DNA from: Planctomycetota bacterium
GTDB lineage: Bacteria > Planctomycetota > Phycisphaerae > Phycisphaerales > SM1A02
Assembly (NCBI GenBank): GCA_024230295.1
Contig: JAAERN010000092.1
Coordinates: 1-62,123 of the forward strand
Direction of reading: 5' to 3'
DNA: 62,123 nucleotides
Shown: positions 1 to 62,123 of the stretch, one piece after another
Numbering within the stretch: the first letter of the stretch is position 1
Layout: every line of letters starts with the position of its first letter
The notes under the pieces: model-generated
Seen by the model: the letters and a program-made list of their open reading frames with translations, nothing else
The model's database searches: none
What the model was told of the DNA's origin: nothing
Translations under genes and position numbers: made by a program

Positions 1-2
1 AC

Positions 3-27
3 AGCAAGTGGATCCTCACCACTTGCT
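3..27. repeat. Perfect 9-bp inverted repeat (hairpin)
   Basis: AGCAAGTGG at 3-11 and CCACTTGCT at 19-27 are exact reverse complements around a 7-base loop. No T-run follows on either strand, so it is not a textbook intrinsic terminator. It overlaps the stop codon of the possible small gene at 26-211 on the minus strand. It could be a transcript-end structure or a protein-binding site. Confidence 0.5.
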
Positions 28-211
28 AGGCATTCTGAAGCATCGGATCATACCCATCCTCCGGCCGGTCCGGGAGCGATAAGACCGGTCGCTTCTCCGC
101 TTCACGATTCTTCTCTCGAGAAATATGGTCTGCCAACGGGGCTCCATCGGCACACAGCGTTGAAAGACCCGCGAAGCGGGCATTATGACGGGCTGCCGAT
201 CCGCTGCTCAT
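26..211 (-). CDS. Possible small protein, 61 aa, unknown
   Basis: An ATG-to-TAG reading frame on the minus strand, divergent from the mtaB-like gene. The product is hydrophilic, with no membrane segment, signal peptide or recognised motif. Codon third positions lean to G/C, as in nearby genes but less strongly. The stop lies next to the inverted repeat at 3-27, as would fit a transcript end. The frame may be chance; no function can be assigned. Confidence 0.3.
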   Translation of the reverse strand: MSSGSAARHNARFAGLSTLCADGAPLADHISREKNREAEKRPVLSLPDRPEDGYDPMLQNA

Positions 212-273
212 GGGCGGAATGGACCCCTCGCTTCAACTGGCAGACTTCGAACTCACGCCACTAGCATGTCGCG

Positions 274-1734
274 GTGACGAGTTCCATAAAAACATTCCGC
301 GTTCGGGTGCTCGGGTGCCGCGTGAACCACGCCGAACGGCGTGAAATCGAGTCCGTTCTCCGTGCACGCGGCCTCCAAGAGGCCGCCCCTGGATGCCGCG
401 GTGATATCGAAATCATCCACACATGCTCGGTCACAGGCAGGGCCGCCGCCAAGTCTCGGCAAGCTGCCCGTCGCGCTTCGCGGAGGGAGGCCGGAGCACC
501 CAACACTCCAATTGTGCTTGTGACTGGCTGTTTGGTAGGTTCTGACCCCGAGGTCGCCCAAGCCCTCGCTCAGCCGGCTGAAGCAGCATTTGGCCACGAC
601 GAGCCGCTCCCTGAGGCAATCGCAGCGTGGTTGGACACTGTTATCGCGCCGAATATCGGACGCTTAGATCGCTCGCCGTCTCCGATCGAACCTGTGGTTC
701 CAATAACAGATTCGGACGGTGTGCCGAATGCCCTCCCTCTCGCCCTACTGCCCACGCAACCCTCATCGCATGTGCGGGCCGAGGTTCGAGTCCAAGATGG
801 CTGCGATGCATTCTGCACGTTCTGCATCATTCCCCGAACGCGGCCAGTTCTCCGGACGAAGCCGGTGCATATCGTCCTTGACGAAGTCAGTCGGCTCATC
901 GACCTCGGCCATCAAGAAATTGTGCTCGCCGGGATCTTTCTCGGAGCATATGGACACGAATCTGCATTGCGGCGGAAACAGCGCCAGCTTGAGGCAGATC
1001 CGCTCGCCGATCTCGTGAGCGCCGTCGCCACCCTTCCTGGCCTTCGCCGGCTCAGGCTCAGTTCACTCGAACCCGGCGATGTCACCGACGAACTTTTAGA
1101 CGTCTACGCCACGCATCCAAAGGTACTCGCTCCTCATTTGCACCTGCCGCTTCAATCTGGGTCCGACGAGGTTCTACGACGCATGAATCGCCAATATCGT
1201 GTCGGCGAGTATCTGGAACTGATCGACCGCGTTACTGCAACACTGACGCGCAACACACTCCCCCCGGCAATCACAACCGACATTATCTGTGGTTTCCCCG
1301 GAGAGACTGACGAGGCGTTCCAACAAACCGTTGAGATTGTCCAACGGGTTGGCTTCTTGCATATGCATGTTTTCCCATGGAGCCCCCGCCATGGCACCGC
1401 TGCAGCACGCTGGCTGCAAGATGCCGCTGCTAGTCCCGTCGTCACGAAACGGGTTCGAGATCTCATGCAGATGGAGAACGCCGCTGAAATCGGGCTCGCG
1501 GTAGCGTTTCGCAGTCGCCTGATAGGTCGTGAGGTTCGCCTCTTCGCGGAGCAGCCCGACCCGAACCGTCCTGGGCACTGGCTAGGTCGATGTGATCACT
1601 ATGCGCTCATTTCAGTAGAATCGGACTGTAAGCGAGGCGAATTCGTCCGTGCAATTGCTCGAAGAATCGAGGATGATGCAATCGTTGCAGATGTGGTGGC
1701 ATCAAGGTCACTGCCAGTTTTGAATTCCAACTAA
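274..1734 (+). CDS. mtaB: MtaB-like tRNA (t6A37) methylthiotransferase
   Basis: Radical SAM methylthiotransferase, 486 aa from a GTG start. The N-terminal UPF0004 domain has the three expected cysteines at about residues 15 (LGCRVN), 51 (HTCSVT) and 86 (VTGCLV), which hold the auxiliary iron-sulfur cluster. The radical SAM motif is C177-x3-C181-x2-C184. The family adds a methylthio group to N6-threonylcarbamoyladenosine 37 of tRNA. The short N-terminus and early CxVN favour MtaB over MiaB or RimO. A spacer of about 90 residues (GC- and Pro-rich) separates the two cysteine sets. The S1-domain gene follows after 34 bp, so the two may be co-transcribed. Confidence 0.85.
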   Translation: MTSSIKTFRVRVLGCRVNHAERREIESVLRARGLQEAAPGCRGDIEIIHTCSVTGRAAAKSRQAARRASRREAGAPNTPIVLVTGCLVGSDPEVAQALAQPAEAAFGHDEPLPEAIAAWLDTVIAPNIGRLDRSPSPIEPVVPITDSDGVPNALPLALLPTQPSSHVRAEVRVQDGCDAFCTFCIIPRTRPVLRTKPVHIVLDEVSRLIDLGHQEIVLAGIFLGAYGHESALRRKQRQLEADPLADLVSAVATLPGLRRLRLSSLEPGDVTDELLDVYATHPKVLAPHLHLPLQSGSDEVLRRMNRQYRVGEYLELIDRVTATLTRNTLPPAITTDIICGFPGETDEAFQQTVEIVQRVGFLHMHVFPWSPRHGTAAARWLQDAAASPVVTKRVRDLMQMENAAEIGLAVAFRSRLIGREVRLFAEQPDPNRPGHWLGRCDHYALISVESDCKRGEFVRAIARRIEDDAIVADVVASRSLPVLNSN

Positions 1735-1768
1735 CCCCCCGTTTGCAGACAAGTAAGGATCCAAGCTC

Positions 1769-2971
1769 ATGCCGCCCGAAGGCTCGCCAATGGATATGGA
1801 CCCCGCCCTTGAAGCCGAGATCGAAGCGGCGCTCGGAGACATGTCGGTCGCAGACATCGATCAGCCTCCGATGCCCACAGCGCCCCGCGGCAGCCGCCCC
1901 GAACGCGAAGGCACCGTTGTGCAAATTCGTGGGCAGGAGGTTCTCGTCGAGTTCGGACCCCGGACGAGCGGCGTGTGTCCCCTCGCCGCCTTCGCCGCGC
2001 CGCCCGCCCTCGGAAGTCGGCACTCCTTCACGATCGATCGCCGCGATGCCGATGACGACATGCTGATCCTCTCGATGAAAGGTTCCATCTCCAAGGCGAA
2101 GTGGACTGATCTGGCGGAAGGGCAAGTCATTGAAGCAATGTGCACCGGAACGAACAAGGGAGGCCTTGAGATGGAAGTCTCGGGGCACAAAGCATTCATG
2201 CCTGCCGGGCAGGTGGACCTTCGTCACATCCCTGACCTCAGCGATTTCGTCGGAAAGAAGTTTCCGTGCGAAGTCATGGAGTTGGATCGACAACGAGACC
2301 GGTTGGTCCTCAGCCGCAAGAGCGTGCTCCACGCAGAGCGCAAAGAGAAACGCGATGAGTTGATGGCCACGCTGGAGCCGGGGCAGAGTTTCGACGGCGT
2401 CGTCACCAGTGTCCAGCAGTACGGTGTCTTCGTAGACATCGGCGGCGTCGATGGTTTGGTTCATGTCTCAGATATGTCATGGGAACGCATCAAGAATCCA
2501 GGCGATCTCGTCAAGGAGGGTGACGCGGTTCGAGTCCAAGTGCTCAAGATCGACATGGACAAGGATCCTCCCCGGATCGGCTTGGGGATGAAGCAACTCG
2601 TCTCAGATCCCTTCACTGCAGCCGCGGGCGAGTTGAAGGAAGGTGAAATTGTCTCGGGGACGGTGACGCGGCTGGCCGCCTTCGGCGCATTCGTCAAGAT
2701 CGCCGAGGGTATCGAGGGCCTTGTTCACATCTCGGAGATGGCCCACAAGCGAATCTCCCGCCCCAATCAGGTCGCCCGCGAAGGCGAAGTCGTCAACGTC
2801 AAGATCCTCAAGATTGATCCCGATACCAAACGCATCGGACTCTCAATCAAACAGACGACAGGCGACGGCGGGGACGGCGAGAGCGGTGGCGGTACCCGTC
2901 CCGATGATCCGGCTCTTCGCAAGTTGCGAGCCAAATTCGGCAACGGCCCACTCAAGGGTGGCATTGGCTGA
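1769..2971 (+). CDS. Ribosomal protein S1-like protein, four S1 domains
   Basis: 400 aa with four S1 (OB-fold) RNA-binding repeats. The first (about 46-111) is degenerate; the others lie at about 116-190, 202-278 and 289-363. The last two carry the classic GxVxxxxxxGxFVxI and GLVHxS core. E. coli S1 has six repeats; shorter four-repeat forms are common in other phyla. The likely role is mRNA binding on the ribosome or another general RNA-binding job. The acidic N-terminus (to about residue 40) and Gly/Asp-rich linker near the end look disordered. An ATG at 1790 is an alternative start. It converges on the minus-strand gene 6 bp downstream. Confidence 0.8.
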   Translation: MPPEGSPMDMDPALEAEIEAALGDMSVADIDQPPMPTAPRGSRPEREGTVVQIRGQEVLVEFGPRTSGVCPLAAFAAPPALGSRHSFTIDRRDADDDMLILSMKGSISKAKWTDLAEGQVIEAMCTGTNKGGLEMEVSGHKAFMPAGQVDLRHIPDLSDFVGKKFPCEVMELDRQRDRLVLSRKSVLHAERKEKRDELMATLEPGQSFDGVVTSVQQYGVFVDIGGVDGLVHVSDMSWERIKNPGDLVKEGDAVRVQVLKIDMDKDPPRIGLGMKQLVSDPFTAAAGELKEGEIVSGTVTRLAAFGAFVKIAEGIEGLVHISEMAHKRISRPNQVAREGEVVNVKILKIDPDTKRIGLSIKQTTGDGGDGESGGGTRPDDPALRKLRAKFGNGPLKGGIG

Positions 2972-2977
2972 GGCCAT

Positions 2978-3583
2978 TCAACCCGCGATCGAAGTCGATC
3001 GAATGTCCTGAACCAGCCGGGCGAACCCGACTTCATCCACCATGGCAACGGCTCGCCCGTCAACGAGGCTTGCCGCGATGTGTGATTCTGGCCGATCGGG
3101 CAACATCAGTAGATCGGCGTGCAGGGCCTCATCATCGACATGTGCCACAGCAATCGACCCAATTCGTGTCGCCCGATTCGCAACATCAAAGGGTGGCACG
3201 CCGTGAGTTTCCAGATCGTCCATCAACTGAGGGGGCGAGTCGGCCCCCACGATTCGAATGATGGCCGCACCAGTGTCATCGACGTGGCCCTCGGCGGCTC
3301 GGCCCGTGACATAACAGGTGCACTCGGACGCCAGGTACGCAACGGTCTGGAGGAGTTCATCGATAGCGTCGAGCCGTGACAAACGCTGCTGATACCACGC
3401 ATCCATGCCGAGCGACACTTGCCGGAGACCTTCCAGATGCCGCCGTACCGTGGCCATCGAAGGCGAAACAGTTTCGCCAGACTCAGTGCGAGCCTGCTCG
3501 ATCGCATCGCGGATCGTCGCGGCCTCGCCTGCGAGAAACCGCTGAGCCGCCGCCCTTGCCACTTTGTCTGCTGGTCCGACCAT
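2978..3583 (-). CDS. Conserved-looking hypothetical protein, 201 aa
   Basis: No family recognised. The first 75 residues are helix-rich and charged. The remainder alternates short hydrophobic stretches (GAAIIRIVGAD, RIGSIAVAHVDDEALHADLL) typical of an alpha/beta fold, with one CTC at about residue 88. There is no signal peptide or membrane segment, so it is probably cytosolic. Codon use matches the neighbours. It starts 24 bp from the divergent pdxA start, so the two share a promoter region. Its stop is 6 bp from the converging S1-like gene. Confidence 0.7.
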   Translation of the reverse strand: MVGPADKVARAAAQRFLAGEAATIRDAIEQARTESGETVSPSMATVRRHLEGLRQVSLGMDAWYQQRLSRLDAIDELLQTVAYLASECTCYVTGRAAEGHVDDTGAAIIRIVGADSPPQLMDDLETHGVPPFDVANRATRIGSIAVAHVDDEALHADLLMLPDRPESHIAASLVDGRAVAMVDEVGFARLVQDIRSTSIAG

Positions 3584-3607
3584 CCTGCCCGACTACGATA
3601 CGCTCAC

Positions 3608-4684
3608 ATGAGCGCCAATGCACAACACCGCCCACTCATCGGACTGACCCTCGGCGACCCGGCCGGCATCGGGCCGGAAATCGTTGCGCAGTGCCTATCG
3701 GATACGGCTCTGCAGGAGCAGGCCCGGCTCGTAGTCTACGGTGCCGGGGGACCGCTCCACGTTGCGGCCGAAACGCTGGGTGTACGGGCAAACTGGTTCC
3801 GGGCCTGCGCTGACGAATATGCACACAAGCCAATTCTCGATACACCGGTCGTGCTTGACGATGCGAGTCACGGCGATCTGCTCGATCTTCGTAGAGAGCC
3901 CCAGCGACGAACCGGCGCAGCCTCCAAGCACTGGGTCGAACTTGCAATTCGCGATGCCCTGCGACCGAACGGTGATCCTCGCAAACTCGATGCGATCGTC
4001 ACCGCCCCGATCAGCAAGGAGGCGTGGTCCCTCGCCGGATTCAAGTGGCCCGGACATACCGAACTCCTAGCTCACCGAGCGAAAGCTCGGCAGGTATCAA
4101 TGGTTTTCGATTCGCCACACTTGCGAGTCGCACTGGCGACGGTGCATGTCCCGCTCATGGGTGTCCGAAACATCCTCACGATTGGACGAGTATTCGACGC
4201 GATTACGCGTGGAATCGAGGCGTGTCAATTGCTAGGTATCGCATGGCCGCGGATCGCAGTCTGCGGACTCAATCCTCATGCCGGCGAAGGTGGAGTCCTT
4301 GGTTGGGAAGAGGAAAAAGTCATTGCGCCTGCGATCGACATGGCTCGATGCGACGACGCGGTCGTGAGCGGTCCGTTTCCAGCAGACACCCTCTTTCGCC
4401 GCGCCGCCGGCGGCGAGTTCGACCTCGTCGTGGCGATGTACCACGACCAGGGCCTCATTCCCCTCAAACTGCTCGGCCAGGGCAGCGCCGTGAACTGGAG
4501 CGTCGGACTGCCGTTCATTCGAACAAGCCCCGACCACGGCACGGCGTTCGATATCGCAGGCCGCGGGCAGGCGGATGCTTCGTCGATGCGGTCTGCGATT
4601 GAGTTGGCAGTACGGCTGGCAACGACTGTGCCGTCGCGAGAAGTAGAGATACAGGAATCGGAGGGATTGGAACTGGGTGAATAA
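3608..4684 (+). CDS. pdxA: 4-hydroxythreonine-4-phosphate dehydrogenase
   Basis: NAD-dependent, divalent-metal enzyme of the DXP-dependent pyridoxal 5'-phosphate pathway. It oxidises 4-phosphohydroxythreonine, and decarboxylation then gives the substrate for PdxJ. PdxA signatures are seen throughout: LGDPAGIGPE near the start, TAPISKEAW, GHTELLAHR, HVPLMGV, NPHAGEGG, MYHDQGLIPLK and SPDHGTAFDIAG. The His residues in GHTE, MYHDQ and SPDHG are the expected metal/substrate ligands. The frame is open upstream to 3419, but the first 63 codons lack family similarity, so the ATG at 3608, directly before the conserved start, was chosen (358 aa). Confidence 0.95.
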   Translation: MSANAQHRPLIGLTLGDPAGIGPEIVAQCLSDTALQEQARLVVYGAGGPLHVAAETLGVRANWFRACADEYAHKPILDTPVVLDDASHGDLLDLRREPQRRTGAASKHWVELAIRDALRPNGDPRKLDAIVTAPISKEAWSLAGFKWPGHTELLAHRAKARQVSMVFDSPHLRVALATVHVPLMGVRNILTIGRVFDAITRGIEACQLLGIAWPRIAVCGLNPHAGEGGVLGWEEEKVIAPAIDMARCDDAVVSGPFPADTLFRRAAGGEFDLVVAMYHDQGLIPLKLLGQGSAVNWSVGLPFIRTSPDHGTAFDIAGRGQADASSMRSAIELAVRLATTVPSREVEIQESEGLELGE

Positions 4685-4813
4685 GAGGCGCGATCGAGGG
4701 GTGAGGCAGAAGAACATTGAGCAGTTGAGCGGGAGACCGCCTCCATACCCGCTGGCGCGAGCTTAGATGCGCTGCGGTGTCGGCTTCGCCGCCGCCGCTA
4801 CCATCCCACAGAT

Positions 4814-6340
4814 ATGCCCGACACTACACAGACGTATTCAATGGACGAACTGGTCTCACTGTGCAAACGCCGTGGGTTTATCTACCCGGCGAGCGAGATC
4901 TACGGGGGAATCAACGGGTTCTGGGACTACGGTCCCCTCGGCACCGCCCTCAAGAACAATCTTCGCGATCGCTGGTGGCGTGACATGGTCAAGCGTCCGC
5001 CGCTTGGCCCGGATGGCAACGAGATCAGTATTGTCGGGCTGGACTCAGCCATCATCCAGAACGCGAAGGTCTGGGAGGCATCGGGGCATGTCGGGGGGTT
5101 CAACGACCCCATGGTCGACTGCCGAGAAACAAAGGCGAGATACCGCGCCGACCACGTGTTGTGCCTTGGAGTCAAGGGTGAATCAGGCGGGCAGATCTAT
5201 GCCTTCATTGAAGGGGAAGACGACTCCCTTGCTGCGGCACGAAAGAAACTCAACAAGTACATCAAGCGGGACGTTGCCGATGACGAACTCGACACCTGCG
5301 CCCTGACAGACCTCTCGGCCGATGAATTGGCAATCACTGTCGGTCCAGATACTAAAGCGGTTGGCACGCTGACCGAGCCGAGGCAGTTCAACTTGATGTT
5401 CGAATCGTCAACAGGCGCCATCAAGAGTGAGGACAGCAAGGTTTATCTGCGCCCCGAGACTGCGCAGGGCATCTTCCTGAATTTCGGCAACGTCGTCGAC
5501 ACGATGCGTGTCAAAGTGCCTTTCGGCATCGCGCAGATCGGTAAGGCCTTCCGCAACGAGGTCACACCCCGAAACTTCATCTTCCGCTCTCGAGAATTCG
5601 AGCAGATGGAGATCGAGTGGTTCTGCCACGAGGACGAAGCCGAACAGTGGTTCGAATTCTGGTGTGACGTTCGATCAAAATGGTGGCAGTCGATCGGCTT
5701 GACCGGCGACAACATCTTGATGCGTAAGCATGACGACGATGAACTTGCTCACTACGCCAAGGAGGGGTGCGGCACGTTCGACATTGAGTACCGATTCCCA
5801 TTCACCTTCCCTGGATTTGGCGAGCTCGAAGGTGTCGCTCACCGTGGGAACTTCGATCTCTCGCGACATCAAGAGTTCAGCAAGAAGAAATTGTCATACT
5901 TCGATCAGCCGAAAAATGAGCGGTACATCCCACACGTGATCGAGCCGAGCGCGGGGCTGAGCCGCGGAACGCTCGCACTTCTGTGCGAGGCATACACGCC
6001 CGATCCCGAACGCGCGAGCAAGGTCTACATGGCATTCCATCCAAGCATCGCGCCGATCCAAGCCGCCGTCTTCCCATTGGTGGGCAAGGACGGCATGCCG
6101 GAGATCGCCCATAAACTGTGGTCCGAACTGCGTGAGCGATGGGACGTTGTCACCGACATCAAGCAGAGCATCGGCAAGCGATACGCCCGCATGGACGAAG
6201 CCGGCTGCCCCTTCTGCTTCACGATCGACGGCGATACCGCAAGCGACCAGGCAGTCACCGTCCGCCACCGCGATACTCAAGCTCAGGAACGCATTGCGTT
6301 GGACAAGATCTCGGCGTTCATGGCCGAGCATGTGGGATGA
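4814..6340 (+). CDS. glyQS: Glycyl-tRNA synthetase, single-chain alpha2 type
   Basis: Class II synthetase that charges tRNA-Gly, 508 aa. The N-terminal GFIYPASEIYGGINGFWDYG stretch is diagnostic of the alpha2-type enzyme, not the alpha2beta2 GlyQ/GlyS type. Motif 2 is FRNEVTPRNFIFRSREFEQM and motif 3 is EPSAGLSRGTLALL. An anticodon-binding domain follows from about residue 400. A charged insertion of about 80 residues (roughly 120-200) sits between the N-terminal part and motif 2, a usual position for variable insertions in this type. The 129-bp gap upstream shows no T-box-like leader. It stands alone as a transcription unit. Confidence 0.95.
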   Translation: MPDTTQTYSMDELVSLCKRRGFIYPASEIYGGINGFWDYGPLGTALKNNLRDRWWRDMVKRPPLGPDGNEISIVGLDSAIIQNAKVWEASGHVGGFNDPMVDCRETKARYRADHVLCLGVKGESGGQIYAFIEGEDDSLAAARKKLNKYIKRDVADDELDTCALTDLSADELAITVGPDTKAVGTLTEPRQFNLMFESSTGAIKSEDSKVYLRPETAQGIFLNFGNVVDTMRVKVPFGIAQIGKAFRNEVTPRNFIFRSREFEQMEIEWFCHEDEAEQWFEFWCDVRSKWWQSIGLTGDNILMRKHDDDELAHYAKEGCGTFDIEYRFPFTFPGFGELEGVAHRGNFDLSRHQEFSKKKLSYFDQPKNERYIPHVIEPSAGLSRGTLALLCEAYTPDPERASKVYMAFHPSIAPIQAAVFPLVGKDGMPEIAHKLWSELRERWDVVTDIKQSIGKRYARMDEAGCPFCFTIDGDTASDQAVTVRHRDTQAQERIALDKISAFMAEHVG

Positions 6341-6580
6341 GGGGTGATTCGGTGCGCAGGCCAATCGAGGGCTGCCTGCTGGTCTACAGCCCCACTTCTC
6401 CAGTGCAAAGCCCCCATAATTCAACACCACAATCCGGACTCTCGCCGCTAGAGTGGAAACCGAGCACGTCCAAGCAATCAGAAACTGATTTGAGGATCTA
6501 GGATCCCTTGCGTCAGATACTTCGAACCTCTTTCGTACTGATTGCTCTGGAACGCAAGAATTATGAGGAGAGGCCATATT

Positions 6581-8671
6581 ATGTCGTTCAGTACCCATGC
6601 TCTGGCAACCATTCTGCTCTCAATCGCTGCGATGCCCGCCGCTGCCCAGATGGCAACACCGCATCTGGAAACCCGAGAGGTTCGCGTTGCCAGCGGCGTA
6701 CTCCAGAACGACACTGCCGCGGCAGCGACTGTGTTCAGTCACCTCATCTCAGCCCCAGGGGCATCCTCAATCCAATTGGGCTTCGGTCGTACCAAACTCA
6801 CGCAAGGCAGTTTGCTGCGATTGACCTCCCTCACCGACGGCGCCATCCAACATCACACGGCAAAGACACTTCGTCAGTGGCAGCACTGCAGCGCATGGTT
6901 CAACGGTAGCCATGTCCTCGTTGAACTGGTCATGGATCCAACGGCAGCACCGTCGCATGTTTCGATCGATCGGACGATCTCCATGCGCGGTATTTCGGAC
7001 GACCGATCTATCTGCTACGGCGTCGATGATCGCGTTCTGAGTTATGACGACCGGAGCGGTCGCGTCGCCCCAATCGGTTGCTCCGGTTGGCTGATCGATG
7101 ACCCCGCCCATCAATTCCTCACTGCCGGGCATTGCATGGACAACCTCAGCGTTGTGGACAGCATGGAGTTCAACGTGCCGCTCAGCAACAGCGACGGAAG
7201 TTGGAATCACCCCGGCCCCGAGGATCAGTACGCCATCGACCACACATCGGTGCAATTCACCGACAGTGGAATCGGCAACGACTGGTCTTACTACGGTTGC
7301 TTCCCAAACACCGAGACCGGCATGACCGCCTATCAAGCCCAAGGCACATCGCATATTCTCGCCGCAGCGCCCCCGGCAGTCGATGGTCGCGACATCACGA
7401 TCACCGGATACGGCTCAACGAGTAGCCCGGTCGACCCTACGTGGTACGGCGTCCAGAAGACGCATACTGGCCCCTACATGCATTTCACAGGAAACAACAT
7501 CGGCTACCAAACCGATACGACCGGCGGCAACAGTGGCTCACCCGTGCTTGACGAAGTCACTGGCATGGCAATCGGAATTCACACGCACGCCGGCTGCGAC
7601 GGAAGCGGCGGCTATAACAACGGTACCGCGATCAGTCACTCTGATCTGCAGTACGCCCTGGCGCATCCGCTTGGTGTGTGCATCCCAAGTATGCTGGTGC
7701 TTGGCTTCCCCGATGGCCGGCCCATTTCGGTTCTACCAAGCACCCCTACGGCGGTGCGATTCAGCGTTGAGCCCGGTGACGATACCCCCATCATCGATAG
7801 CATTCGATTTGTCATGACCATCGACGGCGTTGAAGGGGATCTGCCAGTCACGCCGGTGGGAAGCGATATCTACAAAGTCTGGATTCCAGGCCTGACCTGC
7901 GGCCAGATTGTGAGTTACTACATTTCAGCCACCAGTGAGAGTGGTTTGGTCGCGACGCTTCCCATTGATGCGCCCGACACGCAGTACGAACTCCTCATTG
8001 GCGAATTGGTCGAGACAGTGCTGCTGGAAACCAACTTTGATGCGGGGCTCCCCCCCACATGGTCCGCTGGTGGCTTGTGGCACTCGGCAACCACTGCCTG
8101 CGTTGATACCGGTGGCTGCGGCGACGGCACGGTGATGTACTTTGGCATAGACAGCAGTTGCACGTTTGATACAGGAGTAGCCGTTGCTGGCACGATCTCA
8201 TCGGAGGCCATTTCGCTCAGCGGAATCGCCGGTCCATTCACACTCACCTACTGCACCGCACTCGAAACTGAAAACGACACCGGCTGGGATACCGCTCGCG
8301 TGCTCGTCAATGGCGTCCTCGTCGAACAGCCGCCTGAGGGGGACTGGCAGACACGGACCATTGAACTGCCGACGATTAGCGGCGACACGCTGACGATTGC
8401 CTTTGATTTTGACTCGGTTGACAGCTTCCTCAATGACTACAGAGGTTGGCACATCGATCACGTGCAACTGGTGGCTCGAAGCATCGACTGCACTGATCCT
8501 GATCCGTGCCCAGCGGACATCGACGGAAGTGGCGATGTGGGAACCGACGATCTCCTACAACTCATCGCCGACTGGGGCGCCACGGACAGCCCGGCCGACA
8601 TCAACGGCGACGGCGTCGTCGGCACCGACGACCTGCTCGCTCTGATCGCCGCATGGGGAGACTGCGGGTAG
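6581..8671 (+). CDS. Secreted trypsin-like serine protease with dockerin-like tail
   Basis: 696 aa. The start at 6581 is fixed by a strong ribosome binding site, GAGGAGAGG at 6565-6573, and gives a clean signal peptide (MSFSTHALATILLSIAAMPAAAQ region). Catalytic residues are readable: His in LTAGHC near 183, Asp in GNDWSYYG near 231, Ser in TGGNSGSP near 315. A beta-rich region (about 370-640) follows, the last part resembling a jelly-roll binding module. The C-terminus holds two Ca-binding dockerin-like repeats (DIDGSGDVGTDDL and DINGDGVVGTDDL), each ending in an xWG motif; such tails are common on exported planctomycete proteins. It is related to the protease at 60900. It probably leaves the cell by the secretion system at 22-35 kb, but that is inference. 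Confidence 0.85.
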   Translation: MSFSTHALATILLSIAAMPAAAQMATPHLETREVRVASGVLQNDTAAAATVFSHLISAPGASSIQLGFGRTKLTQGSLLRLTSLTDGAIQHHTAKTLRQWQHCSAWFNGSHVLVELVMDPTAAPSHVSIDRTISMRGISDDRSICYGVDDRVLSYDDRSGRVAPIGCSGWLIDDPAHQFLTAGHCMDNLSVVDSMEFNVPLSNSDGSWNHPGPEDQYAIDHTSVQFTDSGIGNDWSYYGCFPNTETGMTAYQAQGTSHILAAAPPAVDGRDITITGYGSTSSPVDPTWYGVQKTHTGPYMHFTGNNIGYQTDTTGGNSGSPVLDEVTGMAIGIHTHAGCDGSGGYNNGTAISHSDLQYALAHPLGVCIPSMLVLGFPDGRPISVLPSTPTAVRFSVEPGDDTPIIDSIRFVMTIDGVEGDLPVTPVGSDIYKVWIPGLTCGQIVSYYISATSESGLVATLPIDAPDTQYELLIGELVETVLLETNFDAGLPPTWSAGGLWHSATTACVDTGGCGDGTVMYFGIDSSCTFDTGVAVAGTISSEAISLSGIAGPFTLTYCTALETENDTGWDTARVLVNGVLVEQPPEGDWQTRTIELPTISGDTLTIAFDFDSVDSFLNDYRGWHIDHVQLVARSIDCTDPDPCPADIDGSGDVGTDDLLQLIADWGATDSPADINGDGVVGTDDLLALIAAWGDCG

Positions 8672-8682
8672 TCGACACGCTG

Positions 8683-8840
8683 ATGATGACCAAGAGTTCA
8701 TCGGCGTCCGCCAGCATGCCGTCGGCAATCTGCCCATAGCCCACGATGCCGTCACTGTTGCAATCGGCATCCCATTCGATGAGTGCCGACCCTACACAGT
8801 AGATGTGAGCACCCAACGCCTCCCAGCAGCGTGCCAAGCC
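8683..8840 (-). pseudogene. Relic of a lectin-like planctomycete extracellular protein
   Basis: Read on the minus strand, this stretch encodes ALGAHIYCVGSALIEWDAD followed by DCNSDGIVGYGQIADG and LADADE. That matches the junction seen in many planctomycete exported proteins, where the end of a C-type-lectin-like domain (CxGAxIEW) is followed by a DCxxDGIVDYGQI repeat. No signal peptide, upstream domain or proper start exists, and the frame then runs antisense into the protease gene. The rest of the lectin-like domain is not convincingly readable in 8840-8950. It is best explained as the decayed end of a lost gene. Confidence 0.55.
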
Positions 8841-8949
8841 GATGGGTAATGTATCTCGTTGCCAGCAAAGGATGCATCAATTCAACTGCATCGAAACCCA
8901 TTGCCTTGCAATGAGACAAACCACTCGTCGGGCCGAAGCAGGAGCAGCC

Positions 8950-9513
8950 ATGCCGGATTCCAACTTCATTTCTGAACTCCACAAGTCTTTCATTGCAGCG
9001 CAGGAGATGTTCTTCGTCGCGACAGCGCCGTTGTCGCCGGACGGTCACGTGAACGTTTCGCCCAAGGGGCTTGCCGGAACCTTTGCCGTCATTGACGAGC
9101 ACACCGTCGCATACCTCGACTCGTATGGGAGTGGCATCGAAACCATAGCCCACCTGCGAGAGAACGGTCGGGTGTGCGTCATGTTCTGTTCGTTCGGCGA
9201 GAAGCCGCAAACCCTTCGTCTCTGGGGACAGGGCGAACCCATCGAGCCTGACCATGCCAACTTCACATCGCTTCGCGCACACTTTCCCGAACTGCCCGGC
9301 ACCCGCGCAATCATTCGACTGAACGTCTCACGCGTCGCGACCTCGTGCGGATTCGGCATCCCCCGCTACACCTTTGAAGGCCATCGCACCGAACTGCCCG
9401 ACTACGCCGAAGAATGGGGCGAGGAAAAGGTCCGTTCGTTCACGCAGAGACTCAACGAAGAGAGTATCGACGGGCTCCCTGGCACCAAGTACTGGATGAA
9501 GCAGCCCGAGTGA
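8950..9513 (+). CDS. Pyridoxamine 5'-phosphate oxidase-family protein
   Basis: 187 aa with the split-barrel flavin-binding fold. FFVATAPLSPDGHVNVSPKG near the start and LRLWGQGE in the middle are typical of a PNPOx-like family of putative FMN or F420 proteins. It is not the PdxH enzyme of vitamin B6 salvage, which has different motifs; the substrate is unknown. The ATG at 8950 was chosen because AGGAG lies 7 bp upstream and the family begins here; the frame stays open back to 8842. It converges on the thioredoxin-fold gene, with 6 bp between stops. Confidence 0.8.
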   Translation: MPDSNFISELHKSFIAAQEMFFVATAPLSPDGHVNVSPKGLAGTFAVIDEHTVAYLDSYGSGIETIAHLRENGRVCVMFCSFGEKPQTLRLWGQGEPIEPDHANFTSLRAHFPELPGTRAIIRLNVSRVATSCGFGIPRYTFEGHRTELPDYAEEWGEEKVRSFTQRLNEESIDGLPGTKYWMKQPE

Positions 9514-9519
9514 TTTCTA

Positions 9520-10680
9520 TCACTCTGCCTGCCACGCAGCAATCACTTCCTCGCTTGGTATGTCGACGATGCCTCGCTCACGGAGCCGGTTCGCCGCCTC
9601 AGTGAAGGCGCCCCGCACCTTGCCCTCGGCATTGAGTTTAAGAATAGCTTTTCGGATCTGCTCGGCATCCTTAGGCTTACCGATCGCCACATACACTTCC
9701 CAGTCCCGTACGCCGTGAACGGCGGCGCGTTGGTTAATGTTTGCTTGAAATGATTTCCTGTCCGGAAAGTCATCGCCTAGAGCCACCGGCTCCAAACATA
9801 CGAGCATCTTCGCCAGCGGACGAGCAGAGGCGTACTCCAAAAACCGCCCGGTTTCGTACAAGTCGTCGGTCATCATCACAAGCACCGCATTTCTGGTGAC
9901 TCCCTGATCCATCGCATCAACAATCCGAAGCCTCTCGGCAGCGCCGCGCCCCAGTTGCTTGCTCAATGCGACCCAGTCCATGCCCATTTGATAGTCGCCA
10001 TCCCCACCCGCAACCGCCCGCTCCGCAGCATCATGCCATTGCTGCATCTCGGCAGCGGCCGCGGGATAGACCCGCGCCAGACTTGAAAGGTCGCTGAGCA
10101 GGAAACTCCGCCGCACGCCAGAGAATGGTGGGTCCGTATGTCCGTCAACCCAGCAGATCCGGTAGTGATCCAAGGCCTCACCATTCTTCTCGGCCCTTGC
10201 GAGCGCCTGGGCGAGTTTGAGCCGAGCGATCATCGATTGCGGTTCCGCATCGAATGCTTCACGAGCACGGCGTAGCGGAGTGTCGCCATTCAACGCCGCC
10301 GGAGCCTGCTTGAGAAACGCCTTCGCGTCGACATAGCCGACCAAGCGACCGATCGGCTCTCCACTGCCGTCCAAGAAGACCATCGTCGGATACGCACGAA
10401 CCTTGAGACGCTTCGACAGTGGCACGTGCTTCTCGGCATTGAGTTTGAGTGGCACGGTGTGCTCATGCAGCCAAGCCTGGACCTTCTCATCCTTCCACGT
10501 TGTGCGATCGAGCTTTTTACAGGGGCCACACCACGTCGTATAGAAGTCAATGAACAGCGGCTTCTGCTCAACCACCGACTTCTTGAGCGCGGCTTCGTAC
10601 GAGAGATCTAGGAACGGGGCACCCCCCAGTGCATTGCCCACCACGCACGCCACTGCCGCTGCTACCAGAATTCGCACCAT
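9520..10680 (-). CDS. Exported thioredoxin-fold protein with helical repeat region
   Basis: 386 aa. The start at 10680 gives a signal peptide (MVRILVAAAVACVVGNALGG). A thioredoxin-like domain at about residues 20-130 has the redox motif FYTTWCGPCKKLD and the cis-Pro-type VRAYPTMVFLDG, as in the DsbD C-terminal domain and related periplasmic thioredoxins. The remaining 250 residues are helix-rich (ARLKLAQALARAEKNGEALD resembles a TPR-like unit). The likely role is disulfide reduction or exchange in the periplasm. It is divergent from a small FAD protein only 64 bp away, which may point to a redox pair. Confidence 0.8.
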   Translation of the reverse strand: MVRILVAAAVACVVGNALGGAPFLDLSYEAALKKSVVEQKPLFIDFYTTWCGPCKKLDRTTWKDEKVQAWLHEHTVPLKLNAEKHVPLSKRLKVRAYPTMVFLDGSGEPIGRLVGYVDAKAFLKQAPAALNGDTPLRRAREAFDAEPQSMIARLKLAQALARAEKNGEALDHYRICWVDGHTDPPFSGVRRSFLLSDLSSLARVYPAAAAEMQQWHDAAERAVAGGDGDYQMGMDWVALSKQLGRGAAERLRIVDAMDQGVTRNAVLVMMTDDLYETGRFLEYASARPLAKMLVCLEPVALGDDFPDRKSFQANINQRAAVHGVRDWEVYVAIGKPKDAEQIRKAILKLNAEGKVRGAFTEAANRLRERGIVDIPSEEVIAAWQAE

Positions 10681-10744
10681 GGCCGACTCCTTATCTCGCC
10701 CGCACCGATGCGGGCCGATCGATTGTGGCAGATATGCTCTACCA

Positions 10745-11350
10745 ATGCAAAGCGTGGACGTCCTGATCATTGGTGGCGGCGTTGGAGGCCTGTCCTGCGG
10801 CATGACGCTCGCGTCGGCCCACTCCAAACGGTGGTTTGGCGATCGGACAATCCTGATTGTCGATGATGCGCAAAGCGATCTCGACAAGGCAGTTCTCAGG
10901 AATGCGCCTGGTATCGAACCGGGAACAACTGGCCGCGCGGTGCTGCAGCGAATGCGGTCTCAGGTGGACCAGTATGGCTCCGCTGCATTGATCGAGGACG
11001 AGATCATTTCGGTCGAACGATCTGGCGAGCACTGGCTCGCCCGGAGCCGAACCGGCCGATGTTGGCAATCGCAAGTGCTCGTACTCGCGACGGGCTTCAA
11101 GCGGTGGGAGATCGACGGGCTTCCCTGCAGCCCGCAGTCGCATCCGCGTGGAGGTAAACCAGACCGCATCATGCTCGAACATGATGGCGCCTACAGGATC
11201 GATAACACCCTCTACGTCGCCAGTTTGCTCGGCGGCGGTTCGAGCCAGTTTGCGATTGCCGCTGGCATCGGCGCGCAGGTTGCGGTCGAGATCCTGAGCG
11301 GTTGGGCAGGAAAGCGCACCCACGTACACGATGTTCCTGAAACTCCGTAA
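10745..11350 (+). CDS. Small FAD-dependent thioredoxin reductase-like protein
   Basis: 201 aa. The N-terminus has the dinucleotide-binding motif VLIIGGGVGGLSCG and, further on, NAPGI (the NxPG of thioredoxin reductase-like proteins), VLVLATGF, and NTLYVASLLGG followed by AIAAGIGAQVAVEIL, the usual FAD-domain end. What is missing is the inserted NADPH domain and the CxxC redox motif of true thioredoxin reductase, which is about 310 aa. It is thus a minimal one-domain flavoprotein with unknown electron donor. The start at 10745 lies directly before the Rossmann motif; the longer open frame back to 10550 overlaps the divergent thioredoxin-fold gene. Confidence 0.75.
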   Translation: MQSVDVLIIGGGVGGLSCGMTLASAHSKRWFGDRTILIVDDAQSDLDKAVLRNAPGIEPGTTGRAVLQRMRSQVDQYGSAALIEDEIISVERSGEHWLARSRTGRCWQSQVLVLATGFKRWEIDGLPCSPQSHPRGGKPDRIMLEHDGAYRIDNTLYVASLLGGGSSQFAIAAGIGAQVAVEILSGWAGKRTHVHDVPETP

Positions 11351-11376
11351 ATGATTCAACTCACACTCACCTCACA

Positions 11377-11637
11377 GTGTTGCTTGCCGCAGCGACACCC
11401 CTGCAACCCCGCTGGGTTGATCTCATCAACGAAACACCGACGCTCCTGTGCCGCCGCCCTGGGGAAGCCGGAGCCGTCCAGCCAGTCAAGATTCTCGGTG
11501 AAGTTGCCGCGGGACGGCGAAATGGCTTCCCTCGGCTCGCCCCCGTCGGCAAAGTGATGCTTGCAGTGCGGACTCCCAAAGACCTCGAAATTGGCCTTTC
11601 AGCGGCTGTTCTGCACTATTTTCTGCCCGATCCGTGA
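11377..11637 (+). CDS. Possible small protein, 86 aa, unknown
   Basis: A GTG-started frame 26 bp after the FAD gene. The composition is protein-like (VKILGEVAAGRRNGFPRLAP, GLSAAVLHYFLPDP) and third positions are G/C-rich, better than the competing frames on either strand. No clear ribosome binding site and no known motif. If it is not a gene, 11351-11780 is a 430-bp gap holding only the leader of the RRM gene. Confidence 0.4.
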   Translation: MLLAAATPLQPRWVDLINETPTLLCRRPGEAGAVQPVKILGEVAAGRRNGFPRLAPVGKVMLAVRTPKDLEIGLSAAVLHYFLPDP

Positions 11638-11780
11638 CTTTTGGCAGAACATGCACGCCCATAGCAGAGGTCGAGTACAATACGCGGCGCGGCCATGTGG
11701 TCGCTCTCCCGGTTTCTGGCGTCACAGGCGGAAACCGAGTTCTTCCTCCCCTGTGATGGCTCTGGTTCGAGGTTACTCCC
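11638..11780 (+). promoter_or_regulatory. Leader of the RRM gene with -10-like box and hairpin
   Basis: A good -10 match, TACAAT, lies at 11676-11681, with no convincing -35 at normal spacing. About 95 bases of leader then precede the GTG at 11781. CGGTTTC at 11710-11716 pairs with GAAACCG at 11731-11737 to form a hairpin. Genes for small RRM proteins in other bacteria often have long regulated leaders; the same here is inference. Confidence 0.4.
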
Positions 11781-12026
11781 GTGAAGCTCTTTGTTGGAAA
11801 TCTTCCGTGGCGCGTTCGTGATAACGATCTCGTCGAAATGTTCTCCGAGCATGGTCATGTCACTTCGGCAAACGTCGTGATGGACCGCGACACCGGCCGC
11901 TCCCGTGGCTTCGGTTTCGTCGAAATGAGTGACGATGATGGCCGCAAGGCTATTGAAGCACTCAACGGCTCCGACCTTGACGGTCGTGGCATCAACGTCA
12001 ACGAGGCACACGCCAAGACGCGTTGA
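11781..12026 (+). CDS. Small RRM-type RNA-binding protein
   Basis: 81 aa, a single RNA recognition motif with almost nothing outside it. RNP2 is KLFVGNL at the very start and RNP1 is RGFGFVEM near residue 43. DRDTGRSRGFGFVEM is the classic loop and beta-3 strand. Proteins of this kind occur in cyanobacteria and planctomycetes, some of them cold-induced, and bind single-stranded RNA. The start is GTG. It has its own leader and an intrinsic terminator, so it is probably monocistronic. Confidence 0.92.
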   Translation: MKLFVGNLPWRVRDNDLVEMFSEHGHVTSANVVMDRDTGRSRGFGFVEMSDDDGRKAIEALNGSDLDGRGINVNEAHAKTR

Positions 12027-12054
12027 GACCGGTTTCATCAACGAAACATCGAGC

Positions 12055-12091
12055 GGCCGTCGCACTCAGGTGCGGCGGCCGGCTCGTTTTT
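12055..12091 (+). terminator. Intrinsic terminator of the RRM gene
   Basis: GGCCGTCGCAC (12055-12065) pairs with GTGCGGCGGCC (12070-12080), 11 bp with one G-T pair and a 4-base loop, and is followed after GGCTCG by a run of five T. It lies 28 bp after the RRM stop and before the converging metH stop. Confidence 0.85.
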
Positions 12092-12129
12092 CGAGTCGCT
12101 CACTCTTGGCCCCCTCGCAACACCGATGA

Positions 12130-15100
12130 TCAGACGTTGAAGTACTTCGCATCCGGATGATGCACAACAATCGCGCTGGTGCTCTGCTCCGGATCGATCT
12201 GCCAGTTCTCCGTCAACGCACATCCGATCCGCTCAGGCTCCAGAAGGCGGAACAGTTTTTCCTGATCAGCCATGTCCGGACACGCAGGGTAGCCAAATGA
12301 GTATCGACTTCCCCGATAGTGCTGCTGAAACAACTTGCTGATGTGCGGGCTGTCCTCGCCCCCAATTCCCAACTCCTGCCGCATTCGCTTGTGCCACAAC
12401 TCAGCCAGCGCTTCTGCGCATTCGACGCCCATGCCATGGACGTAGAGGTACTCGGTGTATTCGTCACGTTCGAAGAGCGATCTTGCAATCTCGCTGATCC
12501 GAGACCCCATCGTGACACACGACAGACCGAGAATATCTCGCACGCCCGAATCAATAGGCCGGAAGTAGTCGCTAATGCAAAGCCGCCGACGCTTACCCTG
12601 CCGCGGAAACGTAAATCGCTCGACTTCCGCCTCGGCATTTTCAGGGTCAAAGACCACCAGATCGTCGCCGTCGCTCCCGCAGGGGAACCAGCCATACACC
12701 GCGGCAGGCTGCAGGATCCCCGACTGCGCACACTCCGTCTTGAGCCGCTCAAACACCGGCTCCGCTTCTTCGTGCAGCACGCGAAGGAACTCACCCCGAC
12801 TTCGCTGGCCGCGACGAAATCCCCACTGCCCCCGAAAGAGCGCCGTCGTATTGACATACGGATAGACCTCGGACAAAGGAATGTCGGACACGACTCGGGG
12901 GCCACGAAACGGCGGATCGGGGACCTCCTCGATCGACGCGACAGAACTGCGTCCAACTTCAATTGTGGCAATGTCTCCCTCGTCCCGCTCGGCGGTCTCC
13001 ATATTCTCGACTCGGGTGGCCGCCGCAGCGCGAGCGGAAAGCCGCCGATCAATTTCAGCATCGATCGCAGCACTTCGTCCCTCTGCCAATGCGTTGCAGA
13101 TGTCCAATCCGGCAAATGCGTCGCGCCCGTAGTAGACGGGACCGCCGTATACGCCTCGCAGGTGCGACTCGCAGTAGTGGCGTGAGAGCGCCGCACCACC
13201 AAGAAGAACCGGCACGTCGATTTCCATCTCGTTGAGCGTCCTGAGATTCTCTTCCATCACCATCACACTCTTGACGAGAAGCCCAGACATACCGATCGCA
13301 TCGGCGCCGGTTTCTCGCCACGCCTGCACGATTTCATCAATCGTTCGCTTGATCCCGATGTTTTGAACAGTCCAGCCGTTGTTCGTCAAAATGATGTCTA
13401 CGAGATTCTTGCCGATGTCGTGCACATCACCTTTGACGGTCGCCAATACGACGCGACCCTTGGTAGACCCGTCCACTCGATCCATATGCCTTTCGAGATA
13501 GGTCACCGCCCGCTTCATAACTTCAGCCGATTGCAGCACAAAGGGAAGTTGCATCTGACCTGACCCGAAGAGATCCCCCACTGTCTTCATGCCGGCCAGC
13601 AAATGGTCGTTGATTATTTCCAGCGGTGAATACTGCTCCATCGCTTCATCGAGATTTGCCTCGAGGTCTCGCTTTTCGCCGTCAACAACATGTGATTGCA
13701 AACGCTCTTCCAAGGATCGTTCAATAGCTGCGTGCTGCTCATCGGTCGTTTCGACCTCGGCGAACAGATCGATGAAGTGCTGGAGTGGATCGTGGCTTTC
13801 ATCCGTCGCTCCAGGAGGAAGACCGGTGCCGCCGTGCGTCAACGCTCTCCGGTCATAGATCACATCAAGCGCGGCCTGTTTGTGCGCAGGGTCTATTCGA
13901 TTCATCGGCTGAATTTTCGAGGCGTGCACAATCGCGCTGGACAACCCCGCGTCGAGCAACTCCCACAGCAGCACCGAATTCAGCACCTGCCGCGATGCGG
14001 TCTTCAAGCCGAAAGAGCAATTGGAGAGACCACAGGTGATCTGAACATCAGGCCAAGTGGACGAAATCCGACGGACTGCGTCGACCAACTCCAACGCGCT
14101 CCGTCGGTCACTGTCCATCCCCGTTGAAACGGGAAGGACCAGCGGATCGATGAAGATGTCCTCAATAGCCAGCCCATGAACTTCCGTGGCCCGCGAGATG
14201 GCGCGGCGAGTGACTTCAAACTTGCGATCCGCCGTTCGGGCCATCGCCTCCTCAGGATCCTCGTCAATCGTTCCAATGACGAGTGCCGACCCGAAGGTCC
14301 GAGCCAACCTGCACAGGTGATCAAACTTCTCGTCACCGTCTTCGAAGTTAGCGGAATTGATAATGCACCGACCGCCAGCGTGCCTGAGGCCCGCTTCGAT
14401 AATGGAAACTTGCGTGGAGTCGATCATGATGGGCGCATCAACCTGCCGCACGAGTTCCGACACGGCCCGCGCCATATCCGCAGCGCTGTCACGCCCCGCG
14501 TAGTCGACGTTGATGTCTAAACAGTTGGCCCCCTCGCGAACCTGCTGGCGGCCGAGAGACACCATTTCATCGAAGTCGTCGGCCTCCAAGAGCCGCTTGA
14601 ATCGGCGACTTCCCGACGCATTCATTCGCTCGCCAACGATAAAGAAGGACTGCTCCTGACGGTAGGGCATTGCCGTGTAGAGGCTCGCACATGAGGAAGC
14701 CTGCGGCACGACCGCCCGTGTCGCCCGAGGTGTCTGTGCGGCAATCTGGGCAAGTTTCGCGATGTGCGCGGGGCCGGTCCCGCAGCATCCCCCAATAAGA
14801 TCGACGCCCAATCGACTCACCAGGTCCGCCACTGTTTCTCCCAATGGCTCCGCCCCGAGCGGAAACTCGGTTCGACCTTCGACAAGCACAGGCAGACCAG
14901 CATTGGGAATGCAGGACACCCACCGATCCCAGTGCCGGCAGAGGTATTCGATGTGGGGAAGCATCTCGCGGGGCCCGGTCGCGCAGTTCAGGCCTAACCC
15001 CGCAATAGGAAAGCTCCGAAGCGCCGCAACAGCAGCAGCAATGTCCGTCCCCAGAAGCATGGTCCCCGCCGCCTCGATCGTGAGGTTCACACAGATTGGC

Positions 15101-15681
15101 TTCTCGTATGGGGATCGCCCTGCCTCCTCAAGAGCCAAGAGGCACGCATTGATCGCGCATTTGACTTGAAGGAGATCCTGCGCCGTCTCGATCAGAAACG
15201 CGTCCACACCGCCAGCAAGGAGTCCTCGGGCTTGATCGGCGTATGAGTGCAGCATGCAGTCCCAATCAACGTGCCCCAGCGAGATAAGCCTCGTACCTGG
15301 GCCCATCGATCCGAACACAAACCGCGGCGACGCGGCGGTTGCATGCGCATCGCACGCCGCCCGCGCGACCTCGGCAGCTTCTCGATTGAGATCAACGGTC
15401 CACTCTGCAAGTGAAGCATCAAATTCATGAAGAACGAGACGATTGGCACCAAACGTATTGGTCTCGACAGCATCACAGCCAACCTCGAGATATGACTCGT
15501 GGATGGACTGAATGAGTTCCGGCCGTGATCTCACCAGCAGGTCGACGCAGTTCTCGTGGCCGAGATAGTCATCTTCCACGTCCAGGTCGATGCCCTGCAA
15601 GGTTGAACCCATAGCACCATCAAGGACGAGGGATCGCCGAGCAATAACGTCACGCAGCTGGTCTGGCATGCGGGGCAGCAT
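12130..15681 (-). CDS. metH: Cobalamin-dependent methionine synthase
   Basis: Transfers a methyl group from 5-methyltetrahydrofolate to homocysteine through methylcobalamin. All four modules are present in about 1183 aa: the homocysteine domain (VLDGAMGSTLQ near the start, zinc cysteines in LNCATGP and GGCCGTGPAHI), the pterin domain (from ERMNASGSRRFKRL, with CLDINVDY), the cap and B12-binding domain (DVHDIGKN with the cobalt-ligand His near residue 753) and the AdoMet reactivation domain (VYPYVNTTALFRGQWG to SFGYPACPD). The open frame begins with TTG at 15705; ATG at 15681 and 15669 are better starts, the former preceded by an AGAAG box. No B12 riboswitch was recognised upstream. Confidence 0.97.
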   Translation of the reverse strand: MLPRMPDQLRDVIARRSLVLDGAMGSTLQGIDLDVEDDYLGHENCVDLLVRSRPELIQSIHESYLEVGCDAVETNTFGANRLVLHEFDASLAEWTVDLNREAAEVARAACDAHATAASPRFVFGSMGPGTRLISLGHVDWDCMLHSYADQARGLLAGGVDAFLIETAQDLLQVKCAINACLLALEEAGRSPYEKPICVNLTIEAAGTMLLGTDIAAAVAALRSFPIAGLGLNCATGPREMLPHIEYLCRHWDRWVSCIPNAGLPVLVEGRTEFPLGAEPLGETVADLVSRLGVDLIGGCCGTGPAHIAKLAQIAAQTPRATRAVVPQASSCASLYTAMPYRQEQSFFIVGERMNASGSRRFKRLLEADDFDEMVSLGRQQVREGANCLDINVDYAGRDSAADMARAVSELVRQVDAPIMIDSTQVSIIEAGLRHAGGRCIINSANFEDGDEKFDHLCRLARTFGSALVIGTIDEDPEEAMARTADRKFEVTRRAISRATEVHGLAIEDIFIDPLVLPVSTGMDSDRRSALELVDAVRRISSTWPDVQITCGLSNCSFGLKTASRQVLNSVLLWELLDAGLSSAIVHASKIQPMNRIDPAHKQAALDVIYDRRALTHGGTGLPPGATDESHDPLQHFIDLFAEVETTDEQHAAIERSLEERLQSHVVDGEKRDLEANLDEAMEQYSPLEIINDHLLAGMKTVGDLFGSGQMQLPFVLQSAEVMKRAVTYLERHMDRVDGSTKGRVVLATVKGDVHDIGKNLVDIILTNNGWTVQNIGIKRTIDEIVQAWRETGADAIGMSGLLVKSVMVMEENLRTLNEMEIDVPVLLGGAALSRHYCESHLRGVYGGPVYYGRDAFAGLDICNALAEGRSAAIDAEIDRRLSARAAAATRVENMETAERDEGDIATIEVGRSSVASIEEVPDPPFRGPRVVSDIPLSEVYPYVNTTALFRGQWGFRRGQRSRGEFLRVLHEEAEPVFERLKTECAQSGILQPAAVYGWFPCGSDGDDLVVFDPENAEAEVERFTFPRQGKRRRLCISDYFRPIDSGVRDILGLSCVTMGSRISEIARSLFERDEYTEYLYVHGMGVECAEALAELWHKRMRQELGIGGEDSPHISKLFQQHYRGSRYSFGYPACPDMADQEKLFRLLEPERIGCALTENWQIDPEQSTSAIVVHHPDAKYFNV

Positions 15682-15754
15682 AGCGCCACTTCTAAGTTGC
15701 TTCAACCGTGCATCCGGATAGGCGGATAGTTACCATCACGGAGGACCCGGGCGT

Positions 15755-16561
15755 ATGATCCCCACCTTCTTGAGCCACCCACGCACCACCTTCGACCACC
15801 TTCGAGGCTACCTGCTGCTGATCCCAGTGATCTGTGGACTGGCAGCCGCTCCGAACCCGGTAACCCCGCTACCGAAAGCCAATACGCTCCTCCAGAGATT
15901 CATTCGAGCAGTTGGAGGGGAGGCAGCGATCCGGAATATCGGCGCGATGTCCGCTCAAGGCAAAATCATCCTTCCCAAGAGCGACCAAGTCGGCTCCTTC
16001 AACTGGATCGTGGCCGACAACAACCGGTGCCGATTCAACATGGAGTTTCCGCAACTCGGGCGTCGTTCATTTGGGAGCGACGGAGTCGTGGGATGGGAGT
16101 CTGTCGAACTTGATGATGCCGTGCAGGAGAGGGATCTGGAACTCGCTGAAATAGATCGGCGGCGAAGAAAGGCGAATTGGTTCGAACTAGCCCTCACACT
16201 CCCAGTCCGGGCGACGGAGTTCCACACGATTGGCCGCGCCAGTTTCGATGGAACCGAGACCTTCGAAGTCCGAATGCTTGATCCCAGCAGACGAGTCCAC
16301 CACTTGTTCTTCGATACAGACTCGCACCTCCTGCTCGGTGTTCGACTGATTGAACAAGGCCCGCTTGGCCCGGCCGACGTCACGATCCGGTTCTCGGATT
16401 GGAAACCCGTCGGATCGTTACAACTCTTCCATAGCGTTTCGATCGATCATGCTGACCTGCAGTTGAAGCTTGAATTCGAGAAAGTATCACTCGAGCCAAT
16501 CCCCGCTGCCGCATTCGCGCGTCCCGAAGTCGTACCCGCCTCGAAAGTCGAAACAGAATGA
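15755..16561 (+). CDS. Exported LolA-like or unknown protein coupled to ABC exporter
   Basis: 268 aa. GGAGG at 15740-15744 supports the start. A hydrophobic stretch at about residues 18-32 looks like a signal peptide or anchor. The body is beta-rich (IVADNNRCRFNMEF, HHLFFDTDSHLLLGVRLIEQ, VTIRFSDWKPV), resembling the open-barrel fold of outer membrane lipoprotein-sorting (LolA/LolB-like) proteins; AVGGEAAIRNIGAMSAQGKI is seen in such proteins. Function is not established. The stop overlaps the ABC ATPase start (ATGA), so the three genes form one operon; it may bind a lipid-like substrate for the exporter. Confidence 0.7.
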   Translation: MIPTFLSHPRTTFDHLRGYLLLIPVICGLAAAPNPVTPLPKANTLLQRFIRAVGGEAAIRNIGAMSAQGKIILPKSDQVGSFNWIVADNNRCRFNMEFPQLGRRSFGSDGVVGWESVELDDAVQERDLELAEIDRRRRKANWFELALTLPVRATEFHTIGRASFDGTETFEVRMLDPSRRVHHLFFDTDSHLLLGVRLIEQGPLGPADVTIRFSDWKPVGSLQLFHSVSIDHADLQLKLEFEKVSLEPIPAAAFARPEVVPASKVETE

Positions 16562-17472
16562 GCAGTGCCGTTCCCGCCATCGCCGTCCAAGGCGTGACCA
16601 AACGATTTGGAGATGTAACCGCGGTAGACGACTTGAATCTCGTCGTGCCATCGGGGTGTCTCATCGGATTCCTCGGTCCAAATGGAGCTGGCAAGAGCAC
16701 GACGATCCGAATGATCATGTCGATCATCTATCCGGATTTTGGAACTGTTCAGGTCCTCGGCCGGACAGCACTCGACGCCAAGGACCGCATTGGCTATCTC
16801 CCTGAAGAGCGTGGGCTCTACCGCCGAATGCGGGTTCGCGCATTTCTTCGCTATATCGGACGACTCAAGGGGCTGACAAACCGAGGTGCCGACGAGGCTG
16901 CGGTTCGATGGCTTGAGCGATTGGAATTGCCCGAAGCCCTCACGCGGCGATGCGAAGAGCTCTCAAAGGGACAGCAGCAGAAAGTGCAATTCGTCGCTGC
17001 CGTCTTGCATGACCCCGATCTGATTGTGCTTGATGAGCCGTTCTCCGGGCTCGACCCAGTCAATGCAGCGCTGCTGTCTCGCGTGATCTGCGAAATGCAC
17101 CAATCGGGGAAGACCATCGTCTTCTCGACCCACGTGCTTCATCAGGCAGAACTGCTGTGTGATCGCATCTTCCTCATTGACCGCGGTGTCAAACTTCTCG
17201 ACGACGACATCGAAGACATTCGGGATAGATTCCGCGAACGAATAATCAATGTCGAACTCGCAAATGGAGCAACGCTGCCAGAAATCTCAGGGACACATCT
17301 TCAAGGCGATCAGTCCAGCGATGTGCTGGAACTGCATGTCGAAGATGGTGTCGATGAGCAGACAATTATGCGGCGCGTCGTCGAGGCCGCCCCCGTCCGG
17401 GCCGTCTCGCTCCGAGAGCCATCGCTCGACGACATCTTCACACGTCTGGTCACCGAGGACCATGCCTCATGA
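16558..17472 (+). CDS. ABC transporter ATP-binding protein, NatA type
   Basis: 304 aa, cytosolic ATPase of an ABC-2 type exporter. Walker A is GPNGAGKST (near residue 40), the signature is LSKGQQQKVQ, Walker B is LIVLDEPFSGLDP and the switch His is in FSTHV. After the ATPase domain there is a C-terminal domain of about 80 residues of the kind found in NatA-like (Na+ export) and antibiotic-export ATPases. It is overlapped by 4 bp at both ends with its neighbours, with the permease directly downstream. The substrate cannot be told from sequence. Confidence 0.92.
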   Translation: MSSAVPAIAVQGVTKRFGDVTAVDDLNLVVPSGCLIGFLGPNGAGKSTTIRMIMSIIYPDFGTVQVLGRTALDAKDRIGYLPEERGLYRRMRVRAFLRYIGRLKGLTNRGADEAAVRWLERLELPEALTRRCEELSKGQQQKVQFVAAVLHDPDLIVLDEPFSGLDPVNAALLSRVICEMHQSGKTIVFSTHVLHQAELLCDRIFLIDRGVKLLDDDIEDIRDRFRERIINVELANGATLPEISGTHLQGDQSSDVLELHVEDGVDEQTIMRRVVEAAPVRAVSLREPSLDDIFTRLVTEDHAS

Positions 17473-18815
17473 ACCGCCTGTTAATTGTGGCCCTTCGCGA
17501 GTTCCGGCACACCGTCCTGACCAAGGCCTTTTTCATCGGTTCGGTGGTGGTACCGATCCTGATCGTCCTCATTTCAATCGGCGCGGATATATTCCTCAAG
17601 CCAAATATCCCGGCAATGAAGGGGCCCTTGGCTGTCATCGATGGCAGTCCCGCACTCACCGAGGCGATTGCAGAAAACCTCGCGCTGCCAACCCCTTCCT
17701 CCGCCACGCCAGCGGCGTCCGGCCAACGACCGAAAGAAATGCTCGGCGCAGCCATCGAACAAGCGACCGAGCAGGCCGAAGCCAAGACTCGGCCCGACAC
17801 AACTCATCTGACGATTGAATCGCGACCATCGGATGAACTTGAAACTATCAAGAAGGGCATCCGCGAAGGGACATGGGTTGGCGCGATTGAAGTTCATGCC
17901 GGAAGCCTCGAATCCAGTGCGCCAAACGGTGGTTCGGCGGTCGTCTGGCTTGCGCCATCTGCCGCGGCGAGTCATGTCGACCTACTCACCAAGAGCACTC
18001 GACAAGCCGTCGTCGACACTCGGCTACGCAACATGGACATGTCGCCGGAAGTCATTCGAGCCGCGGTCGATCGTCCATCGATCGAGACCATCCGGATCGG
18101 GAGCGAAGGTGGTGAGCAAAGCGAGTCCAAACTGACACGATTCCTTGTGCCAGTTGCATTCATGGGGCTCATGTGGATTGTCGTCATGACCGGTGGGAAC
18201 TATCTCTTGATGTCCACGATCGAGGAGAAATCAACGCGGGTCATCGAAGTACTGCTGAGCGCCACAAGTCCAACGGGACTTCTTGCAGGCAAGATTCTTG
18301 GATTCGCTGGCGTCTCTGCTGTCATGCTCGCGATGTACCTGGTCGTGGCTGTCGTCATGATGGTTCTCTTTGCCGCGCTCGACATCGTGTCACCCGGAGA
18401 TATTGCCCTGGGCATTGCCTTCTTTGGAATCGCCTATCTGATGATGGCGGCGATCATGGCAGGGATCGGAAGCGCCGTGAGCGATGTCACCGAGGCGCAG
18501 TCCCTGATGGGACCGGCAATGCTGATCCTCATGCTTCCCCTGCTCCTCATTCCGGTCATCACCGAAGATCCCAACGGCACTGTCGGCGTCGTCGCCAGTT
18601 TCATTCCGCCACTCTCCCCATACGTCATGGTGCTGCGGATCGCCGCGTCACCCGAGCCGTTACCGCTCCTTGAAGTTCTGTTGGCGCTCATCTGGGCGAT
18701 CATTTGCGCAGGCGGCATGATCTGGGCAGCAGGGCGAATCTTCCGAGTTGGCGTGCTGATGCAGGGCAAGCCCCCCTCACCATTGGAACTGCTGCGGTGG
18801 ATTCGCTACAGATGA
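17469..18815 (+). CDS. ABC-2 type permease, NatB-like
   Basis: 448 aa partner of the preceding ATPase. A first membrane segment near residues 18-40 (FFIGSVVVPILIVLISIGAD) is followed by an extracytoplasmic domain of about 190 residues. Five or six further segments follow from about residue 222 (VPVAFMGLMWIVVMTGGNYL onward). EEKSTRVIEVLLSATSP is the characteristic cytosolic loop of NatB/ABC-2 permeases. Last gene of the 15755-18815 operon; the MFS gene converges 10 bp beyond. Confidence 0.9.
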   Translation: MNRLLIVALREFRHTVLTKAFFIGSVVVPILIVLISIGADIFLKPNIPAMKGPLAVIDGSPALTEAIAENLALPTPSSATPAASGQRPKEMLGAAIEQATEQAEAKTRPDTTHLTIESRPSDELETIKKGIREGTWVGAIEVHAGSLESSAPNGGSAVVWLAPSAAASHVDLLTKSTRQAVVDTRLRNMDMSPEVIRAAVDRPSIETIRIGSEGGEQSESKLTRFLVPVAFMGLMWIVVMTGGNYLLMSTIEEKSTRVIEVLLSATSPTGLLAGKILGFAGVSAVMLAMYLVVAVVMMVLFAALDIVSPGDIALGIAFFGIAYLMMAAIMAGIGSAVSDVTEAQSLMGPAMLILMLPLLLIPVITEDPNGTVGVVASFIPPLSPYVMVLRIAASPEPLPLLEVLLALIWAIICAGGMIWAAGRIFRVGVLMQGKPPSPLELLRWIRYR

Positions 18816-18825
18816 GGCCTCACGC

Positions 18826-20025
18826 CTACCTTGCCCCCACCACTACTGCCGGCAGATTGAGCAGCACATATCCCGTTGCGAACATCAGCAGAACTGCCTG
18901 ATACTGCCCGGCCCCTGAGTCGCCAGTCAACATCATGCCAGCGCCCACTATTCCGACGAGGTATCCAAGCGACCCCATCGCATGCACACCGCCCATGTCC
19001 ACGGAACCACCTCCGGCACGGGCGGCCAGAATGAGCGTCGTTGGGTACAGGCCGGCACCGGCTATCCCGAGCACAATCAAGACCAACAAGACCGAAGTCA
19101 TCGTCATCCACGGCGCCGCCGCAATCGCTGCAAAGGCGCCCGCATAGCCGATGACCGAAACGACTCGAACCGGCATCGCCCCAATGCGGTCGGCGAGGAT
19201 TCCAGCGGGCCAGGCACCGATCGCAAGGATTGCCAATGACACGCCGACAGCAGCTCCAACAAAGCTACTCGAACGATTCAATTCATCCACCAGATACAAC
19301 GTCGCCGTTACCGAAACCACTGCCCCGAGCGCTCGATCACCAAATGCGAATGTGAGCGCGGGCCACAAAGGCCTCTTCCGCCCGGCTCGGACCATGGCTG
19401 CGGCCACTCTCGCCTGCCGCTGAGCAATGCCATCAAGTGGGCCGGACCATCTAACTGCAGCCAAGGCCAGCAGCAGGCACATGGCAGCTCCGATGAGAAA
19501 GACACCGCTCCCGATCGATGGCGCGGTGACCCCACCGACCACAGCGCCTGACGCCAGCCCGAGCATGAGCGCGAGTCCGGCTGGCCCGAATCGGCGGCCA
19601 GCGCGGTTCTGACTTCCGGCCTCAAGCAGCCCAAGTAGAACGGCCAATGAGAGTAGATCAGCCATGCCCTCGACAACCCGAATACCCATCGCCGTGCCAA
19701 ATCCGATCGGACTCCACAATGCGACCAATGCAAGGCCGTTGATCAATGCGGCCCCCGCTACAAGTTGTCCGGGGCCGAACCGCAATTGCAGCCTGCGGAG
19801 CATCGGAACCGCCACGAAAGCGCCAACCAACGATGCGGCGACAAACCAGTGCGCCGCCGATGGGGACACTCCCCAGCGATCCATCACGCCATCCTTGAGC
19901 GCGAGGGGCACCATCGCGTCCGGTAGCGCAGCGAGCCCAACGAGTAGGCACACCATGAGGACCGATCCGCGGCCAGCATGCAACTCAACTCGCTCCGACG
20001 TCACGGCCACCTCCCGAACCCACAT
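18826..20025 (-). CDS. Major facilitator superfamily transporter
   Basis: 399 aa with about 12 predicted membrane segments, Gly/Ala-rich, in two halves joined near residue 195-215 by a basic loop (RQARVAAAMVRAGRKRPLWP). PAGILADRIGAMPVRVVSVIG in the second half is the MFS loop motif (GxxaDRxG). It resembles drug or sugar efflux members, but the substrate is unknown. ATG at 20025 is taken as start; a downstream ATG at the first membrane segment is possible. Divergent from the CoA-transferase gene with a gap of about 97 bp. Confidence 0.85.
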   Translation of the reverse strand: MWVREVAVTSERVELHAGRGSVLMVCLLVGLAALPDAMVPLALKDGVMDRWGVSPSAAHWFVAASLVGAFVAVPMLRRLQLRFGPGQLVAGAALINGLALVALWSPIGFGTAMGIRVVEGMADLLSLAVLLGLLEAGSQNRAGRRFGPAGLALMLGLASGAVVGGVTAPSIGSGVFLIGAAMCLLLALAAVRWSGPLDGIAQRQARVAAAMVRAGRKRPLWPALTFAFGDRALGAVVSVTATLYLVDELNRSSSFVGAAVGVSLAILAIGAWPAGILADRIGAMPVRVVSVIGYAGAFAAIAAAPWMTMTSVLLVLIVLGIAGAGLYPTTLILAARAGGGSVDMGGVHAMGSLGYLVGIVGAGMMLTGDSGAGQYQAVLLMFATGYVLLNLPAVVVGAR

Positions 20026-20122
20026 CGCACGCTATGCTGCAGGACGCATGTGAACAGCGACATCACTTTGGATCCTCGGCTTGCTGGGCCCAATTGAAAC
20101 ACGAAAGTACGATCGTACCACC

Positions 20123-20827
20123 ATGGCACAGAAGATCTGCTCCACACCCACTGAAGCCCTTCAAGGCTTGCTTCGTGACGACATGATCGTGGCCGTCGGA
20201 GGCTTCGGCCTGTGCGGTATTCCGGAACAACTGATCATCGCTCTTCGCGACTCCGGAGTCACGGGGCTGACCGCCGTTTCGAACAACGCTGGAGTCGATG
20301 ATTGGGGCCTTGGACTGCTCCTGCAGTCCCGCCAGATTCGCAAAATGGTGAGCTCCTACGTTGGCGAAAACGCCGAGTTCGAACGGCAGTTCCTGGCTGG
20401 CGAGTTGGAGCTTGAATTCACCCCTCAGGGAACACTGGCCGAGCGTATGCGTGCAGGTGGAGCTGGAATTCCAGGCTTCTACACACGGACGGGCGTCGGC
20501 ACGATCGTCGCTGAGGGCAAAGAACACCGAGATTTCGATGGATCCACCCACATTCTTGAAGCAGGCATCCGAGCTGATCTCTCGCTGGTCAAGGCATGGA
20601 AAGCAGATGAGTCCGGCAATCTGATCTACCGAAAGACTGCAAGGAACTTCAATCCCGCTGCGGCCATGTGCGGCGGCGTCACGGTCGCTGAAGTCGAGGA
20701 GATCGTGCCACTTGGCATGCTGGACCCGGACGACATCCATACGCCGGGCATTTATGTTGACCGTGTGGTTCAGACCGAATCCGAAAAGCGGATTGAACAG
20801 CGAACCACCTCACCTTCCAGTTCCTGA
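20123..20827 (+). CDS. scoA: 3-oxoacid CoA-transferase subunit A (lone)
   Basis: 234 aa, family I CoA transferase alpha subunit. [16 protein letters not shown] is the diagnostic N-terminal motif, followed by [43 protein letters not shown] and [12 protein letters not shown]. The family moves CoA between succinyl-CoA and acetoacetate (or related acids). The catalytic glutamate sits in subunit B, which normally follows directly; here the next gene is an unrelated exported protein. The open frame starts with TTG at 20081, but the ATG at 20123 fits the family. Confidence 0.9.
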
Positions 20828-20884
20828 CCCCTTCAGCAGTACAATCTTGCCGCGGCGGGGTACATTCCTGCCATAAACATCGCC

Positions 20885-20904
20885 GAGGCTCGTTGAAGAG
20901 CCTC
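20885..20904 (+). repeat. Hairpin between scoA and the secretion operon
   Basis: GAGGCTC (20885-20891) and GAGCCTC (20898-20904) form a 7-bp stem with a 6-base loop. No T-run follows, so it may be a leader structure of the secretion operon instead of a terminator. A -10-like TACAAT lies near 20839, without a clear -35. Confidence 0.35.
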
Positions 20905-20976
20905 AGAGGCGGATCTGGACCTCATTGCCGCCTGCAGTTTCAGAGATATCGCTTAGAGAGCTTGGAGAACCCCCTC

Positions 20977-22302
20977 ATGCCCCGCCCCAACATATTCCGC
21001 CGCATCGCCGCTTGCGCCATTTTGAGTCTCGCGCCCACCGCAATGGGGCAGGGACTTGGAACGCTCCCGGAGATCATGAAGCCCGAGTATTTCAGCCGGG
21101 ACCTCCTGCTTTTTATCGAAGGACTCAATCTGACGGATGAGCAAGCTGCGATTTCCGAGATGATCTTCAAGGATTACGAGCGAGGCTTCCAGGCCGGTCT
21201 GGATGGCATGAACGACAACGTGACTACCGTTGCTGAGACCATCGAGCAACATGGCGATGACAAGCGAGCGATTGTCACCGCCGTACTTTCTCCTATTCAA
21301 GACTGGGCGAGAGAGCGAGATGTTCTGGGCCGCCAGCTCATCGAGAACATTCGCATCATCCTTGACAAAGATCAGCAGGCTGCGTGGACATCATTCACAC
21401 GCCAACTTCAGCGAGAAAAGCATCTTCCGGATGGCACGCTTTCGGGCGAAACAACCAATATCGAACATGTGTTTCGCGACCTGAACATCCAACCTGCCGA
21501 AGGATCGCCGCTGGCCGAATCGTTCCACGCTTGGGACCTCGCTCTCGCGGTCGCGCTCATCCAGAGAGCGGAAACCACATCACAAGGGTTCAACATCCTT
21601 GAGCAAATCGAGAGCGACACCGCCAACCAACATGACATTCAACGCCGGCGTGCAGAACTCCGTGCCCGCGTCGAAGTTCGAGACATCAACGACGCCACGA
21701 TCGAGGAAATGACCGCCCTTCTCGGTGAGAATGGAGCGGCATTCCGTCAGGAAGCACTCAAACGAGGATATGGCGGAGTCTTCCGAACAACTCCTGTACA
21801 GCGGCTATTTGTCGCTGCCATTGCGAGTGAAAAGGTCACTTCAGACGCAAGCCTGCTTGAGGCCGTCAACGCGTTGTACGACAATTACTTGGCCGAACTC
21901 GGCGACATCAATCTCCAACTGCTCGCAACGACCCGATCCTTCGAACCGGAACTAGAGTCCATGAAAATCGACAACCGCCACCGCCGCACCAACGGTGAGA
22001 GCAGACTGAAGATCGATGATCCGATTCGACCGCTCAAGCAGAAACGCCGCGAGTTGGGCATCAAGTACGCCCAGTTGCTCCGCGATCTCCTTGGAGATGA
22101 CATCTTCGCAACGCTTGATGGTGCCGCGAGGTTCATTCCGCGAGAGAGGATGCCAAGAGACGAGAACGGGGCGAATCCAGCCGGTGGATCGATCAAACCG
22201 TCTGGGCAGATTCGCCCTGGCAGCCCCGATGACTTTCTTGGAAAGAAGCGAGGCGGGAACCAACCCACGAAGCCATCGGGACTCTCCGGAGGCAACAACT
22301 GA
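20977..22302 (+). CDS. Exported unknown protein heading the type II secretion operon
   Basis: 441 aa with a signal peptide (RRIAACAILSLAPTAMGQ). The rest is helix-rich and charged, with no membrane segment. LNLTDEQAAISEMIFKDY resembles the LTxxQ-type motif of Spy/CpxP-like periplasmic proteins, and the long helices could form coiled coils. The C-terminal 40 residues are Gly/Pro/Lys-rich and probably disordered. Only 2 bp separate its stop from gspE, so it is very likely the first gene of the secretion operon. It could be a periplasmic helper of the apparatus; this is inference from position only. Confidence 0.7.
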   Translation: MPRPNIFRRIAACAILSLAPTAMGQGLGTLPEIMKPEYFSRDLLLFIEGLNLTDEQAAISEMIFKDYERGFQAGLDGMNDNVTTVAETIEQHGDDKRAIVTAVLSPIQDWARERDVLGRQLIENIRIILDKDQQAAWTSFTRQLQREKHLPDGTLSGETTNIEHVFRDLNIQPAEGSPLAESFHAWDLALAVALIQRAETTSQGFNILEQIESDTANQHDIQRRRAELRARVEVRDINDATIEEMTALLGENGAAFRQEALKRGYGGVFRTTPVQRLFVAAIASEKVTSDASLLEAVNALYDNYLAELGDINLQLLATTRSFEPELESMKIDNRHRRTNGESRLKIDDPIRPLKQKRRELGIKYAQLLRDLLGDDIFATLDGAARFIPRERMPRDENGANPAGGSIKPSGQIRPGSPDDFLGKKRGGNQPTKPSGLSGGNN

Positions 22303-22304
22303 AC

Positions 22305-23963
22305 ATGGATCGAGATCCAACGCAACTCAACGAACCGCCAGAGGTCGACGAACTCGCGGAAACTCTAACTGCCGCCCAGACCATCGACGAAGAGGCTGCA
22401 GCCATTCGAGAGCGTGCCGACCTGCTCGGCCTCACGTGGCACGAACGACCGGTCGAAGCGAGTGAGGAAGCCATTGTCCTCGTTGATCCGGACGTCGCCG
22501 TTCGACTTCGAATCGTACCGATCGACCGCAGTGGCGATCGGCTCGTGCTTGCGATGTTTGATCCGCTGGACACTCAAGCCGCCGACGAAATCGCCGTCTT
22601 GACTGGGTGCGTCGTCGATCGACAAGGCATGGAACCGGGGATCTTCGCCGAACTGCTTCGGAAGCACTACGGCACGACCGCCTCAAAGATGGCCGACCTG
22701 TTGGGCGGTCAGGCTGATGCCGACGACAGCGATGCCGAGCATAATCTTGCCGCCTTTGAAACCGATGACATCCACCGGATGGCCGAGGAACCAACTCTCG
22801 TCAATCTGGTGAATCTGATTCTGATCGAAGCCATTCAGTCGCGGACGAGCGATGTGCATGTCGAGCCGTTCGAACAGGAATTGACCGTTCGATATCGAAT
22901 TGACGGCGTCCTGCACATGCAGCCTCCTCCCCCCAAACACCTGCAACCTGCCCTCATTGGCCGTATCAAGATCATGGCTGGCATGAATATCGCGGAGCGA
23001 TACGTTCCGCAGGACGGCAAGATCTCCCTGCGGTACGAAGGTCGAAAAATTGACATTCGTGTGTCGACCGTTCCCACGCTCTACGGAGAGTCGGTGGTCA
23101 TGCGTATTCTCGACAAGAGCCAACTCCGGCTTGATTTCGACACGCTCGGCTTGCGACCTGAACTTCAGGCTGACATGGATCGACTCCTCGCGAAGCCACA
23201 CGGCATCCTTTTGAATACGGGACCGACCGGGTCCGGCAAGACTACGACGCTATATGCGTCACTCACCCGAATCTTCGATCCCAGCAAGAAGATCATCACG
23301 ATCGAGGATCCCGTCGAATATGAGTTGCAGGGCATCAATCAGATTCCAGTCAACGCCAAGAGAGGTCTGACATTCGCGTCGGGACTACGATCCATCCTTC
23401 GTCAGGATCCGGACATTGTGCTTGTGGGTGAAATTCGTGATGGCGAGACCGCGGACATCGCGATCCGCTCGGCACTCACTGGCCATCTCATCCTTTCGAC
23501 GTTGCACACCAATGATGCAATCAGTTCGATTGGCCGGCTGGTCGATATGGGCGCGGAGCCTTATCTCGTCGCATCCGTGCTCGAAGGGTTGCTCGCGCAG
23601 CGTCTCGGCAAACGTATTTGCGAGTTCTGTCGTACCCAGATTCCCATGCCCGAGGATATCGCAGCCCGGATTCGCCCCAAAGAACTCGAGAAGTTCGATG
23701 GCAAAACATGGATCGGATCCGGGTGTGAGAAGTGCAGTGGAAGTGGCTATCGCGGCCGCGTCGGATTCTTCGAACTGCTGCGGCTTCGTGGCGATCTCCG
23801 AAATGCCATTGCCGACGAAGCGGGGGCAGCAGCAATCAATCAGAGCTTGCCGGAGGACTTTCACACGATGCGTGAAGATGGCATGTCCAGAGCCATCGAG
23901 GGCGTAACGACTGTTCCCGAGGTACTGCGAGCCACGCAGGACGCCGAGGAAGTCTACGAGTAG
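22305..23963 (+). CDS. gspE: Type II secretion ATPase GspE
   Basis: 552 aa, cytosolic hexameric ATPase that drives pseudopilus assembly. An N-terminal GspE/MshE-type domain (about 40-150) binds the inner-membrane platform. Walker A is GPTGSGKTT near residue 306; the Asp box ITIEDPVEY, Walker B LRQDPDIVLVGEIRDGETAD and the His box HLILSTLHTNDA follow. A four-cysteine zinc motif (CEFC near 438, CEKC near 473) is intact, as in GspE and PilB. The neighbouring pseudopilin and GspD genes favour GspE over PilB. Confidence 0.93.
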   Translation: MDRDPTQLNEPPEVDELAETLTAAQTIDEEAAAIRERADLLGLTWHERPVEASEEAIVLVDPDVAVRLRIVPIDRSGDRLVLAMFDPLDTQAADEIAVLTGCVVDRQGMEPGIFAELLRKHYGTTASKMADLLGGQADADDSDAEHNLAAFETDDIHRMAEEPTLVNLVNLILIEAIQSRTSDVHVEPFEQELTVRYRIDGVLHMQPPPPKHLQPALIGRIKIMAGMNIAERYVPQDGKISLRYEGRKIDIRVSTVPTLYGESVVMRILDKSQLRLDFDTLGLRPELQADMDRLLAKPHGILLNTGPTGSGKTTTLYASLTRIFDPSKKIITIEDPVEYELQGINQIPVNAKRGLTFASGLRSILRQDPDIVLVGEIRDGETADIAIRSALTGHLILSTLHTNDAISSIGRLVDMGAEPYLVASVLEGLLAQRLGKRICEFCRTQIPMPEDIAARIRPKELEKFDGKTWIGSGCEKCSGSGYRGRVGFFELLRLRGDLRNAIADEAGAAAINQSLPEDFHTMREDGMSRAIEGVTTVPEVLRATQDAEEVYE

Positions 23964-23978
23964 CCAGCGGAGTACCCG

Positions 23979-25211
23979 ATGCCCTCCTTCGAATACGAAG
24001 CCATCACCAGTAACGGCAAGCCACGACGAGGTGTCATTGAGGCCGCCAGCCGCGCAGCAGCTACGCGGGCTCTGCTTCAACGTGGTGAAACGGCGACAGC
24101 CATGGTCGCTGCCGCAGGTCCTGGAGAAGTATCCAGCAGCCACACGCGGCGATCCGCCCGATCGAGTCGCCCCTCGATGAAGCGAACTGACATCGCCACG
24201 ATGATTCGCGAACTGGCGACGGCACTTGAAGCCGGGCTGCCGCTCGTCCAGTCTTTACACACCATGCGTCGCCAGGCGACCGGGCGGGGAGCCCCTGCGA
24301 TACTCGACCACTTGATCGATCGCGTGGAGGCCGGCGAACCGCTTCACAAGGCAGCCATGACCTACGGGGCGCCCTTCGATAACCTCATTTGCGGCATGCT
24401 GCGAGCGGCGGACGCTTCAGGCGAAAGCAGTGTCATATTGCACCAACTGGCTGACCTTCTTGACCGAGGCATCGAACTGCGGCGCGAGGTACTCGGGGCG
24501 ATCTTCTACCCAATGATCATCGCCGTCCTGATTCTCGTGAGCGCCATCATTCTCGTCACGGTGCTCATACCTCGCCTGATGGAACCGCTGATCGCCGCAG
24601 GTGTCAAGCAATTGCCTCTGCCGACTCGGATCATCCTCGATACTTCCGAATTTGTGACCAACTGGTGGCTCCTGTGCGTCGCCGTGATCGTCGCCGGGTC
24701 ATTCACGTGGAAGTTCTGGATCAGTGTGCCAGAGAACAGGCTGCGTTGGGACATGTGGAAGCTCAAAGTGCCTGTTGTTGGGCGTCTTCTTCGCGATGTC
24801 GCAGTTGCTCGCTTTACTCGCACCATGGGAACACTCTCCGAAGCCGGACTTCCGCTGCTTGAGTGCCTGAACATCACTCGTGACACCTTGGTCAACACAG
24901 CCATGATGCACGCCATCGACGAAGTGCAGGCTCAGGTCACCGAGGGACGCCCACTTGCCGAACCACTGGAGCAGTGCGGGCTCTTTCCGCCGCTGTTGAT
25001 TCAGGTCGTCAACCTTGGCGAACGATCGGGACGCCTTGAGAACATGCTGGCTCACGCCGCCAATGCGTTTGATCGCCAGGTCGGGATCTCGATCAAGATC
25101 TTTACAAAGGCGTTCCCCCCACTCCTCATCATCATCATGGCCTGCCTCGGCGGGTTCGTGCTGGCAGCCATTCTTCTTCCGCTCTTGGAACTTCAGAACA
25201 TCGCCGGATGA
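23979..25211 (+). CDS. gspF: Type II secretion inner-membrane protein GspF
   Basis: 410 aa platform protein. The start PSFEYEAITSNGKPRRGVIE is typical. Two copies of the GspF helical domain (about 70-190 and 270-390) are each followed by membrane segments; three membrane spans lie near 170-200, 225-245 and 380-403. FTRTMGTLSEAGLPLLECL and NLGERSGRLENML are the family motifs of the second domain. It follows gspE after 15 bp. Confidence 0.93.
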   Translation: MPSFEYEAITSNGKPRRGVIEAASRAAATRALLQRGETATAMVAAAGPGEVSSSHTRRSARSSRPSMKRTDIATMIRELATALEAGLPLVQSLHTMRRQATGRGAPAILDHLIDRVEAGEPLHKAAMTYGAPFDNLICGMLRAADASGESSVILHQLADLLDRGIELRREVLGAIFYPMIIAVLILVSAIILVTVLIPRLMEPLIAAGVKQLPLPTRIILDTSEFVTNWWLLCVAVIVAGSFTWKFWISVPENRLRWDMWKLKVPVVGRLLRDVAVARFTRTMGTLSEAGLPLLECLNITRDTLVNTAMMHAIDEVQAQVTEGRPLAEPLEQCGLFPPLLIQVVNLGERSGRLENMLAHAANAFDRQVGISIKIFTKAFPPLLIIIMACLGGFVLAAILLPLLELQNIAG

Positions 25212-25241
25212 TTACTCGTCCCGCATCAAGGAACTCCACAC

Positions 25242-25682
25242 ATGAATAACGGGCCGACACATCGCCGCCGCCGAGCACGCCGAGGCTTTACTACGATCGA
25301 AGTCATCGTCATCGTGACGATTCTGGCGTTGCTCATGACCGTGGTTGCGACCAACGTTCTGAAAACCCTCGGGAAGGGACAGTCAAAGATCGCGCAGGCT
25401 CAGGCTGCGAAGTTGCATCATGCGCTTGTCGATTACCTCATGGATATCAACCAGCCGCTCCCTGAGGACAACTTCGACCTTACAATTCTGACGCTGCGAC
25501 CTGAAGAAGGTGGCGGCCCGGGCGGCCCCTACCTGCAGAAACGAACCGACATTTTCGATCCGTGGGAGAACCCCTTCTTCGTGATCGTTCCGGGCGAAGT
25601 CAATGCCGACTTCGACGTTCTCTCGTACGGCGCCGATGGCGTACCAGGCGGGGATCAGGCGAACGAAGACGTCACGCAGTAG
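25242..25682 (+). CDS. gspG: Major pseudopilin GspG
   Basis: 146 aa. The basic leader RRRARR ends at G/F in RGFTTIEVIVI, the prepilin peptidase site with Glu+5. The hydrophobic helix follows, then the GspG-specific end: DPWENPFFVIVPG and DVLSYGADGVPGG, which carries the calcium-binding loop. It forms the shaft of the pseudopilus. One difference from the family is Glu where DPWGNP usually has Gly. A prepilin peptidase gene is not in the window. Confidence 0.92.
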   Translation: MNNGPTHRRRRARRGFTTIEVIVIVTILALLMTVVATNVLKTLGKGQSKIAQAQAAKLHHALVDYLMDINQPLPEDNFDLTILTLRPEEGGGPGGPYLQKRTDIFDPWENPFFVIVPGEVNADFDVLSYGADGVPGGDQANEDVTQ

Positions 25683-25686
25683 CGCC

Positions 25687-26271
25687 ATGTCCAGACGCCG
25701 CGGATTCACAATGATCGAGATCATCGTCGTCACAGTCATGGCGGCGATGCTTGCGGTCCTCCTCGTCACTCGACTGACCGGCGCGCGAACACGGGAGTTT
25801 GATCTCGCCGCGGACAAGGTCAGCGACCTGCTGTTGATGTATGCCATTCGCAGCGAGTTTGCCGACGAGCCTGTCGGAATCAGCGTGGACCCCGATCGCA
25901 ACAGCCTTCGACTCCTGGTTCGCCGAGGCGAACGCAGTGACGCCTTCGATGGCTGGGTTCCGGATGTGTCGGTGGTTGATATTCGCCTTCCCGATTTCAT
26001 TCTCGCTAGCGACATGGAATTTCTCGCCGATGGCGACGCAATCAATCCGGCAGACCGCCCGCTCACAAGCCTCCCTGGGCAACCACGGCCAAGAGTCGAT
26101 ATCACAATGCAGAGTGCCGATGCGAGGCTCCCGAGAACCGTGCGGTTCTCATTGCCACCAAATGCATGGCGTCCAATACGAACCGACTCCATGCGGGATG
26201 AACCAATAGGAGCCATCTCGCGTATGCCCATCGACTTGGACACTTCTGGTCAATGGCAGGAAGACTGGTAA
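25687..26271 (+). CDS. gspH: Minor pseudopilin GspH
   Basis: 194 aa. The short leader MSRRRG precedes FTMIEIIVVTVMAAMLAVLL, a perfect prepilin site with Glu+5 and a hydrophobic helix. The globular part (to about residue 190) is beta-rich without recognised motif. Start at 25687 chosen because the leader of a prepilin must be short; the frame is open to 25603 inside gspG. It ends in TAATG shared with gspI. Confidence 0.85.
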   Translation: MSRRRGFTMIEIIVVTVMAAMLAVLLVTRLTGARTREFDLAADKVSDLLLMYAIRSEFADEPVGISVDPDRNSLRLLVRRGERSDAFDGWVPDVSVVDIRLPDFILASDMEFLADGDAINPADRPLTSLPGQPRPRVDITMQSADARLPRTVRFSLPPNAWRPIRTDSMRDEPIGAISRMPIDLDTSGQWQEDW

Positions 26272-26783
26272 TGGGGCCTCACAAAGCACATCTCAGACTT
26301 CCGATGCGTGACCGCCGTGGCGTCGCCCTGCTTGAGGTCATCATCGCGGCGCTCATGCTCGGCGTGGGCCTCGCTGTCACGCTCTCAACCGCCGCACAGG
26401 CACTCCGGTCGGAACTTACCGGCGAGCGACGTCTGACAGCCACGTGGCTTGCCGACGAAGCGCTCGCACTTGTACTGGCTCAAGGCCCACGCAAATACAT
26501 GCTCACCGAGCCGATGGAAGGACGATTCCAGCCACCATTCGAGGAGTTCGATTGGATCCTGGACTTAAACCAGCCAAGTGACTGGGAGGCATGGAACGCA
26601 TCCGCCACCGTGAGTTGGAGAAATCGATCCGGCACCATGTCGGTCACGATCGATACCCGTATCGCTCCTCGGCAAGGCGACGAAGACGATGCCAGCAACT
26701 GGAAGCCGCTGGAGATGTTGGATCGCGAAGCGAGAACGTGGGATGAGGATGACGCCCAACCACTTGAAGGCGGCGGATTATGA
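26271..26783 (+). CDS. gspI: Minor pseudopilin GspI
   Basis: 170 aa. Prepilin signal RDRRGVALLEVIIAALMLG, with Glu+5 of the mature protein, then a hydrophobic helix. The short globular domain ends in an acidic tail (about residues 135-165). The ATG at 26271 overlaps the gspH stop; ATGs at 26253 and 26304 are alternatives, the latter giving a more usual short leader. Identity as GspI rests on order (between gspH and gspJ) and on the short length. Confidence 0.8.
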   Translation: MGPHKAHLRLPMRDRRGVALLEVIIAALMLGVGLAVTLSTAAQALRSELTGERRLTATWLADEALALVLAQGPRKYMLTEPMEGRFQPPFEEFDWILDLNQPSDWEAWNASATVSWRNRSGTMSVTIDTRIAPRQGDEDDASNWKPLEMLDREARTWDEDDAQPLEGGGL

Positions 26784-27763
26784 GCGGCTTTCAACCCGCC
26801 CATAGAAGGCAAAGGCATCGGCGTGGGTTCACGATGGTGGAGTTCATCCTCGCCGCCGTGCTCCTTGCGGCTGTGCTGCTTGGCATGACCGTCGCGATGC
26901 AGCAAGTCATCAAGTCTCGCAACAAGGCTCGCGGACGAATCGATGCGTACATCCGAGCCGATGCAGCATTGCGAATGCTCCGCCGCGATCTTGCATCGGT
27001 ACTTCGACGCGAGGACCTCTACTACACGAGAGTGCTTCTCGAAGATCAGGCCATCGAACAGGACCGCATGAGCCTCGATCGCGATGAGATCCTTGTCTTC
27101 AACAATCGCCTACAGGCGACGAGGGACATTGAGTACAACGGCGATGGCCTGGAGTTCGAAACCCAGTATCGCATCGAATCAGATGATTTCGGCCCGGCGC
27201 TTTGGCAGAGGCGAGACGCAATGCCAGACGCCTACCCTCGCGGCGGTGGCATCGTCTCACCGGTTGTGGAAGGCCTCATCAGTCTTCAGATCGAAGCATG
27301 GAACGGTATCAATTGGTTCGATCAGTGGGACAGTGATGAAGAAGGCCTTCCATGGGCACTTCGGATCACGGTAACTGCAACTGGCGCAGCGATCGGCCAG
27401 AGTCCAACTGAACATCCACTTGCAATTCTTCGCACCGTTGTTCCAATCGATCGAAGCCGCATGCCGTTGGAAGTCGCAGATGCAAGGCTCGCCGAAGACA
27501 TCATGGATCGCTTCGGACTCGGGCAGGATCAGTACGACACCATTGTCGAGGCAATTGCCTCGGGCAATCCGCCGCCGATCCCTCGCACCACGGGCGGCGC
27601 TCCCGGTGCCGGACTCGACGCTGGAACAGGCGGTGCTGCTGCCGGATCTTCGGGCGGAGGCAGCACAACGATCGACACACCCGCAGGGAAGGTCACAATC
27701 CCAGGCGACGGCAGCACCCCGACTTTCAACGGCGGCACAGGTGGATCCGGGGGACGGCAATGA
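26780..27763 (+). CDS. gspJ: Minor pseudopilin GspJ
   Basis: 327 aa, overlapping gspI by 4 bp (ATGA). The prepilin site is HRRGFTMVEFILAAVLLAAV. ADAALRMLRRDLASVLRRED after the helix is typical of GspJ. The final 75 residues are Gly/Ala/Pro/Thr-rich (about 250-327) and look like a disordered extension absent from most GspJ, which are near 200 aa. Together with GspI and GspK it should form the pseudopilus tip. Confidence 0.82.
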   Translation: MSGFQPAHRRQRHRRGFTMVEFILAAVLLAAVLLGMTVAMQQVIKSRNKARGRIDAYIRADAALRMLRRDLASVLRREDLYYTRVLLEDQAIEQDRMSLDRDEILVFNNRLQATRDIEYNGDGLEFETQYRIESDDFGPALWQRRDAMPDAYPRGGGIVSPVVEGLISLQIEAWNGINWFDQWDSDEEGLPWALRITVTATGAAIGQSPTEHPLAILRTVVPIDRSRMPLEVADARLAEDIMDRFGLGQDQYDTIVEAIASGNPPPIPRTTGGAPGAGLDAGTGGAAAGSSGGGSTTIDTPAGKVTIPGDGSTPTFNGGTGGSGGRQ

Positions 27764-29094
27764 ATTCGTCACGCCGAGGACTTGCCATGGTGGCGGTGCT
27801 GTGGGGCATCACAATCACTGCCCTTCTTGTGTCAGCGCTTCTTGTCGGAACAACCCGCATGTCTATGCTTGGCCGTGACACGATGGAGCGCGTTCGTGCG
27901 AGATGGGCGGCGCGGGCAGGTGCCGAGGCGACAATTGCCACGCTCGCCTACCACACGCAGTACCCGATGGCAGACGACGCCTATGCCCTCGTTCGTGATT
28001 TGGAAGCAGTTCACGCTGGCGAAGTTTCGGGCGGCACATGGCTGATCCAGCATGTCAGCGGCGATACGTCGCGTCCGTTTGCTGGCCCGCAGGACGAGCA
28101 TTCAAAACTCAACGTCAACGGACCATACCGCGGGTACATCGATGTAATGTTCGGCCCCTTGGCATGGGGCGTGTTTGCCGCAATCGAAGACTGGATCGAT
28201 GAGGATGACGAGCCGTCCGAATTCGGCGTGGAACGAGACTATTACCTCTCTCTGGATTCTCGATATGAGCCCCGCAACGCCCCCTTGCAAAGTATTGCTG
28301 AACTTGAGTTGATTGCGGGCATCGAGCCCAACGACATCCGAGGCGAGGACTGGAATCTGAATTCCTTGCTAGATCCCTCCGAAGACGATGGCGATGAGAC
28401 GCTTCCTTGGGATAACGAATCCGGCATCCTCGACGGCGGCTGGGCACGAATGCTGACGGTCAGATCAGCCGCTGACGGTGCGACCCAAAGTGGAGCGCCA
28501 CGGATCTGGCTGATGGCCACAGATGCCGCTGAGTTGATCGAGCGATTCGACGTCTTGGGTGTTGAACTCACGGAGGAGAAGGCGGAATCCTTGATCAACG
28601 ATGCCGTGGGCGGAACACTCGATCCGACCGTTCTGGTGACGTCACTCGGGGTAGAACCCACCCCTGCGGATCCAAACCAGGAAGAGGAGGAGAGTCAGGA
28701 GATCATCTGGACGCCCGACGAGGTTGCCGTCATCCTCTCAGAAACCTCCGTATCTCCACCCCATCGCCGAGATTGGGGAGGAATCAACGTCAATACTGTC
28801 AGCTCAGAGACGCTCTACGCCATGTATGACGGCGATGAGCGGCTTGTGGAGGCCCTCCTGAGCCTCCGGACGAGGCGAGCCAACGGCCTGACCAGCCTCG
28901 TAGATTTCTGGGATCTCCCCGGAGCCACTCAAGAGAGTTTGGCGCAGCTCCTGCCCTTGTTCTGCACCGATAGCAGCGTCTTCTCGATTACTTCGCGTGG
29001 AAGAAGTGACGTAACTGACGAGGTGTCAGAAATCAATCTGGTGGTCGATCGTTCCACGCTGCCTGTGCGAATTCTCGAATACCGCGAGAACTGA
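27760..29094 (+). CDS. gspK: Pseudopilus tip protein GspK
   Basis: 444 aa, overlapping gspJ by 4 bp. The signal RRGLAMVAVLWGITITALLV lacks the Glu+5, as is usual for GspK, the tip subunit. ARWAARAGAEATIATLAYH follows, again family-typical. The large domain contains a helix-hairpin-helix-like segment, INVNTVSSETLYAM and LPGATQESLAQLLPL, near residues 345-400, and the end FSITSRGR. An acidic segment at about 290-320 is an insertion. Confidence 0.88.
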   Translation: MNSSRRGLAMVAVLWGITITALLVSALLVGTTRMSMLGRDTMERVRARWAARAGAEATIATLAYHTQYPMADDAYALVRDLEAVHAGEVSGGTWLIQHVSGDTSRPFAGPQDEHSKLNVNGPYRGYIDVMFGPLAWGVFAAIEDWIDEDDEPSEFGVERDYYLSLDSRYEPRNAPLQSIAELELIAGIEPNDIRGEDWNLNSLLDPSEDDGDETLPWDNESGILDGGWARMLTVRSAADGATQSGAPRIWLMATDAAELIERFDVLGVELTEEKAESLINDAVGGTLDPTVLVTSLGVEPTPADPNQEEEESQEIIWTPDEVAVILSETSVSPPHRRDWGGINVNTVSSETLYAMYDGDERLVEALLSLRTRRANGLTSLVDFWDLPGATQESLAQLLPLFCTDSSVFSITSRGRSDVTDEVSEINLVVDRSTLPVRILEYREN

Positions 29095-29096
29095 TC

Positions 29097-29180
29097 ATGG
29101 GTCGCCCGCATCCCTCGGTGGATGGTCCTCGACGGCTGATCGCGGCGAGTCCTCTTCGGATATCCTTCAAGCCCCGATGA
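29097..29180 (+). CDS. Tiny ORF (27 aa) coupled between gspK and gspL
   Basis: The only real gap inside the late secretion operon (82 bp) is filled by an ATG frame that starts 2 bp after the gspK stop and ends in an ATGA overlap with gspL. The peptide begins MGRPHPSVDG and is basic. gspL has no visible ribosome binding site of its own, so translation of this ORF may deliver ribosomes to gspL. It may also be an accident of the gap. Confidence 0.35.
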   Translation: MGRPHPSVDGPRRLIAASPLRISFKPR

Positions 29181-31198
29181 GCAGGCTGAGCCCCGATTCG
29201 TCATCCTCAGGCCTTTCAGAGGCCTCCGCATCTGCCGTTCTCCACTGGGTTGACGGCGGCTGGAGTGCCGTCCGCTTTGAGCCAAATGCCGCCGGGATAC
29301 ACATTCTCGAGTACGCACGCCTTGAAGAGCGTTCGGTTTCTCAGTGGTTGGGCGACGCCGCTCGGGCCACCCGCGTTGTCATCCCGGCTCGCGTCACCGT
29401 GGCTCGGTCCATGCGACTCGGACACGGAAATGAATCGGCGTTAGATCATCGACTCCAAGCACAGATTCAGGATCGCATGGACGACTCGGTCCCAATGCAT
29501 CGGATGGCAGCCGCGGTTGCGCCTGCGATGCCTAGCGAGGAAGATCGAACCGGTATCGCAGTCGCATGGCCGGAACGGCAGAAAGTGCGGTTTCCTGGTC
29601 AGACGGATGAATTCCTCGGTGTTCCGGATATCGCAGCGTTACTGTCACTGATGGGCCGCCAGCGTGTTGACTTGCCGATTCTTTGGCATGACGCATCCGA
29701 TGGAAGTACTGCGTTCGTTCTCGCGGGACTCGGCCGCATGGCAGTTCGTTCGACACGTATGGATAGCCTTGCTGCACCCGAAGCGTTGTCACGATTCATC
29801 ATGGAATCAGCCTTGCAAGCGGGTTGGTCCGCGGCCGAGATGCGGTCACTTGGTGAACACACCGAATCTATCAACCAAGATGGTCCCACGCTAATACTTC
29901 CAGATTCGATTCGTACTGCTGGATTGCAGCGAGTCCAAGGCGACATCCCGGAAGATCTGGGGAACTTTGGCATTGCAATCGGTTGCGCACTCGCAACAAC
30001 GGACGACTACGCCGCGATGACGGTGCTCCGTCCCTCCCTTCCGACACATGAAGCAACCCGAGGCGAGCGAATCATCGAGAAGTTTTCTGATCGGTCATTT
30101 GCCGCCAAGCTGGCAGTTGCACTGGTCCTGCTCATTCTCTTCGGGCCCCTCGTCACAAATGCAATTCGCTACGGGCTTCTAAGCCTCTCCCATGGAAACC
30201 TGGATGAAGCAGTGGGCACAGCCGCAACGGTTGAGCAACGAAACACGCTGTATGCCAACCTCGGGTCTGGTGCGCTTCCTGTGACAAAACTGCTTGCAGA
30301 TGTCGCCTCGGCAACCCCACTTGGAATCAAGGTTGACAGCATCAAGATGGGCACTGGTGAGCCGCTACGAATCAATGGTGACGCAACGGCGTACAATGGC
30401 CAGTCTGCGGCTGAGCTGATCGGGATCATGAAGTCGCACATGCAGGTGTCCCGGGTGTTCAAGAATGTGACCGTCGAGTGGGACGGGCAGACAAATCTCG
30501 GCGAGCGATCATTCTCGCTGTCTGCCGACATCGCTACGGCAGCCATCCGCCCGCGTTACGACGCCGAGCAAGACTTTGCCGCGTGGACCTTCCAGCAGCG
30601 ACGACACAATCTCCCCAACACAGCCGAAGGTGGTCCGGCGGCGCGGCCAAGTGAGGCGGCCAAATGGGATCCGAACAAGGTCGCTCCAGCAGCAACCGAT
30701 GGTACGCCGCAGCCGGAGCAAACAGCGGCCGCCAATCCCTCCGCTACGACCCCTACCCCGCCTCGCGTCACTGGAACTCCCCAAGCCACGACAACCACTC
30801 TGGATGGTGGCACCTCTGGGCCTGTGCAAAAGACACATCCGCCTGCCTCCACCACACCTCCGACAACTGTTCCACGCCGTTCGGGCAGCACCGCTGGAGG
30901 CAATCGACCGGACCGATCCGGAGGCGGACTCTCTGCACGCGATACGGGTTCAGGAAGTATTGCTGATCAGGGAGCAAGAAGCGGCGACCTCTCCGCCGGA
31001 GATCTCGGTGCGCTGCCAGAGATGCTAAGCAAAGAGCAGATCAAGGTGCTTTCACGCGAAGAAACGCTTGCCAGGGTTCGGGAGGTTTCTGCCGCCAGAC
31101 AGCACATCCCCCCTGGAGAGACTGCCGACGAATTGCTCGCCTATTGGCAGGATCTCTTTAACCATCTGCGGAGCTTGCCTGCGGAGGATGGCACGTGA
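29177..31198 (+). CDS. gspL: GspL-like inner-membrane assembly protein
   Basis: 673 aa, long for GspL (about 400). The N-terminal 300 residues resemble the actin-like cytosolic fold of GspL/PilM, which holds GspE. A membrane segment follows at about 309-332 (FAAKLAVALVLLILFGPLVT) and then a ferredoxin-like periplasmic domain (about 340-460). The extra 170 residues (450-620) are Pro/Thr/Ala/Gly-rich, low in complexity and probably disordered. Sequence similarity to GspL is weak; the call rests on layout and position before the GspM-like gene. Confidence 0.7.
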   Translation: MSRLSPDSSSSGLSEASASAVLHWVDGGWSAVRFEPNAAGIHILEYARLEERSVSQWLGDAARATRVVIPARVTVARSMRLGHGNESALDHRLQAQIQDRMDDSVPMHRMAAAVAPAMPSEEDRTGIAVAWPERQKVRFPGQTDEFLGVPDIAALLSLMGRQRVDLPILWHDASDGSTAFVLAGLGRMAVRSTRMDSLAAPEALSRFIMESALQAGWSAAEMRSLGEHTESINQDGPTLILPDSIRTAGLQRVQGDIPEDLGNFGIAIGCALATTDDYAAMTVLRPSLPTHEATRGERIIEKFSDRSFAAKLAVALVLLILFGPLVTNAIRYGLLSLSHGNLDEAVGTAATVEQRNTLYANLGSGALPVTKLLADVASATPLGIKVDSIKMGTGEPLRINGDATAYNGQSAAELIGIMKSHMQVSRVFKNVTVEWDGQTNLGERSFSLSADIATAAIRPRYDAEQDFAAWTFQQRRHNLPNTAEGGPAARPSEAAKWDPNKVAPAATDGTPQPEQTAAANPSATTPTPPRVTGTPQATTTTLDGGTSGPVQKTHPPASTTPPTTVPRRSGSTAGGNRPDRSGGGLSARDTGSGSIADQGARSGDLSAGDLGALPEMLSKEQIKVLSREETLARVREVSAARQHIPPGETADELLAYWQDLFNHLRSLPAEDGT

Positions 31199-31773
31199 GC
31201 GAAAAGCAAAAAGTTGCAGAGCGAATCCAAGCCGAGTTCGGCGCGATGTCTCAAGGCGGACGCCTCATCGTTGTCTTGGGTGGAGCACTTCTCCTGTTCG
31301 TAGTCTGGTCTGAGTTGGTCTCACCAATCTCGACGAGCTGGGGAGAATCTGCAGATGCAATTACCGAACAGGTCGATCGCGTAGACCGTGCGGCATCTCA
31401 GGCGAACTCGCAGCGATCCAACGTCATCGCATTCGGGCCTCTTACACCACCCTCACAGCGGGCCCCAGAGTCTCAGGCCATGCTCGAGGCAGTCAACACC
31501 ATCATGGCTGAGTATGACATCCGAGATTACGAATTCAACGAAGCCGCCAGCGCAGTCAGCTTGGGAGGCGCCACCCTCAGGGGAATCGATCGAATCAAAG
31601 CAACGCTAGATTTCGAAGCTGAGCACGAAAAAGCCATCGAAATTCTCGGTGCCCTCGAAGACAGCCCCGAACTTGAGGCGATCAGCAATGCCCGTGTTCA
31701 GGTCGGCAAGTCGGCAAGGAGTCTCGCCGTGCAAGTCACCATCGAGGCATGGATCCGGGAAGGACGCCGATGA
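31195..31773 (+). CDS. gspM: GspM-like inner-membrane assembly protein
   Basis: 192 aa, overlapping its neighbours by 4 bp on both sides. A short cytosolic start is followed by one membrane segment at about 22-43 (RLIVVLGGALLLFVVWSELV), a helical linker and a small ferredoxin-like domain (about 95-190). This is the layout of GspM/PilO, the partner of GspL. Family motifs are weak, so the identification depends on topology and position. Confidence 0.7.
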   Translation: MSEKQKVAERIQAEFGAMSQGGRLIVVLGGALLLFVVWSELVSPISTSWGESADAITEQVDRVDRAASQANSQRSNVIAFGPLTPPSQRAPESQAMLEAVNTIMAEYDIRDYEFNEAASAVSLGGATLRGIDRIKATLDFEAEHEKAIEILGALEDSPELEAISNARVQVGKSARSLAVQVTIEAWIREGRR

Positions 31774-32486
31774 TTGACCGCGATTCTCTTCGTGGCCCAC
31801 TCGGAGTCAGCTTGGCCTGCGCTCTGGGGCTCGTGATTGTCGGACTTTGGCTTCTTGTGCCTGTTCTCGGCTCACTGGTATCGCTTGGCGGTGGCAACAG
31901 CCTTGATGAGGCCACCTATGAGAAATTGATCGCGTCACATGATGTGGCACACCGGACAGATCTCAACCGTATCCACGGACGATCATTCTTCTTCGAACCC
32001 AAGGCACCGCCGAAACCCAAACCGCCAGAGCCCACAGGGGCCTGCTGCGTCGATGAAGAGTGCACGATCATGCGCCGCGACGCATGCCGCGCCAGAAGCG
32101 GCCGTTGGCAGGGCACTGACACCACTTGCGGCCCCGACACATGCAAGCCCACAGAAGCTCCCAAGCCTGTAGAACAACCAAAGATCGACACTCGGCCAAA
32201 GCGTTATGACGGCCCTGAGATCATCGCCATCTACGGCTCCGACGTGTTCTTCCGCTCAACAAAAGGGATGTTGGTGATTCCCGTCGGCCACGGCATGGAT
32301 GACATCGAGGTTGTCTCAGTCAATGCACCACGAAGTGCAGAACTGCTGTGGAAGAAGGGCGGCCCATTTACAGTTCCACTGATCGACAAACCGGAAGACC
32401 CTTGGCAAGAGAATCCGCTTCGAGGGGTCCTTGAACTTCCCTCGACGCCGCCAATACGGGTCATCGATGAAGGACGTCCTGAATGA
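31770..32486 (+). CDS. GspC-like secretion protein with six-cysteine module
   Basis: 238 aa. One membrane segment at about 14-38, then a periplasmic part. Residues about 88-128 form a cysteine module starting TGACCVDEEC and containing six Cys (ACC, EEC, DAC, TTC, DTC), flanked by Pro/Lys-rich linkers. The following domain (about 148-215, IIAIYGSDVFFRSTKGMLV) resembles the beta-rich HR domain of GspC that contacts the secretin. It overlaps the GspM-like gene and gspD by 4 bp each, just where a GspC would be useful. The cysteine module recalls GACC-type modules of exported planctomycete proteins. GspC identity is inference. Confidence 0.6.
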   Translation: MIDRDSLRGPLGVSLACALGLVIVGLWLLVPVLGSLVSLGGGNSLDEATYEKLIASHDVAHRTDLNRIHGRSFFFEPKAPPKPKPPEPTGACCVDEECTIMRRDACRARSGRWQGTDTTCGPDTCKPTEAPKPVEQPKIDTRPKRYDGPEIIAIYGSDVFFRSTKGMLVIPVGHGMDDIEVVSVNAPRSAELLWKKGGPFTVPLIDKPEDPWQENPLRGVLELPSTPPIRVIDEGRPE

Positions 32487-35386
32487 TCACGTTTGACAGG
32501 ATCTCCAAGGAATACAAGCCGGGATGCCGCGTTGGCATGCCCCGGTTGATGAGAGGACTTCTCGTGCCAATGAAACCCACTGTCACATGTCACGTTCTGG
32601 GATCGCTCTTGGCGGTAGCAGTATCCACATCGGCTATTGCGCAAGACGGCCGACCGGAACCCACCGAGCCACCTGCTCCCGAGCCTGTCGTCATTGAACC
32701 GGATCCGATTGAAGAAGAAGTCGATGTCCAAGTAGAGGATGAGACCGCGACTGCGGATCCCGTGGCCGAAGCCGAGGACGCAATCGAGATTGTTCCAGAG
32801 AGTCCATCCGATGAAGTGGATGCCGAAGAACCGGTCGAAGTCGTCGTCTGGAGTACCGAGGGGCTCAGGTCCGGCCGCCGCGCCGTCAAAGACGAGCCGG
32901 TCGTGCTTGCTTTCAAAGAAGTGAAGTTGGATGAACTCATCGAGTTCATCGCGCTCGAAACCGGCAAGGTCGTCATGCCAATCAAACTCCAGACGGCAGG
33001 TGCGGCAGGACGGAACACATACAACATCGTCGCCGATCGACCGATGCCTCGAACCGAGGCACTTGACTTCATCTTCACCTATCTGCGGATGAACGACATC
33101 GGAATCATCGAACGGCCTCAGGTGATCTTCGTCGGCAAACTTGAGGATATGATTAGCCAACTCGGCGAAGTCGAAGTCATCTCGGCGAGTCAATCCATCG
33201 CCGACCGAATGGATCGCGGAACGCTGGTGTTCAAGATCTTTCAGGTCACCAGCACCGACGCGGGCCAGATCAAAGATGACCTCGATGACTTCTTCCCTCA
33301 GAATTGGGCCAAGTTCCGAGAGGACGATCTTTCCAACCAGATCATGGTGCTCGGCGATATTGGGCTGTGCCAACAGATCGAAACGATCATTCATGATCTG
33401 GATCGCAAGTGGCTGCAGCCGATCATCAAGACGTTCCGGCTGGAGTACGCCGATGCCCGCGAGATCGAAACCAACATCATGGAACTCTTCGAGCAGAGTT
33501 CGGGCACCCGAACCTCGAGTGGCAATTCCGGAAACCGTGCCAACCGGCAGAACAACCGATCGAACAACAATCGCAGCAATTCGGCAGCGACCTCACTCGA
33601 AGGCGTTCCCGAGGCAGAGTTGCGTCTCACCGTCAACGAACAACAAAACACTGTCACCATTCAAGGTGAACAAAAAACAGTCGATGAAATCGCCGGGCTC
33701 ATACAGACCGAGTGGGATCTTCCTCGCCCGGAAGGCACGTCGCGTCTGTTCATTCTTAAGCACACCGATCCCATCAAGGTCAAGGATCTTCTGACGACCG
33801 TACTCGGCGGTGGTTCCTCCTCCAGCGGCGGAACCGGCGGGCGCAACAATCGAACCGGCGGAAATAGCGGTTCTCGCACTGACGCCACAGCCGGCATCGC
33901 AGGCGTCTACCAGTTCGAAGCCTTTCCCGACCGCAATGCCCTGCTTGTTCTCGCCAAGACGGAGCAGAGTTTCTCATTCATCAAGAGTGTGATCGAGGAC
34001 ATCGACCAGGCGACCGACGCCGGACTTCCGGAAGTAATCCCGCTGAAGTACGCCGACGCCGTCGCGCTCACCGAAGAACTCAACATCCTGCTCGCCACAG
34101 CCGGAGCCCGAGCCTCGTTGCCTCGCCCGGCAACCGGCCTGAGCGCCGTAGGGTTCTCGGCCGATGGTGGCTCGGACGTCAGTGGCCCAGATACGACTGG
34201 CCAGGCAGGCGATCTCCAGTTCCCTTGGGGAACAGCCAACAGTGACGAGCAGTCACCGGAGTCGACACTCATCGGCAAGGTCCGGGTCGTACCGATCGTC
34301 CGCCAGAATGCCCTCGCAATCCTCGCGCCGACAGCCTACCGAGAGCCCATGCGAAAGTTGATCGAAGCGTTTGATCAGCCCCGCCGCCAGGTGATGCTAT
34401 CCGCGACGATCGTGGAGGTTGACCTCGGAGACGCACTCAACCTCGGCATGCGACTCGGAACTGGATGGGAGCCGGACACCGGTGCCATCGTCTCGGGCGG
34501 CATCAACTTGGACCTCGGCGCGATCAGTTTCATCACCAACATGCTGAACGGAACGCAATCAAACTCCTTGACGCTTGGCCCCTTCGGCATCAACGTCATC
34601 ATCGAGGCCCTCAACTCAATCACCAACACCCGTGTAATTCAAGAACCTAGGGTCTTCACAGCCGACAACGAGGAGGCTGTCTTCTTCTCCGGGCAGGAAT
34701 ATCCGATCGCGACAGGGTCGGTCGAGGGTGGCACAGGTCTCCAGAACCTCACGACGACCATCGAGTACAAAAACGTCGGTGTCTTCCTGAACGTCAGACC
34801 TCGCATCACCGAAGAAGGCGCGGTGGATCTTGCCATCAGCCTCGAACTCTCACAGGCAAAAGGCGCTGTGAACGTCGGAAACACTCGGAGCGAGATTTTC
34901 GATCGCAAGCAAGTTACTACTCACGCAATTCTTCTGGATGGCCAGACAATCGTCCTTGGCGGCCTGCTTAAAGAGTTCGAACAAATCCAGCGGGATCGCA
35001 TCCCGCTCTTGGCGGACATCCCATTCATCGGTCAACTCTTCGAATTCAATAGCGAGAACCTAACGCGGACAGAACTGATCGCGTTCATTACACCGACCGT
35101 CGTCCATCGGCCCGTCGACAACTTCGACAACTTTAATCTGGATGACTTGTCTCGACTTGAATCCGTTGCGCAGCCACTGGCCGAGCAGCTTAAGGAGGGG
35201 CAGAAAGTCGTCGACCTCAACATTCATGAGCGACTTCAACACCGCGCCGTTCAGCATGGTGGTTCGCGAATCGTCCTTCCCGGCGAATCGAAGATCGAAA
35301 CGGAGATCGATACGTTCCAGCCAACCCTGATTGAACTGACCCCACGGGGCAGCGACAAGGTCAAGGACCAGGACGGTAGCGAGTGA
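32483..35386 (+). CDS. gspD: Type II secretion outer-membrane secretin GspD
   Basis: 967 aa, long for GspD (650-750). The frame starts at 32483 in the upstream overlap; an ATG at 32570 begins a clear signal peptide (SLLAVAVSTSAIAQ). After an acidic Pro/Glu linker come the periplasmic N-domains (about 145-620), each with an (x)LxxADAxEI-like pattern, then the secretin domain from about 630 (MLSATIVEVDLGDALNLG) with VIQEPRVFTADNEEAVFFSG, the gate region and LADIPFIGQLF. Asn/Ser/Arg-rich (about 340-370) and Gly/Ser/Asn-rich (about 445-470) inserts lie in the N-domains. It forms the outer-membrane channel. Confidence 0.93.
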   Translation: MITFDRISKEYKPGCRVGMPRLMRGLLVPMKPTVTCHVLGSLLAVAVSTSAIAQDGRPEPTEPPAPEPVVIEPDPIEEEVDVQVEDETATADPVAEAEDAIEIVPESPSDEVDAEEPVEVVVWSTEGLRSGRRAVKDEPVVLAFKEVKLDELIEFIALETGKVVMPIKLQTAGAAGRNTYNIVADRPMPRTEALDFIFTYLRMNDIGIIERPQVIFVGKLEDMISQLGEVEVISASQSIADRMDRGTLVFKIFQVTSTDAGQIKDDLDDFFPQNWAKFREDDLSNQIMVLGDIGLCQQIETIIHDLDRKWLQPIIKTFRLEYADAREIETNIMELFEQSSGTRTSSGNSGNRANRQNNRSNNNRSNSAATSLEGVPEAELRLTVNEQQNTVTIQGEQKTVDEIAGLIQTEWDLPRPEGTSRLFILKHTDPIKVKDLLTTVLGGGSSSSGGTGGRNNRTGGNSGSRTDATAGIAGVYQFEAFPDRNALLVLAKTEQSFSFIKSVIEDIDQATDAGLPEVIPLKYADAVALTEELNILLATAGARASLPRPATGLSAVGFSADGGSDVSGPDTTGQAGDLQFPWGTANSDEQSPESTLIGKVRVVPIVRQNALAILAPTAYREPMRKLIEAFDQPRRQVMLSATIVEVDLGDALNLGMRLGTGWEPDTGAIVSGGINLDLGAISFITNMLNGTQSNSLTLGPFGINVIIEALNSITNTRVIQEPRVFTADNEEAVFFSGQEYPIATGSVEGGTGLQNLTTTIEYKNVGVFLNVRPRITEEGAVDLAISLELSQAKGAVNVGNTRSEIFDRKQVTTHAILLDGQTIVLGGLLKEFEQIQRDRIPLLADIPFIGQLFEFNSENLTRTELIAFITPTVVHRPVDNFDNFNLDDLSRLESVAQPLAEQLKEGQKVVDLNIHERLQHRAVQHGGSRIVLPGESKIETEIDTFQPTLIELTPRGSDKVKDQDGSE

Positions 35387-36603
35387 TGAATCGCCGGTGC
35401 TGCATTCTGATTCTCGCTGCCATTGCGATCCCAAGTTGTCATGAGTCGAAGTGGCCCAAACGAACACAACTGACAGCATCGCAGGCTCAGGCAATCAACG
35501 AGATTGCTTCACGGCAGAACGAGATCAACGACGCCACCAAGGGTGCCTTCCGGGGAGAGGTCTGGACGGTTGGTGCCATCCCTTGGAATGCAACCGTCAT
35601 GCCGATAGCCAGCCCCCAAGGCCGCTGGATTGCGACCGCCTCCGGCACTGCCCCCAGCAACGCGTGCCTGATGGCTTTGGACGGCTCCCTTCCACCCACC
35701 GACAGTGAAATCGAAATCTGGGAACTGCTCCCCGGGTTCTCCGGCGCTAGGCATCAGACGACCCTAACCGCCCCCCTCCTGTTGACGAATGCAGCGGATG
35801 CCGAGGGCTTTCTCGTGGAAGCGCCTCAATCAAATGGCTCTCGGTGGATCGGAAAGGTCGACTGGCGAACAGGCACGACTACATGGCTGGTGCAGGATGA
35901 TCAGGTCAACGCCATGCCGACGCTGGGCCCTCAGAATCGACTGGCATGGTCAACTCGCTCACGCGACGAACGATTGTTCTCGCTCGCAGTTCGCTTCCAA
36001 GATGGCCGCGAGTTCTCCATTCCCTCGAATGGATCGGATTGGCTAATCCCAACATGGAGCTCTCGCAGCATGCGCCTCTCAGCATGGCGGCTGAGCCCAG
36101 AAGGCGTCTTGAGATTGATCTCGATGGATGCCACGGATTCTCAGACACTGACGCAGCCAGCAAAGCAGATCTCGGTCATGACCGGAGCATCTCGCTGGGA
36201 CGCCTTTACGGCGACTGGGAACCAGACATCGGTTCAAGGGCTCGCCCCTCCGCCCGTCGAAGAAGTCATGTTCTACCATCCGACACAGCAGCGTATGAGT
36301 GTCTGGATGCCCACGGGAATCAATTCCGATCAACTCGTGTCGCTCGCTCCGGACTCGATCGACGCCGTTCACGATGATCAGGGCAACTTTCTCCTGACCC
36401 TTCCGCGAGGGCTCCACTGGCAGAGCCTCACCGACCTTCGCAACATCGTGAGAGTAGACCACATTCCGGTCTACGCCCGGCCGACGACCGATCCCATGCG
36501 CCCGTTCATGCTTCTGGATCCAGGCAGAAACGTCGTTCGGATCCGTGGCATGCGTCCTGCGCAGCAGCCGACAGACAGCACCAAGATCACATCCGGGAAC
36601 TGA
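35383..36603 (+). CDS. Lipoprotein-like propeller protein ending the secretion operon
   Basis: 406 aa, overlapping gspD by 4 bp. The N-terminus (CCILILAAIAIPSC) looks like a lipoprotein signal, though Pro at -2 is unusual. The body has repeated beta units ending in short aromatic patterns (MPIASPQGRWIATASGT, MPTLGPQNRLAWSTRSRDE, IPTWSSRSMRLSAWRLSPEG), as in TolB/WD-type propellers. It may be an outer-membrane or periplasmic partner of GspD, a role pilotins and accessory lipoproteins fill elsewhere; no similarity to a known pilotin was seen. Confidence 0.65.
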   Translation: MMNRRCCILILAAIAIPSCHESKWPKRTQLTASQAQAINEIASRQNEINDATKGAFRGEVWTVGAIPWNATVMPIASPQGRWIATASGTAPSNACLMALDGSLPPTDSEIEIWELLPGFSGARHQTTLTAPLLLTNAADAEGFLVEAPQSNGSRWIGKVDWRTGTTTWLVQDDQVNAMPTLGPQNRLAWSTRSRDERLFSLAVRFQDGREFSIPSNGSDWLIPTWSSRSMRLSAWRLSPEGVLRLISMDATDSQTLTQPAKQISVMTGASRWDAFTATGNQTSVQGLAPPPVEEVMFYHPTQQRMSVWMPTGINSDQLVSLAPDSIDAVHDDQGNFLLTLPRGLHWQSLTDLRNIVRVDHIPVYARPTTDPMRPFMLLDPGRNVVRIRGMRPAQQPTDSTKITSGN

Positions 36604-38667
36604 TCAAGCGGAATCTTCCAACTGCAGATACGTCTGCGGCCGGTAGATCCATCCGACCGGCACAAACACGACCGCAGTTCCAAGCATCAGCCAGGTGAAG
36701 AACCAGAAGTATGCCGCGCCGGCCAGCGTCGTTGCGCCACCGACGTCCCACCTGATGTCACGGGCAAAGGCGCCCGGCTCACTCTCTGTGTCGGTCTGAT
36801 CGGTTTCGGCCTCGCCACCTCGCTCGGCTGCGATTTCGTCCTCACGCCGCTCGATCCATGACTTGTCGGGATGCGCCCATGCAAGAACATCACCGCCGCC
36901 AGCCTGAGCCTCCTCAAGATCGAGCTGGCTCTGCATCTTCGATGTGACCGTCACCTCGCCGCGAATGTCATACACGCTCTGCCACGTCTGGTCGGGGCCT
37001 TCACTGCTCACGATGAACTGGTCGCGGCTCTTGAGTTGATAGTGAAGCGGGTTGCCCCACGGGTCCTTCAGGCTCGAGGCGATTGCTTGGCCAGCCTCCG
37101 GAAGTGGCAATCGCCCGTCCTTCTCCCACACTTCGCCAATGCGATTGATCGCGGTCTCAATGGCGTCGGCTTCATCATTGATGAAGCCCACCATGGTGCC
37201 GTCTTCTGCGAAGCCGAGTTTGATGTCGTCCTCGGATCCAAGAACACCATCAATGCCAGCGAGGCTGACCGCGAACTTCTCGCCTGGCATGGACTCGTAC
37301 AGAAGTCCCTTTTTCTTGGCAGCTTCGTCTCGATCCTTCACTTCGACAGACTCGGAATCGCTTGCGAACGAGGTCGCCAACTCCTTGGCATCAACGGCCG
37401 ATGAGTCAACCAGAATGACGTGGTTCACAGCTGCCGTAAAGACGTTGCCGAGCGACACGCTCATCAGGAAAATCGCCATGATCAACGACTTCATGGTGCG
37501 AGGCGCCTGGGTGTAGGAGAACTCCAAGCACGTAATCGAAACCATAACCTCCGACGCCGTCAGAATGGCGTATGCCGCAATCTGCCATCCGATGCTGGGA
37601 CGGGCTCCAGCATCGATCGACTCCTGCAACATCGCAACCATCCCGAAGCCAATCACCATGACAAACAGTCCGATGGCGATTTTGCGAATGGGCGTCAACT
37701 TGAACACTCGGCTGATCGCCGGATACAGAAAGAATGAGAAGGTCGGAATCAGAATGAGAATCATGATCGGATTCACAGCCTGAATCTGGGAAGGCAACCA
37801 GTGCACGCCCAGCCAGTACCGATCCAGATCCTTTGCCTGCAGCACCCATGACGAGCCCGTCTGGTCAAAGAGCGCCCAGAACACAGCCACGAAGAGATAG
37901 ATGACACCGAGCTTCAGAATCGCGCTTAGGCCGGTCCAACTGAATGTCTCGCGAACCCACTTCATCCCCCCCGGCGGCACATGAATAAAGACCTTCCGCC
38001 CCATCCAGAACATGATGGTCGCGATCACCATGAGCACGCCGGGAATACCGAATGCCAAGTGCGGCCCGTACCACTGAAGGAACCAGGGAGTCAGAAGTGT
38101 CGAGAGGAAGGCCCCGGTGTTGATTGCAAAATAGAACCAGCCAAACACTTTGGATATCAGATGGCTGTTTGTCTGCCCGAATTGATCGCCCACATGCGCA
38201 GAGACGCAGGGCTTGATGCCACCCGAACCAAGCGAGATAAGCCCCAGCCCGAGAAAGAGCATCCACGCTGGGTTGATGTCTTCGCCCATGCCCATGATCG
38301 CCAGCACACCGTGGCCAAGGCAGTACACGATGCTCAGACTGATGATGGTCAAGTACTTGCCAAGCAGAATATCGGCCAGCAAAGCGCCGAGGATCGGCGT
38401 GAAGTAGACCGCCGTCGTGAACAGGTGGTAGTTCTCAAGCGCCTTCGGCTCCGGCATCGGCTCGTTTCCGGTCGCGCCAGGGAGCATGAAGAGGTATCCC
38501 GTCATGAAGATGACGAGGATGCCCTTCATGCCGTAGAAACTGAACCGCTCTGCAGCCTCGTTCCCAACGATGTACGGAATACCTGCCGGCATGCCCGGGA
38601 TCGGCAGCGGCGAGGTTCGGTATTTACTCAGGGCGGGAGTGGCTGCCGCGATGGGGCTGTTGCTCAT
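36604..38667 (-). CDS. POT/PTR-family peptide transporter with large inserted loop
   Basis: 687 aa against about 480-520 for bacterial POT members. The proton-coupling ExxER motif (NEAAERFSFYG, with E, E, R) and the FYFAINTGA signature are present, and TPILGALLADILLGK is the conserved loop, so the core is a proton-driven di/tripeptide symporter. About 215 residues (roughly 420-635) are inserted before the last membrane segment; this part is hydrophilic and contains DPWGNPLHY near residue 536 and SSEGPDQTW, the end pattern of GspG-type pseudopilins. It overlaps the asparaginase-like gene by 4 bp and converges end to end with the secretion operon. Confidence 0.88.
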   Translation of the reverse strand: MSNSPIAAATPALSKYRTSPLPIPGMPAGIPYIVGNEAAERFSFYGMKGILVIFMTGYLFMLPGATGNEPMPEPKALENYHLFTTAVYFTPILGALLADILLGKYLTIISLSIVYCLGHGVLAIMGMGEDINPAWMLFLGLGLISLGSGGIKPCVSAHVGDQFGQTNSHLISKVFGWFYFAINTGAFLSTLLTPWFLQWYGPHLAFGIPGVLMVIATIMFWMGRKVFIHVPPGGMKWVRETFSWTGLSAILKLGVIYLFVAVFWALFDQTGSSWVLQAKDLDRYWLGVHWLPSQIQAVNPIMILILIPTFSFFLYPAISRVFKLTPIRKIAIGLFVMVIGFGMVAMLQESIDAGARPSIGWQIAAYAILTASEVMVSITCLEFSYTQAPRTMKSLIMAIFLMSVSLGNVFTAAVNHVILVDSSAVDAKELATSFASDSESVEVKDRDEAAKKKGLLYESMPGEKFAVSLAGIDGVLGSEDDIKLGFAEDGTMVGFINDEADAIETAINRIGEVWEKDGRLPLPEAGQAIASSLKDPWGNPLHYQLKSRDQFIVSSEGPDQTWQSVYDIRGEVTVTSKMQSQLDLEEAQAGGGDVLAWAHPDKSWIERREDEIAAERGGEAETDQTDTESEPGAFARDIRWDVGGATTLAGAAYFWFFTWLMLGTAVVFVPVGWIYRPQTYLQLEDSA

Positions 38668-39221
38668 TGACCTTCCTCATCTTGAACTTGATTGGCGTGC
38701 TCAAACTTGAGCGCCGCTCGATTCTTGACTACGCCCGGAAAGCGAAGCACATTGTTGTGCATACACACATACACACCGGCGGCAAGCAGCCGCACGGCCA
38801 GCAAGGCCTCTGTGAGATTCTGGAGCGCATCGCTTGTTCTGAGAATCCACGGACGCATCGCACCAGTCAGCACAACAGGAGCCGTCAATGAATCGCCCGC
38901 CATCCGAAAGATCGTCTCGCCTGTTTCGGCAAGCCGATCGGTCCCATGTACAACAATGACGCCATCGTGGGTGGCCGCTCTTTGAATCACCGCTTCTGCA
39001 ATCATCGCATGATCCGTCTCGTTCATTTCAAGACTGTCCTTGTTCATGACAGACTCCTGATCAAGCGTCACGCCTTCGAGTTCCAAACTCGACAACATGA
39101 CGTCCAGCACACTGACATCATTCTGCAACACACCATGAAGTGGGTCATACGTCTTCTCAATCGTTCCGCCTGTCGTCAAGAGCGACACACGCTTCACATC
39201 GCATGGGTTCACCATTTTCAT
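38664..39221 (-). CDS. Asparaginase-like protein, N-terminal domain only
   Basis: 185 aa; ordinary L-asparaginases have about 330 aa in two domains. [13 protein letters not shown] holds the nucleophilic Thr, and [12 protein letters not shown] keeps the Thr-Asp pair of the second triad (HGTD). VVLTGAMRP is the third motif. The C-terminal domain is absent, and the region that should supply the catalytic Lys shows only Arg nearby, so activity is uncertain. Shorter one-domain relatives are known in bacteria. Coupled by 4-bp overlaps to the DUF255 gene upstream and the transporter downstream. Confidence 0.8.
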
Positions 39222-41593
39222 GAGTTCGGTGCAGACTTCAACCGAATAGACCGAACCCTTGTCTCAGGCCTGAGACAGACTTGATCATCGCATGCCTGCC
39301 ATGTAATCGAAATATCCACCTGGTTCGGAACGACCCCCTCACATACCACACGAATCGGAACGGAAACAGTTCCTTCCATCACCTGAGCTGCCCCAATCGG
39401 GCCCTCAAGCTTGATGCCCTTTGGCCATTTGGGTGTCACCACGACGCCAGCTGTTGCAGACTCGATTCGAGCGGGAAGGACAGAATCGCCACCACCGGGC
39501 AGACCGATATGCCATGACGTGCCGATATCAAAGATCACGGCACCAGTTCCGGTTCCTGCCTCATCGAGCTCCGTCACAGCTGGTTCAACTCGAATCGAAA
39601 CGGCTGCATCTGCGGCAGCCGGCTTGGGTGCCGCGCCGAATCGTTCTGGGTCAGCCTGCTTCAGGTGATACAGGGCCGAGACGGCTTGCGCAGCGCCGCG
39701 AGGTGAGCGATTCAGCGAAAACGCAATTGGATTGACCGTGTCAGCCGCGGCATCAAGCCATGCGTCGTCGCCTGTCAATTGATGCAGACGACGTTGATTG
39801 TCAAGCATGACGGAGGTCGCACTCGGAACAGCGCCGTCGTACAGCGACCGGCCTCGTACAAAGAGCGCTTTGTCACCATCTTCGACGTCAAACCATCCGG
39901 CACTCTCATCAAAGAATCGGCTATGCGCCTGCTGCATGAGCAATACAGCCCACTCCAAGTCGGCCGGGTTGCCCGTTGCCTGATAGAGCTTCAAGAGGCC
40001 TCGAACCAGAAATGCATAGTCTTCGAGGTAGCCCTGAATCTCACTGACGCGTCCTTCACGCGCGGTGCGTTTGAGTCCGCCGTCCATCGTCCACATAGAG
40101 GCCTTGATCCACTCGGCCGCCCGGCTCGCAGCATCGGTGTACTTCGACTCGCCAAGCAGCCGACCACCATCAGCCATGCCCCCGATCATGAGACCGTTCC
40201 AGCCTGTCAGGATCTTGTCATCGGTGATCGGTTGATCTCGCGTATCCCGCCGTTCGAGCAGTGCCTTGTTGATCGCGATCACTCGATCATGAAAATCCGG
40301 AACTGTGAGTCCAGCCGCCTCAGCCAGTGCGCGAGGATGGTCAGGAAGGTAGAGCACGTTCGAAGCCTTTTCGCCGGGATGGTGTGGGTCGCGAAAGTTC
40401 GTGCCGCGGTCTAAGCCATACACCGACAAGGCAAAATCGCCCCACGCCTCAGGCAACCCGGCCGCAGCAAGGGTCTCCCGAATCTCAGAAGGCGTCCACA
40501 GATACGACGCCCCTTCGCGGGCATTGGACTCTGCGTCCTGTGCGGACCAGAACGCTCCCGTCGGGTCAACCATTTCGCGGAGTACATAGTCGAGCGTCTC
40601 CGCAGCAATCGCCGCGTAGAACCCGTCACCGGTTCGCGCTGCTGCCTCCGCATAGATCGACGCAAGCATGCCATTGTCGTAGAGCATCTTTTCAAAGTGC
40701 GGCACCAACCACTTCGCATCGGTGCTGTATCGATGGAATCCGCCGCCGACCTGATCGTACATCCCGCCTATCGCCATTCGGTCGAGTGTGTGCTTGAGCG
40801 ATTCCTGCACATCACTACGATCCCAGCCCGTTTCCAGAAGCAGATCCAGATGGACCGGCATTGGAAACTTGGGAGCCTGCCCGTAGCCAGCGTGCTTGGC
40901 GTCGTAACTGGCCATGAGTTGCGAGACGGCAGCCTCGGCTAACCCTTGCTCAAGGGGCACTCGATCAGGAATCGAAGCAAGGCGATTCTCAACCGCGGCC
41001 CCGACCCGATCGGCCTGATCACGCATCTCGGGTTGCTTCTCAAGCCACGCCTGGTGAATGGCATTGAGCAAAGTGGTGAATCCTGGCCGCTCCCCCTGAT
41101 CTTCCGGCGGGAAATACGTGCCGCCAAAGAAGGGCATGAGGGTGTCGGGATCGAGCCAGACTGAGAGCGGCCAGCCTCCGTGCCGCGTCATGATCTGCAC
41201 GGCAGTCATGTAAATCTCATCAACGTCCGGCCGCTCCTCGCGATCGACCTTGATTGGAATGAAGTACGCGTTGAGCACCTCCGCCACTGCGGGATTCTCG
41301 AAACACTGCCGCTCCATGACGTGGCACCAGTAGCATGTCGAATAGCCGATACTCAGAAAGATCGGTTTATCCTCACGGCGGGCCGCCTCGAACGCCTCCT
41401 CGCCCCACGGATACCAATGGACCGGGTTGTAGGCATGCTGGAGCAGATAGGGACTGGTCTCATTGACCAAACGATTGGCTGGATGCTTCACGCTGGTTTC
41501 CATATCCTCACTTGCGTTCGCGACAGATACAGCCACACATATCGCGGCAAGCACCGTCACCGCGGCCCTCAATACTGGTTCCTGAGTCGGCAT
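39218..41593 (-). CDS. Exported DUF255 (YyaL-like) thioredoxin-domain protein with DsbD-N tail
   Basis: 791 aa from the ATG at 41593, which opens a signal peptide ([20 protein letters not shown]). The DUF255 domain (about 30-200) has [13 protein letters not shown] and the redox-like [11 protein letters not shown] (alpha/alpha)6-type glycosidase-like barrel follows (about 220-650), as in YyaL/SPATA20. The last 120 residues end in [14 protein letters not shown], the motif of the DsbD N-terminal domain, with its Cys pair. A YyaL protein with a DsbD-N tail suggests thiol chemistry in the periplasm. Cytosolic YyaL proteins usually lack the signal and the tail. Confidence 0.8.
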
Positions 41594-41718
41594 GGGGGGG
41601 ACTATATCAGGGCCGTAATCATCGCTACCCCCCTCCCTCGATTCCCAAGATCGCCTCCCTCTTCCCTGAAATCGCCTTTCTTCGATTCCCAAGGACTGAG
41701 CATCCGATAGACCGTGAC

Positions 41719-42528
41719 ATGCAGTTGCTCACAACCCCCCCCATCCCGATTGAATCAGGCGAACTCGTCTGGGCTTTGGCTGCCCTGACGGTCGGGCTCA
41801 TTCTCTGGGTTACCGGTGGATGTCTGCTTCGATCTGCAGTGGGTGTCCTCGGCCTTGGACTTGGAGCGATCGGAGGCCTTCTCGTCTGGATGCAAACAGG
41901 GATCGGTCCACCGTGGGCGGCCCCGCTCGTCGGAGCCATCATCGTGGCCTGCGTGGCGTTGCTGGCCTATCGGCTTCTGGCCGGGGCGCTGCTGGCCCTC
42001 TCGCTGGCCCTGCTTGGTGCCTGCACGACCTGGACCCTCATGCACCTCACCCAGCCGGACGTCCCTCCGCCGCCGGTAGCCGCGATCTTTGGATTGGAGT
42101 ACGAGGTGGAGCCAGAGCCTGCAGAAATCGTGGCTGTTTCCCTCCCGGCAACCAAAATGCTCGACGCCTATGCCTGGACACAGGACGAACGCCTCATCCC
42201 CTTCAAGGAATCGTGGAGCCTACTCCCGGTTGACTCAAGGCTTGCCGTACTCGCGGTAGCGGGTGGCTCAGCCCTCTCCGGACTCGTCATCTTCACGCTC
42301 ATGAGTTCACTCGCCGCAATTGTGCTGACCTCGGTCACAGGCGCGGGTCTGGTGCTGGCCGCCTCACCCCGGGTACTCGCCCACTGGGACATGGCTCCCG
42401 ACTGGCTGCACGAGCATTCTGGCGGAAGCGCGATGGTGCTAGCCTGGCTCGGAGCCTCGGCGGTCGGGCTCGTTATTCAAACGATGGTGCGGCCAAAGCC
42501 GAAGGCCGCTCAGTTGGGCAAGACCTAG
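41719..42528 (+). CDS. Membrane protein of unknown function, 269 aa
   Basis: About seven hydrophobic segments, Gly/Ala/Leu-rich: four near 18-100 and three near 175-260, separated by an extracytoplasmic loop (about 110-165) rich in Pro and Glu. No family recognised. The start at 41719 precedes the first membrane segment. It ends head-on with nuoN, the two stop codons sharing CTAG at 42525-42528. No operon partner. Confidence 0.7.
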
Positions 42529-44099
42529 CCGACTGGCTCTGAAGAGTCATCTGCCGCAGTCATCTCGGAACGCATCGCATCGACATCACGAACTGCGTCG
42601 TCGGCTTCATTGAGCATGGGCTCCAGAAGCAGTGGCAGACCGATGAGAAGAATGCAGGCAAATACGCCCGCCACGCGGGGCCCGACTTCTCGTCGCCCCT
42701 CGACGGCACGGCTGCTTCCGGTCGCAGATCCCGTCAACGGCAACGCGACAAGGCGAAGGTAATACCAAGCACTGATTCCGCTATTGATTCCCGCGATGAT
42801 CACCAGCACGAGATGCCCAGAGACGACGCCCGCAATAAACAGCAGGAGTTTGCCCCAGAAACCAAGGAGTGGTGGGAACCCCAACAGCGAGCCGGCAGAT
42901 ATCGCCATCACCCACGCAAGACCGGGCTGCCGCTCCCGCAACCCTGCCAGATCCTCGATCCGTTCAACCTCCTCGCCGCCGCGTCGAAGGCTGGCAAGCA
43001 CTGAGAAGGTCGCTGTATTGCCGAGCCCGTAGGCGAGCAAGTAGATCAACACGGCAGCAAATCCAGCTCCGGGGCCAGCGATAATTCCGATGAGGATATA
43101 TCCGCTGTGGGAAATCGAACTGTACGCCAGCATACGTTTCACATTGCTCTGGAGCAGTGCACCGATATTCCCGAGGGTCATCGTCAGCACCGACATGATC
43201 CAAAGCGTGACCAGTACCGCCGAAGGCAAACTGCCCCCCTCCCCGGCCCACCCGGTGATAGAGAGCAGCAGCATGATCGCCACGGCGCCACCTGCCTTTG
43301 GAACGAAGGCGATAAACGCCGTCACCGGTGCCGCGGCTCCCTCATAGACATCGGGCGCGTAGAGATGCATCGGGGCAGCGGCGAGTTTGAACCCAACACC
43401 GATGATCGTGATCAAGAGCCCGAGCGTCGCAAGTGAACCAATGGATCCGGTTTCTGCTGCCCGCGCGACAAGCACATCTTTCATGGCGGTCAGTTCCATC
43501 GTCCCAGTTGCGCCGTAGAGCAGGGCGAACCCGAACAGGAAGATGGCAGCCGCCATGGCGCCGAGGAAGAAATACTTCATCGCCGCTTCCTGGCTTCGGC
43601 GCTCACTCCGGCCAATCGCCACCATGATGTAGGTCGGCAGCGATGTCAGTTCGAGCGCAAGGAACAGCCAGATAAGGTCAGGAGCAGCACACGTCAGCAT
43701 CAGACCAGCGAGGCTCAGCAGAAAGAAAGCGTAGTACTCGCCACGCGCGCTTCGAAGGGGATCGAACCGAAGCTTGCCAGCCCCAACAGCTGACTCGTAC
43801 CCCCGGTCAACAAAGCCCGCTTGCACCAGTACCAGAACTGTTCCAATCAGTGCCACCATCGGAATGACGGCCCGGCCGAGCCAAGGCAACGCGACGGCTC
43901 CTTCTCCGAGCGCTGATTCCAGGCTCGAAGCGTCATAGACCGCCGTGGACGCGGCGCAGGCCGCCACCAACGTCAGAATCACGATGACAGGAAGCGTCCG
44001 ACGGATACCGGCCGCATGAGAAAGACCGACGATCGCGCACGCAATAGCGCCGCCAAGCATCACCAGTTCCGGAAGAAGGAACCACAGTCGATCGATCAT
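42525..44099 (-). CDS. nuoN: NADH-quinone oxidoreductase subunit N
   Basis: 524 aa, about 14 membrane segments, one of three antiporter-like proton-pumping subunits of complex I. LALELTSLPTYIMVAIGRSE (with the conserved Glu), KLAAAPMHLYAPDVYEGAAA and AYSSISHSGYILIG are standard NuoN motifs. It overlaps nuoM by 4 bp and is last in the operon. The last 30 residues form an acidic cytosolic tail. Slightly longer than E. coli NuoN (485 aa). Confidence 0.93.
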   Translation of the reverse strand: MIDRLWFLLPELVMLGGAIACAIVGLSHAAGIRRTLPVIVILTLVAACAASTAVYDASSLESALGEGAVALPWLGRAVIPMVALIGTVLVLVQAGFVDRGYESAVGAGKLRFDPLRSARGEYYAFFLLSLAGLMLTCAAPDLIWLFLALELTSLPTYIMVAIGRSERRSQEAAMKYFFLGAMAAAIFLFGFALLYGATGTMELTAMKDVLVARAAETGSIGSLATLGLLITIIGVGFKLAAAPMHLYAPDVYEGAAAPVTAFIAFVPKAGGAVAIMLLLSITGWAGEGGSLPSAVLVTLWIMSVLTMTLGNIGALLQSNVKRMLAYSSISHSGYILIGIIAGPGAGFAAVLIYLLAYGLGNTATFSVLASLRRGGEEVERIEDLAGLRERQPGLAWVMAISAGSLLGFPPLLGFWGKLLLFIAGVVSGHLVLVIIAGINSGISAWYYLRLVALPLTGSATGSSRAVEGRREVGPRVAGVFACILLIGLPLLLEPMLNEADDAVRDVDAMRSEMTAADDSSEPVG

Positions 44100-45658
44100 G
44101 GCATCCCTCCCGCTGACACGATGGTCTCGGCGGAGTTCGTTACCAACTCGGGGAAGGCGGCCAGTGTGTCCGCGATCGCTCCGCTCATCGCATCAATCGC
44201 AATGTCTGGCTGCACGCCAAGCAGAATGCACCCGATCGCCAATGGCACGAGCACGACGATTTCGCGGATCGACAGATCTGCAGGCAGCGGACCATGATCA
44301 CCAGCCGGCTCTCGGAGTGGACCAAAGACGATTTTGCCGACCATGATCAACAGGTACATCGCCGCCAAGACCATCCCGATGGCGGCAATCGCGGCGAACC
44401 ATGGACCGAGGACACCCGGATAGGCGCCGGTATCGCCCGCCACAAACGCGCCGAGCAGACATAGAAACTCACTGACAAATCCGTTCAGCCCTGGGAGTCC
44501 GACCGAGGCCAATACGAAGAAGACCATGAAGGTCGACCAGACCGGCATCTTCTTCGCCAGCCCCCCGACCTCACCCATGTCGCGGGTGTGGTAACGCTCG
44601 TACATCATGCCGATCAAGAAGAACAGGGCGCCGGTCGAGAGACCGTGGTTAATCATGTAGAGCACGGAGCCTTGAAGTCCCAATGGATTCAGTGCAAAGA
44701 GGCCAAGCACGCAGAACCCGAGGTGGCTCACCGACGAGTACGCCACCAGTTTCTTAACGTCAGTCTGCACCCAGCAGATAAGTGCGGCATACAGAATGCC
44801 GATGATCGAGAGAACGGCAATGAATGGCGCCCACTCGACAACAGCTGCTGGAACCATAGGAAGCACGAACCGATACAGACCGTATGTGCCGAGTTTGAGA
44901 AGCACGCCCGCCAGAATGACGGAGCCCGCAGTGGGCGCCTCCGTATGTGCGAGCGGCAACCACGTATGAACCGGGAAGAGCGGGATCTTCACCGCAAAGC
45001 CCGCCATCAACGCCAGCAGCACCCACGCCTGTTCGGTGCTGGTCATGGCATTCGATGCAAACGCCGTCAGTGTTGGGATCGAGAAAGACCAGGCGCCCGA
45101 GTGTTCAGCCGAGGCCCACGCTACGTAGAGGAAGCCAACCAGCGCCAGCAGTGAACCGAGGAATGTATAGATGAAGAACTTGATACTCGCCCACGTGCGA
45201 TTCGTGCTTCCATAGATGGCGATCAGGAAGTACATCGGAACAAGCGTGAACTCGAAGCAGATGTAGAAGACGAGAAGATCACGCGCGAGGAACACGCCGG
45301 TCATTGCGGCCGTCAGTACGAGCAGCCATGCGTAATACTCGCGAGTTCGCTCGGTCACAGCGGTAAACGATCCGAGAATGGCGAGCGGCATCAGAAGCGC
45401 CGTCAGCAGCACGAGCATCATCGAAACGGAGTCCGCTCCGAGCGTAAACGTGATTCCAAACTGCGGAAGCAGTTCCCTGCTGAATTCAAGTCCCCAACCA
45501 CCGATCCCCCAACCGCCGAACTCAATCGCGGCCGCCGTAGCAATGCCGGTGGTTGCGAGCGATGCAATGAGCGCGAACCCCCGCACCAATCGAAGCGGCA
45601 CGAAACAGACCGCTATGGCAGCGGCAATCGGCACAATGAGTAGGAGGACACCCAACAT
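44096..45658 (-). CDS. nuoM: NADH-quinone oxidoreductase subunit M
   Basis: 520 aa, antiporter-like subunit of complex I. Conserved segments are FVEFT-like YICFEFTLVPMYFLI (with the key Glu), KIPLFPVHTWLPLAHTEAPT, AGVLLKLGTYGLYRF and AYSSVSHLGFCVLGLFALN, with the expected Lys and His residues. The start at 45658 overlaps the nuoL stop by one base (TGATG); the frame is open upstream into nuoL, which was discarded. Confidence 0.95.
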   Translation of the reverse strand: MLGVLLLIVPIAAAIAVCFVPLRLVRGFALIASLATTGIATAAAIEFGGWGIGGWGLEFSRELLPQFGITFTLGADSVSMMLVLLTALLMPLAILGSFTAVTERTREYYAWLLVLTAAMTGVFLARDLLVFYICFEFTLVPMYFLIAIYGSTNRTWASIKFFIYTFLGSLLALVGFLYVAWASAEHSGAWSFSIPTLTAFASNAMTSTEQAWVLLALMAGFAVKIPLFPVHTWLPLAHTEAPTAGSVILAGVLLKLGTYGLYRFVLPMVPAAVVEWAPFIAVLSIIGILYAALICWVQTDVKKLVAYSSVSHLGFCVLGLFALNPLGLQGSVLYMINHGLSTGALFFLIGMMYERYHTRDMGEVGGLAKKMPVWSTFMVFFVLASVGLPGLNGFVSEFLCLLGAFVAGDTGAYPGVLGPWFAAIAAIGMVLAAMYLLIMVGKIVFGPLREPAGDHGPLPADLSIREIVVLVPLAIGCILLGVQPDIAIDAMSGAIADTLAAFPELVTNSAETIVSAGGMP

Positions 45659-47862
45659 CAGGCGGTTCCTCCAGGCCAACCGAACTGCATGAAGAGCGCC
45701 ATGAGAAGCAGAATGATCATTGCGCCACCGGCCATCACCACTGCCAAGGATTGCACTGCACCAGCCTGAAGCGGCTGCAGCCACCTCGCGACACCCCGTG
45801 GAATCCTCGCCACGCCGTCCACGAAGATGCCGTCGATGATAAATCGATCGAACGCGTAGAAAATATGGCCGAGAATCCAGAGCGGCGATCGAATGAGCGC
45901 GTGGTAGAACTCATCCACATACCACTTTCGCTCCATCGCGCGAGGAAGCCAGCCCAGCCACAATTTCGAGAGCATCCACCGGCGGAGCGCGTCGGCGTGG
46001 TCACGTTTCCAGAGATGCAGCCAGGCCGCAAAGAACAGGCCGATCATCCCGACCGTTCCGGAAATCCAGTACATGGCAATGTGCGGGTCCATCCCAAGAA
46101 TGAGCGCATGGGCATGTGAATCGTCGTGGCCGTGCGCCGTGCTATGACCAGCATCTGCGTGACCAACGTCATCGGGGTGGAACCCCGGAATGCCCTGGCG
46201 GGCCGTCGAGTCGTGAACCATGTCCGCCACCCATCCCCCGACGAGCCGTTCATCCGCCTGATTCGACATGAAGTACGGCAACGCTGCCATGAGCGCACCA
46301 ACCGCCAGAATGATCAGGACGGTGTTGATCACAAATCGTGGCGCATGTGGGTGAAAGCCTCCGGTATGACCGTGGTCTTCATCGCCGTGATACTCGTCGC
46401 CTGCTTCGAATGCCACCGGACCCGCACAGACTCTGAACCACACACGGAAGGTGTAGTACGCAGTCAGCCCCGCCGTCACGATGGCCAGCCAGCCGAGAAT
46501 TCGGAAACCGGGGCCCTGCGTGACAAATGTCTCAGCCAGAATGACATCTTTCGAGAGGTACCCAGACGTGAGGGGGAATCCCGCGAGGCACAAAGCACCG
46601 ATGAACATGGTCCACGCTGTAATGCGCCACCCAGGAAGATGCCTGAGCCCGGAGATCTTGCGAAGATCGAGTTGTCCGGCAAACCCGTGCATGATGGCAC
46701 CGCACGTAAGGAACAGCAATGCCTTGAAGAAGGCATGCGTGAACACGTGGTAGGCGGCGCCATAGGTCGTCAGCACACCAAGGCCAAGGAACATGTAACC
46801 AAGCTGCGACACAGTCGAGTAGGCCATGATCCGCTTGATGTCATACTGCGCCATTCCGATCGTCGCAGCCAACAACGCTGTCAATCCACCAACCCACGCC
46901 ACGACCTGCAGCGACACCGGCTCCAAAAGGAAGAGTGGATAGGTTCGAGCAACCAGGTAGATGCCCGCAGTCACCATCGTTGCAGCGTGGATCAGCGCCG
47001 ACACCGGTGTCGGCCCCTCCATCGCATCGGGCAACCATACATAGAGCGGCAACTGCGCAGACTTGCCGAACGCAGCGAGCATGAGTAGGAACGGGATGGC
47101 CGATGTTGTCCAGCCTTCAAAGGACTCACGCCAATTCTCCTGCTGCAGGACTGTCGTCAACTCGTCGTACTGCACTGTCCCGAAGGTCACCCAGATGAGA
47201 TAGATCGCCAAGGCGAGTCCGATGTCACCAATTCGATTGACAATGAATGCCTTCTTCGCAGCCGCAACGGCTGCGGGCCGCTGGTAGTAGTAGCCGATGA
47301 GCCAGTACGAGGCGAAGCCGACGCCTTCCCAGCCCAGATAGAGCATTAGGAGATTGTCAGACAAGACGAGCGAGGCCATCGCAAACAGGAAGACACTCAC
47401 GCCGGCAAAGAACCGGCTGTACCCCTTACCGAGGTCGGGTTCCATGTACTCGCTGGCATAGATCGTGATGAGCGTGCCCAGCCCGGTCACGAACATGATC
47501 CACAGCAGAGAGAGCGAATCGATATAGAGCGAGAAGTTCGCCGAGAATGACTCGATCGCTCCGCTGCCCCAACTGACATTGATCCAGTCGAACAGATGCA
47601 CAACTTCGCCCGGAGGCTCGTAACTGAAGTAGAGCATCACCGAAGTGACGAACGCCCCTGCCAACGCAGCCGATGTGATGACGGCCGGCAGTTTGGAGCG
47701 CACCCGAAACGCGGCGCACAGGCCGCACAGCACCAGCGATACGAGCGGCAGAAGAAGTATCAGGCCAGCCCAAGACAGTTGCGGCGCTGATATGACATCG
47801 GACAGCGGCACAGCCGGTGTTCCAGGCGCCACGAGCGGCATGAAGAGTCCGTGAAGCATCAT
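45658..47862 (-). CDS. nuoL: NADH-quinone oxidoreductase subunit L
   Basis: 734 aa, longer than E. coli NuoL (613). LYLGWEGVGFASYWLIGYYY, QLPLYVWLPDAMEGPTPVSA and ATMVTAGIYLVART are the core motifs of the distal pump; the C-terminal part should form the lateral helix. Two His/Asp-rich loops stand out: GDEYHGDEDHGHTGGFHPHA and a longer one ending GHDDSHAHALILG (roughly residues 495-515 and 565-600). ATG at 47862 (ATGA with the nuoK stop) or 47859 is the start. Confidence 0.94.
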   Translation of the reverse strand: MMLHGLFMPLVAPGTPAVPLSDVISAPQLSWAGLILLLPLVSLVLCGLCAAFRVRSKLPAVITSAALAGAFVTSVMLYFSYEPPGEVVHLFDWINVSWGSGAIESFSANFSLYIDSLSLLWIMFVTGLGTLITIYASEYMEPDLGKGYSRFFAGVSVFLFAMASLVLSDNLLMLYLGWEGVGFASYWLIGYYYQRPAAVAAAKKAFIVNRIGDIGLALAIYLIWVTFGTVQYDELTTVLQQENWRESFEGWTTSAIPFLLMLAAFGKSAQLPLYVWLPDAMEGPTPVSALIHAATMVTAGIYLVARTYPLFLLEPVSLQVVAWVGGLTALLAATIGMAQYDIKRIMAYSTVSQLGYMFLGLGVLTTYGAAYHVFTHAFFKALLFLTCGAIMHGFAGQLDLRKISGLRHLPGWRITAWTMFIGALCLAGFPLTSGYLSKDVILAETFVTQGPGFRILGWLAIVTAGLTAYYTFRVWFRVCAGPVAFEAGDEYHGDEDHGHTGGFHPHAPRFVINTVLIILAVGALMAALPYFMSNQADERLVGGWVADMVHDSTARQGIPGFHPDDVGHADAGHSTAHGHDDSHAHALILGMDPHIAMYWISGTVGMIGLFFAAWLHLWKRDHADALRRWMLSKLWLGWLPRAMERKWYVDEFYHALIRSPLWILGHIFYAFDRFIIDGIFVDGVARIPRGVARWLQPLQAGAVQSLAVVMAGGAMIILLLMALFMQFGWPGGTA

Positions 47863-48191
47863 TCCCGAAGCTCCGTCCAAGCATCTGCGTCAAGCGTGGC
47901 TCGTCGGCGGTGCAGTAGTACGACCAGAGCCAGCGCCAGTGCAGCTTCGGCAGCGGCAACCGTCAGGATGAAGATCACAAACACTTGTCCAGAGAAGTCC
48001 CAGTACCAGCGACCGAAAGCCACCATGGCCACCACGACTGCTTGAAACATGAGCTCTGTACACAGGAACATCACAATCAGATTCCGCCGCGACACAAATC
48101 CAGCCAAGCCGATGGACATGAGTACACCGCTGAGCAGCAGTGCGTGTGCAAGCGACACGGATCCCATAGCCGAGGCAAGCAGGCACATCAT
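47859..48191 (-). CDS. nuoK: NADH-quinone oxidoreductase subunit K
   Basis: 110 aa with three membrane segments, the usual size. GLAGFVSRRNLIVMFLCTEL carries the conserved Glu of the second segment and AAAEAALALALVVLL that of the third; both take part in proton transfer in the membrane arm. The true start (ATG at 48191) overlaps the nuoJ stop in ATGA; the longer frame to 48353 lies inside nuoJ and was rejected. Confidence 0.95.
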   Translation of the reverse strand: MMCLLASAMGSVSLAHALLLSGVLMSIGLAGFVSRRNLIVMFLCTELMFQAVVVAMVAFGRWYWDFSGQVFVIFILTVAAAEAALALALVVLLHRRRATLDADAWTELRE

Positions 48192-49114
48192 GCGTCTACC
48201 TCCGACGAATCCGGAGCGGCAACGGCGGAAGCCAGTTCTTCTTCGGCATGATCGATCTGCCGCCGCGCGAGTATGACGGCTCCGAACATAGCCATCAGCA
48301 AGATGATGCCAGCCAGTTCCAGGCTGGCCGGAAAGCGAGCGACGAGGCTCCATCCCACATGCGATGTATTGCCTGGAGACTTCAATGGCACGATCAGCGC
48401 ATCTCCCGTCGGCGAACTGGCGTGGAGAACCACTCCATCGCCCTGCACTGTGATGTGTCCATCAAGCGAATCTGGAAGAACAACGTCCTCCCCAACCTGC
48501 CGCTGCACTCCGCGAGGCGTGTTCGCCAGAAGCGCGGCGTCGGCACGAAGTCTGTCGACATCCGAAGCTGCGGGAGCCAGATCGTTTAGCCCGGTGAAGG
48601 TCACATTCACAACGACGGCCATGAAGATCGCAGCCACGCACACTGCTGCAACGGGATCGCGGGGAGTGCGGTCATACTCCGGCGTTTCGCCCTGATGCGA
48701 TGCATCGGAAGCCTGCTGCGCGAGCATGAGCACAAACATGTACGTAATCAGAATGGCACCGGCGTAAACAATGACGAGCGCGAAAGCGATGAAGAAGGCT
48801 TCCAGCATCACCAGCATGCCGCAGACACTCATCACGACGAGCACGAAAAACAAAGCCGAGTACACCGGCCGCGGCGATCGAATCATTTGTACGCCCGCGG
48901 AAACAGCCATGGCAGCGAAGATCAGGAAGAAGACTTCGATGGTGACGTCTCCGACTCCACCTGGAATCGTCGAAGCAAGCATGAACAGCCACACCAGTCC
49001 CGCCATCCCAAGCACACCACCGCCCGCGCGAGTCAGCCTCACACCCGACGAGAGTACGATCAGCAATCCAATGGCCGCCACTGCAGTGGCGATATAGGGA
49101 AGGATGGAGTCCAT
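48188..49114 (-). CDS. nuoJ: NADH-quinone oxidoreductase subunit J, enlarged
   Basis: 308 aa against about 185 in E. coli. FFLIFAAMAVSAGVQMI, RSPRPVYSALFF and IVYAGAILITYMFVLML are NuoJ motifs; the last holds the conserved Tyr and Gly around the pi-bulge of segment 3. About 110 hydrophilic residues (roughly 165-270), Asp- and Val-rich, are inserted before the last membrane segment. The start at 49114 precedes the first membrane helix; the frame back to 49381 has no membrane helix and overlaps the divergent pgsA region. First gene of the nuoJ-N operon. Confidence 0.92.
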   Translation of the reverse strand: MDSILPYIATAVAAIGLLIVLSSGVRLTRAGGGVLGMAGLVWLFMLASTIPGGVGDVTIEVFFLIFAAMAVSAGVQMIRSPRPVYSALFFVLVVMSVCGMLVMLEAFFIAFALVIVYAGAILITYMFVLMLAQQASDASHQGETPEYDRTPRDPVAAVCVAAIFMAVVVNVTFTGLNDLAPAASDVDRLRADAALLANTPRGVQRQVGEDVVLPDSLDGHITVQGDGVVLHASSPTGDALIVPLKSPGNTSHVGWSLVARFPASLELAGIILLMAMFGAVILARRQIDHAEEELASAVAAPDSSEVDA

Positions 49115-49298
49115 CCGAGGCCTTCTGATGCGGCGAGGAAAGTCGCCTGGGGAACATCGATCTGGGAGGATCTCCGAGTGATTCTCAGCCGGGATCCAGA
49201 GGTGTGGGCGTCCCGGAGACGCGGAAGATAAAGCCCCCGCGTGATCGCGGCAAGGTCGGCCCATGGCCCAATCCGGCCAACCGAGTAGGATCCCACCA

Positions 49299-49943
49299 AT
49301 GCCCAGAACCGTGCGTCGCCACATCCCGAATATATTGACGATGGCAAGAGGGATCATGGCCATCTTGTTCTTCATTTCCATCAGTCTCTATCGGTATCCA
49401 GATGAGGGCGTCGGATGGCTGGTTGTAGCCACGGTCTTGTTCACTCTTGCTGCGGCCACTGATTTTCTCGATGGGTATCTGGCACGTCGATGGCAGGTGG
49501 TCACAGGGTTCGGTCGGGTAATGGATCCCTTCTGTGACAAATTGCTGGTGCTTGGGGCGATGATCTGCTTGGCGGGGCCACGGTTCATGGTGCCAGAGTG
49601 GTCAACCGGGGCACACCTCGTGTCCACAGCCTCGGCATTGACGCCTTGGATGGTCGTCATCGTGATCGCCCGCGAATTGTTCGTCACCAGTGTTCGGGGC
49701 ATGGCGGAAGCCTGCGGGATGGAATTCGGCGCGAAGTGGAGCGGCAAAGCAAAAATGGTTCTGCAATCCGTTGCTATTCCCGTTGTCATGGTTCTGATTG
49801 CAGCAGCACCCCCGGCCACCCATATCTGGTCTGCCTGGACGATTCGAGGAGTCATGTGGGCTGCGGTCGCGGTGACGGCTGTTTCCGGTCTGCCCTATCT
49901 CGCCGCATTGCCGGCACTGCTCCACGGCCCGAACAAGGCATGA
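49299..49943 (+). CDS. pgsA: Phosphatidylglycerophosphate synthase
   Basis: CDP-diacylglycerol:glycerol-3-phosphate 3-phosphatidyltransferase, 214 aa, inner membrane. The CDP-alcohol phosphotransferase motif (DG, AR, G, D, D) is intact in TDFLDGYLARR and GRVMDPFCDK. IPNILTMARGIMA at the N-terminus and ARELFVTSVRGMAE are further PgsA hallmarks. Upstream ATG at 49263 is possible but 49299 matches family starts. It is coupled to pgpA by an ATGA overlap, so two successive steps of phosphatidylglycerol synthesis are in one operon. Confidence 0.94.
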   Translation: MPRTVRRHIPNILTMARGIMAILFFISISLYRYPDEGVGWLVVATVLFTLAAATDFLDGYLARRWQVVTGFGRVMDPFCDKLLVLGAMICLAGPRFMVPEWSTGAHLVSTASALTPWMVVIVIARELFVTSVRGMAEACGMEFGAKWSGKAKMVLQSVAIPVVMVLIAAAPPATHIWSAWTIRGVMWAAVAVTAVSGLPYLAALPALLHGPNKA

Positions 49944-50422
49944 ACGGCAAACTCCTGCTCGCCACCGCAGGCGGCCTTGGCCTCCTCAAGCCCGCCCCCG
50001 GAACATGGGGATCGCTGCCGCCAGCCGTGCTTGCTGGTGGCCTCGCCTATGTCAGCGAATCGGCCGTGGTAGGCACCATGGTGGCCCTGCTGGCCCTCGG
50101 CACGGCCGGCTCAATTCTTCTCGCCCCGTGGTATGAGGCACACTTTGGCCGATCTGACCCCGGCGAGGTGGTGGTTGACGAAGTGGCGGGAATGTCCCTA
50201 GCCCTGCTGCTCGTGCCGTGGAGCATTGATGCAGCGGCACCCTGGTGGCCGGTTGTCCAGTGCGGGATTGTGTTTCTGGCCTTCCGGGCCTTCGACATCA
50301 CCAAGCCGCCGCCCATCGGCGCAAGCCAGAATCTGCCTCGGGGCTGGGGCGTATTGGTGGATGATCTCCTCGCCGGGCTGGCCGCGGCTGGCGTGGCGTG
50401 GTTGGTGCTCCTGGCATTCTGA
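49940..50422 (+). CDS. pgpA: Phosphatidylglycerophosphatase A
   Basis: 160 aa membrane phosphatase removing the terminal phosphate from phosphatidylglycerophosphate. KPAPGTWGSL, DPGEVVVDEVAGM, FRAFDITKPPPI and GWGVLVDDLLAG are all PgpA signatures, the acidic residues being metal ligands. Translation is coupled to pgsA. The longer open frame to 49598 lies within pgsA and was not used. Confidence 0.95.
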   Translation: MNGKLLLATAGGLGLLKPAPGTWGSLPPAVLAGGLAYVSESAVVGTMVALLALGTAGSILLAPWYEAHFGRSDPGEVVVDEVAGMSLALLLVPWSIDAAAPWWPVVQCGIVFLAFRAFDITKPPPIGASQNLPRGWGVLVDDLLAGLAAAGVAWLVLLAF

Positions 50423-50474
50423 ATCAACTAAGTCCGCCACTACCATGCCTTTCTTCTTGAAGGAGGTCCCTCGT

Positions 50475-52418
50475 ATGCAAGTTCGCATTTCCGTCCTGCT
50501 GTGTGTTCTTGCCGCAGTTTCGTTCCCGATCCACGCCGATGACATTGGCGGCGGCGAAGTTGTTCCGAACCGCGAGGGCATCACAGGGTTCTCGCCCGAG
50601 TGGGATGAATCCGAGTTTGATCTGGCAGGCTATTTCGATGGCCTCGATCCCGACGCCGCCGTCTGGTATCAGCATGTGCAGACGCTCGCGAACCCATGGT
50701 TTGGCGGACGACGCCCGGGGAGTCACGGCGATGACATGACGGCCGAGTACATCGTCTGGAATCTCAAGGAGGCGGGCCTGGAACCGGCCTTTATCAACGA
50801 GGACGGGCAGGCATCGTGGCGACAGCCCTTCTCGTTCACGCTGCAGAACACACCGCCCGAAGTGCGCATCGCGGCCTTGTCGGTCGACGGAAAAACGCTT
50901 CAACGCGGCGAAGACTTTGGTGTACTCGCAAATAGCGGCAGCGGAGAACTGAACTCGCCACTGAGTTTCGCCGGCTACGGCATCGAGTCAGGACGAGACG
51001 GCTACACCTCCTTTGATGAAGGCGACGACCTCACCGGCCGCGCCGTCCTGTTGCTGCGATACGAACCGCTCGATGCCGAGGGCGACAGCCTTTGGAGTCC
51101 AGGGGATTTTTCACGGCACAGTGGTATCCGATCCAAAGTGCAGTCGCTGAGCGATCGCGGGGCTGCGGCCATCTTGCTGGTCAACCCAGAGACCATCCAT
51201 GGTTCCACCGGGTTGGAGACCGTAGAGTCCTCTCTCGGATTTGGCTCCTCCGTAGAGGCGCCGATTCTTCATCTCTCGCCCGAAACGGCAGAACACTTCG
51301 TATGGCACTGCTCCAATGGCAAAACCACGCTCGAAGACCTGCAAGCCGCTGCCAATACACTGGATACACCAGAAGGTGACGTTGTTCACTTTGGCGAAGA
51401 ACGGACAATCACCATCAGTACAGACATTGCACCCCACGCCTACAACACCTGGAATGTGGCGGGCATTCTCCCCGGACAGGGTTCACTCAAGGACGAATGG
51501 GTCGTACTCGGTGGACATTACGACCATCTCGGACATGGGTACACCGGGTCACGATCACCAGAAGATCACCGAGTACATCCCGGCGCCGATGACAACGCCT
51601 CCGGAGTTGGCTCGCTGCTGGTCTTGGCCGATCGACTCACCGAAGCGGCAGAGAGCGACGATGCGCCCCGCCGTTCAGCAATCGTCGCGTTCTTTGGCGG
51701 TGAGGAAGCGGGCCTTCACGGCTCACACCACTTTGTGTCACAACCTCCAATTGACTTGAGCCGAACCAACCTGATGCTCAATCTCGACATGATGGGACGG
51801 CTGCGAGGCGGAACCGTTGCGTTGACGGGTAGTGGTACGGCGGCCGAATTCGACGAATTGCTCCCGAGGCTGGTCGAGCCGACCGGGCTCATCGTCAAAA
51901 CCACACCGAGTGGCCTGGGGCCATCGGACCATTCCAACTTCTACCGCGAGGATGTCCCCGTGCTGTTCTTCTTCACCGGGATTCACGATGACTACCACAC
52001 GCCTCGCGACATCGCATCTCGGGTCAACCCCGAAGGAACAGTTCGGATCATCGACTTGTGCGAACGAATTCTGGATGAAACCCTTCACAGCGAGTCGCCG
52101 CTTACATTCGCCGAGGCCACGGCAGGAACGCCGGGTCGGCAGTCCGGCAGCCGCGTGCGGCTCGGCGTCATGCCGTCGTACACAACGGCAGACGAGCCCG
52201 GCGTGCTCATTGACGGCGTCAGCGAGGGGACGAGCGCCTACGAAGCTGGCCTCAAGGAAGGCGACATCATTGTCGCTTGGAACGGCGAGACAATCGACGG
52301 TGGAGCCGATCTCATGAAGCACCTACGCTCGCACGAACCGGGCGACCAAGTCACGATCACTATCGAACGTGACGGCGAGCCGCTGGATCTTCCGGTGACG
52401 CTCAAAAGCAGCGAGTAG
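50475..52418 (+). CDS. Secreted M28 metallopeptidase with PA and PDZ domains
   Basis: 647 aa. AGGAGG at 50460-50466 fixes the start at 50475 and excludes the in-frame ATG at 50445. A signal peptide (ISVLLCVLAAVSFPIHA) is followed by a PA-type insert (about 130-300) and the M28 domain: GGHYDHLGHG near 348, GADDNASGVGS near 370, FFGGEEAGLHGS near 410, LNLDMMG near 437 and HDDYHTPRD near 503 supply the two-zinc site and base. A PDZ domain (about 555-645, GVLIDGVSEGTSAYEAGL) closes it. It is an aminopeptidase-like enzyme acting outside the cytoplasm. Confidence 0.93.
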   Translation: MQVRISVLLCVLAAVSFPIHADDIGGGEVVPNREGITGFSPEWDESEFDLAGYFDGLDPDAAVWYQHVQTLANPWFGGRRPGSHGDDMTAEYIVWNLKEAGLEPAFINEDGQASWRQPFSFTLQNTPPEVRIAALSVDGKTLQRGEDFGVLANSGSGELNSPLSFAGYGIESGRDGYTSFDEGDDLTGRAVLLLRYEPLDAEGDSLWSPGDFSRHSGIRSKVQSLSDRGAAAILLVNPETIHGSTGLETVESSLGFGSSVEAPILHLSPETAEHFVWHCSNGKTTLEDLQAAANTLDTPEGDVVHFGEERTITISTDIAPHAYNTWNVAGILPGQGSLKDEWVVLGGHYDHLGHGYTGSRSPEDHRVHPGADDNASGVGSLLVLADRLTEAAESDDAPRRSAIVAFFGGEEAGLHGSHHFVSQPPIDLSRTNLMLNLDMMGRLRGGTVALTGSGTAAEFDELLPRLVEPTGLIVKTTPSGLGPSDHSNFYREDVPVLFFFTGIHDDYHTPRDIASRVNPEGTVRIIDLCERILDETLHSESPLTFAEATAGTPGRQSGSRVRLGVMPSYTTADEPGVLIDGVSEGTSAYEAGLKEGDIIVAWNGETIDGGADLMKHLRSHEPGDQVTITIERDGEPLDLPVTLKSSE

Positions 52419-52471
52419 GCCATATGCTCAACCCCTTCGGTGTCCCGTACTAAACCTTGCGGTCCAAATTC

Positions 52472-52508
52472 CAAAAAGGCCATCGGGGCGGGCTTTCACC
52501 CGCCCCGA
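52472..52508 (-). terminator. Intrinsic terminator of rnpB
   Basis: On the minus strand TCGGGGCGGG (52508-52499) pairs perfectly with CCCGCCCCGA (52492-52483) around a 6-base loop; TGGCC and a run of five T (52477-52473) follow. It lies just past the RNase P RNA 3' end. Confidence 0.9.
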
Positions 52509-52511
52509 CGC

Positions 52512-52901
52512 TCGTCTGTGGACATAAGCCGGATTCTGTTCCCTGCCTCGCGGTCCTTGACGGCTCGGCTGGGCGGCGACCATTCATCTAGGACGCTCGT
52601 CTCCGAACGCCTCGAGCACGCGACCCGTTCTCATCCCGCGGACCACGGGCCGGAAAGCCGAAGCCTTCCGCGAGAACTGCTTGCGCTTGCACGCAGTGGG
52701 GTTTGCCCTGCCTCGACTGTCACCAGCCGAGCGGTGCGCTCTTACCGCACCATTTCACCCTTACCCGCCAAAGCAGGCGGTGTATTTTCTGTGGCACTTT
52801 CCCTAGCCCAACGCGGGCCGGTGGGAGTTACCCACCACCGTGTCCTGTCGTGTCCGGACTTTCCTCCGCTCCACATCGCGAAGCGGCGGTCACCTGTCCA
52901 C
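52512..52901 (-). ncRNA. rnpB: RNase P RNA, bacterial type A
   Basis: Catalytic RNA that matures tRNA 5' ends. Conserved blocks appear in order on the minus strand: GAGGAAAGTCCGGAC near the 5' end, AGGGTGAAATGGTGCGGTAA, GGCAAACCCC, GAATGGTCGCC and ACAGAATCCGGCTTAT at the 3' end. GTGGACA at 52901-52895 pairs with TGTCCAC at 52524-52518 as helix P1, which sets both ends. The 5' end lies exactly 7 bases after the -10 box. Length of about 390 nt is normal for type A. Ends are inferred to within a few bases. It also explains the open frames across this region on the plus strand, which are not genes. Confidence 0.97.
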
Positions 52902-52907
52902 TTCTGC

Positions 52908-52935
52908 ATTGTAGACCAGAATGCCCACCCGCCAA
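52908..52935 (-). promoter_or_regulatory. Sigma-70-type promoter of rnpB
   Basis: Read on the minus strand: -35 TTGGCG at 52935-52930, a 16-base spacer, -10 TACAAT at 52913-52908, then the RNA start near 52901. The clearest promoter in the window. Confidence 0.8.
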
Positions 52936-52975
52936 GGATGGTCATGAAGCCCCCACTCGCCCTATCCTCCCATTC

Positions 52976-53926
52976 ATGCCACGCATCGCCATCTGGGCCG
53001 CCGACAATCAGCTTCGCCTCATCGAGCGAGCACTCGCCGAAGGACCCTCCGAAAATCGGCTCGAAGCCGTAATCGTCGGCTGCGAGGATCAACAGGCGGC
53101 CGACTCACTCGCCGAGACACTCGGAGCTGGCTCGGCCACAAACGATGTGCGAGAAGTCCTTCAGTCCGCCGCCGATCTCGTCTGGCTCGCGGCTCCGAGA
53201 ACGCTCGACACCGATACCCGATCCATGGTCCGCGGCGCGAACATGCCGGTCGCCACATCGGCGCCGCCTCCCGCGGCCCTCCCAGATCTACTGAGTGAGC
53301 CAGACGGCGGCATGCCCGCACTCTTCATCCCACTAATGCGCTCGGGCGAAGCCTTCCGGTCAGCGTCGACCGCTTTGGAGAATTTCGGCGACGTGCACTG
53401 CATCCATGTGTCGTCCACCGCGGGAGATCACCAAACATCTCGATCCGCCCTGGCACTCGACGCGTTCGACTTGGTCACGCACATCATGGGCACCCCCGAT
53501 GAAATCTGGGCCGCGCACGCCGGCTCACTTCCAGTGTCACCGGACCCAACCGTAGAACGAAGCGGCCACCTCACGGCAGCGATGCGGTTTGGAACCGAGC
53601 GAGCTGCGTCAATCACGGTGAGTGACGGCGGCGGCACTTGGATTCGGCGGATTGTGATTCTCGGTGAAGGCGGGCGCATCATCGTCACAGATGAAGGAGT
53701 TTCATGGACCGACCCGGACGGCAAAGCTCAAGAAGCGCCGCCAACTGAAGGTCAGGCGAATGCAGGCGAACTCGCTGGCTGGCATCTTCGGCGGATTGCT
53801 GCGGGCGGAGACACTCCAACGATCTCCCTCAATGCAGCGATTGTGCTTGAGAGTGCGCGGCTCAGTTGCCTGACTCGGCAGGTCGAGGATCCGCAGCACG
53901 TACGAAACATGCTTGGCCGCGGCTGA
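52976..53926 (+). CDS. Oxidoreductase-like protein (Gfo/Idh/MocA-type layout), no clear NAD motif
   Basis: 316 aa. The layout, a Rossmann-like N-terminal half (to about 130) and a beta-sheet C-terminal half with SGHLTAAMRFGTERAASITV, resembles glucose-fructose oxidoreductase-type proteins. The usual GxGxxG near the N-terminus is missing; the protein begins MPRIAIWAADNQLRLIERAL. DLVWLAAPRTLDTDT aligns with the strand that normally ends in P/H. It may have lost dinucleotide binding or may be something else. The start at 52976 was chosen because upstream sequence is rnpB. Converges with the gene at 53938. Confidence 0.6.
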   Translation: MPRIAIWAADNQLRLIERALAEGPSENRLEAVIVGCEDQQAADSLAETLGAGSATNDVREVLQSAADLVWLAAPRTLDTDTRSMVRGANMPVATSAPPPAALPDLLSEPDGGMPALFIPLMRSGEAFRSASTALENFGDVHCIHVSSTAGDHQTSRSALALDAFDLVTHIMGTPDEIWAAHAGSLPVSPDPTVERSGHLTAAMRFGTERAASITVSDGGGTWIRRIVILGEGGRIIVTDEGVSWTDPDGKAQEAPPTEGQANAGELAGWHLRRIAAGGDTPTISLNAAIVLESARLSCLTRQVEDPQHVRNMLGRG

Positions 53927-53937
53927 CCCGCCTGGCA

Positions 53938-54687
53938 TCAGCCCGACATGATCCTCGCGTGCAGCGGCATCAGAATGCTCGGGATCACACGATCCTCCAC
54001 CATGCGTTCCGCATGCCCTGCCAGTATCGCAAAGACATCCGGCAATTCCTTGAGATCGCGAAACGGGCCGTTTTGCCGAAGTGTCAGATACACGCTCAGA
54101 GGATCTGGCGCATCCGATGGCGCCCCCTCTCGATGACCGCCCCGCGTCTTCACTTCCACGCTTGCCTGCGTTCGCCCGCTTTCATCAAGGGACAATCCGA
54201 TGAACGGCTGCACATCCGCCAGATGCTCGCGCCCCTGCTCAACCACCTCGGCCATGGCCGATCCGGACAGCAACGCATCGAAAACGACTTCATTTCGATC
54301 ACCGGCAACCTCAAGGTCGAATCCGAACACGAGCTCGATGCACTCGATGTCGAGCGGTGTGATCGAAAGGAAATACGGAGACGTCTCTAGGAGCAAACGG
54401 TGCAGGCGATAGGGCCCATCCAAATCGTCAGGGTTGACCCACCCACTTCGTACGCTGGTTCGCTGCAAGGCGACCCATGCGTACCTCCCTGCGATCTCGG
54501 GTGACTCAAGCGCCAGTTCGGTCGAGTAGCGACGGAATCGATCGAGTTCGGGCATTTCACGCCGAAGCCGGTCAAACAAATCGAGAACCGACTCGCGGTG
54601 GCTCGGCAGATCCAACGTCAAACCAACCCGCTGATTGACATAGAAGTCGGTGCAGAGAGCGCGTAGAGATGTCGAAACGGTGCTCAC
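53938..54687 (-). CDS. Hypothetical protein, 249 aa, end of sucC cluster
   Basis: No family recognised. Cytosolic-looking, mixed alpha/beta, with no signal or membrane segment; DLFDRLRREMPELDRFRRY and ELPDVFAILAGHAERMVED are amphipathic helices. Start GTG at 54687 overlaps the DUF418 stop (GTGA), like the other pairs in this operon; the longer frame to 54819 lies inside that gene. Position says only that it is co-expressed with the sucC cluster. Confidence 0.65.
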   Translation of the reverse strand: MSTVSTSLRALCTDFYVNQRVGLTLDLPSHRESVLDLFDRLRREMPELDRFRRYSTELALESPEIAGRYAWVALQRTSVRSGWVNPDDLDGPYRLHRLLLETSPYFLSITPLDIECIELVFGFDLEVAGDRNEVVFDALLSGSAMAEVVEQGREHLADVQPFIGLSLDESGRTQASVEVKTRGGHREGAPSDAPDPLSVYLTLRQNGPFRDLKELPDVFAILAGHAERMVEDRVIPSILMPLHARIMSG

Positions 54688-55928
54688 GCCTCGGAGTGTA
54701 ACGATCCTCGACGCATCGGCTGGAGTTGCCAGTACGTGAGTGATCTCCACAACCACTCCACAGGGCCGAACCGGAATGCCCGAAGCCAGAGGGGTGACCA
54801 TGCCAACTGAAGTACCCAAACTGCCATCACGGCCATGAGTTGGGACGCGTAGCCGAGTTCACCATGCCATCCAAACCCCCAACCGTAGAAGATGACGCCG
54901 CATAGCACGCTCTGTGCAAGATAATTCGTCAGCGCCATACGACCGACGCTGGCCAAAACGGTGCAAAGAGCAGCCACCGCACCCGTCCTGCAGATAAGCA
55001 GCACCAACGCCGTCCAGAACGCCGCGACGCCCAGGCTCCCCCAGTAGTTCCAGAGGCTGTTCCCAAAACTCACGCTAATGCCTTCCCACCCATCGGTGAT
55101 GTTGGCCGCAAGACCGATCGCCACCAGCGGTGCTCCGGCACATATTCCGCCCACTGCCAGCCAACCAAGCGTCTTCCGGCTGAAGTTACGGCTGAACAAT
55201 CCCCACTTGTAACACGCCATTCCCAGCAACATGAGCCCGCCGCACCGCCAGAGCAGCCATATCGCAAACACAAAGGTCTCAAGCTCCACTGCAAGCGAGA
55301 TCCGCTTCGAAGATTGATCGAGCCATGATCCTCGCCATGCGGCGCGTTCGGCTTCGAGTTGCTCAGGCGAAGGTGACATCTCGGCGACGTAGTCCACCGA
55401 ACCGGTTGCCTGCGCCGCCGTCAACGCCTCTCCGATCCCCCACCACAGCGTTGTCCCGAACACCAGCAGCGCAAGGCCGATTCCAGCCTGCGTGAGCGGC
55501 TTCAGCCGCCGAAGTGGATACACCAGCATGCCACACGCCGCATAGGCCACCAGAATGTCACCCCACCACAACAACCACGCGTGGCACAGCCCGATCGCCA
55601 ACAGCCACAGCATCCGTCGATACCAGTATTGGCCGCTCTGGGCCGAACGACGCTCCAGTCTGGACGTAAACAGCATGACACCGGCGCCGAAGAGAAACGA
55701 GAAGATCGCCATGAACTTCAGCGATGCCGCGGCTTCGACATAGATGAATGCCAAAGAGTCGATGGAGGTATCGCCCCCGCCAAACACAGGTGAGGCGTAG
55801 GCAGCCGACGGAAGCGCGAATGTGCGAACGTTCATCAGGAGGATGCCAAGCACAGCCACGCCACGCAGCACATCAATCGATTCGATTCGATCGGTCCCGA
55901 TTGTCGGTGCCGGGTGCGCGACGATCAC
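54684..55928 (-). CDS. DUF418 (YeiB-like) membrane protein
   Basis: 414 aa. IDVLRGVAVLGILLMNVRTF near the start, SLKFMAIFSFLFGAGVML and the C-terminal GPVEWLWRSLTYWQLQPMRR are the DUF418 signatures; about ten membrane segments lie between. The family relates to acyltransferase-like membrane proteins, function unknown. GTG at 55928 overlaps the HAD stop by 4 bp and is favoured over TTG at 55949. Confidence 0.88.
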   Translation of the reverse strand: MIVAHPAPTIGTDRIESIDVLRGVAVLGILLMNVRTFALPSAAYASPVFGGGDTSIDSLAFIYVEAAASLKFMAIFSFLFGAGVMLFTSRLERRSAQSGQYWYRRMLWLLAIGLCHAWLLWWGDILVAYAACGMLVYPLRRLKPLTQAGIGLALLVFGTTLWWGIGEALTAAQATGSVDYVAEMSPSPEQLEAERAAWRGSWLDQSSKRISLAVELETFVFAIWLLWRCGGLMLLGMACYKWGLFSRNFSRKTLGWLAVGGICAGAPLVAIGLAANITDGWEGISVSFGNSLWNYWGSLGVAAFWTALVLLICRTGAVAALCTVLASVGRMALTNYLAQSVLCGVIFYGWGFGWHGELGYASQLMAVMAVWVLQLAWSPLWLRAFRFGPVEWLWRSLTYWQLQPMRRGSLHSEA

Positions 55929-56608
55929 AGATTCGAGCCTTCGAGCCAACCGATGAGGTCTGCGAGATCCTCAAGATCATCAACCACACGGTCCGCCCCT
56001 GCCGCCTCGAGTTCGTAACGAAGAACCGGCCCGGTTGCCACAGCGAGCGTCCGACATCCATGCGCCTGACCACAGCGAACATCGTGGGGAGTGTCCCCGA
56101 CAATAATCGCCTGAGCGCCGTCACCGGTACCTCCCATATCTCGCCACCGTTGAAGGGCTACTTCGACAAGTCCCGGGCGTGTGTCAGCATCTTCTGCCCA
56201 TGCCTGCACTGCAAAGTCCTCAGGGTCGATCCCCGCCGCCTGCAGTTTCAGCCGCCCAGAATTCGACCAGTTCCCGGTCAGGACTCCGCAGATGTACTCG
56301 CCTGAATGGGCAATGTGATCGACGAATGCCCGAGCACCTGGCAGCGGCTCACTCCGCCGCGCTCCGGAATCGAGGAGTTCCTTCAATCGCCTGGTGTATT
56401 CCTCGCGAAAGCGGTCGTTGTCCGATACCTGCACGCCCGAAGCCTTGGCGGCATCCCGGTGAATTGCTGGATCCAACCGGCCTGCGAGCACAATGCCGTC
56501 AAGCGAAAACTCTTCACCGTACAAATGCTTGCCAGCTTGCAAGAAACCTGACACGCCGGCGCCGCCTGTTTGCAAGAGCGTGCCGTCGATATCAAAGAGA
56601 ACCAGCAT
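55925..56608 (-). CDS. HAD-superfamily phosphatase, phosphoglycolate phosphatase-like
   Basis: 227 aa. HAD motif I is LFDIDGTLL at the start, with nucleophile and acid Asp; motif II is VLTGN, motif III includes the Lys of SGRLKLQAAG, and motif IV is IIVGDTPHDVRC. A helical cap lies at about 20-90, as in Gph. The substrate is unknown; the family includes phosphoglycolate and small sugar phosphatases. It starts 5 bp after the sucC stop and overlaps the DUF418 gene. Confidence 0.85.
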   Translation of the reverse strand: MLVLFDIDGTLLQTGGAGVSGFLQAGKHLYGEEFSLDGIVLAGRLDPAIHRDAAKASGVQVSDNDRFREEYTRRLKELLDSGARRSEPLPGARAFVDHIAHSGEYICGVLTGNWSNSGRLKLQAAGIDPEDFAVQAWAEDADTRPGLVEVALQRWRDMGGTGDGAQAIIVGDTPHDVRCGQAHGCRTLAVATGPVLRYELEAAGADRVVDDLEDLADLIGWLEGSNL

Positions 56609-56613
56609 GCTGA

Positions 56614-57810
56614 TCAGGCTACGGCAGCGCACACCTGCTTGGCGGCGTCACCGAGATCCATGGCGGTCCGCATCGTAGGCAGTCGCGAACTTGCCTCCTC
56701 CAGAACGGCTCGTGCCGCGTCGACGTTGGTGCCCTCCAGTCGGACGATCAATGGCACTTCGAACCCGACTTCCTCGGCGGCAGCCACGATGGCCCGCGCG
56801 ATTCGATCGCACTGCATGATCCCGCCGAAAATATTGACTAGAACGCCCTTGACGGAGTCCTCGCCGAGAATAATCCGGAATGCCTCGGTAACCGCCTCTT
56901 GAGAGGCGTCGCCCCCGACGTCAAGGAAGTTCGCGGGATCACCGCCATGGAGTTTGATGATGTCCATTGTGCTCATGGCAAGGCCCGCGCCGTTGACAAG
57001 GCATCCAATGGTCCCATCGAGCGCGACAAAACTCAGACCGAACTCTCTGGCACGAAGTTCGTCGGGATCTTCTTCGGTGGGATCGAAGAGTTCGGCAATA
57101 GCTTGCTGCCGGAACATGGCATTGTCATCGAAGTTGAACTTCGCATCAATTGCGATTACTTGGCCGTCCGGATGCTCATCCGTCGCCGGAGTCACGACGA
57201 GCGGATTGATCTCAGCGAGTGACGCGTCAGTTTCTACAAAGAGCTGCGCGAGGTTGAGGGCAAGCGCCACGAACTGTCGCACTTGCTTGCCCTTGAGGCC
57301 AAGCGTGAACGCAAGATCGCGAGCCTGATATGGGCACAGGCCATCCAAAGGATGCAGTGGCACCTTGTGAATTGCCTCCGGCCGCTCAGCAGCCACCTGC
57401 TCGATCTCCACTCCACCCTCGGCCGATGCAATGACAGTGTTCGTTCGGCGCGTCCGATCCGTCGTGATTGCCAGGTAGATCTCGCGATCAATGTCGACAC
57501 CTTCGGCCACCAGCAGTCTGTCCACTTCGAGTCCATCGGGAGGTGTCTGTGGCGAAATCATCCGGTTACCGAGCATAAACTCGGCTGCTTCGCGAACTTC
57601 ATCCACTGTGCGAACGACTTTCACAAATCCTGCCTTGCCACGGCCACCGGCATGTACCTGTGCTTTGACAACAATCACTGGCGGCGCATCGGCAAGAAGC
57701 CGCTCTGCCGCAGCAACCGCGTCATCGACGCTGGTCACCATGTCACCGTCTGGTACCGGAATGTCCGCACCTGCAAGCAGCGCACGCGCCTGATATTCGT
57801 GGATCTTCAT
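56614..57810 (-). CDS. sucC: Succinyl-CoA synthetase beta subunit (lone)
   Basis: 398 aa, nucleotide-binding subunit of the citric-cycle enzyme that makes ATP or GTP from succinyl-CoA. MKIHEYQARALL, KAQVHAGGRGKAGFVKVV (ATP-grasp loop) and VLVNIFGGIMQCDRIA are conserved SucC segments. The alpha subunit SucD, with the phosphorylated His, normally follows but is absent here; the next gene is a HAD phosphatase. Divergent from the redoxin gene, 137 bp away. A TATGAT at 57884-57889 might be the redoxin -10. Confidence 0.94.
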   Translation of the reverse strand: MKIHEYQARALLAGADIPVPDGDMVTSVDDAVAAAERLLADAPPVIVVKAQVHAGGRGKAGFVKVVRTVDEVREAAEFMLGNRMISPQTPPDGLEVDRLLVAEGVDIDREIYLAITTDRTRRTNTVIASAEGGVEIEQVAAERPEAIHKVPLHPLDGLCPYQARDLAFTLGLKGKQVRQFVALALNLAQLFVETDASLAEINPLVVTPATDEHPDGQVIAIDAKFNFDDNAMFRQQAIAELFDPTEEDPDELRAREFGLSFVALDGTIGCLVNGAGLAMSTMDIIKLHGGDPANFLDVGGDASQEAVTEAFRIILGEDSVKGVLVNIFGGIMQCDRIARAIVAAAEEVGFEVPLIVRLEGTNVDAARAVLEEASSRLPTMRTAMDLGDAAKQVCAAVA

Positions 57811-57947
57811 AGCAGTCCTTTTACTCCGGAATGAAAGTCGATGGGCTGCGAATCATAACGATCAGCGGGCGGACCGTTCTGCCACCTGCTATGATTTGGG
57901 ATTGCTTTCAGGACAGATAGATTCGCGGAAGGCCTCTTTGGAAGCTG

Positions 57948-58532
57948 ATGGCTGAAACACCCTCAACAATGACTCCGCTTGGCCGCATCATGCCGGTATT
58001 CGAGTTGCCAGATGCGTCGGGAGTCCTGCATACGTCCGCCTCGTTGAGCGGTGAGCGAGGGACGCTCATTGTGTTCCTATGTAACCACTGCCCGTACGTC
58101 GTCCATGTGGCAGACGAACTGGGTAGGCTCGGCGTCGAGTACTGCAATCGTGGTATCGGTGTGGCCGGTATCAACAGCAACGATGCCTCGAAGTACGCCG
58201 CCGACGCCCCTGCTCGCATGCCTATCTTCGCACAGACGCATGGCATCACGTTTCCCTACCTCTTTGATGAGACGCAGTCCACCGCCAAATCCTTTGGCGC
58301 GTCCTGCACGCCGGACTTTTTTCTCTTCGACCCAGACGGTAGGCTGGTGTACCGCGGACAACTCGATTCGAGCCGGCCAAACAACGACATTCCGGTGACC
58401 GGATCGCACCTTCGGCTCGCCATGGATGCCTTGATTGGTGACGACCTTATTTCTGAAGATCAAGCCCCTTCACTGGGATGTAACATCAAGTGGAAGCAGT
58501 ACAACTGCTGCAGCGAAAGCCAATCATCATGA
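57948..58532 (+). CDS. Redoxin/AhpC-TSA-like thioredoxin-fold protein
   Basis: 194 aa. FLCNHCPYVVH holds a CxxC in the place of the thioredoxin active site, and the cis-Pro-type ASCTPDFFLFDPDG follows; PVFELPDASG is the redoxin start. This CNHCPYV subgroup is common in bacteria as a presumed thiol-disulfide or peroxide enzyme of unknown partner. No signal peptide, so cytosolic. The last 12 residues hold two more Cys (YNCCSES). Overlaps the next gene by 4 bp. Confidence 0.85.
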   Translation: MAETPSTMTPLGRIMPVFELPDASGVLHTSASLSGERGTLIVFLCNHCPYVVHVADELGRLGVEYCNRGIGVAGINSNDASKYAADAPARMPIFAQTHGITFPYLFDETQSTAKSFGASCTPDFFLFDPDGRLVYRGQLDSSRPNNDIPVTGSHLRLAMDALIGDDLISEDQAPSLGCNIKWKQYNCCSESQSS

Positions 58533-58933
58533 CCAAGAAAAAGTCCAAAGTCCTCAAGCGAATGCCGACCGCCAACTCTCGAACCAATAAAGCCAAACTC
58601 TGGCATGACGAGTCGGTAATCCGCAAACTTTATGAGCAGGACAGCCGCACGCAGAAACAGATCGCAACCGAACTCGGCTGCTCGATGCTCACGATTAGCA
58701 AGGCCTTCAAGAAATTTGGGATCAAGGCCAAGCGTGGCAGACCGGTGGCCAAAGGACGCCGCAGCAGCGACACTGGCCAGTCACACCGCACCGTCACGGT
58801 GTCACGAGGCGGCATAAACTCCGCCTCGTTCAAGAATCGCTTTCTTGAATTGACCAGCCTGATGGACAGGCTCGGGCCACACGGAAAAGTGGGCGTCAAA
58901 AAGGACTTGCACGAGTTGGTCGATCGCCTCTAG
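58529..58933 (+). CDS. Small basic HTH protein, unknown
   Basis: 134 aa. The N-terminus is Lys/Arg-rich; IATELGCSMLTISKAFKKFG (about 48-68) reads as a helix-turn-helix of the resolvase/sigma type. The tail from 95 on is helical. It is probably a DNA-binding regulator, targets unknown. The ATG at 58529 overlaps the redoxin stop (ATGA), so the pair is co-translated; a regulator of redoxin expression is possible but only guessed. Confidence 0.75.
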   Translation: MTKKKSKVLKRMPTANSRTNKAKLWHDESVIRKLYEQDSRTQKQIATELGCSMLTISKAFKKFGIKAKRGRPVAKGRRSSDTGQSHRTVTVSRGGINSASFKNRFLELTSLMDRLGPHGKVGVKKDLHELVDRL

Positions 58934-58942
58934 GGCTGACCA

Positions 58943-59134
58943 CTAGTGGCTCCGCGATGAACCTCCGCCGCGGCGATTGAACATCCAAGTCAGCCCGATA
59001 GATAAGGCAATCGTGATCAATACACTGCCCATGATGTCGATGTGCTCATGCACACCAAACCCGACAAAAATGGCGTTAAGCAGCACGAGAATGCCTACAA
59101 ACACCAGAAGACCGACGATGTTGCGCTGGGACAT
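58943..59134 (-). CDS. Small membrane protein, 63 aa
   Basis: Two hydrophobic segments (IVGLLVFVGILVLLNAIFVG and MGSVLITIALSIGLTWMF) joined by a short loop with HEH; the end is basic, RRGGGSSRSH. Third-position codon bias fits a gene. It follows yjbQ by 18 bp and probably ends that operon. Function unknown. Confidence 0.7.
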   Translation of the reverse strand: MSQRNIVGLLVFVGILVLLNAIFVGFGVHEHIDIMGSVLITIALSIGLTWMFNRRGGGSSRSH

Positions 59135-59152
59135 GAACTTACTCCGAAGGGG

Positions 59153-59566
59153 TCAGCAAGACCCGATGACCGTAACCGCAACACGGCGTTGATGCGTGCC
59201 ACGGCGATGTTCACACAGGTAGATTCCCTGCCAAGTTCCAAGTGTCAGTCGGCCCGCCAATACCGGTATTGACAGGGACACATCCGTCAGCATCGCCCGC
59301 ACGTGTGCCGGCATGTCGTCGGGGCCTTCAGAGACGTGGGTCCATGAGGGGTCATCCTCTCTGATCGTTCGCTCCAACCAATGCTCCAGATCGCGCCGCG
59401 CCGATGGGTCGGCGTTCTCTTGAATCGTCAGGCTTGCAGATGTGTGCTGAATGAAGATGACACACACGCCATCGCTAACGGTCGCGTCCTCGACGCATCG
59501 ACTTACTTCGGTCGTGATCTCATGCAAACCTCGACCCGGCACATCGATCTCGAGTACGGCGGTCAT
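59153..59566 (-). CDS. yjbQ: YjbQ-family (UPF0047) protein
   Basis: 137 aa. CVIFIQHTSASLTIQENADP and LTLGTWQGIYLCEHRR, with the conserved His residues, identify the UPF0047 family, which forms trimers and has weak thiamin-phosphate synthase activity in E. coli YjbQ; the physiological role is unclear. It starts immediately after the lipoprotein stop (TGAATG). Confidence 0.92.
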   Translation of the reverse strand: MTAVLEIDVPGRGLHEITTEVSRCVEDATVSDGVCVIFIQHTSASLTIQENADPSARRDLEHWLERTIREDDPSWTHVSEGPDDMPAHVRAMLTDVSLSIPVLAGRLTLGTWQGIYLCEHRRGTHQRRVAVTVIGSC

Positions 59567-59764
59567 TCAGCGGCGACCAACGCCTAGTTCCCGAAGCTGC
59601 GAGGCGGTGTCTTCTCTGCCTTGTTGCAGAAGCATTCGTCGATCACTTGCTTCGCTTGCCCGCGTCGCACGTTCGACCCGCATGGAACGCGTTTCCTCGG
59701 GTCCACACCCACTTGTTGCAAACATTGCGGCGAGGCACATCATCACTACGGCGCGGCACGGCAT
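59567..59764 (-). CDS. Small lipoprotein, 65 aa
   Basis: The signal MPCRAVVMMCLAAMFATSGC ends in a lipobox-like TSGC and is followed by a short, highly charged, helical tail (SMRVERATRASEASDRR). Placed between a cytochrome and yjbQ in one operon. A longer start at 59803 would overlap the cytochrome stop. The lipobox is imperfect (Thr at -3). Role unknown. Confidence 0.6.
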   Translation of the reverse strand: MPCRAVVMMCLAAMFATSGCGPEETRSMRVERATRASEASDRRMLLQQGREDTASQLRELGVGRR

Positions 59765-59795
59765 GCTTCGATAGTGACTCAACTGATGTGGTAGG

Positions 59796-60695
59796 TCAAG
59801 CATCTTGGTCACCCCGAGTCGGCGGAGACGTGGCTGGGGGTGCCTCTGGAACCGACGGTACTTGTGATTCCGGGGGCGCTTGGCCATCCGGGGGTGCTTG
59901 GCCATCCGGACCGGTCGCTCCAGCCTGAATCCACTGGGTAATTGTTTCCACTTCGGCACTCGTGAGCGGTTCGGCCTTGTCCTCGGGAGGCATGGCACCT
60001 TCTTCGGCCCGGGGCATGGTGATGGCGGAATGGAGCGGGCTGGCCTCGACATTGCCTGCACGCACAACCCAGTCCGCCGAATCGCCACCAAAGATCGCGG
60101 TCCACGGGACGAGGCGGAGGCCGGCTTTCTGTCGTTTGGCCCCGTGGCATTTCGCACAGTGCGCCATAAAGATTGATTCAACGCGAGCCCATGTGGCGGG
60201 TCCGCCTGCCTGCCGGTCAGTATCTAGAGGTTCCGCAGACTCGCCAGAAGAGAGAATCCACCCTTCGCCCCAGACCAGTTCGGCGCCGAAGTGCCCACTG
60301 ACCGCGACTAGGACGCCTGCGAGCAGCAGCATCGCAACGTGCGGTCCGGTCCAGTCACGCCCCTTGGTGCGGCGCATGACCCACGCCGCGGCGGCGAGGG
60401 CCGTCGCCACAAGACAGGCGATGGCTGTCCATCGGTGCAGGGCGATCTGACCTCCCGTATCCCCTTGCTGTTCGGCGAGTTCCCAGCCAGCCCACACGGC
60501 CAGGGCGGCCATAAGCAGTCCGGCCCACAAGCAGGTCGTGGCGGAGGGTGATGGCTGTTCGCGGCGGCCAAAGACATATCGCACTCCCTCAATGAGGGCA
60601 GCCAGCAGAATGAGGGCGATCGGAAAGTGAAGAAGCAGCGGGTGAAGCCGCCCCACAAAGTGTTCGAACCCACCGGCGGTGGCAATTAGCAGCAT
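59796..60695 (-). CDS. DUF2231-like membrane protein with planctomycete-type cytochrome c domain
   Basis: 299 aa. The N-terminal half has about four membrane segments beginning FVGRLHPLLLHFPIALILLA, the DUF2231 pattern (HPxxxHFPI). The heme site IFMAHCAKCHGAKR lies near residue 180, and MPRAEEGAMPPEDKAEPLTS may supply the distal Met. The tail has a PDGQAPP duplication. Planctomycete genomes hold many such cytochromes, some fused to membrane domains; electron partners are unknown. The ATG at 60695 follows a GAGGGAG box; 60758 is an alternative start. Confidence 0.8.
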   Translation of the reverse strand: MLLIATAGGFEHFVGRLHPLLLHFPIALILLAALIEGVRYVFGRREQPSPSATTCLWAGLLMAALAVWAGWELAEQQGDTGGQIALHRWTAIACLVATALAAAAWVMRRTKGRDWTGPHVAMLLLAGVLVAVSGHFGAELVWGEGWILSSGESAEPLDTDRQAGGPATWARVESIFMAHCAKCHGAKRQKAGLRLVPWTAIFGGDSADWVVRAGNVEASPLHSAITMPRAEEGAMPPEDKAEPLTSAEVETITQWIQAGATGPDGQAPPDGQAPPESQVPSVPEAPPATSPPTRGDQDA

Positions 60696-60899
60696 GTCGT
60701 CAGCATCTCCCTCATTGAGGCGTGGAGCGTAATGCAGGACCGGTTGGGGCTGCAACACCCAACCGAAGGCTACTTCTTGGGCAGTTGGAGCGATTCATAC
60801 CCCTATTGATCCAAAAATCTTGCTAGTGAGCCGAGCCTCGTGTGGTAGGGTCATGGGACGGGGGGGAAGTTCGTCCAAACTAAGAGAGGAGTCCTAGAC

Positions 60900-62123
60900 A
60901 TGGTGACACGGATGAAATGCGCTGCCTTGGCAGCGGTGCTGTTGGCGATACCCGTCACAACAGCAACGGCAGAGGAGCCCAGCGGATCGACGCTTGATTG
61001 GCCGGTTGGCAATCACGCCTGGATCGGCGTTGGATCAGCGGATGTGACGAATCAGTCCAAGGCGGCTGCGGTCATGTTCGACGAGTTCGTCTCGGTGCAA
61101 GGGGCGGCATGGCTCAGGCTGCACTTTGGGGCCGACACAAAACTCGGCGAGGGCTCCTATATCCGGATCACCAGCCTTCGCGATGGTGAAGTGCAGAAAC
61201 TCGATACAAAGACGCTCACCGCTTGGAACCAATCATCGGCCTACTTCAACGGGAACACGCTTCATGTCGAGTTGATCGCCGGCGGCCTAACCGCCAACAA
61301 ACTCGTCATCAATACCGCGACCTGGGAACCGGTAGCCTCCGAACGCGGCGACGGCTGCGGAATCTGCGGCGCTGATGATCGCACGCCCTCTAGCGACAAT
61401 CGCTTTGGCCGTCTCATGCCCACAGGCTGCAGCGCCACGCTATACAACGCTGATTCCTGCATGGTCACAGCCGGCCACTGCATTTCTTCGGGCGACGTCA
61501 TTCAGTTCAACGTCCCCAATTCGAACAGCGACTGCAGCACCAATCAGCCTCCGGTCAACGACCAATTCCCTCTGACGTCAGTTGACGGCGTCAACGGCGG
61601 AGTTGGCAACGACTACGGCGCTGTCAAAGCTGGAACCAATGGTGATGGCCAGACTCCGTACGAGAAGTACGGTGCCTATGTCGAAATCGCTGGTTCGGTC
61701 CCGTCTTCCGGCACACTGACTGTCAACGGCTATGGCGTTGATTCAGAGTGCACACGTTCACAGGTCCAGCAGTTCTGCGAGGGGCCAATCCTCAGTGTTG
61801 ATTCGACGGCCATCATGTACAACCTCGATGTCACCTACGGAAACTCCGGGTCATCGATGCTATACAACGGCCAGATCGTCGGTGTCGTCACGCACTGCTC
61901 ATACAGCTGCGAGAACTACGGCACACGCATCGATCGCACCGGCTTCGAAACCATGCGTGACAACGTGTGCGCTGGCGACGGTGGCGGCGGCGATTGCCCT
62001 TCCGGTGAAATCGAAGATTGCAATGGCAACTGCTGCCCTAGCAGCTGGGTCGGCGATGGCTACTGCGATGACGGCACCTACACTTGGAACGGCGTTTCGA
62101 TTTACCTCAACTGTGACGAGTTC
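60900..62123 (+). CDS. Secreted trypsin-like serine protease with LNR-like tail (3' cut)
   Basis: The first 408 codons, truncated by the window edge. AGGAG at 60887-60891 sets the start; a signal peptide (KCAALAAVLLAIPVTTATA) follows. Catalytic His is in VTAGHC near 192, Asp in GNDYGAVK near 236, Ser in YGNSGSSM near 315. The domain before it (about 40-125, AWLRLHFG, YIRITSL) is shared with the protease at 6581. From about residue 365 a cysteine-rich LNR-like module begins (DCNGNCCPSSWVGDGYCDDG), as in other planctomycete exported proteins. No terminal domain is visible within the window. Confidence 0.88.
   Translation, partial: MVTRMKCAALAAVLLAIPVTTATAEEPSGSTLDWPVGNHAWIGVGSADVTNQSKAAAVMFDEFVSVQGAAWLRLHFGADTKLGEGSYIRITSLRDGEVQKLDTKTLTAWNQSSAYFNGNTLHVELIAGGLTANKLVINTATWEPVASERGDGCGICGADDRTPSSDNRFGRLMPTGCSATLYNADSCMVTAGHCISSGDVIQFNVPNSNSDCSTNQPPVNDQFPLTSVDGVNGGVGNDYGAVKAGTNGDGQTPYEKYGAYVEIAGSVPSSGTLTVNGYGVDSECTRSQVQQFCEGPILSVDSTAIMYNLDVTYGNSGSSMLYNGQIVGVVTHCSYSCENYGTRIDRTGFETMRDNVCAGDGGGGDCPSGEIEDCNGNCCPSSWVGDGYCDDGTYTWNGVSIYLNCDEF

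Follow-up and report, generated by a model that had tools for sequence, protein, structure and literature searches.

A six-cysteine module of exported planctomycete proteins in the proline-rich arm of a divergent GspC

How a type II secretion system (T2SS) selects its cargo has long been an open question; among the components known to matter is GspC, a clamp connecting the platform in the inner membrane with the secretin. The question is raised by a gsp locus of a Planctomycetota bacterium (Phycisphaerales, SM1A02; contig JAAERN010000092.1), analyzed here within a stretch of DNA of 62,123 nucleotides that we call the window. An initial annotation of this sequence had placed a GACC-type module with six cysteines between proline-rich linkers of a GspC-like protein encoded just upstream of gspD, and had suggested that, if the machine and its cargo carry the same module, it might serve in substrate recognition. 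What is this module, where does it come from and what could it do in a secretion clamp? The module in GspC is real, conserved and of a single apparent origin, and it is a variation on GspC, not a separate kind of system. Here a component of the machine has gained a domain of a family that is otherwise seen in exported proteins, and a ready comparison is provided by near relatives with a module-less GspC. The result most worth pursuing is the match between this bacterial module family and the iRhom homology domain (IRHD).

The genes of the gsp locus lie on the forward strand in the order gspE-F-(G-H-I)-J-K-(L)-M-C-D, those in brackets being assigned by position. The genes gspE (22305–23963; PF00437, E = 1.3e-126) and gspF (23979–25211; PF00482, E = 1.4e-49) are followed by a gene for a GspJ-like pseudopilin (26780–27763; PF11612, E = 1.5e-4, below cut-off; PF07963) and by gspK (27760–29094; PF21687, E = 1.4e-12; PF03934, E = 2.3e-6). 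The next gene (29177–31198) is called gspL-like only from its position between gspK and gspM; its product has a long Pro/Thr/Ser-rich linker and gave no Pfam match and no useful NCBIfam match. The stop codon of the gspM-like gene (31195–31773; PF04612, E = 0.0013, and NF040576, E = 1.1e-5, both below cut-off) is overlapped by the ATG of the gspC-like gene (31770–32486; 238 aa), the 3' end of which overlaps gspD, the secretin gene (32483–35386; PF00263, E = 2.5e-43; TIGR02517, E = 9.3e-98, slightly below cut-off). In the loci of relatives, gspC adjoins gspD wherever GspC was matched. A further gene (35383–36603) overlaps the end of gspD; its product has a lipoprotein-like signal at its start (AIPSC, by eye) and no Pfam match, and is possibly a pilotin or another part of this T2SS.

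The window GspC is very divergent in sequence: among curated profiles, it gave no Pfam match at E ≤ 1 and none of relevance in NCBIfam, and a Foldseek search with its full-length model returned nothing at E ≤ 0.001. By its predicted fold (AF2) and gene order, it is a genuine, divergent GspC, because it combines a transmembrane (TM) helix with an HR fold that can be aligned with its counterpart in E. coli GspC. The protein consists, from the N- to the C-terminus, of a single hydrophobic TM helix (residues 10–39), an arm helix, the motif HGRSFFF, a first proline-rich linker (residues 76–88; 31995–32033), the six-Cys module (residues 89–125; 32034–32144), a second proline-rich linker (residues 126–145; 32145–32204), a six-stranded HR domain (residues 146–205; 32205–32384) and a disordered tail (residues 206–238; pLDDT below 50), with no PDZ match in a Pfam scan. 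In VIA alignments, the modelled HR domain, aligned across residues 145–205, matched that of E. coli GspC (3oss_C) with a Z of 7.6 and an rmsd of 1.9 over 59 aligned residues, those of PulC (6hcg_e) and LspC (7oio) with a Z of 5.6 each, and PilP (2lc4) with a Z of 5.9; secretin binding by this domain is predicted from the fold only. A PilP or lipoprotein identity is rejected, since a TM helix is present and Cys17 is variable, being Ala in L092 and L094–L096. Like GspC, PulC, OutC and EpsC of known systems, the window protein has an N-terminal TM helix, an HR fold and a gene located between a gspM-like gene and gspD; unlike them, it carries a six-Cys module before the HR domain, and no PDZ domain or coiled coil was seen after it. 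A C-terminal PDZ domain or coiled coil is common in GspC proteins but not universal, LspC having neither.

Sequence and predicted fold thus agree with the initial annotation on the nature and setting of the module. Its proposed span, 32034–32157, is right at the start and too long at the end: the module stops at 32144, and the remainder is the beginning of the second linker. The module (TGACCVDEECTIMRRDACRARSGRWQGTDTTCGPDTC) is flanked by KAPPKPKPPEP and KPTEAPKPVEQPK and follows the pattern GACC-x4-C-x7-C-x13-C-x4-C, with cysteines at residues 92, 93, 98, 106, 120 and 125. It is predicted to form a β-hairpin (89–94/97–102), in which the Cys2–Cys3 loop is V94-D95-E96-E97, followed by a helix (103–108) and a strand (112–116); pLDDT is about 84–90 for this stretch of the GspC model and averages 83 when the module is modelled alone by AF2 without templates. 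Disulfides between the cysteines are predicted, and a VKOR protein encoded in the genome (match over cut-off) makes oxidative folding plausible.

The same module recurs in exported proteins, as the initial annotation had supposed. The genome assembly (2.7 Mb in 180 contigs, 97.6% complete) yielded 39 matches at E ≤ 10 to the window module used as a single query, 11 of them at E < 0.002 with its own copy included, and exported proteins were found at E-values down to 6.4e-6. Together with the pLDDT and the presence of six cysteines in all ten module-bearing GspC, these values argue against a chance arrangement. A profile built from 32 modules gave 37 matches (all scored), and the window module matched the module profile at E = 5.1e-14 with six cysteines in register, the profile having GspC rows among its members. 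Twenty regions of the genome were fetched and 19 ORFs with modules were read, 12 of 18 having two to five copies by a regular-expression pattern. A permissive home-made test detected a signal-peptide-like start in 17/17 ORFs with an uncut N-terminus and also in 4/12 cytosolic controls; restricted to Met starts, it was positive for 15/17 and 2/12, respectively. Among the ten proteins scanned were M12-like metalloproteases, a glucose/sorbosone dehydrogenase, one β-helix and one FG-GAP protein and another with a weak likeness to trypsin; the six-Cys module itself gave no match to a Pfam or NCBIfam family in the proteins scanned. An EF-hand or dockerin-like segment was recognized at the C-terminus of 16/19 ORFs by eye and of eight by regular expression, and four of the ten scanned proteins matched Pfam Dockerin_1 and one NF041540, all below cut-off. 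By profile, the GspC module is the same as that of the exported proteins of Phycisphaerales; unlike GspC, these proteins have signal-peptide-like N-termini and acidic modules, often in several copies, and usually end in the EF-hand or dockerin-like segment. The module is widespread: it was found in 107 of 201 sampled genomes of the order Phycisphaerales (profile, E ≤ 1e-3) and in 13 of 294 genomes of a phylum-wide sample (E ≤ 1e-4), eight of the 13 lying outside the order, and 212 different copies were collected.

The distribution of the module in GspC is much narrower. A genome scan found ten loci with the module-bearing type of GspC, all in metagenome assemblies of Phycisphaerales; in nine, GspC spans the module site and has the six cysteines, and the tenth ends at a contig edge just before the module. 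A search of 181 genomes of the family with a profile of this GspC gave full-length matches in 7/9 genomes of the same genus, the other two being draft genomes with no full-length match among those listed, and in 3/3 genomes of one other genus. The nine genomes of this search other than that of the window are the nine scanned loci, so the independent total is ten GspC from two related genera, all with the complete six-Cys module. The module was absent from all of the 47 other GspC read across the order (30, one from G171, four and 12), none of which has more than five cysteines in its whole open frame, the five-Cys frame (L104) beginning far upstream of the gene. The idea that relatives share the module in GspC holds for two close genera (10/10) and fails for the other GspC read from the order (0/47). 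The module is nonetheless present both at this site in orthologues and in exported proteins of the same genome, where the initial annotation needs it to be.

A single origin in GspC fits these data. In a tree of GspD sequences (43 rows, with duplicates L081–L083, the short row L089 and row L087, which has undetermined bases, left out), the module label changes once, on a branch with support 99/98. The sister row of the module-bearing clade, L084, lacks the module, and in the genus closest to this clade in the tree the GspC linker is bare at the module site (five GspC read). Five of the 34 rows scored as lacking the module were first labelled by default, no GspC having been found by blastp; all five GspC were later read and have no module. 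The tree is consistent with one gain of the module, in the ancestor of the two related genera, although an earlier gain followed by losses may also account for the pattern.

The module family may also bear on a domain of the iRhoms, which are membrane proteins of animals and regulators of a shedding protease. When an 86-row profile of the module (A4) was compared with the sequences of the PDB, the four distinct matches at E ≤ 10 were all iRhom1 or iRhom2 (E = 2.5e-4, 3.1e-4, 3.6e-3 and 4.2e-3 for the whole sequences; 0.0086–0.048 for the full-module stretches). In each iRhom sequence, one match covers the full module and keeps the six cysteines in register, and another is partial; in iRhom2, these lie at 571–606 and 469–494. 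A smaller first profile (A1) had found the iRhoms at E = 0.045–0.082, with isocitrate lyase at 1.7, so the larger profile improved the match; PDB searches with the single GspC sequence and with a four-row GspC profile gave nothing useful. The predicted structure points the same way. A Foldseek search with the module-only model returned ten chains at E ≤ 10, headed by iRhom1 (9xy4; probability 0.93, rmsd 0.8 over 29 columns, TM 0.51, E = 0.63) and iRhom2 (8snl; probability 0.54, E = 2.7), neither value being significant alone. VIA comparison of this model with 13 chains gave four with a Z of at least 2, all of them iRhom entries (2.8–3.3). With the full-length GspC model, iRhom2 residues 568–626 were aligned to GspC residues 89–133 in the register of the sequence profile, with a Z of 2.9 and at rank 17, unrelated chains scoring slightly higher. 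In a permutation of the loop columns between the cysteines (200 trials), the iRhom2 segment scored 26.8 bits versus a permuted mean of 7.8 and maximum of 19.1, and the iRhom1 segment 23.6 bits versus a permuted maximum of 18.1, which indicates that more is shared than the spacing of the cysteines.

The GACC module thus resembles the iRhom modules in sequence and in predicted fold, with modest statistics; common ancestry is likely, and convergence may be the alternative. The GspC module and the IRHD (8snl, 9o58, 9xy4, 9q7y) have the same order of cysteines and a similar predicted fold, and both are membrane-proximal on the extracytoplasmic side. The IRHD differs in being larger and in joining TM1 to TM2 of a seven-TM rhomboid pseudoprotease, whereas the window GspC is a non-rhomboid protein with one TM helix and a single module. 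In the published account, the IRHD is stapled by eight disulfides, is called a buttress of ADAM17 and resembled no structure found in the PDB or among predicted human proteins (PMC11248996); a bacterial family would offer a possible origin for it, define its smallest unit and point to a contact surface that can be tested. The same account names D475 as the residue through which iRhom2 retains the ADAM17 prodomain, and reports that a cysteine bridge introduced at D475 or at the nearby S477 likewise kept the prodomain bound (PMC11248996). Both residues fall in the Cys2–Cys3 loop of the first iRhom2 module (469 GCCVQNDHSGC 479), and the fit of both residue names supports the numbering. No bridge to the iRhoms was found in rhomboids of relatives: the module was absent from all 13 rhomboid-like ORFs picked by a filter from 30 fetched loci, a count confined to loci in which the filter detected such an ORF. 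Literature searches of open-access PMC texts listed no paper recognizable from its title and abstract as dealing with the GACC module or with a bacterial relative of the IRHD.

What the module does in GspC is best discussed from the reading that we tentatively prefer, at somewhat less than an even chance: a rigid knob for protein contact on the clamp arm, recruited from exported proteins. A small extracytoplasmic, disulfide-stapled fold, strung along many planctomycete exported proteins, would have entered the proline-rich arm of GspC through a single domain-shuffling event in the common ancestor of two related marine Phycisphaerales genera, and would have been retained as a single copy ever since. 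From its place in the periplasm, with the membrane on one side and the secretin-binding HR domain on the other, it would offer the tip of its Cys2–Cys3 hairpin to a partner, either an exoprotein awaiting export or another part of the machine, much as the IRHD modules above the membrane touch the ADAM17 prodomain. The contact function and the identity of the partner are both proposals, and the reading overlaps with recognition of cargo and with bracing of the machine. It is favoured by the invariance of the six cysteines in 10/10 GspC, by low dN/dS values (0.08–0.13 for the module and 0.03–0.16 for the HR domain, from three pairs whose synonymous sites are nearly saturated), by the specialisation of the GspC copy at Arg103, by the likeness to iRhoms, with D475 and S477 in the matching Cys2–Cys3 loop, and by the known effect of GspC accessory domains on the secretion of some substrates. 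The specialisation is suggested by the occurrence of Lys or Arg at the Arg103 site in just 7/194 modules of exported proteins, versus Arg in 10/10 GspC modules. The precedent for accessory domains is the PDZ domain of EpsC and OutC, likewise added to GspC, which is reported to affect which substrates are secreted and to be required for some of them (PMC12369372). Unlike the window module, this PDZ domain has an unrelated fold and is placed after the HR domain, as are the substrate-selecting accessory domains known so far, which counts against a contact function, as does the statistically modest iRhom match (Foldseek E = 0.63 and 2.7; VIA Z = 2.8–3.3). Recruitment on a single occasion in one clade also implies that the module is dispensable for T2SS elsewhere.

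Conserved cysteines alone would suit equally well an inert spacer, the main rival, according to which a disulfide bead in a tolerant linker merely lengthens or stiffens the clamp arm and has no partner. This is a real possibility, if a less probable one than the contact knob. It is consistent with the position of the module in a proline-rich linker that is bare at this site in the nearest genus (five GspC), and with one gain in one clade. The charge of the module also seems to follow its compartment: GspC modules have a net charge of −3 to 0 (mean −1.3, n = 10), versus a mean of −4.9 for modules of exported proteins (n = 213), of which 22/213, and 0/41 from the window genome, are at −1 or above, and the difference is attributed to the compartment because the rest of periplasmic GspC is equally neutral (−1.9 per 100 aa). 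Against a spacer, positions other than cysteines are conserved: Arg103 and Gly111/115 are as invariant as the six cysteines in the alignment of 10/10 module-bearing GspC, and an acidic residue precedes Cys98 in 10/10. Mean pairwise identity across GspC is 0.59 both for the module and for the HR domain, versus 0.48 for linker 2, although linker 1 is more conserved still (0.74).

Homotypic recognition of cargo, in which the GspC module would bind the same module of exoproteins and sort them into the T2SS, is improbable. It presumes that the module proteins are exported by this T2SS. The module is carried by the machine and by exported proteins of one genome, accessory domains of GspC can affect substrate choice, and the near-neutral GspC modules could be matched to the acidic exported ones; charge complementarity was considered and set aside, as the compartment explains the difference. 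The distribution argues against it: the module occurs in 107/201 genomes of the order and was found in GspC in just 4/201, so module proteins are widespread without a GspC copy, and the nearby genera G084, G193, G117 and G075 each have at least 36 module matches and a GspC without one. Substrate recognition as the general mechanism suggested by the initial annotation is thus rejected as a rule, many module-bearing genomes having a bare GspC; recognition confined to the module-bearing clade is possible. A brace, in which the module contacts the secretin, GspL/M or the cell wall and not cargo, would suit its place on the arm, beyond the inner-membrane helix and ahead of the secretin-binding HR domain, and the description of the related iRhom2 domain as an ADAM17 buttress (PMC11248996), but related genera manage without it, and this alternative is similarly doubtful.

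The contact-knob reading can be extended to both families. The IRHD would then share its ancestry with the GACC module and would have been built from a bacterial extracytoplasmic module, the module would be a knob for client contact in general, and the GspC of this clade would engage exoproteins through the Cys2–Cys3 tip, as the D475 loop of iRhom2 holds the ADAM17 prodomain. Taken as a whole, this extension is unlikely.

Several other observations concern module-bearing and exported proteins. A long series of modules was seen outside the order, in the planctomycete G316, where a 692-aa ORF (C226:73708–75597) contains 15 consecutive GACC module matches. Many genomes of the genera g2, g7, g11, g15 and g23 have exactly three matches; in G002, all three lie within one 699-aa ORF (C31:31937–32410), and these genera perhaps share one conserved three-module protein. 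The window itself encodes a trypsin-like exported protein (6542–8671) that lacks the module and has two EF-hand/dockerin-like repeats at its C-terminus (CPADIDGSGDVGTDDLL...); this tail is of the type borne by most of the module proteins.

The GspC proteins of the family vary in other regions. The GRS motif (HGRSFFF in the window, residues 69–75, 31974–31994) directly precedes the proline-rich linker, and the variants FNGRSFFF, FDGRSAFF and FEGRSMYS recur in GspC of the family; the motif looks older than the module, because it is present in GspC with and without it. Extra lineage-specific regions follow the HR domain in GspC of related genera (L084, L184–L187, L086 and L110), with a stretch SGWPAGT.AGD...RYRQGPYE... 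at the C-terminus in G084 and G289–G292 and a helical-looking stretch in G117 and G075, and the GspC of these genera looks as if accessory domains are swapped.
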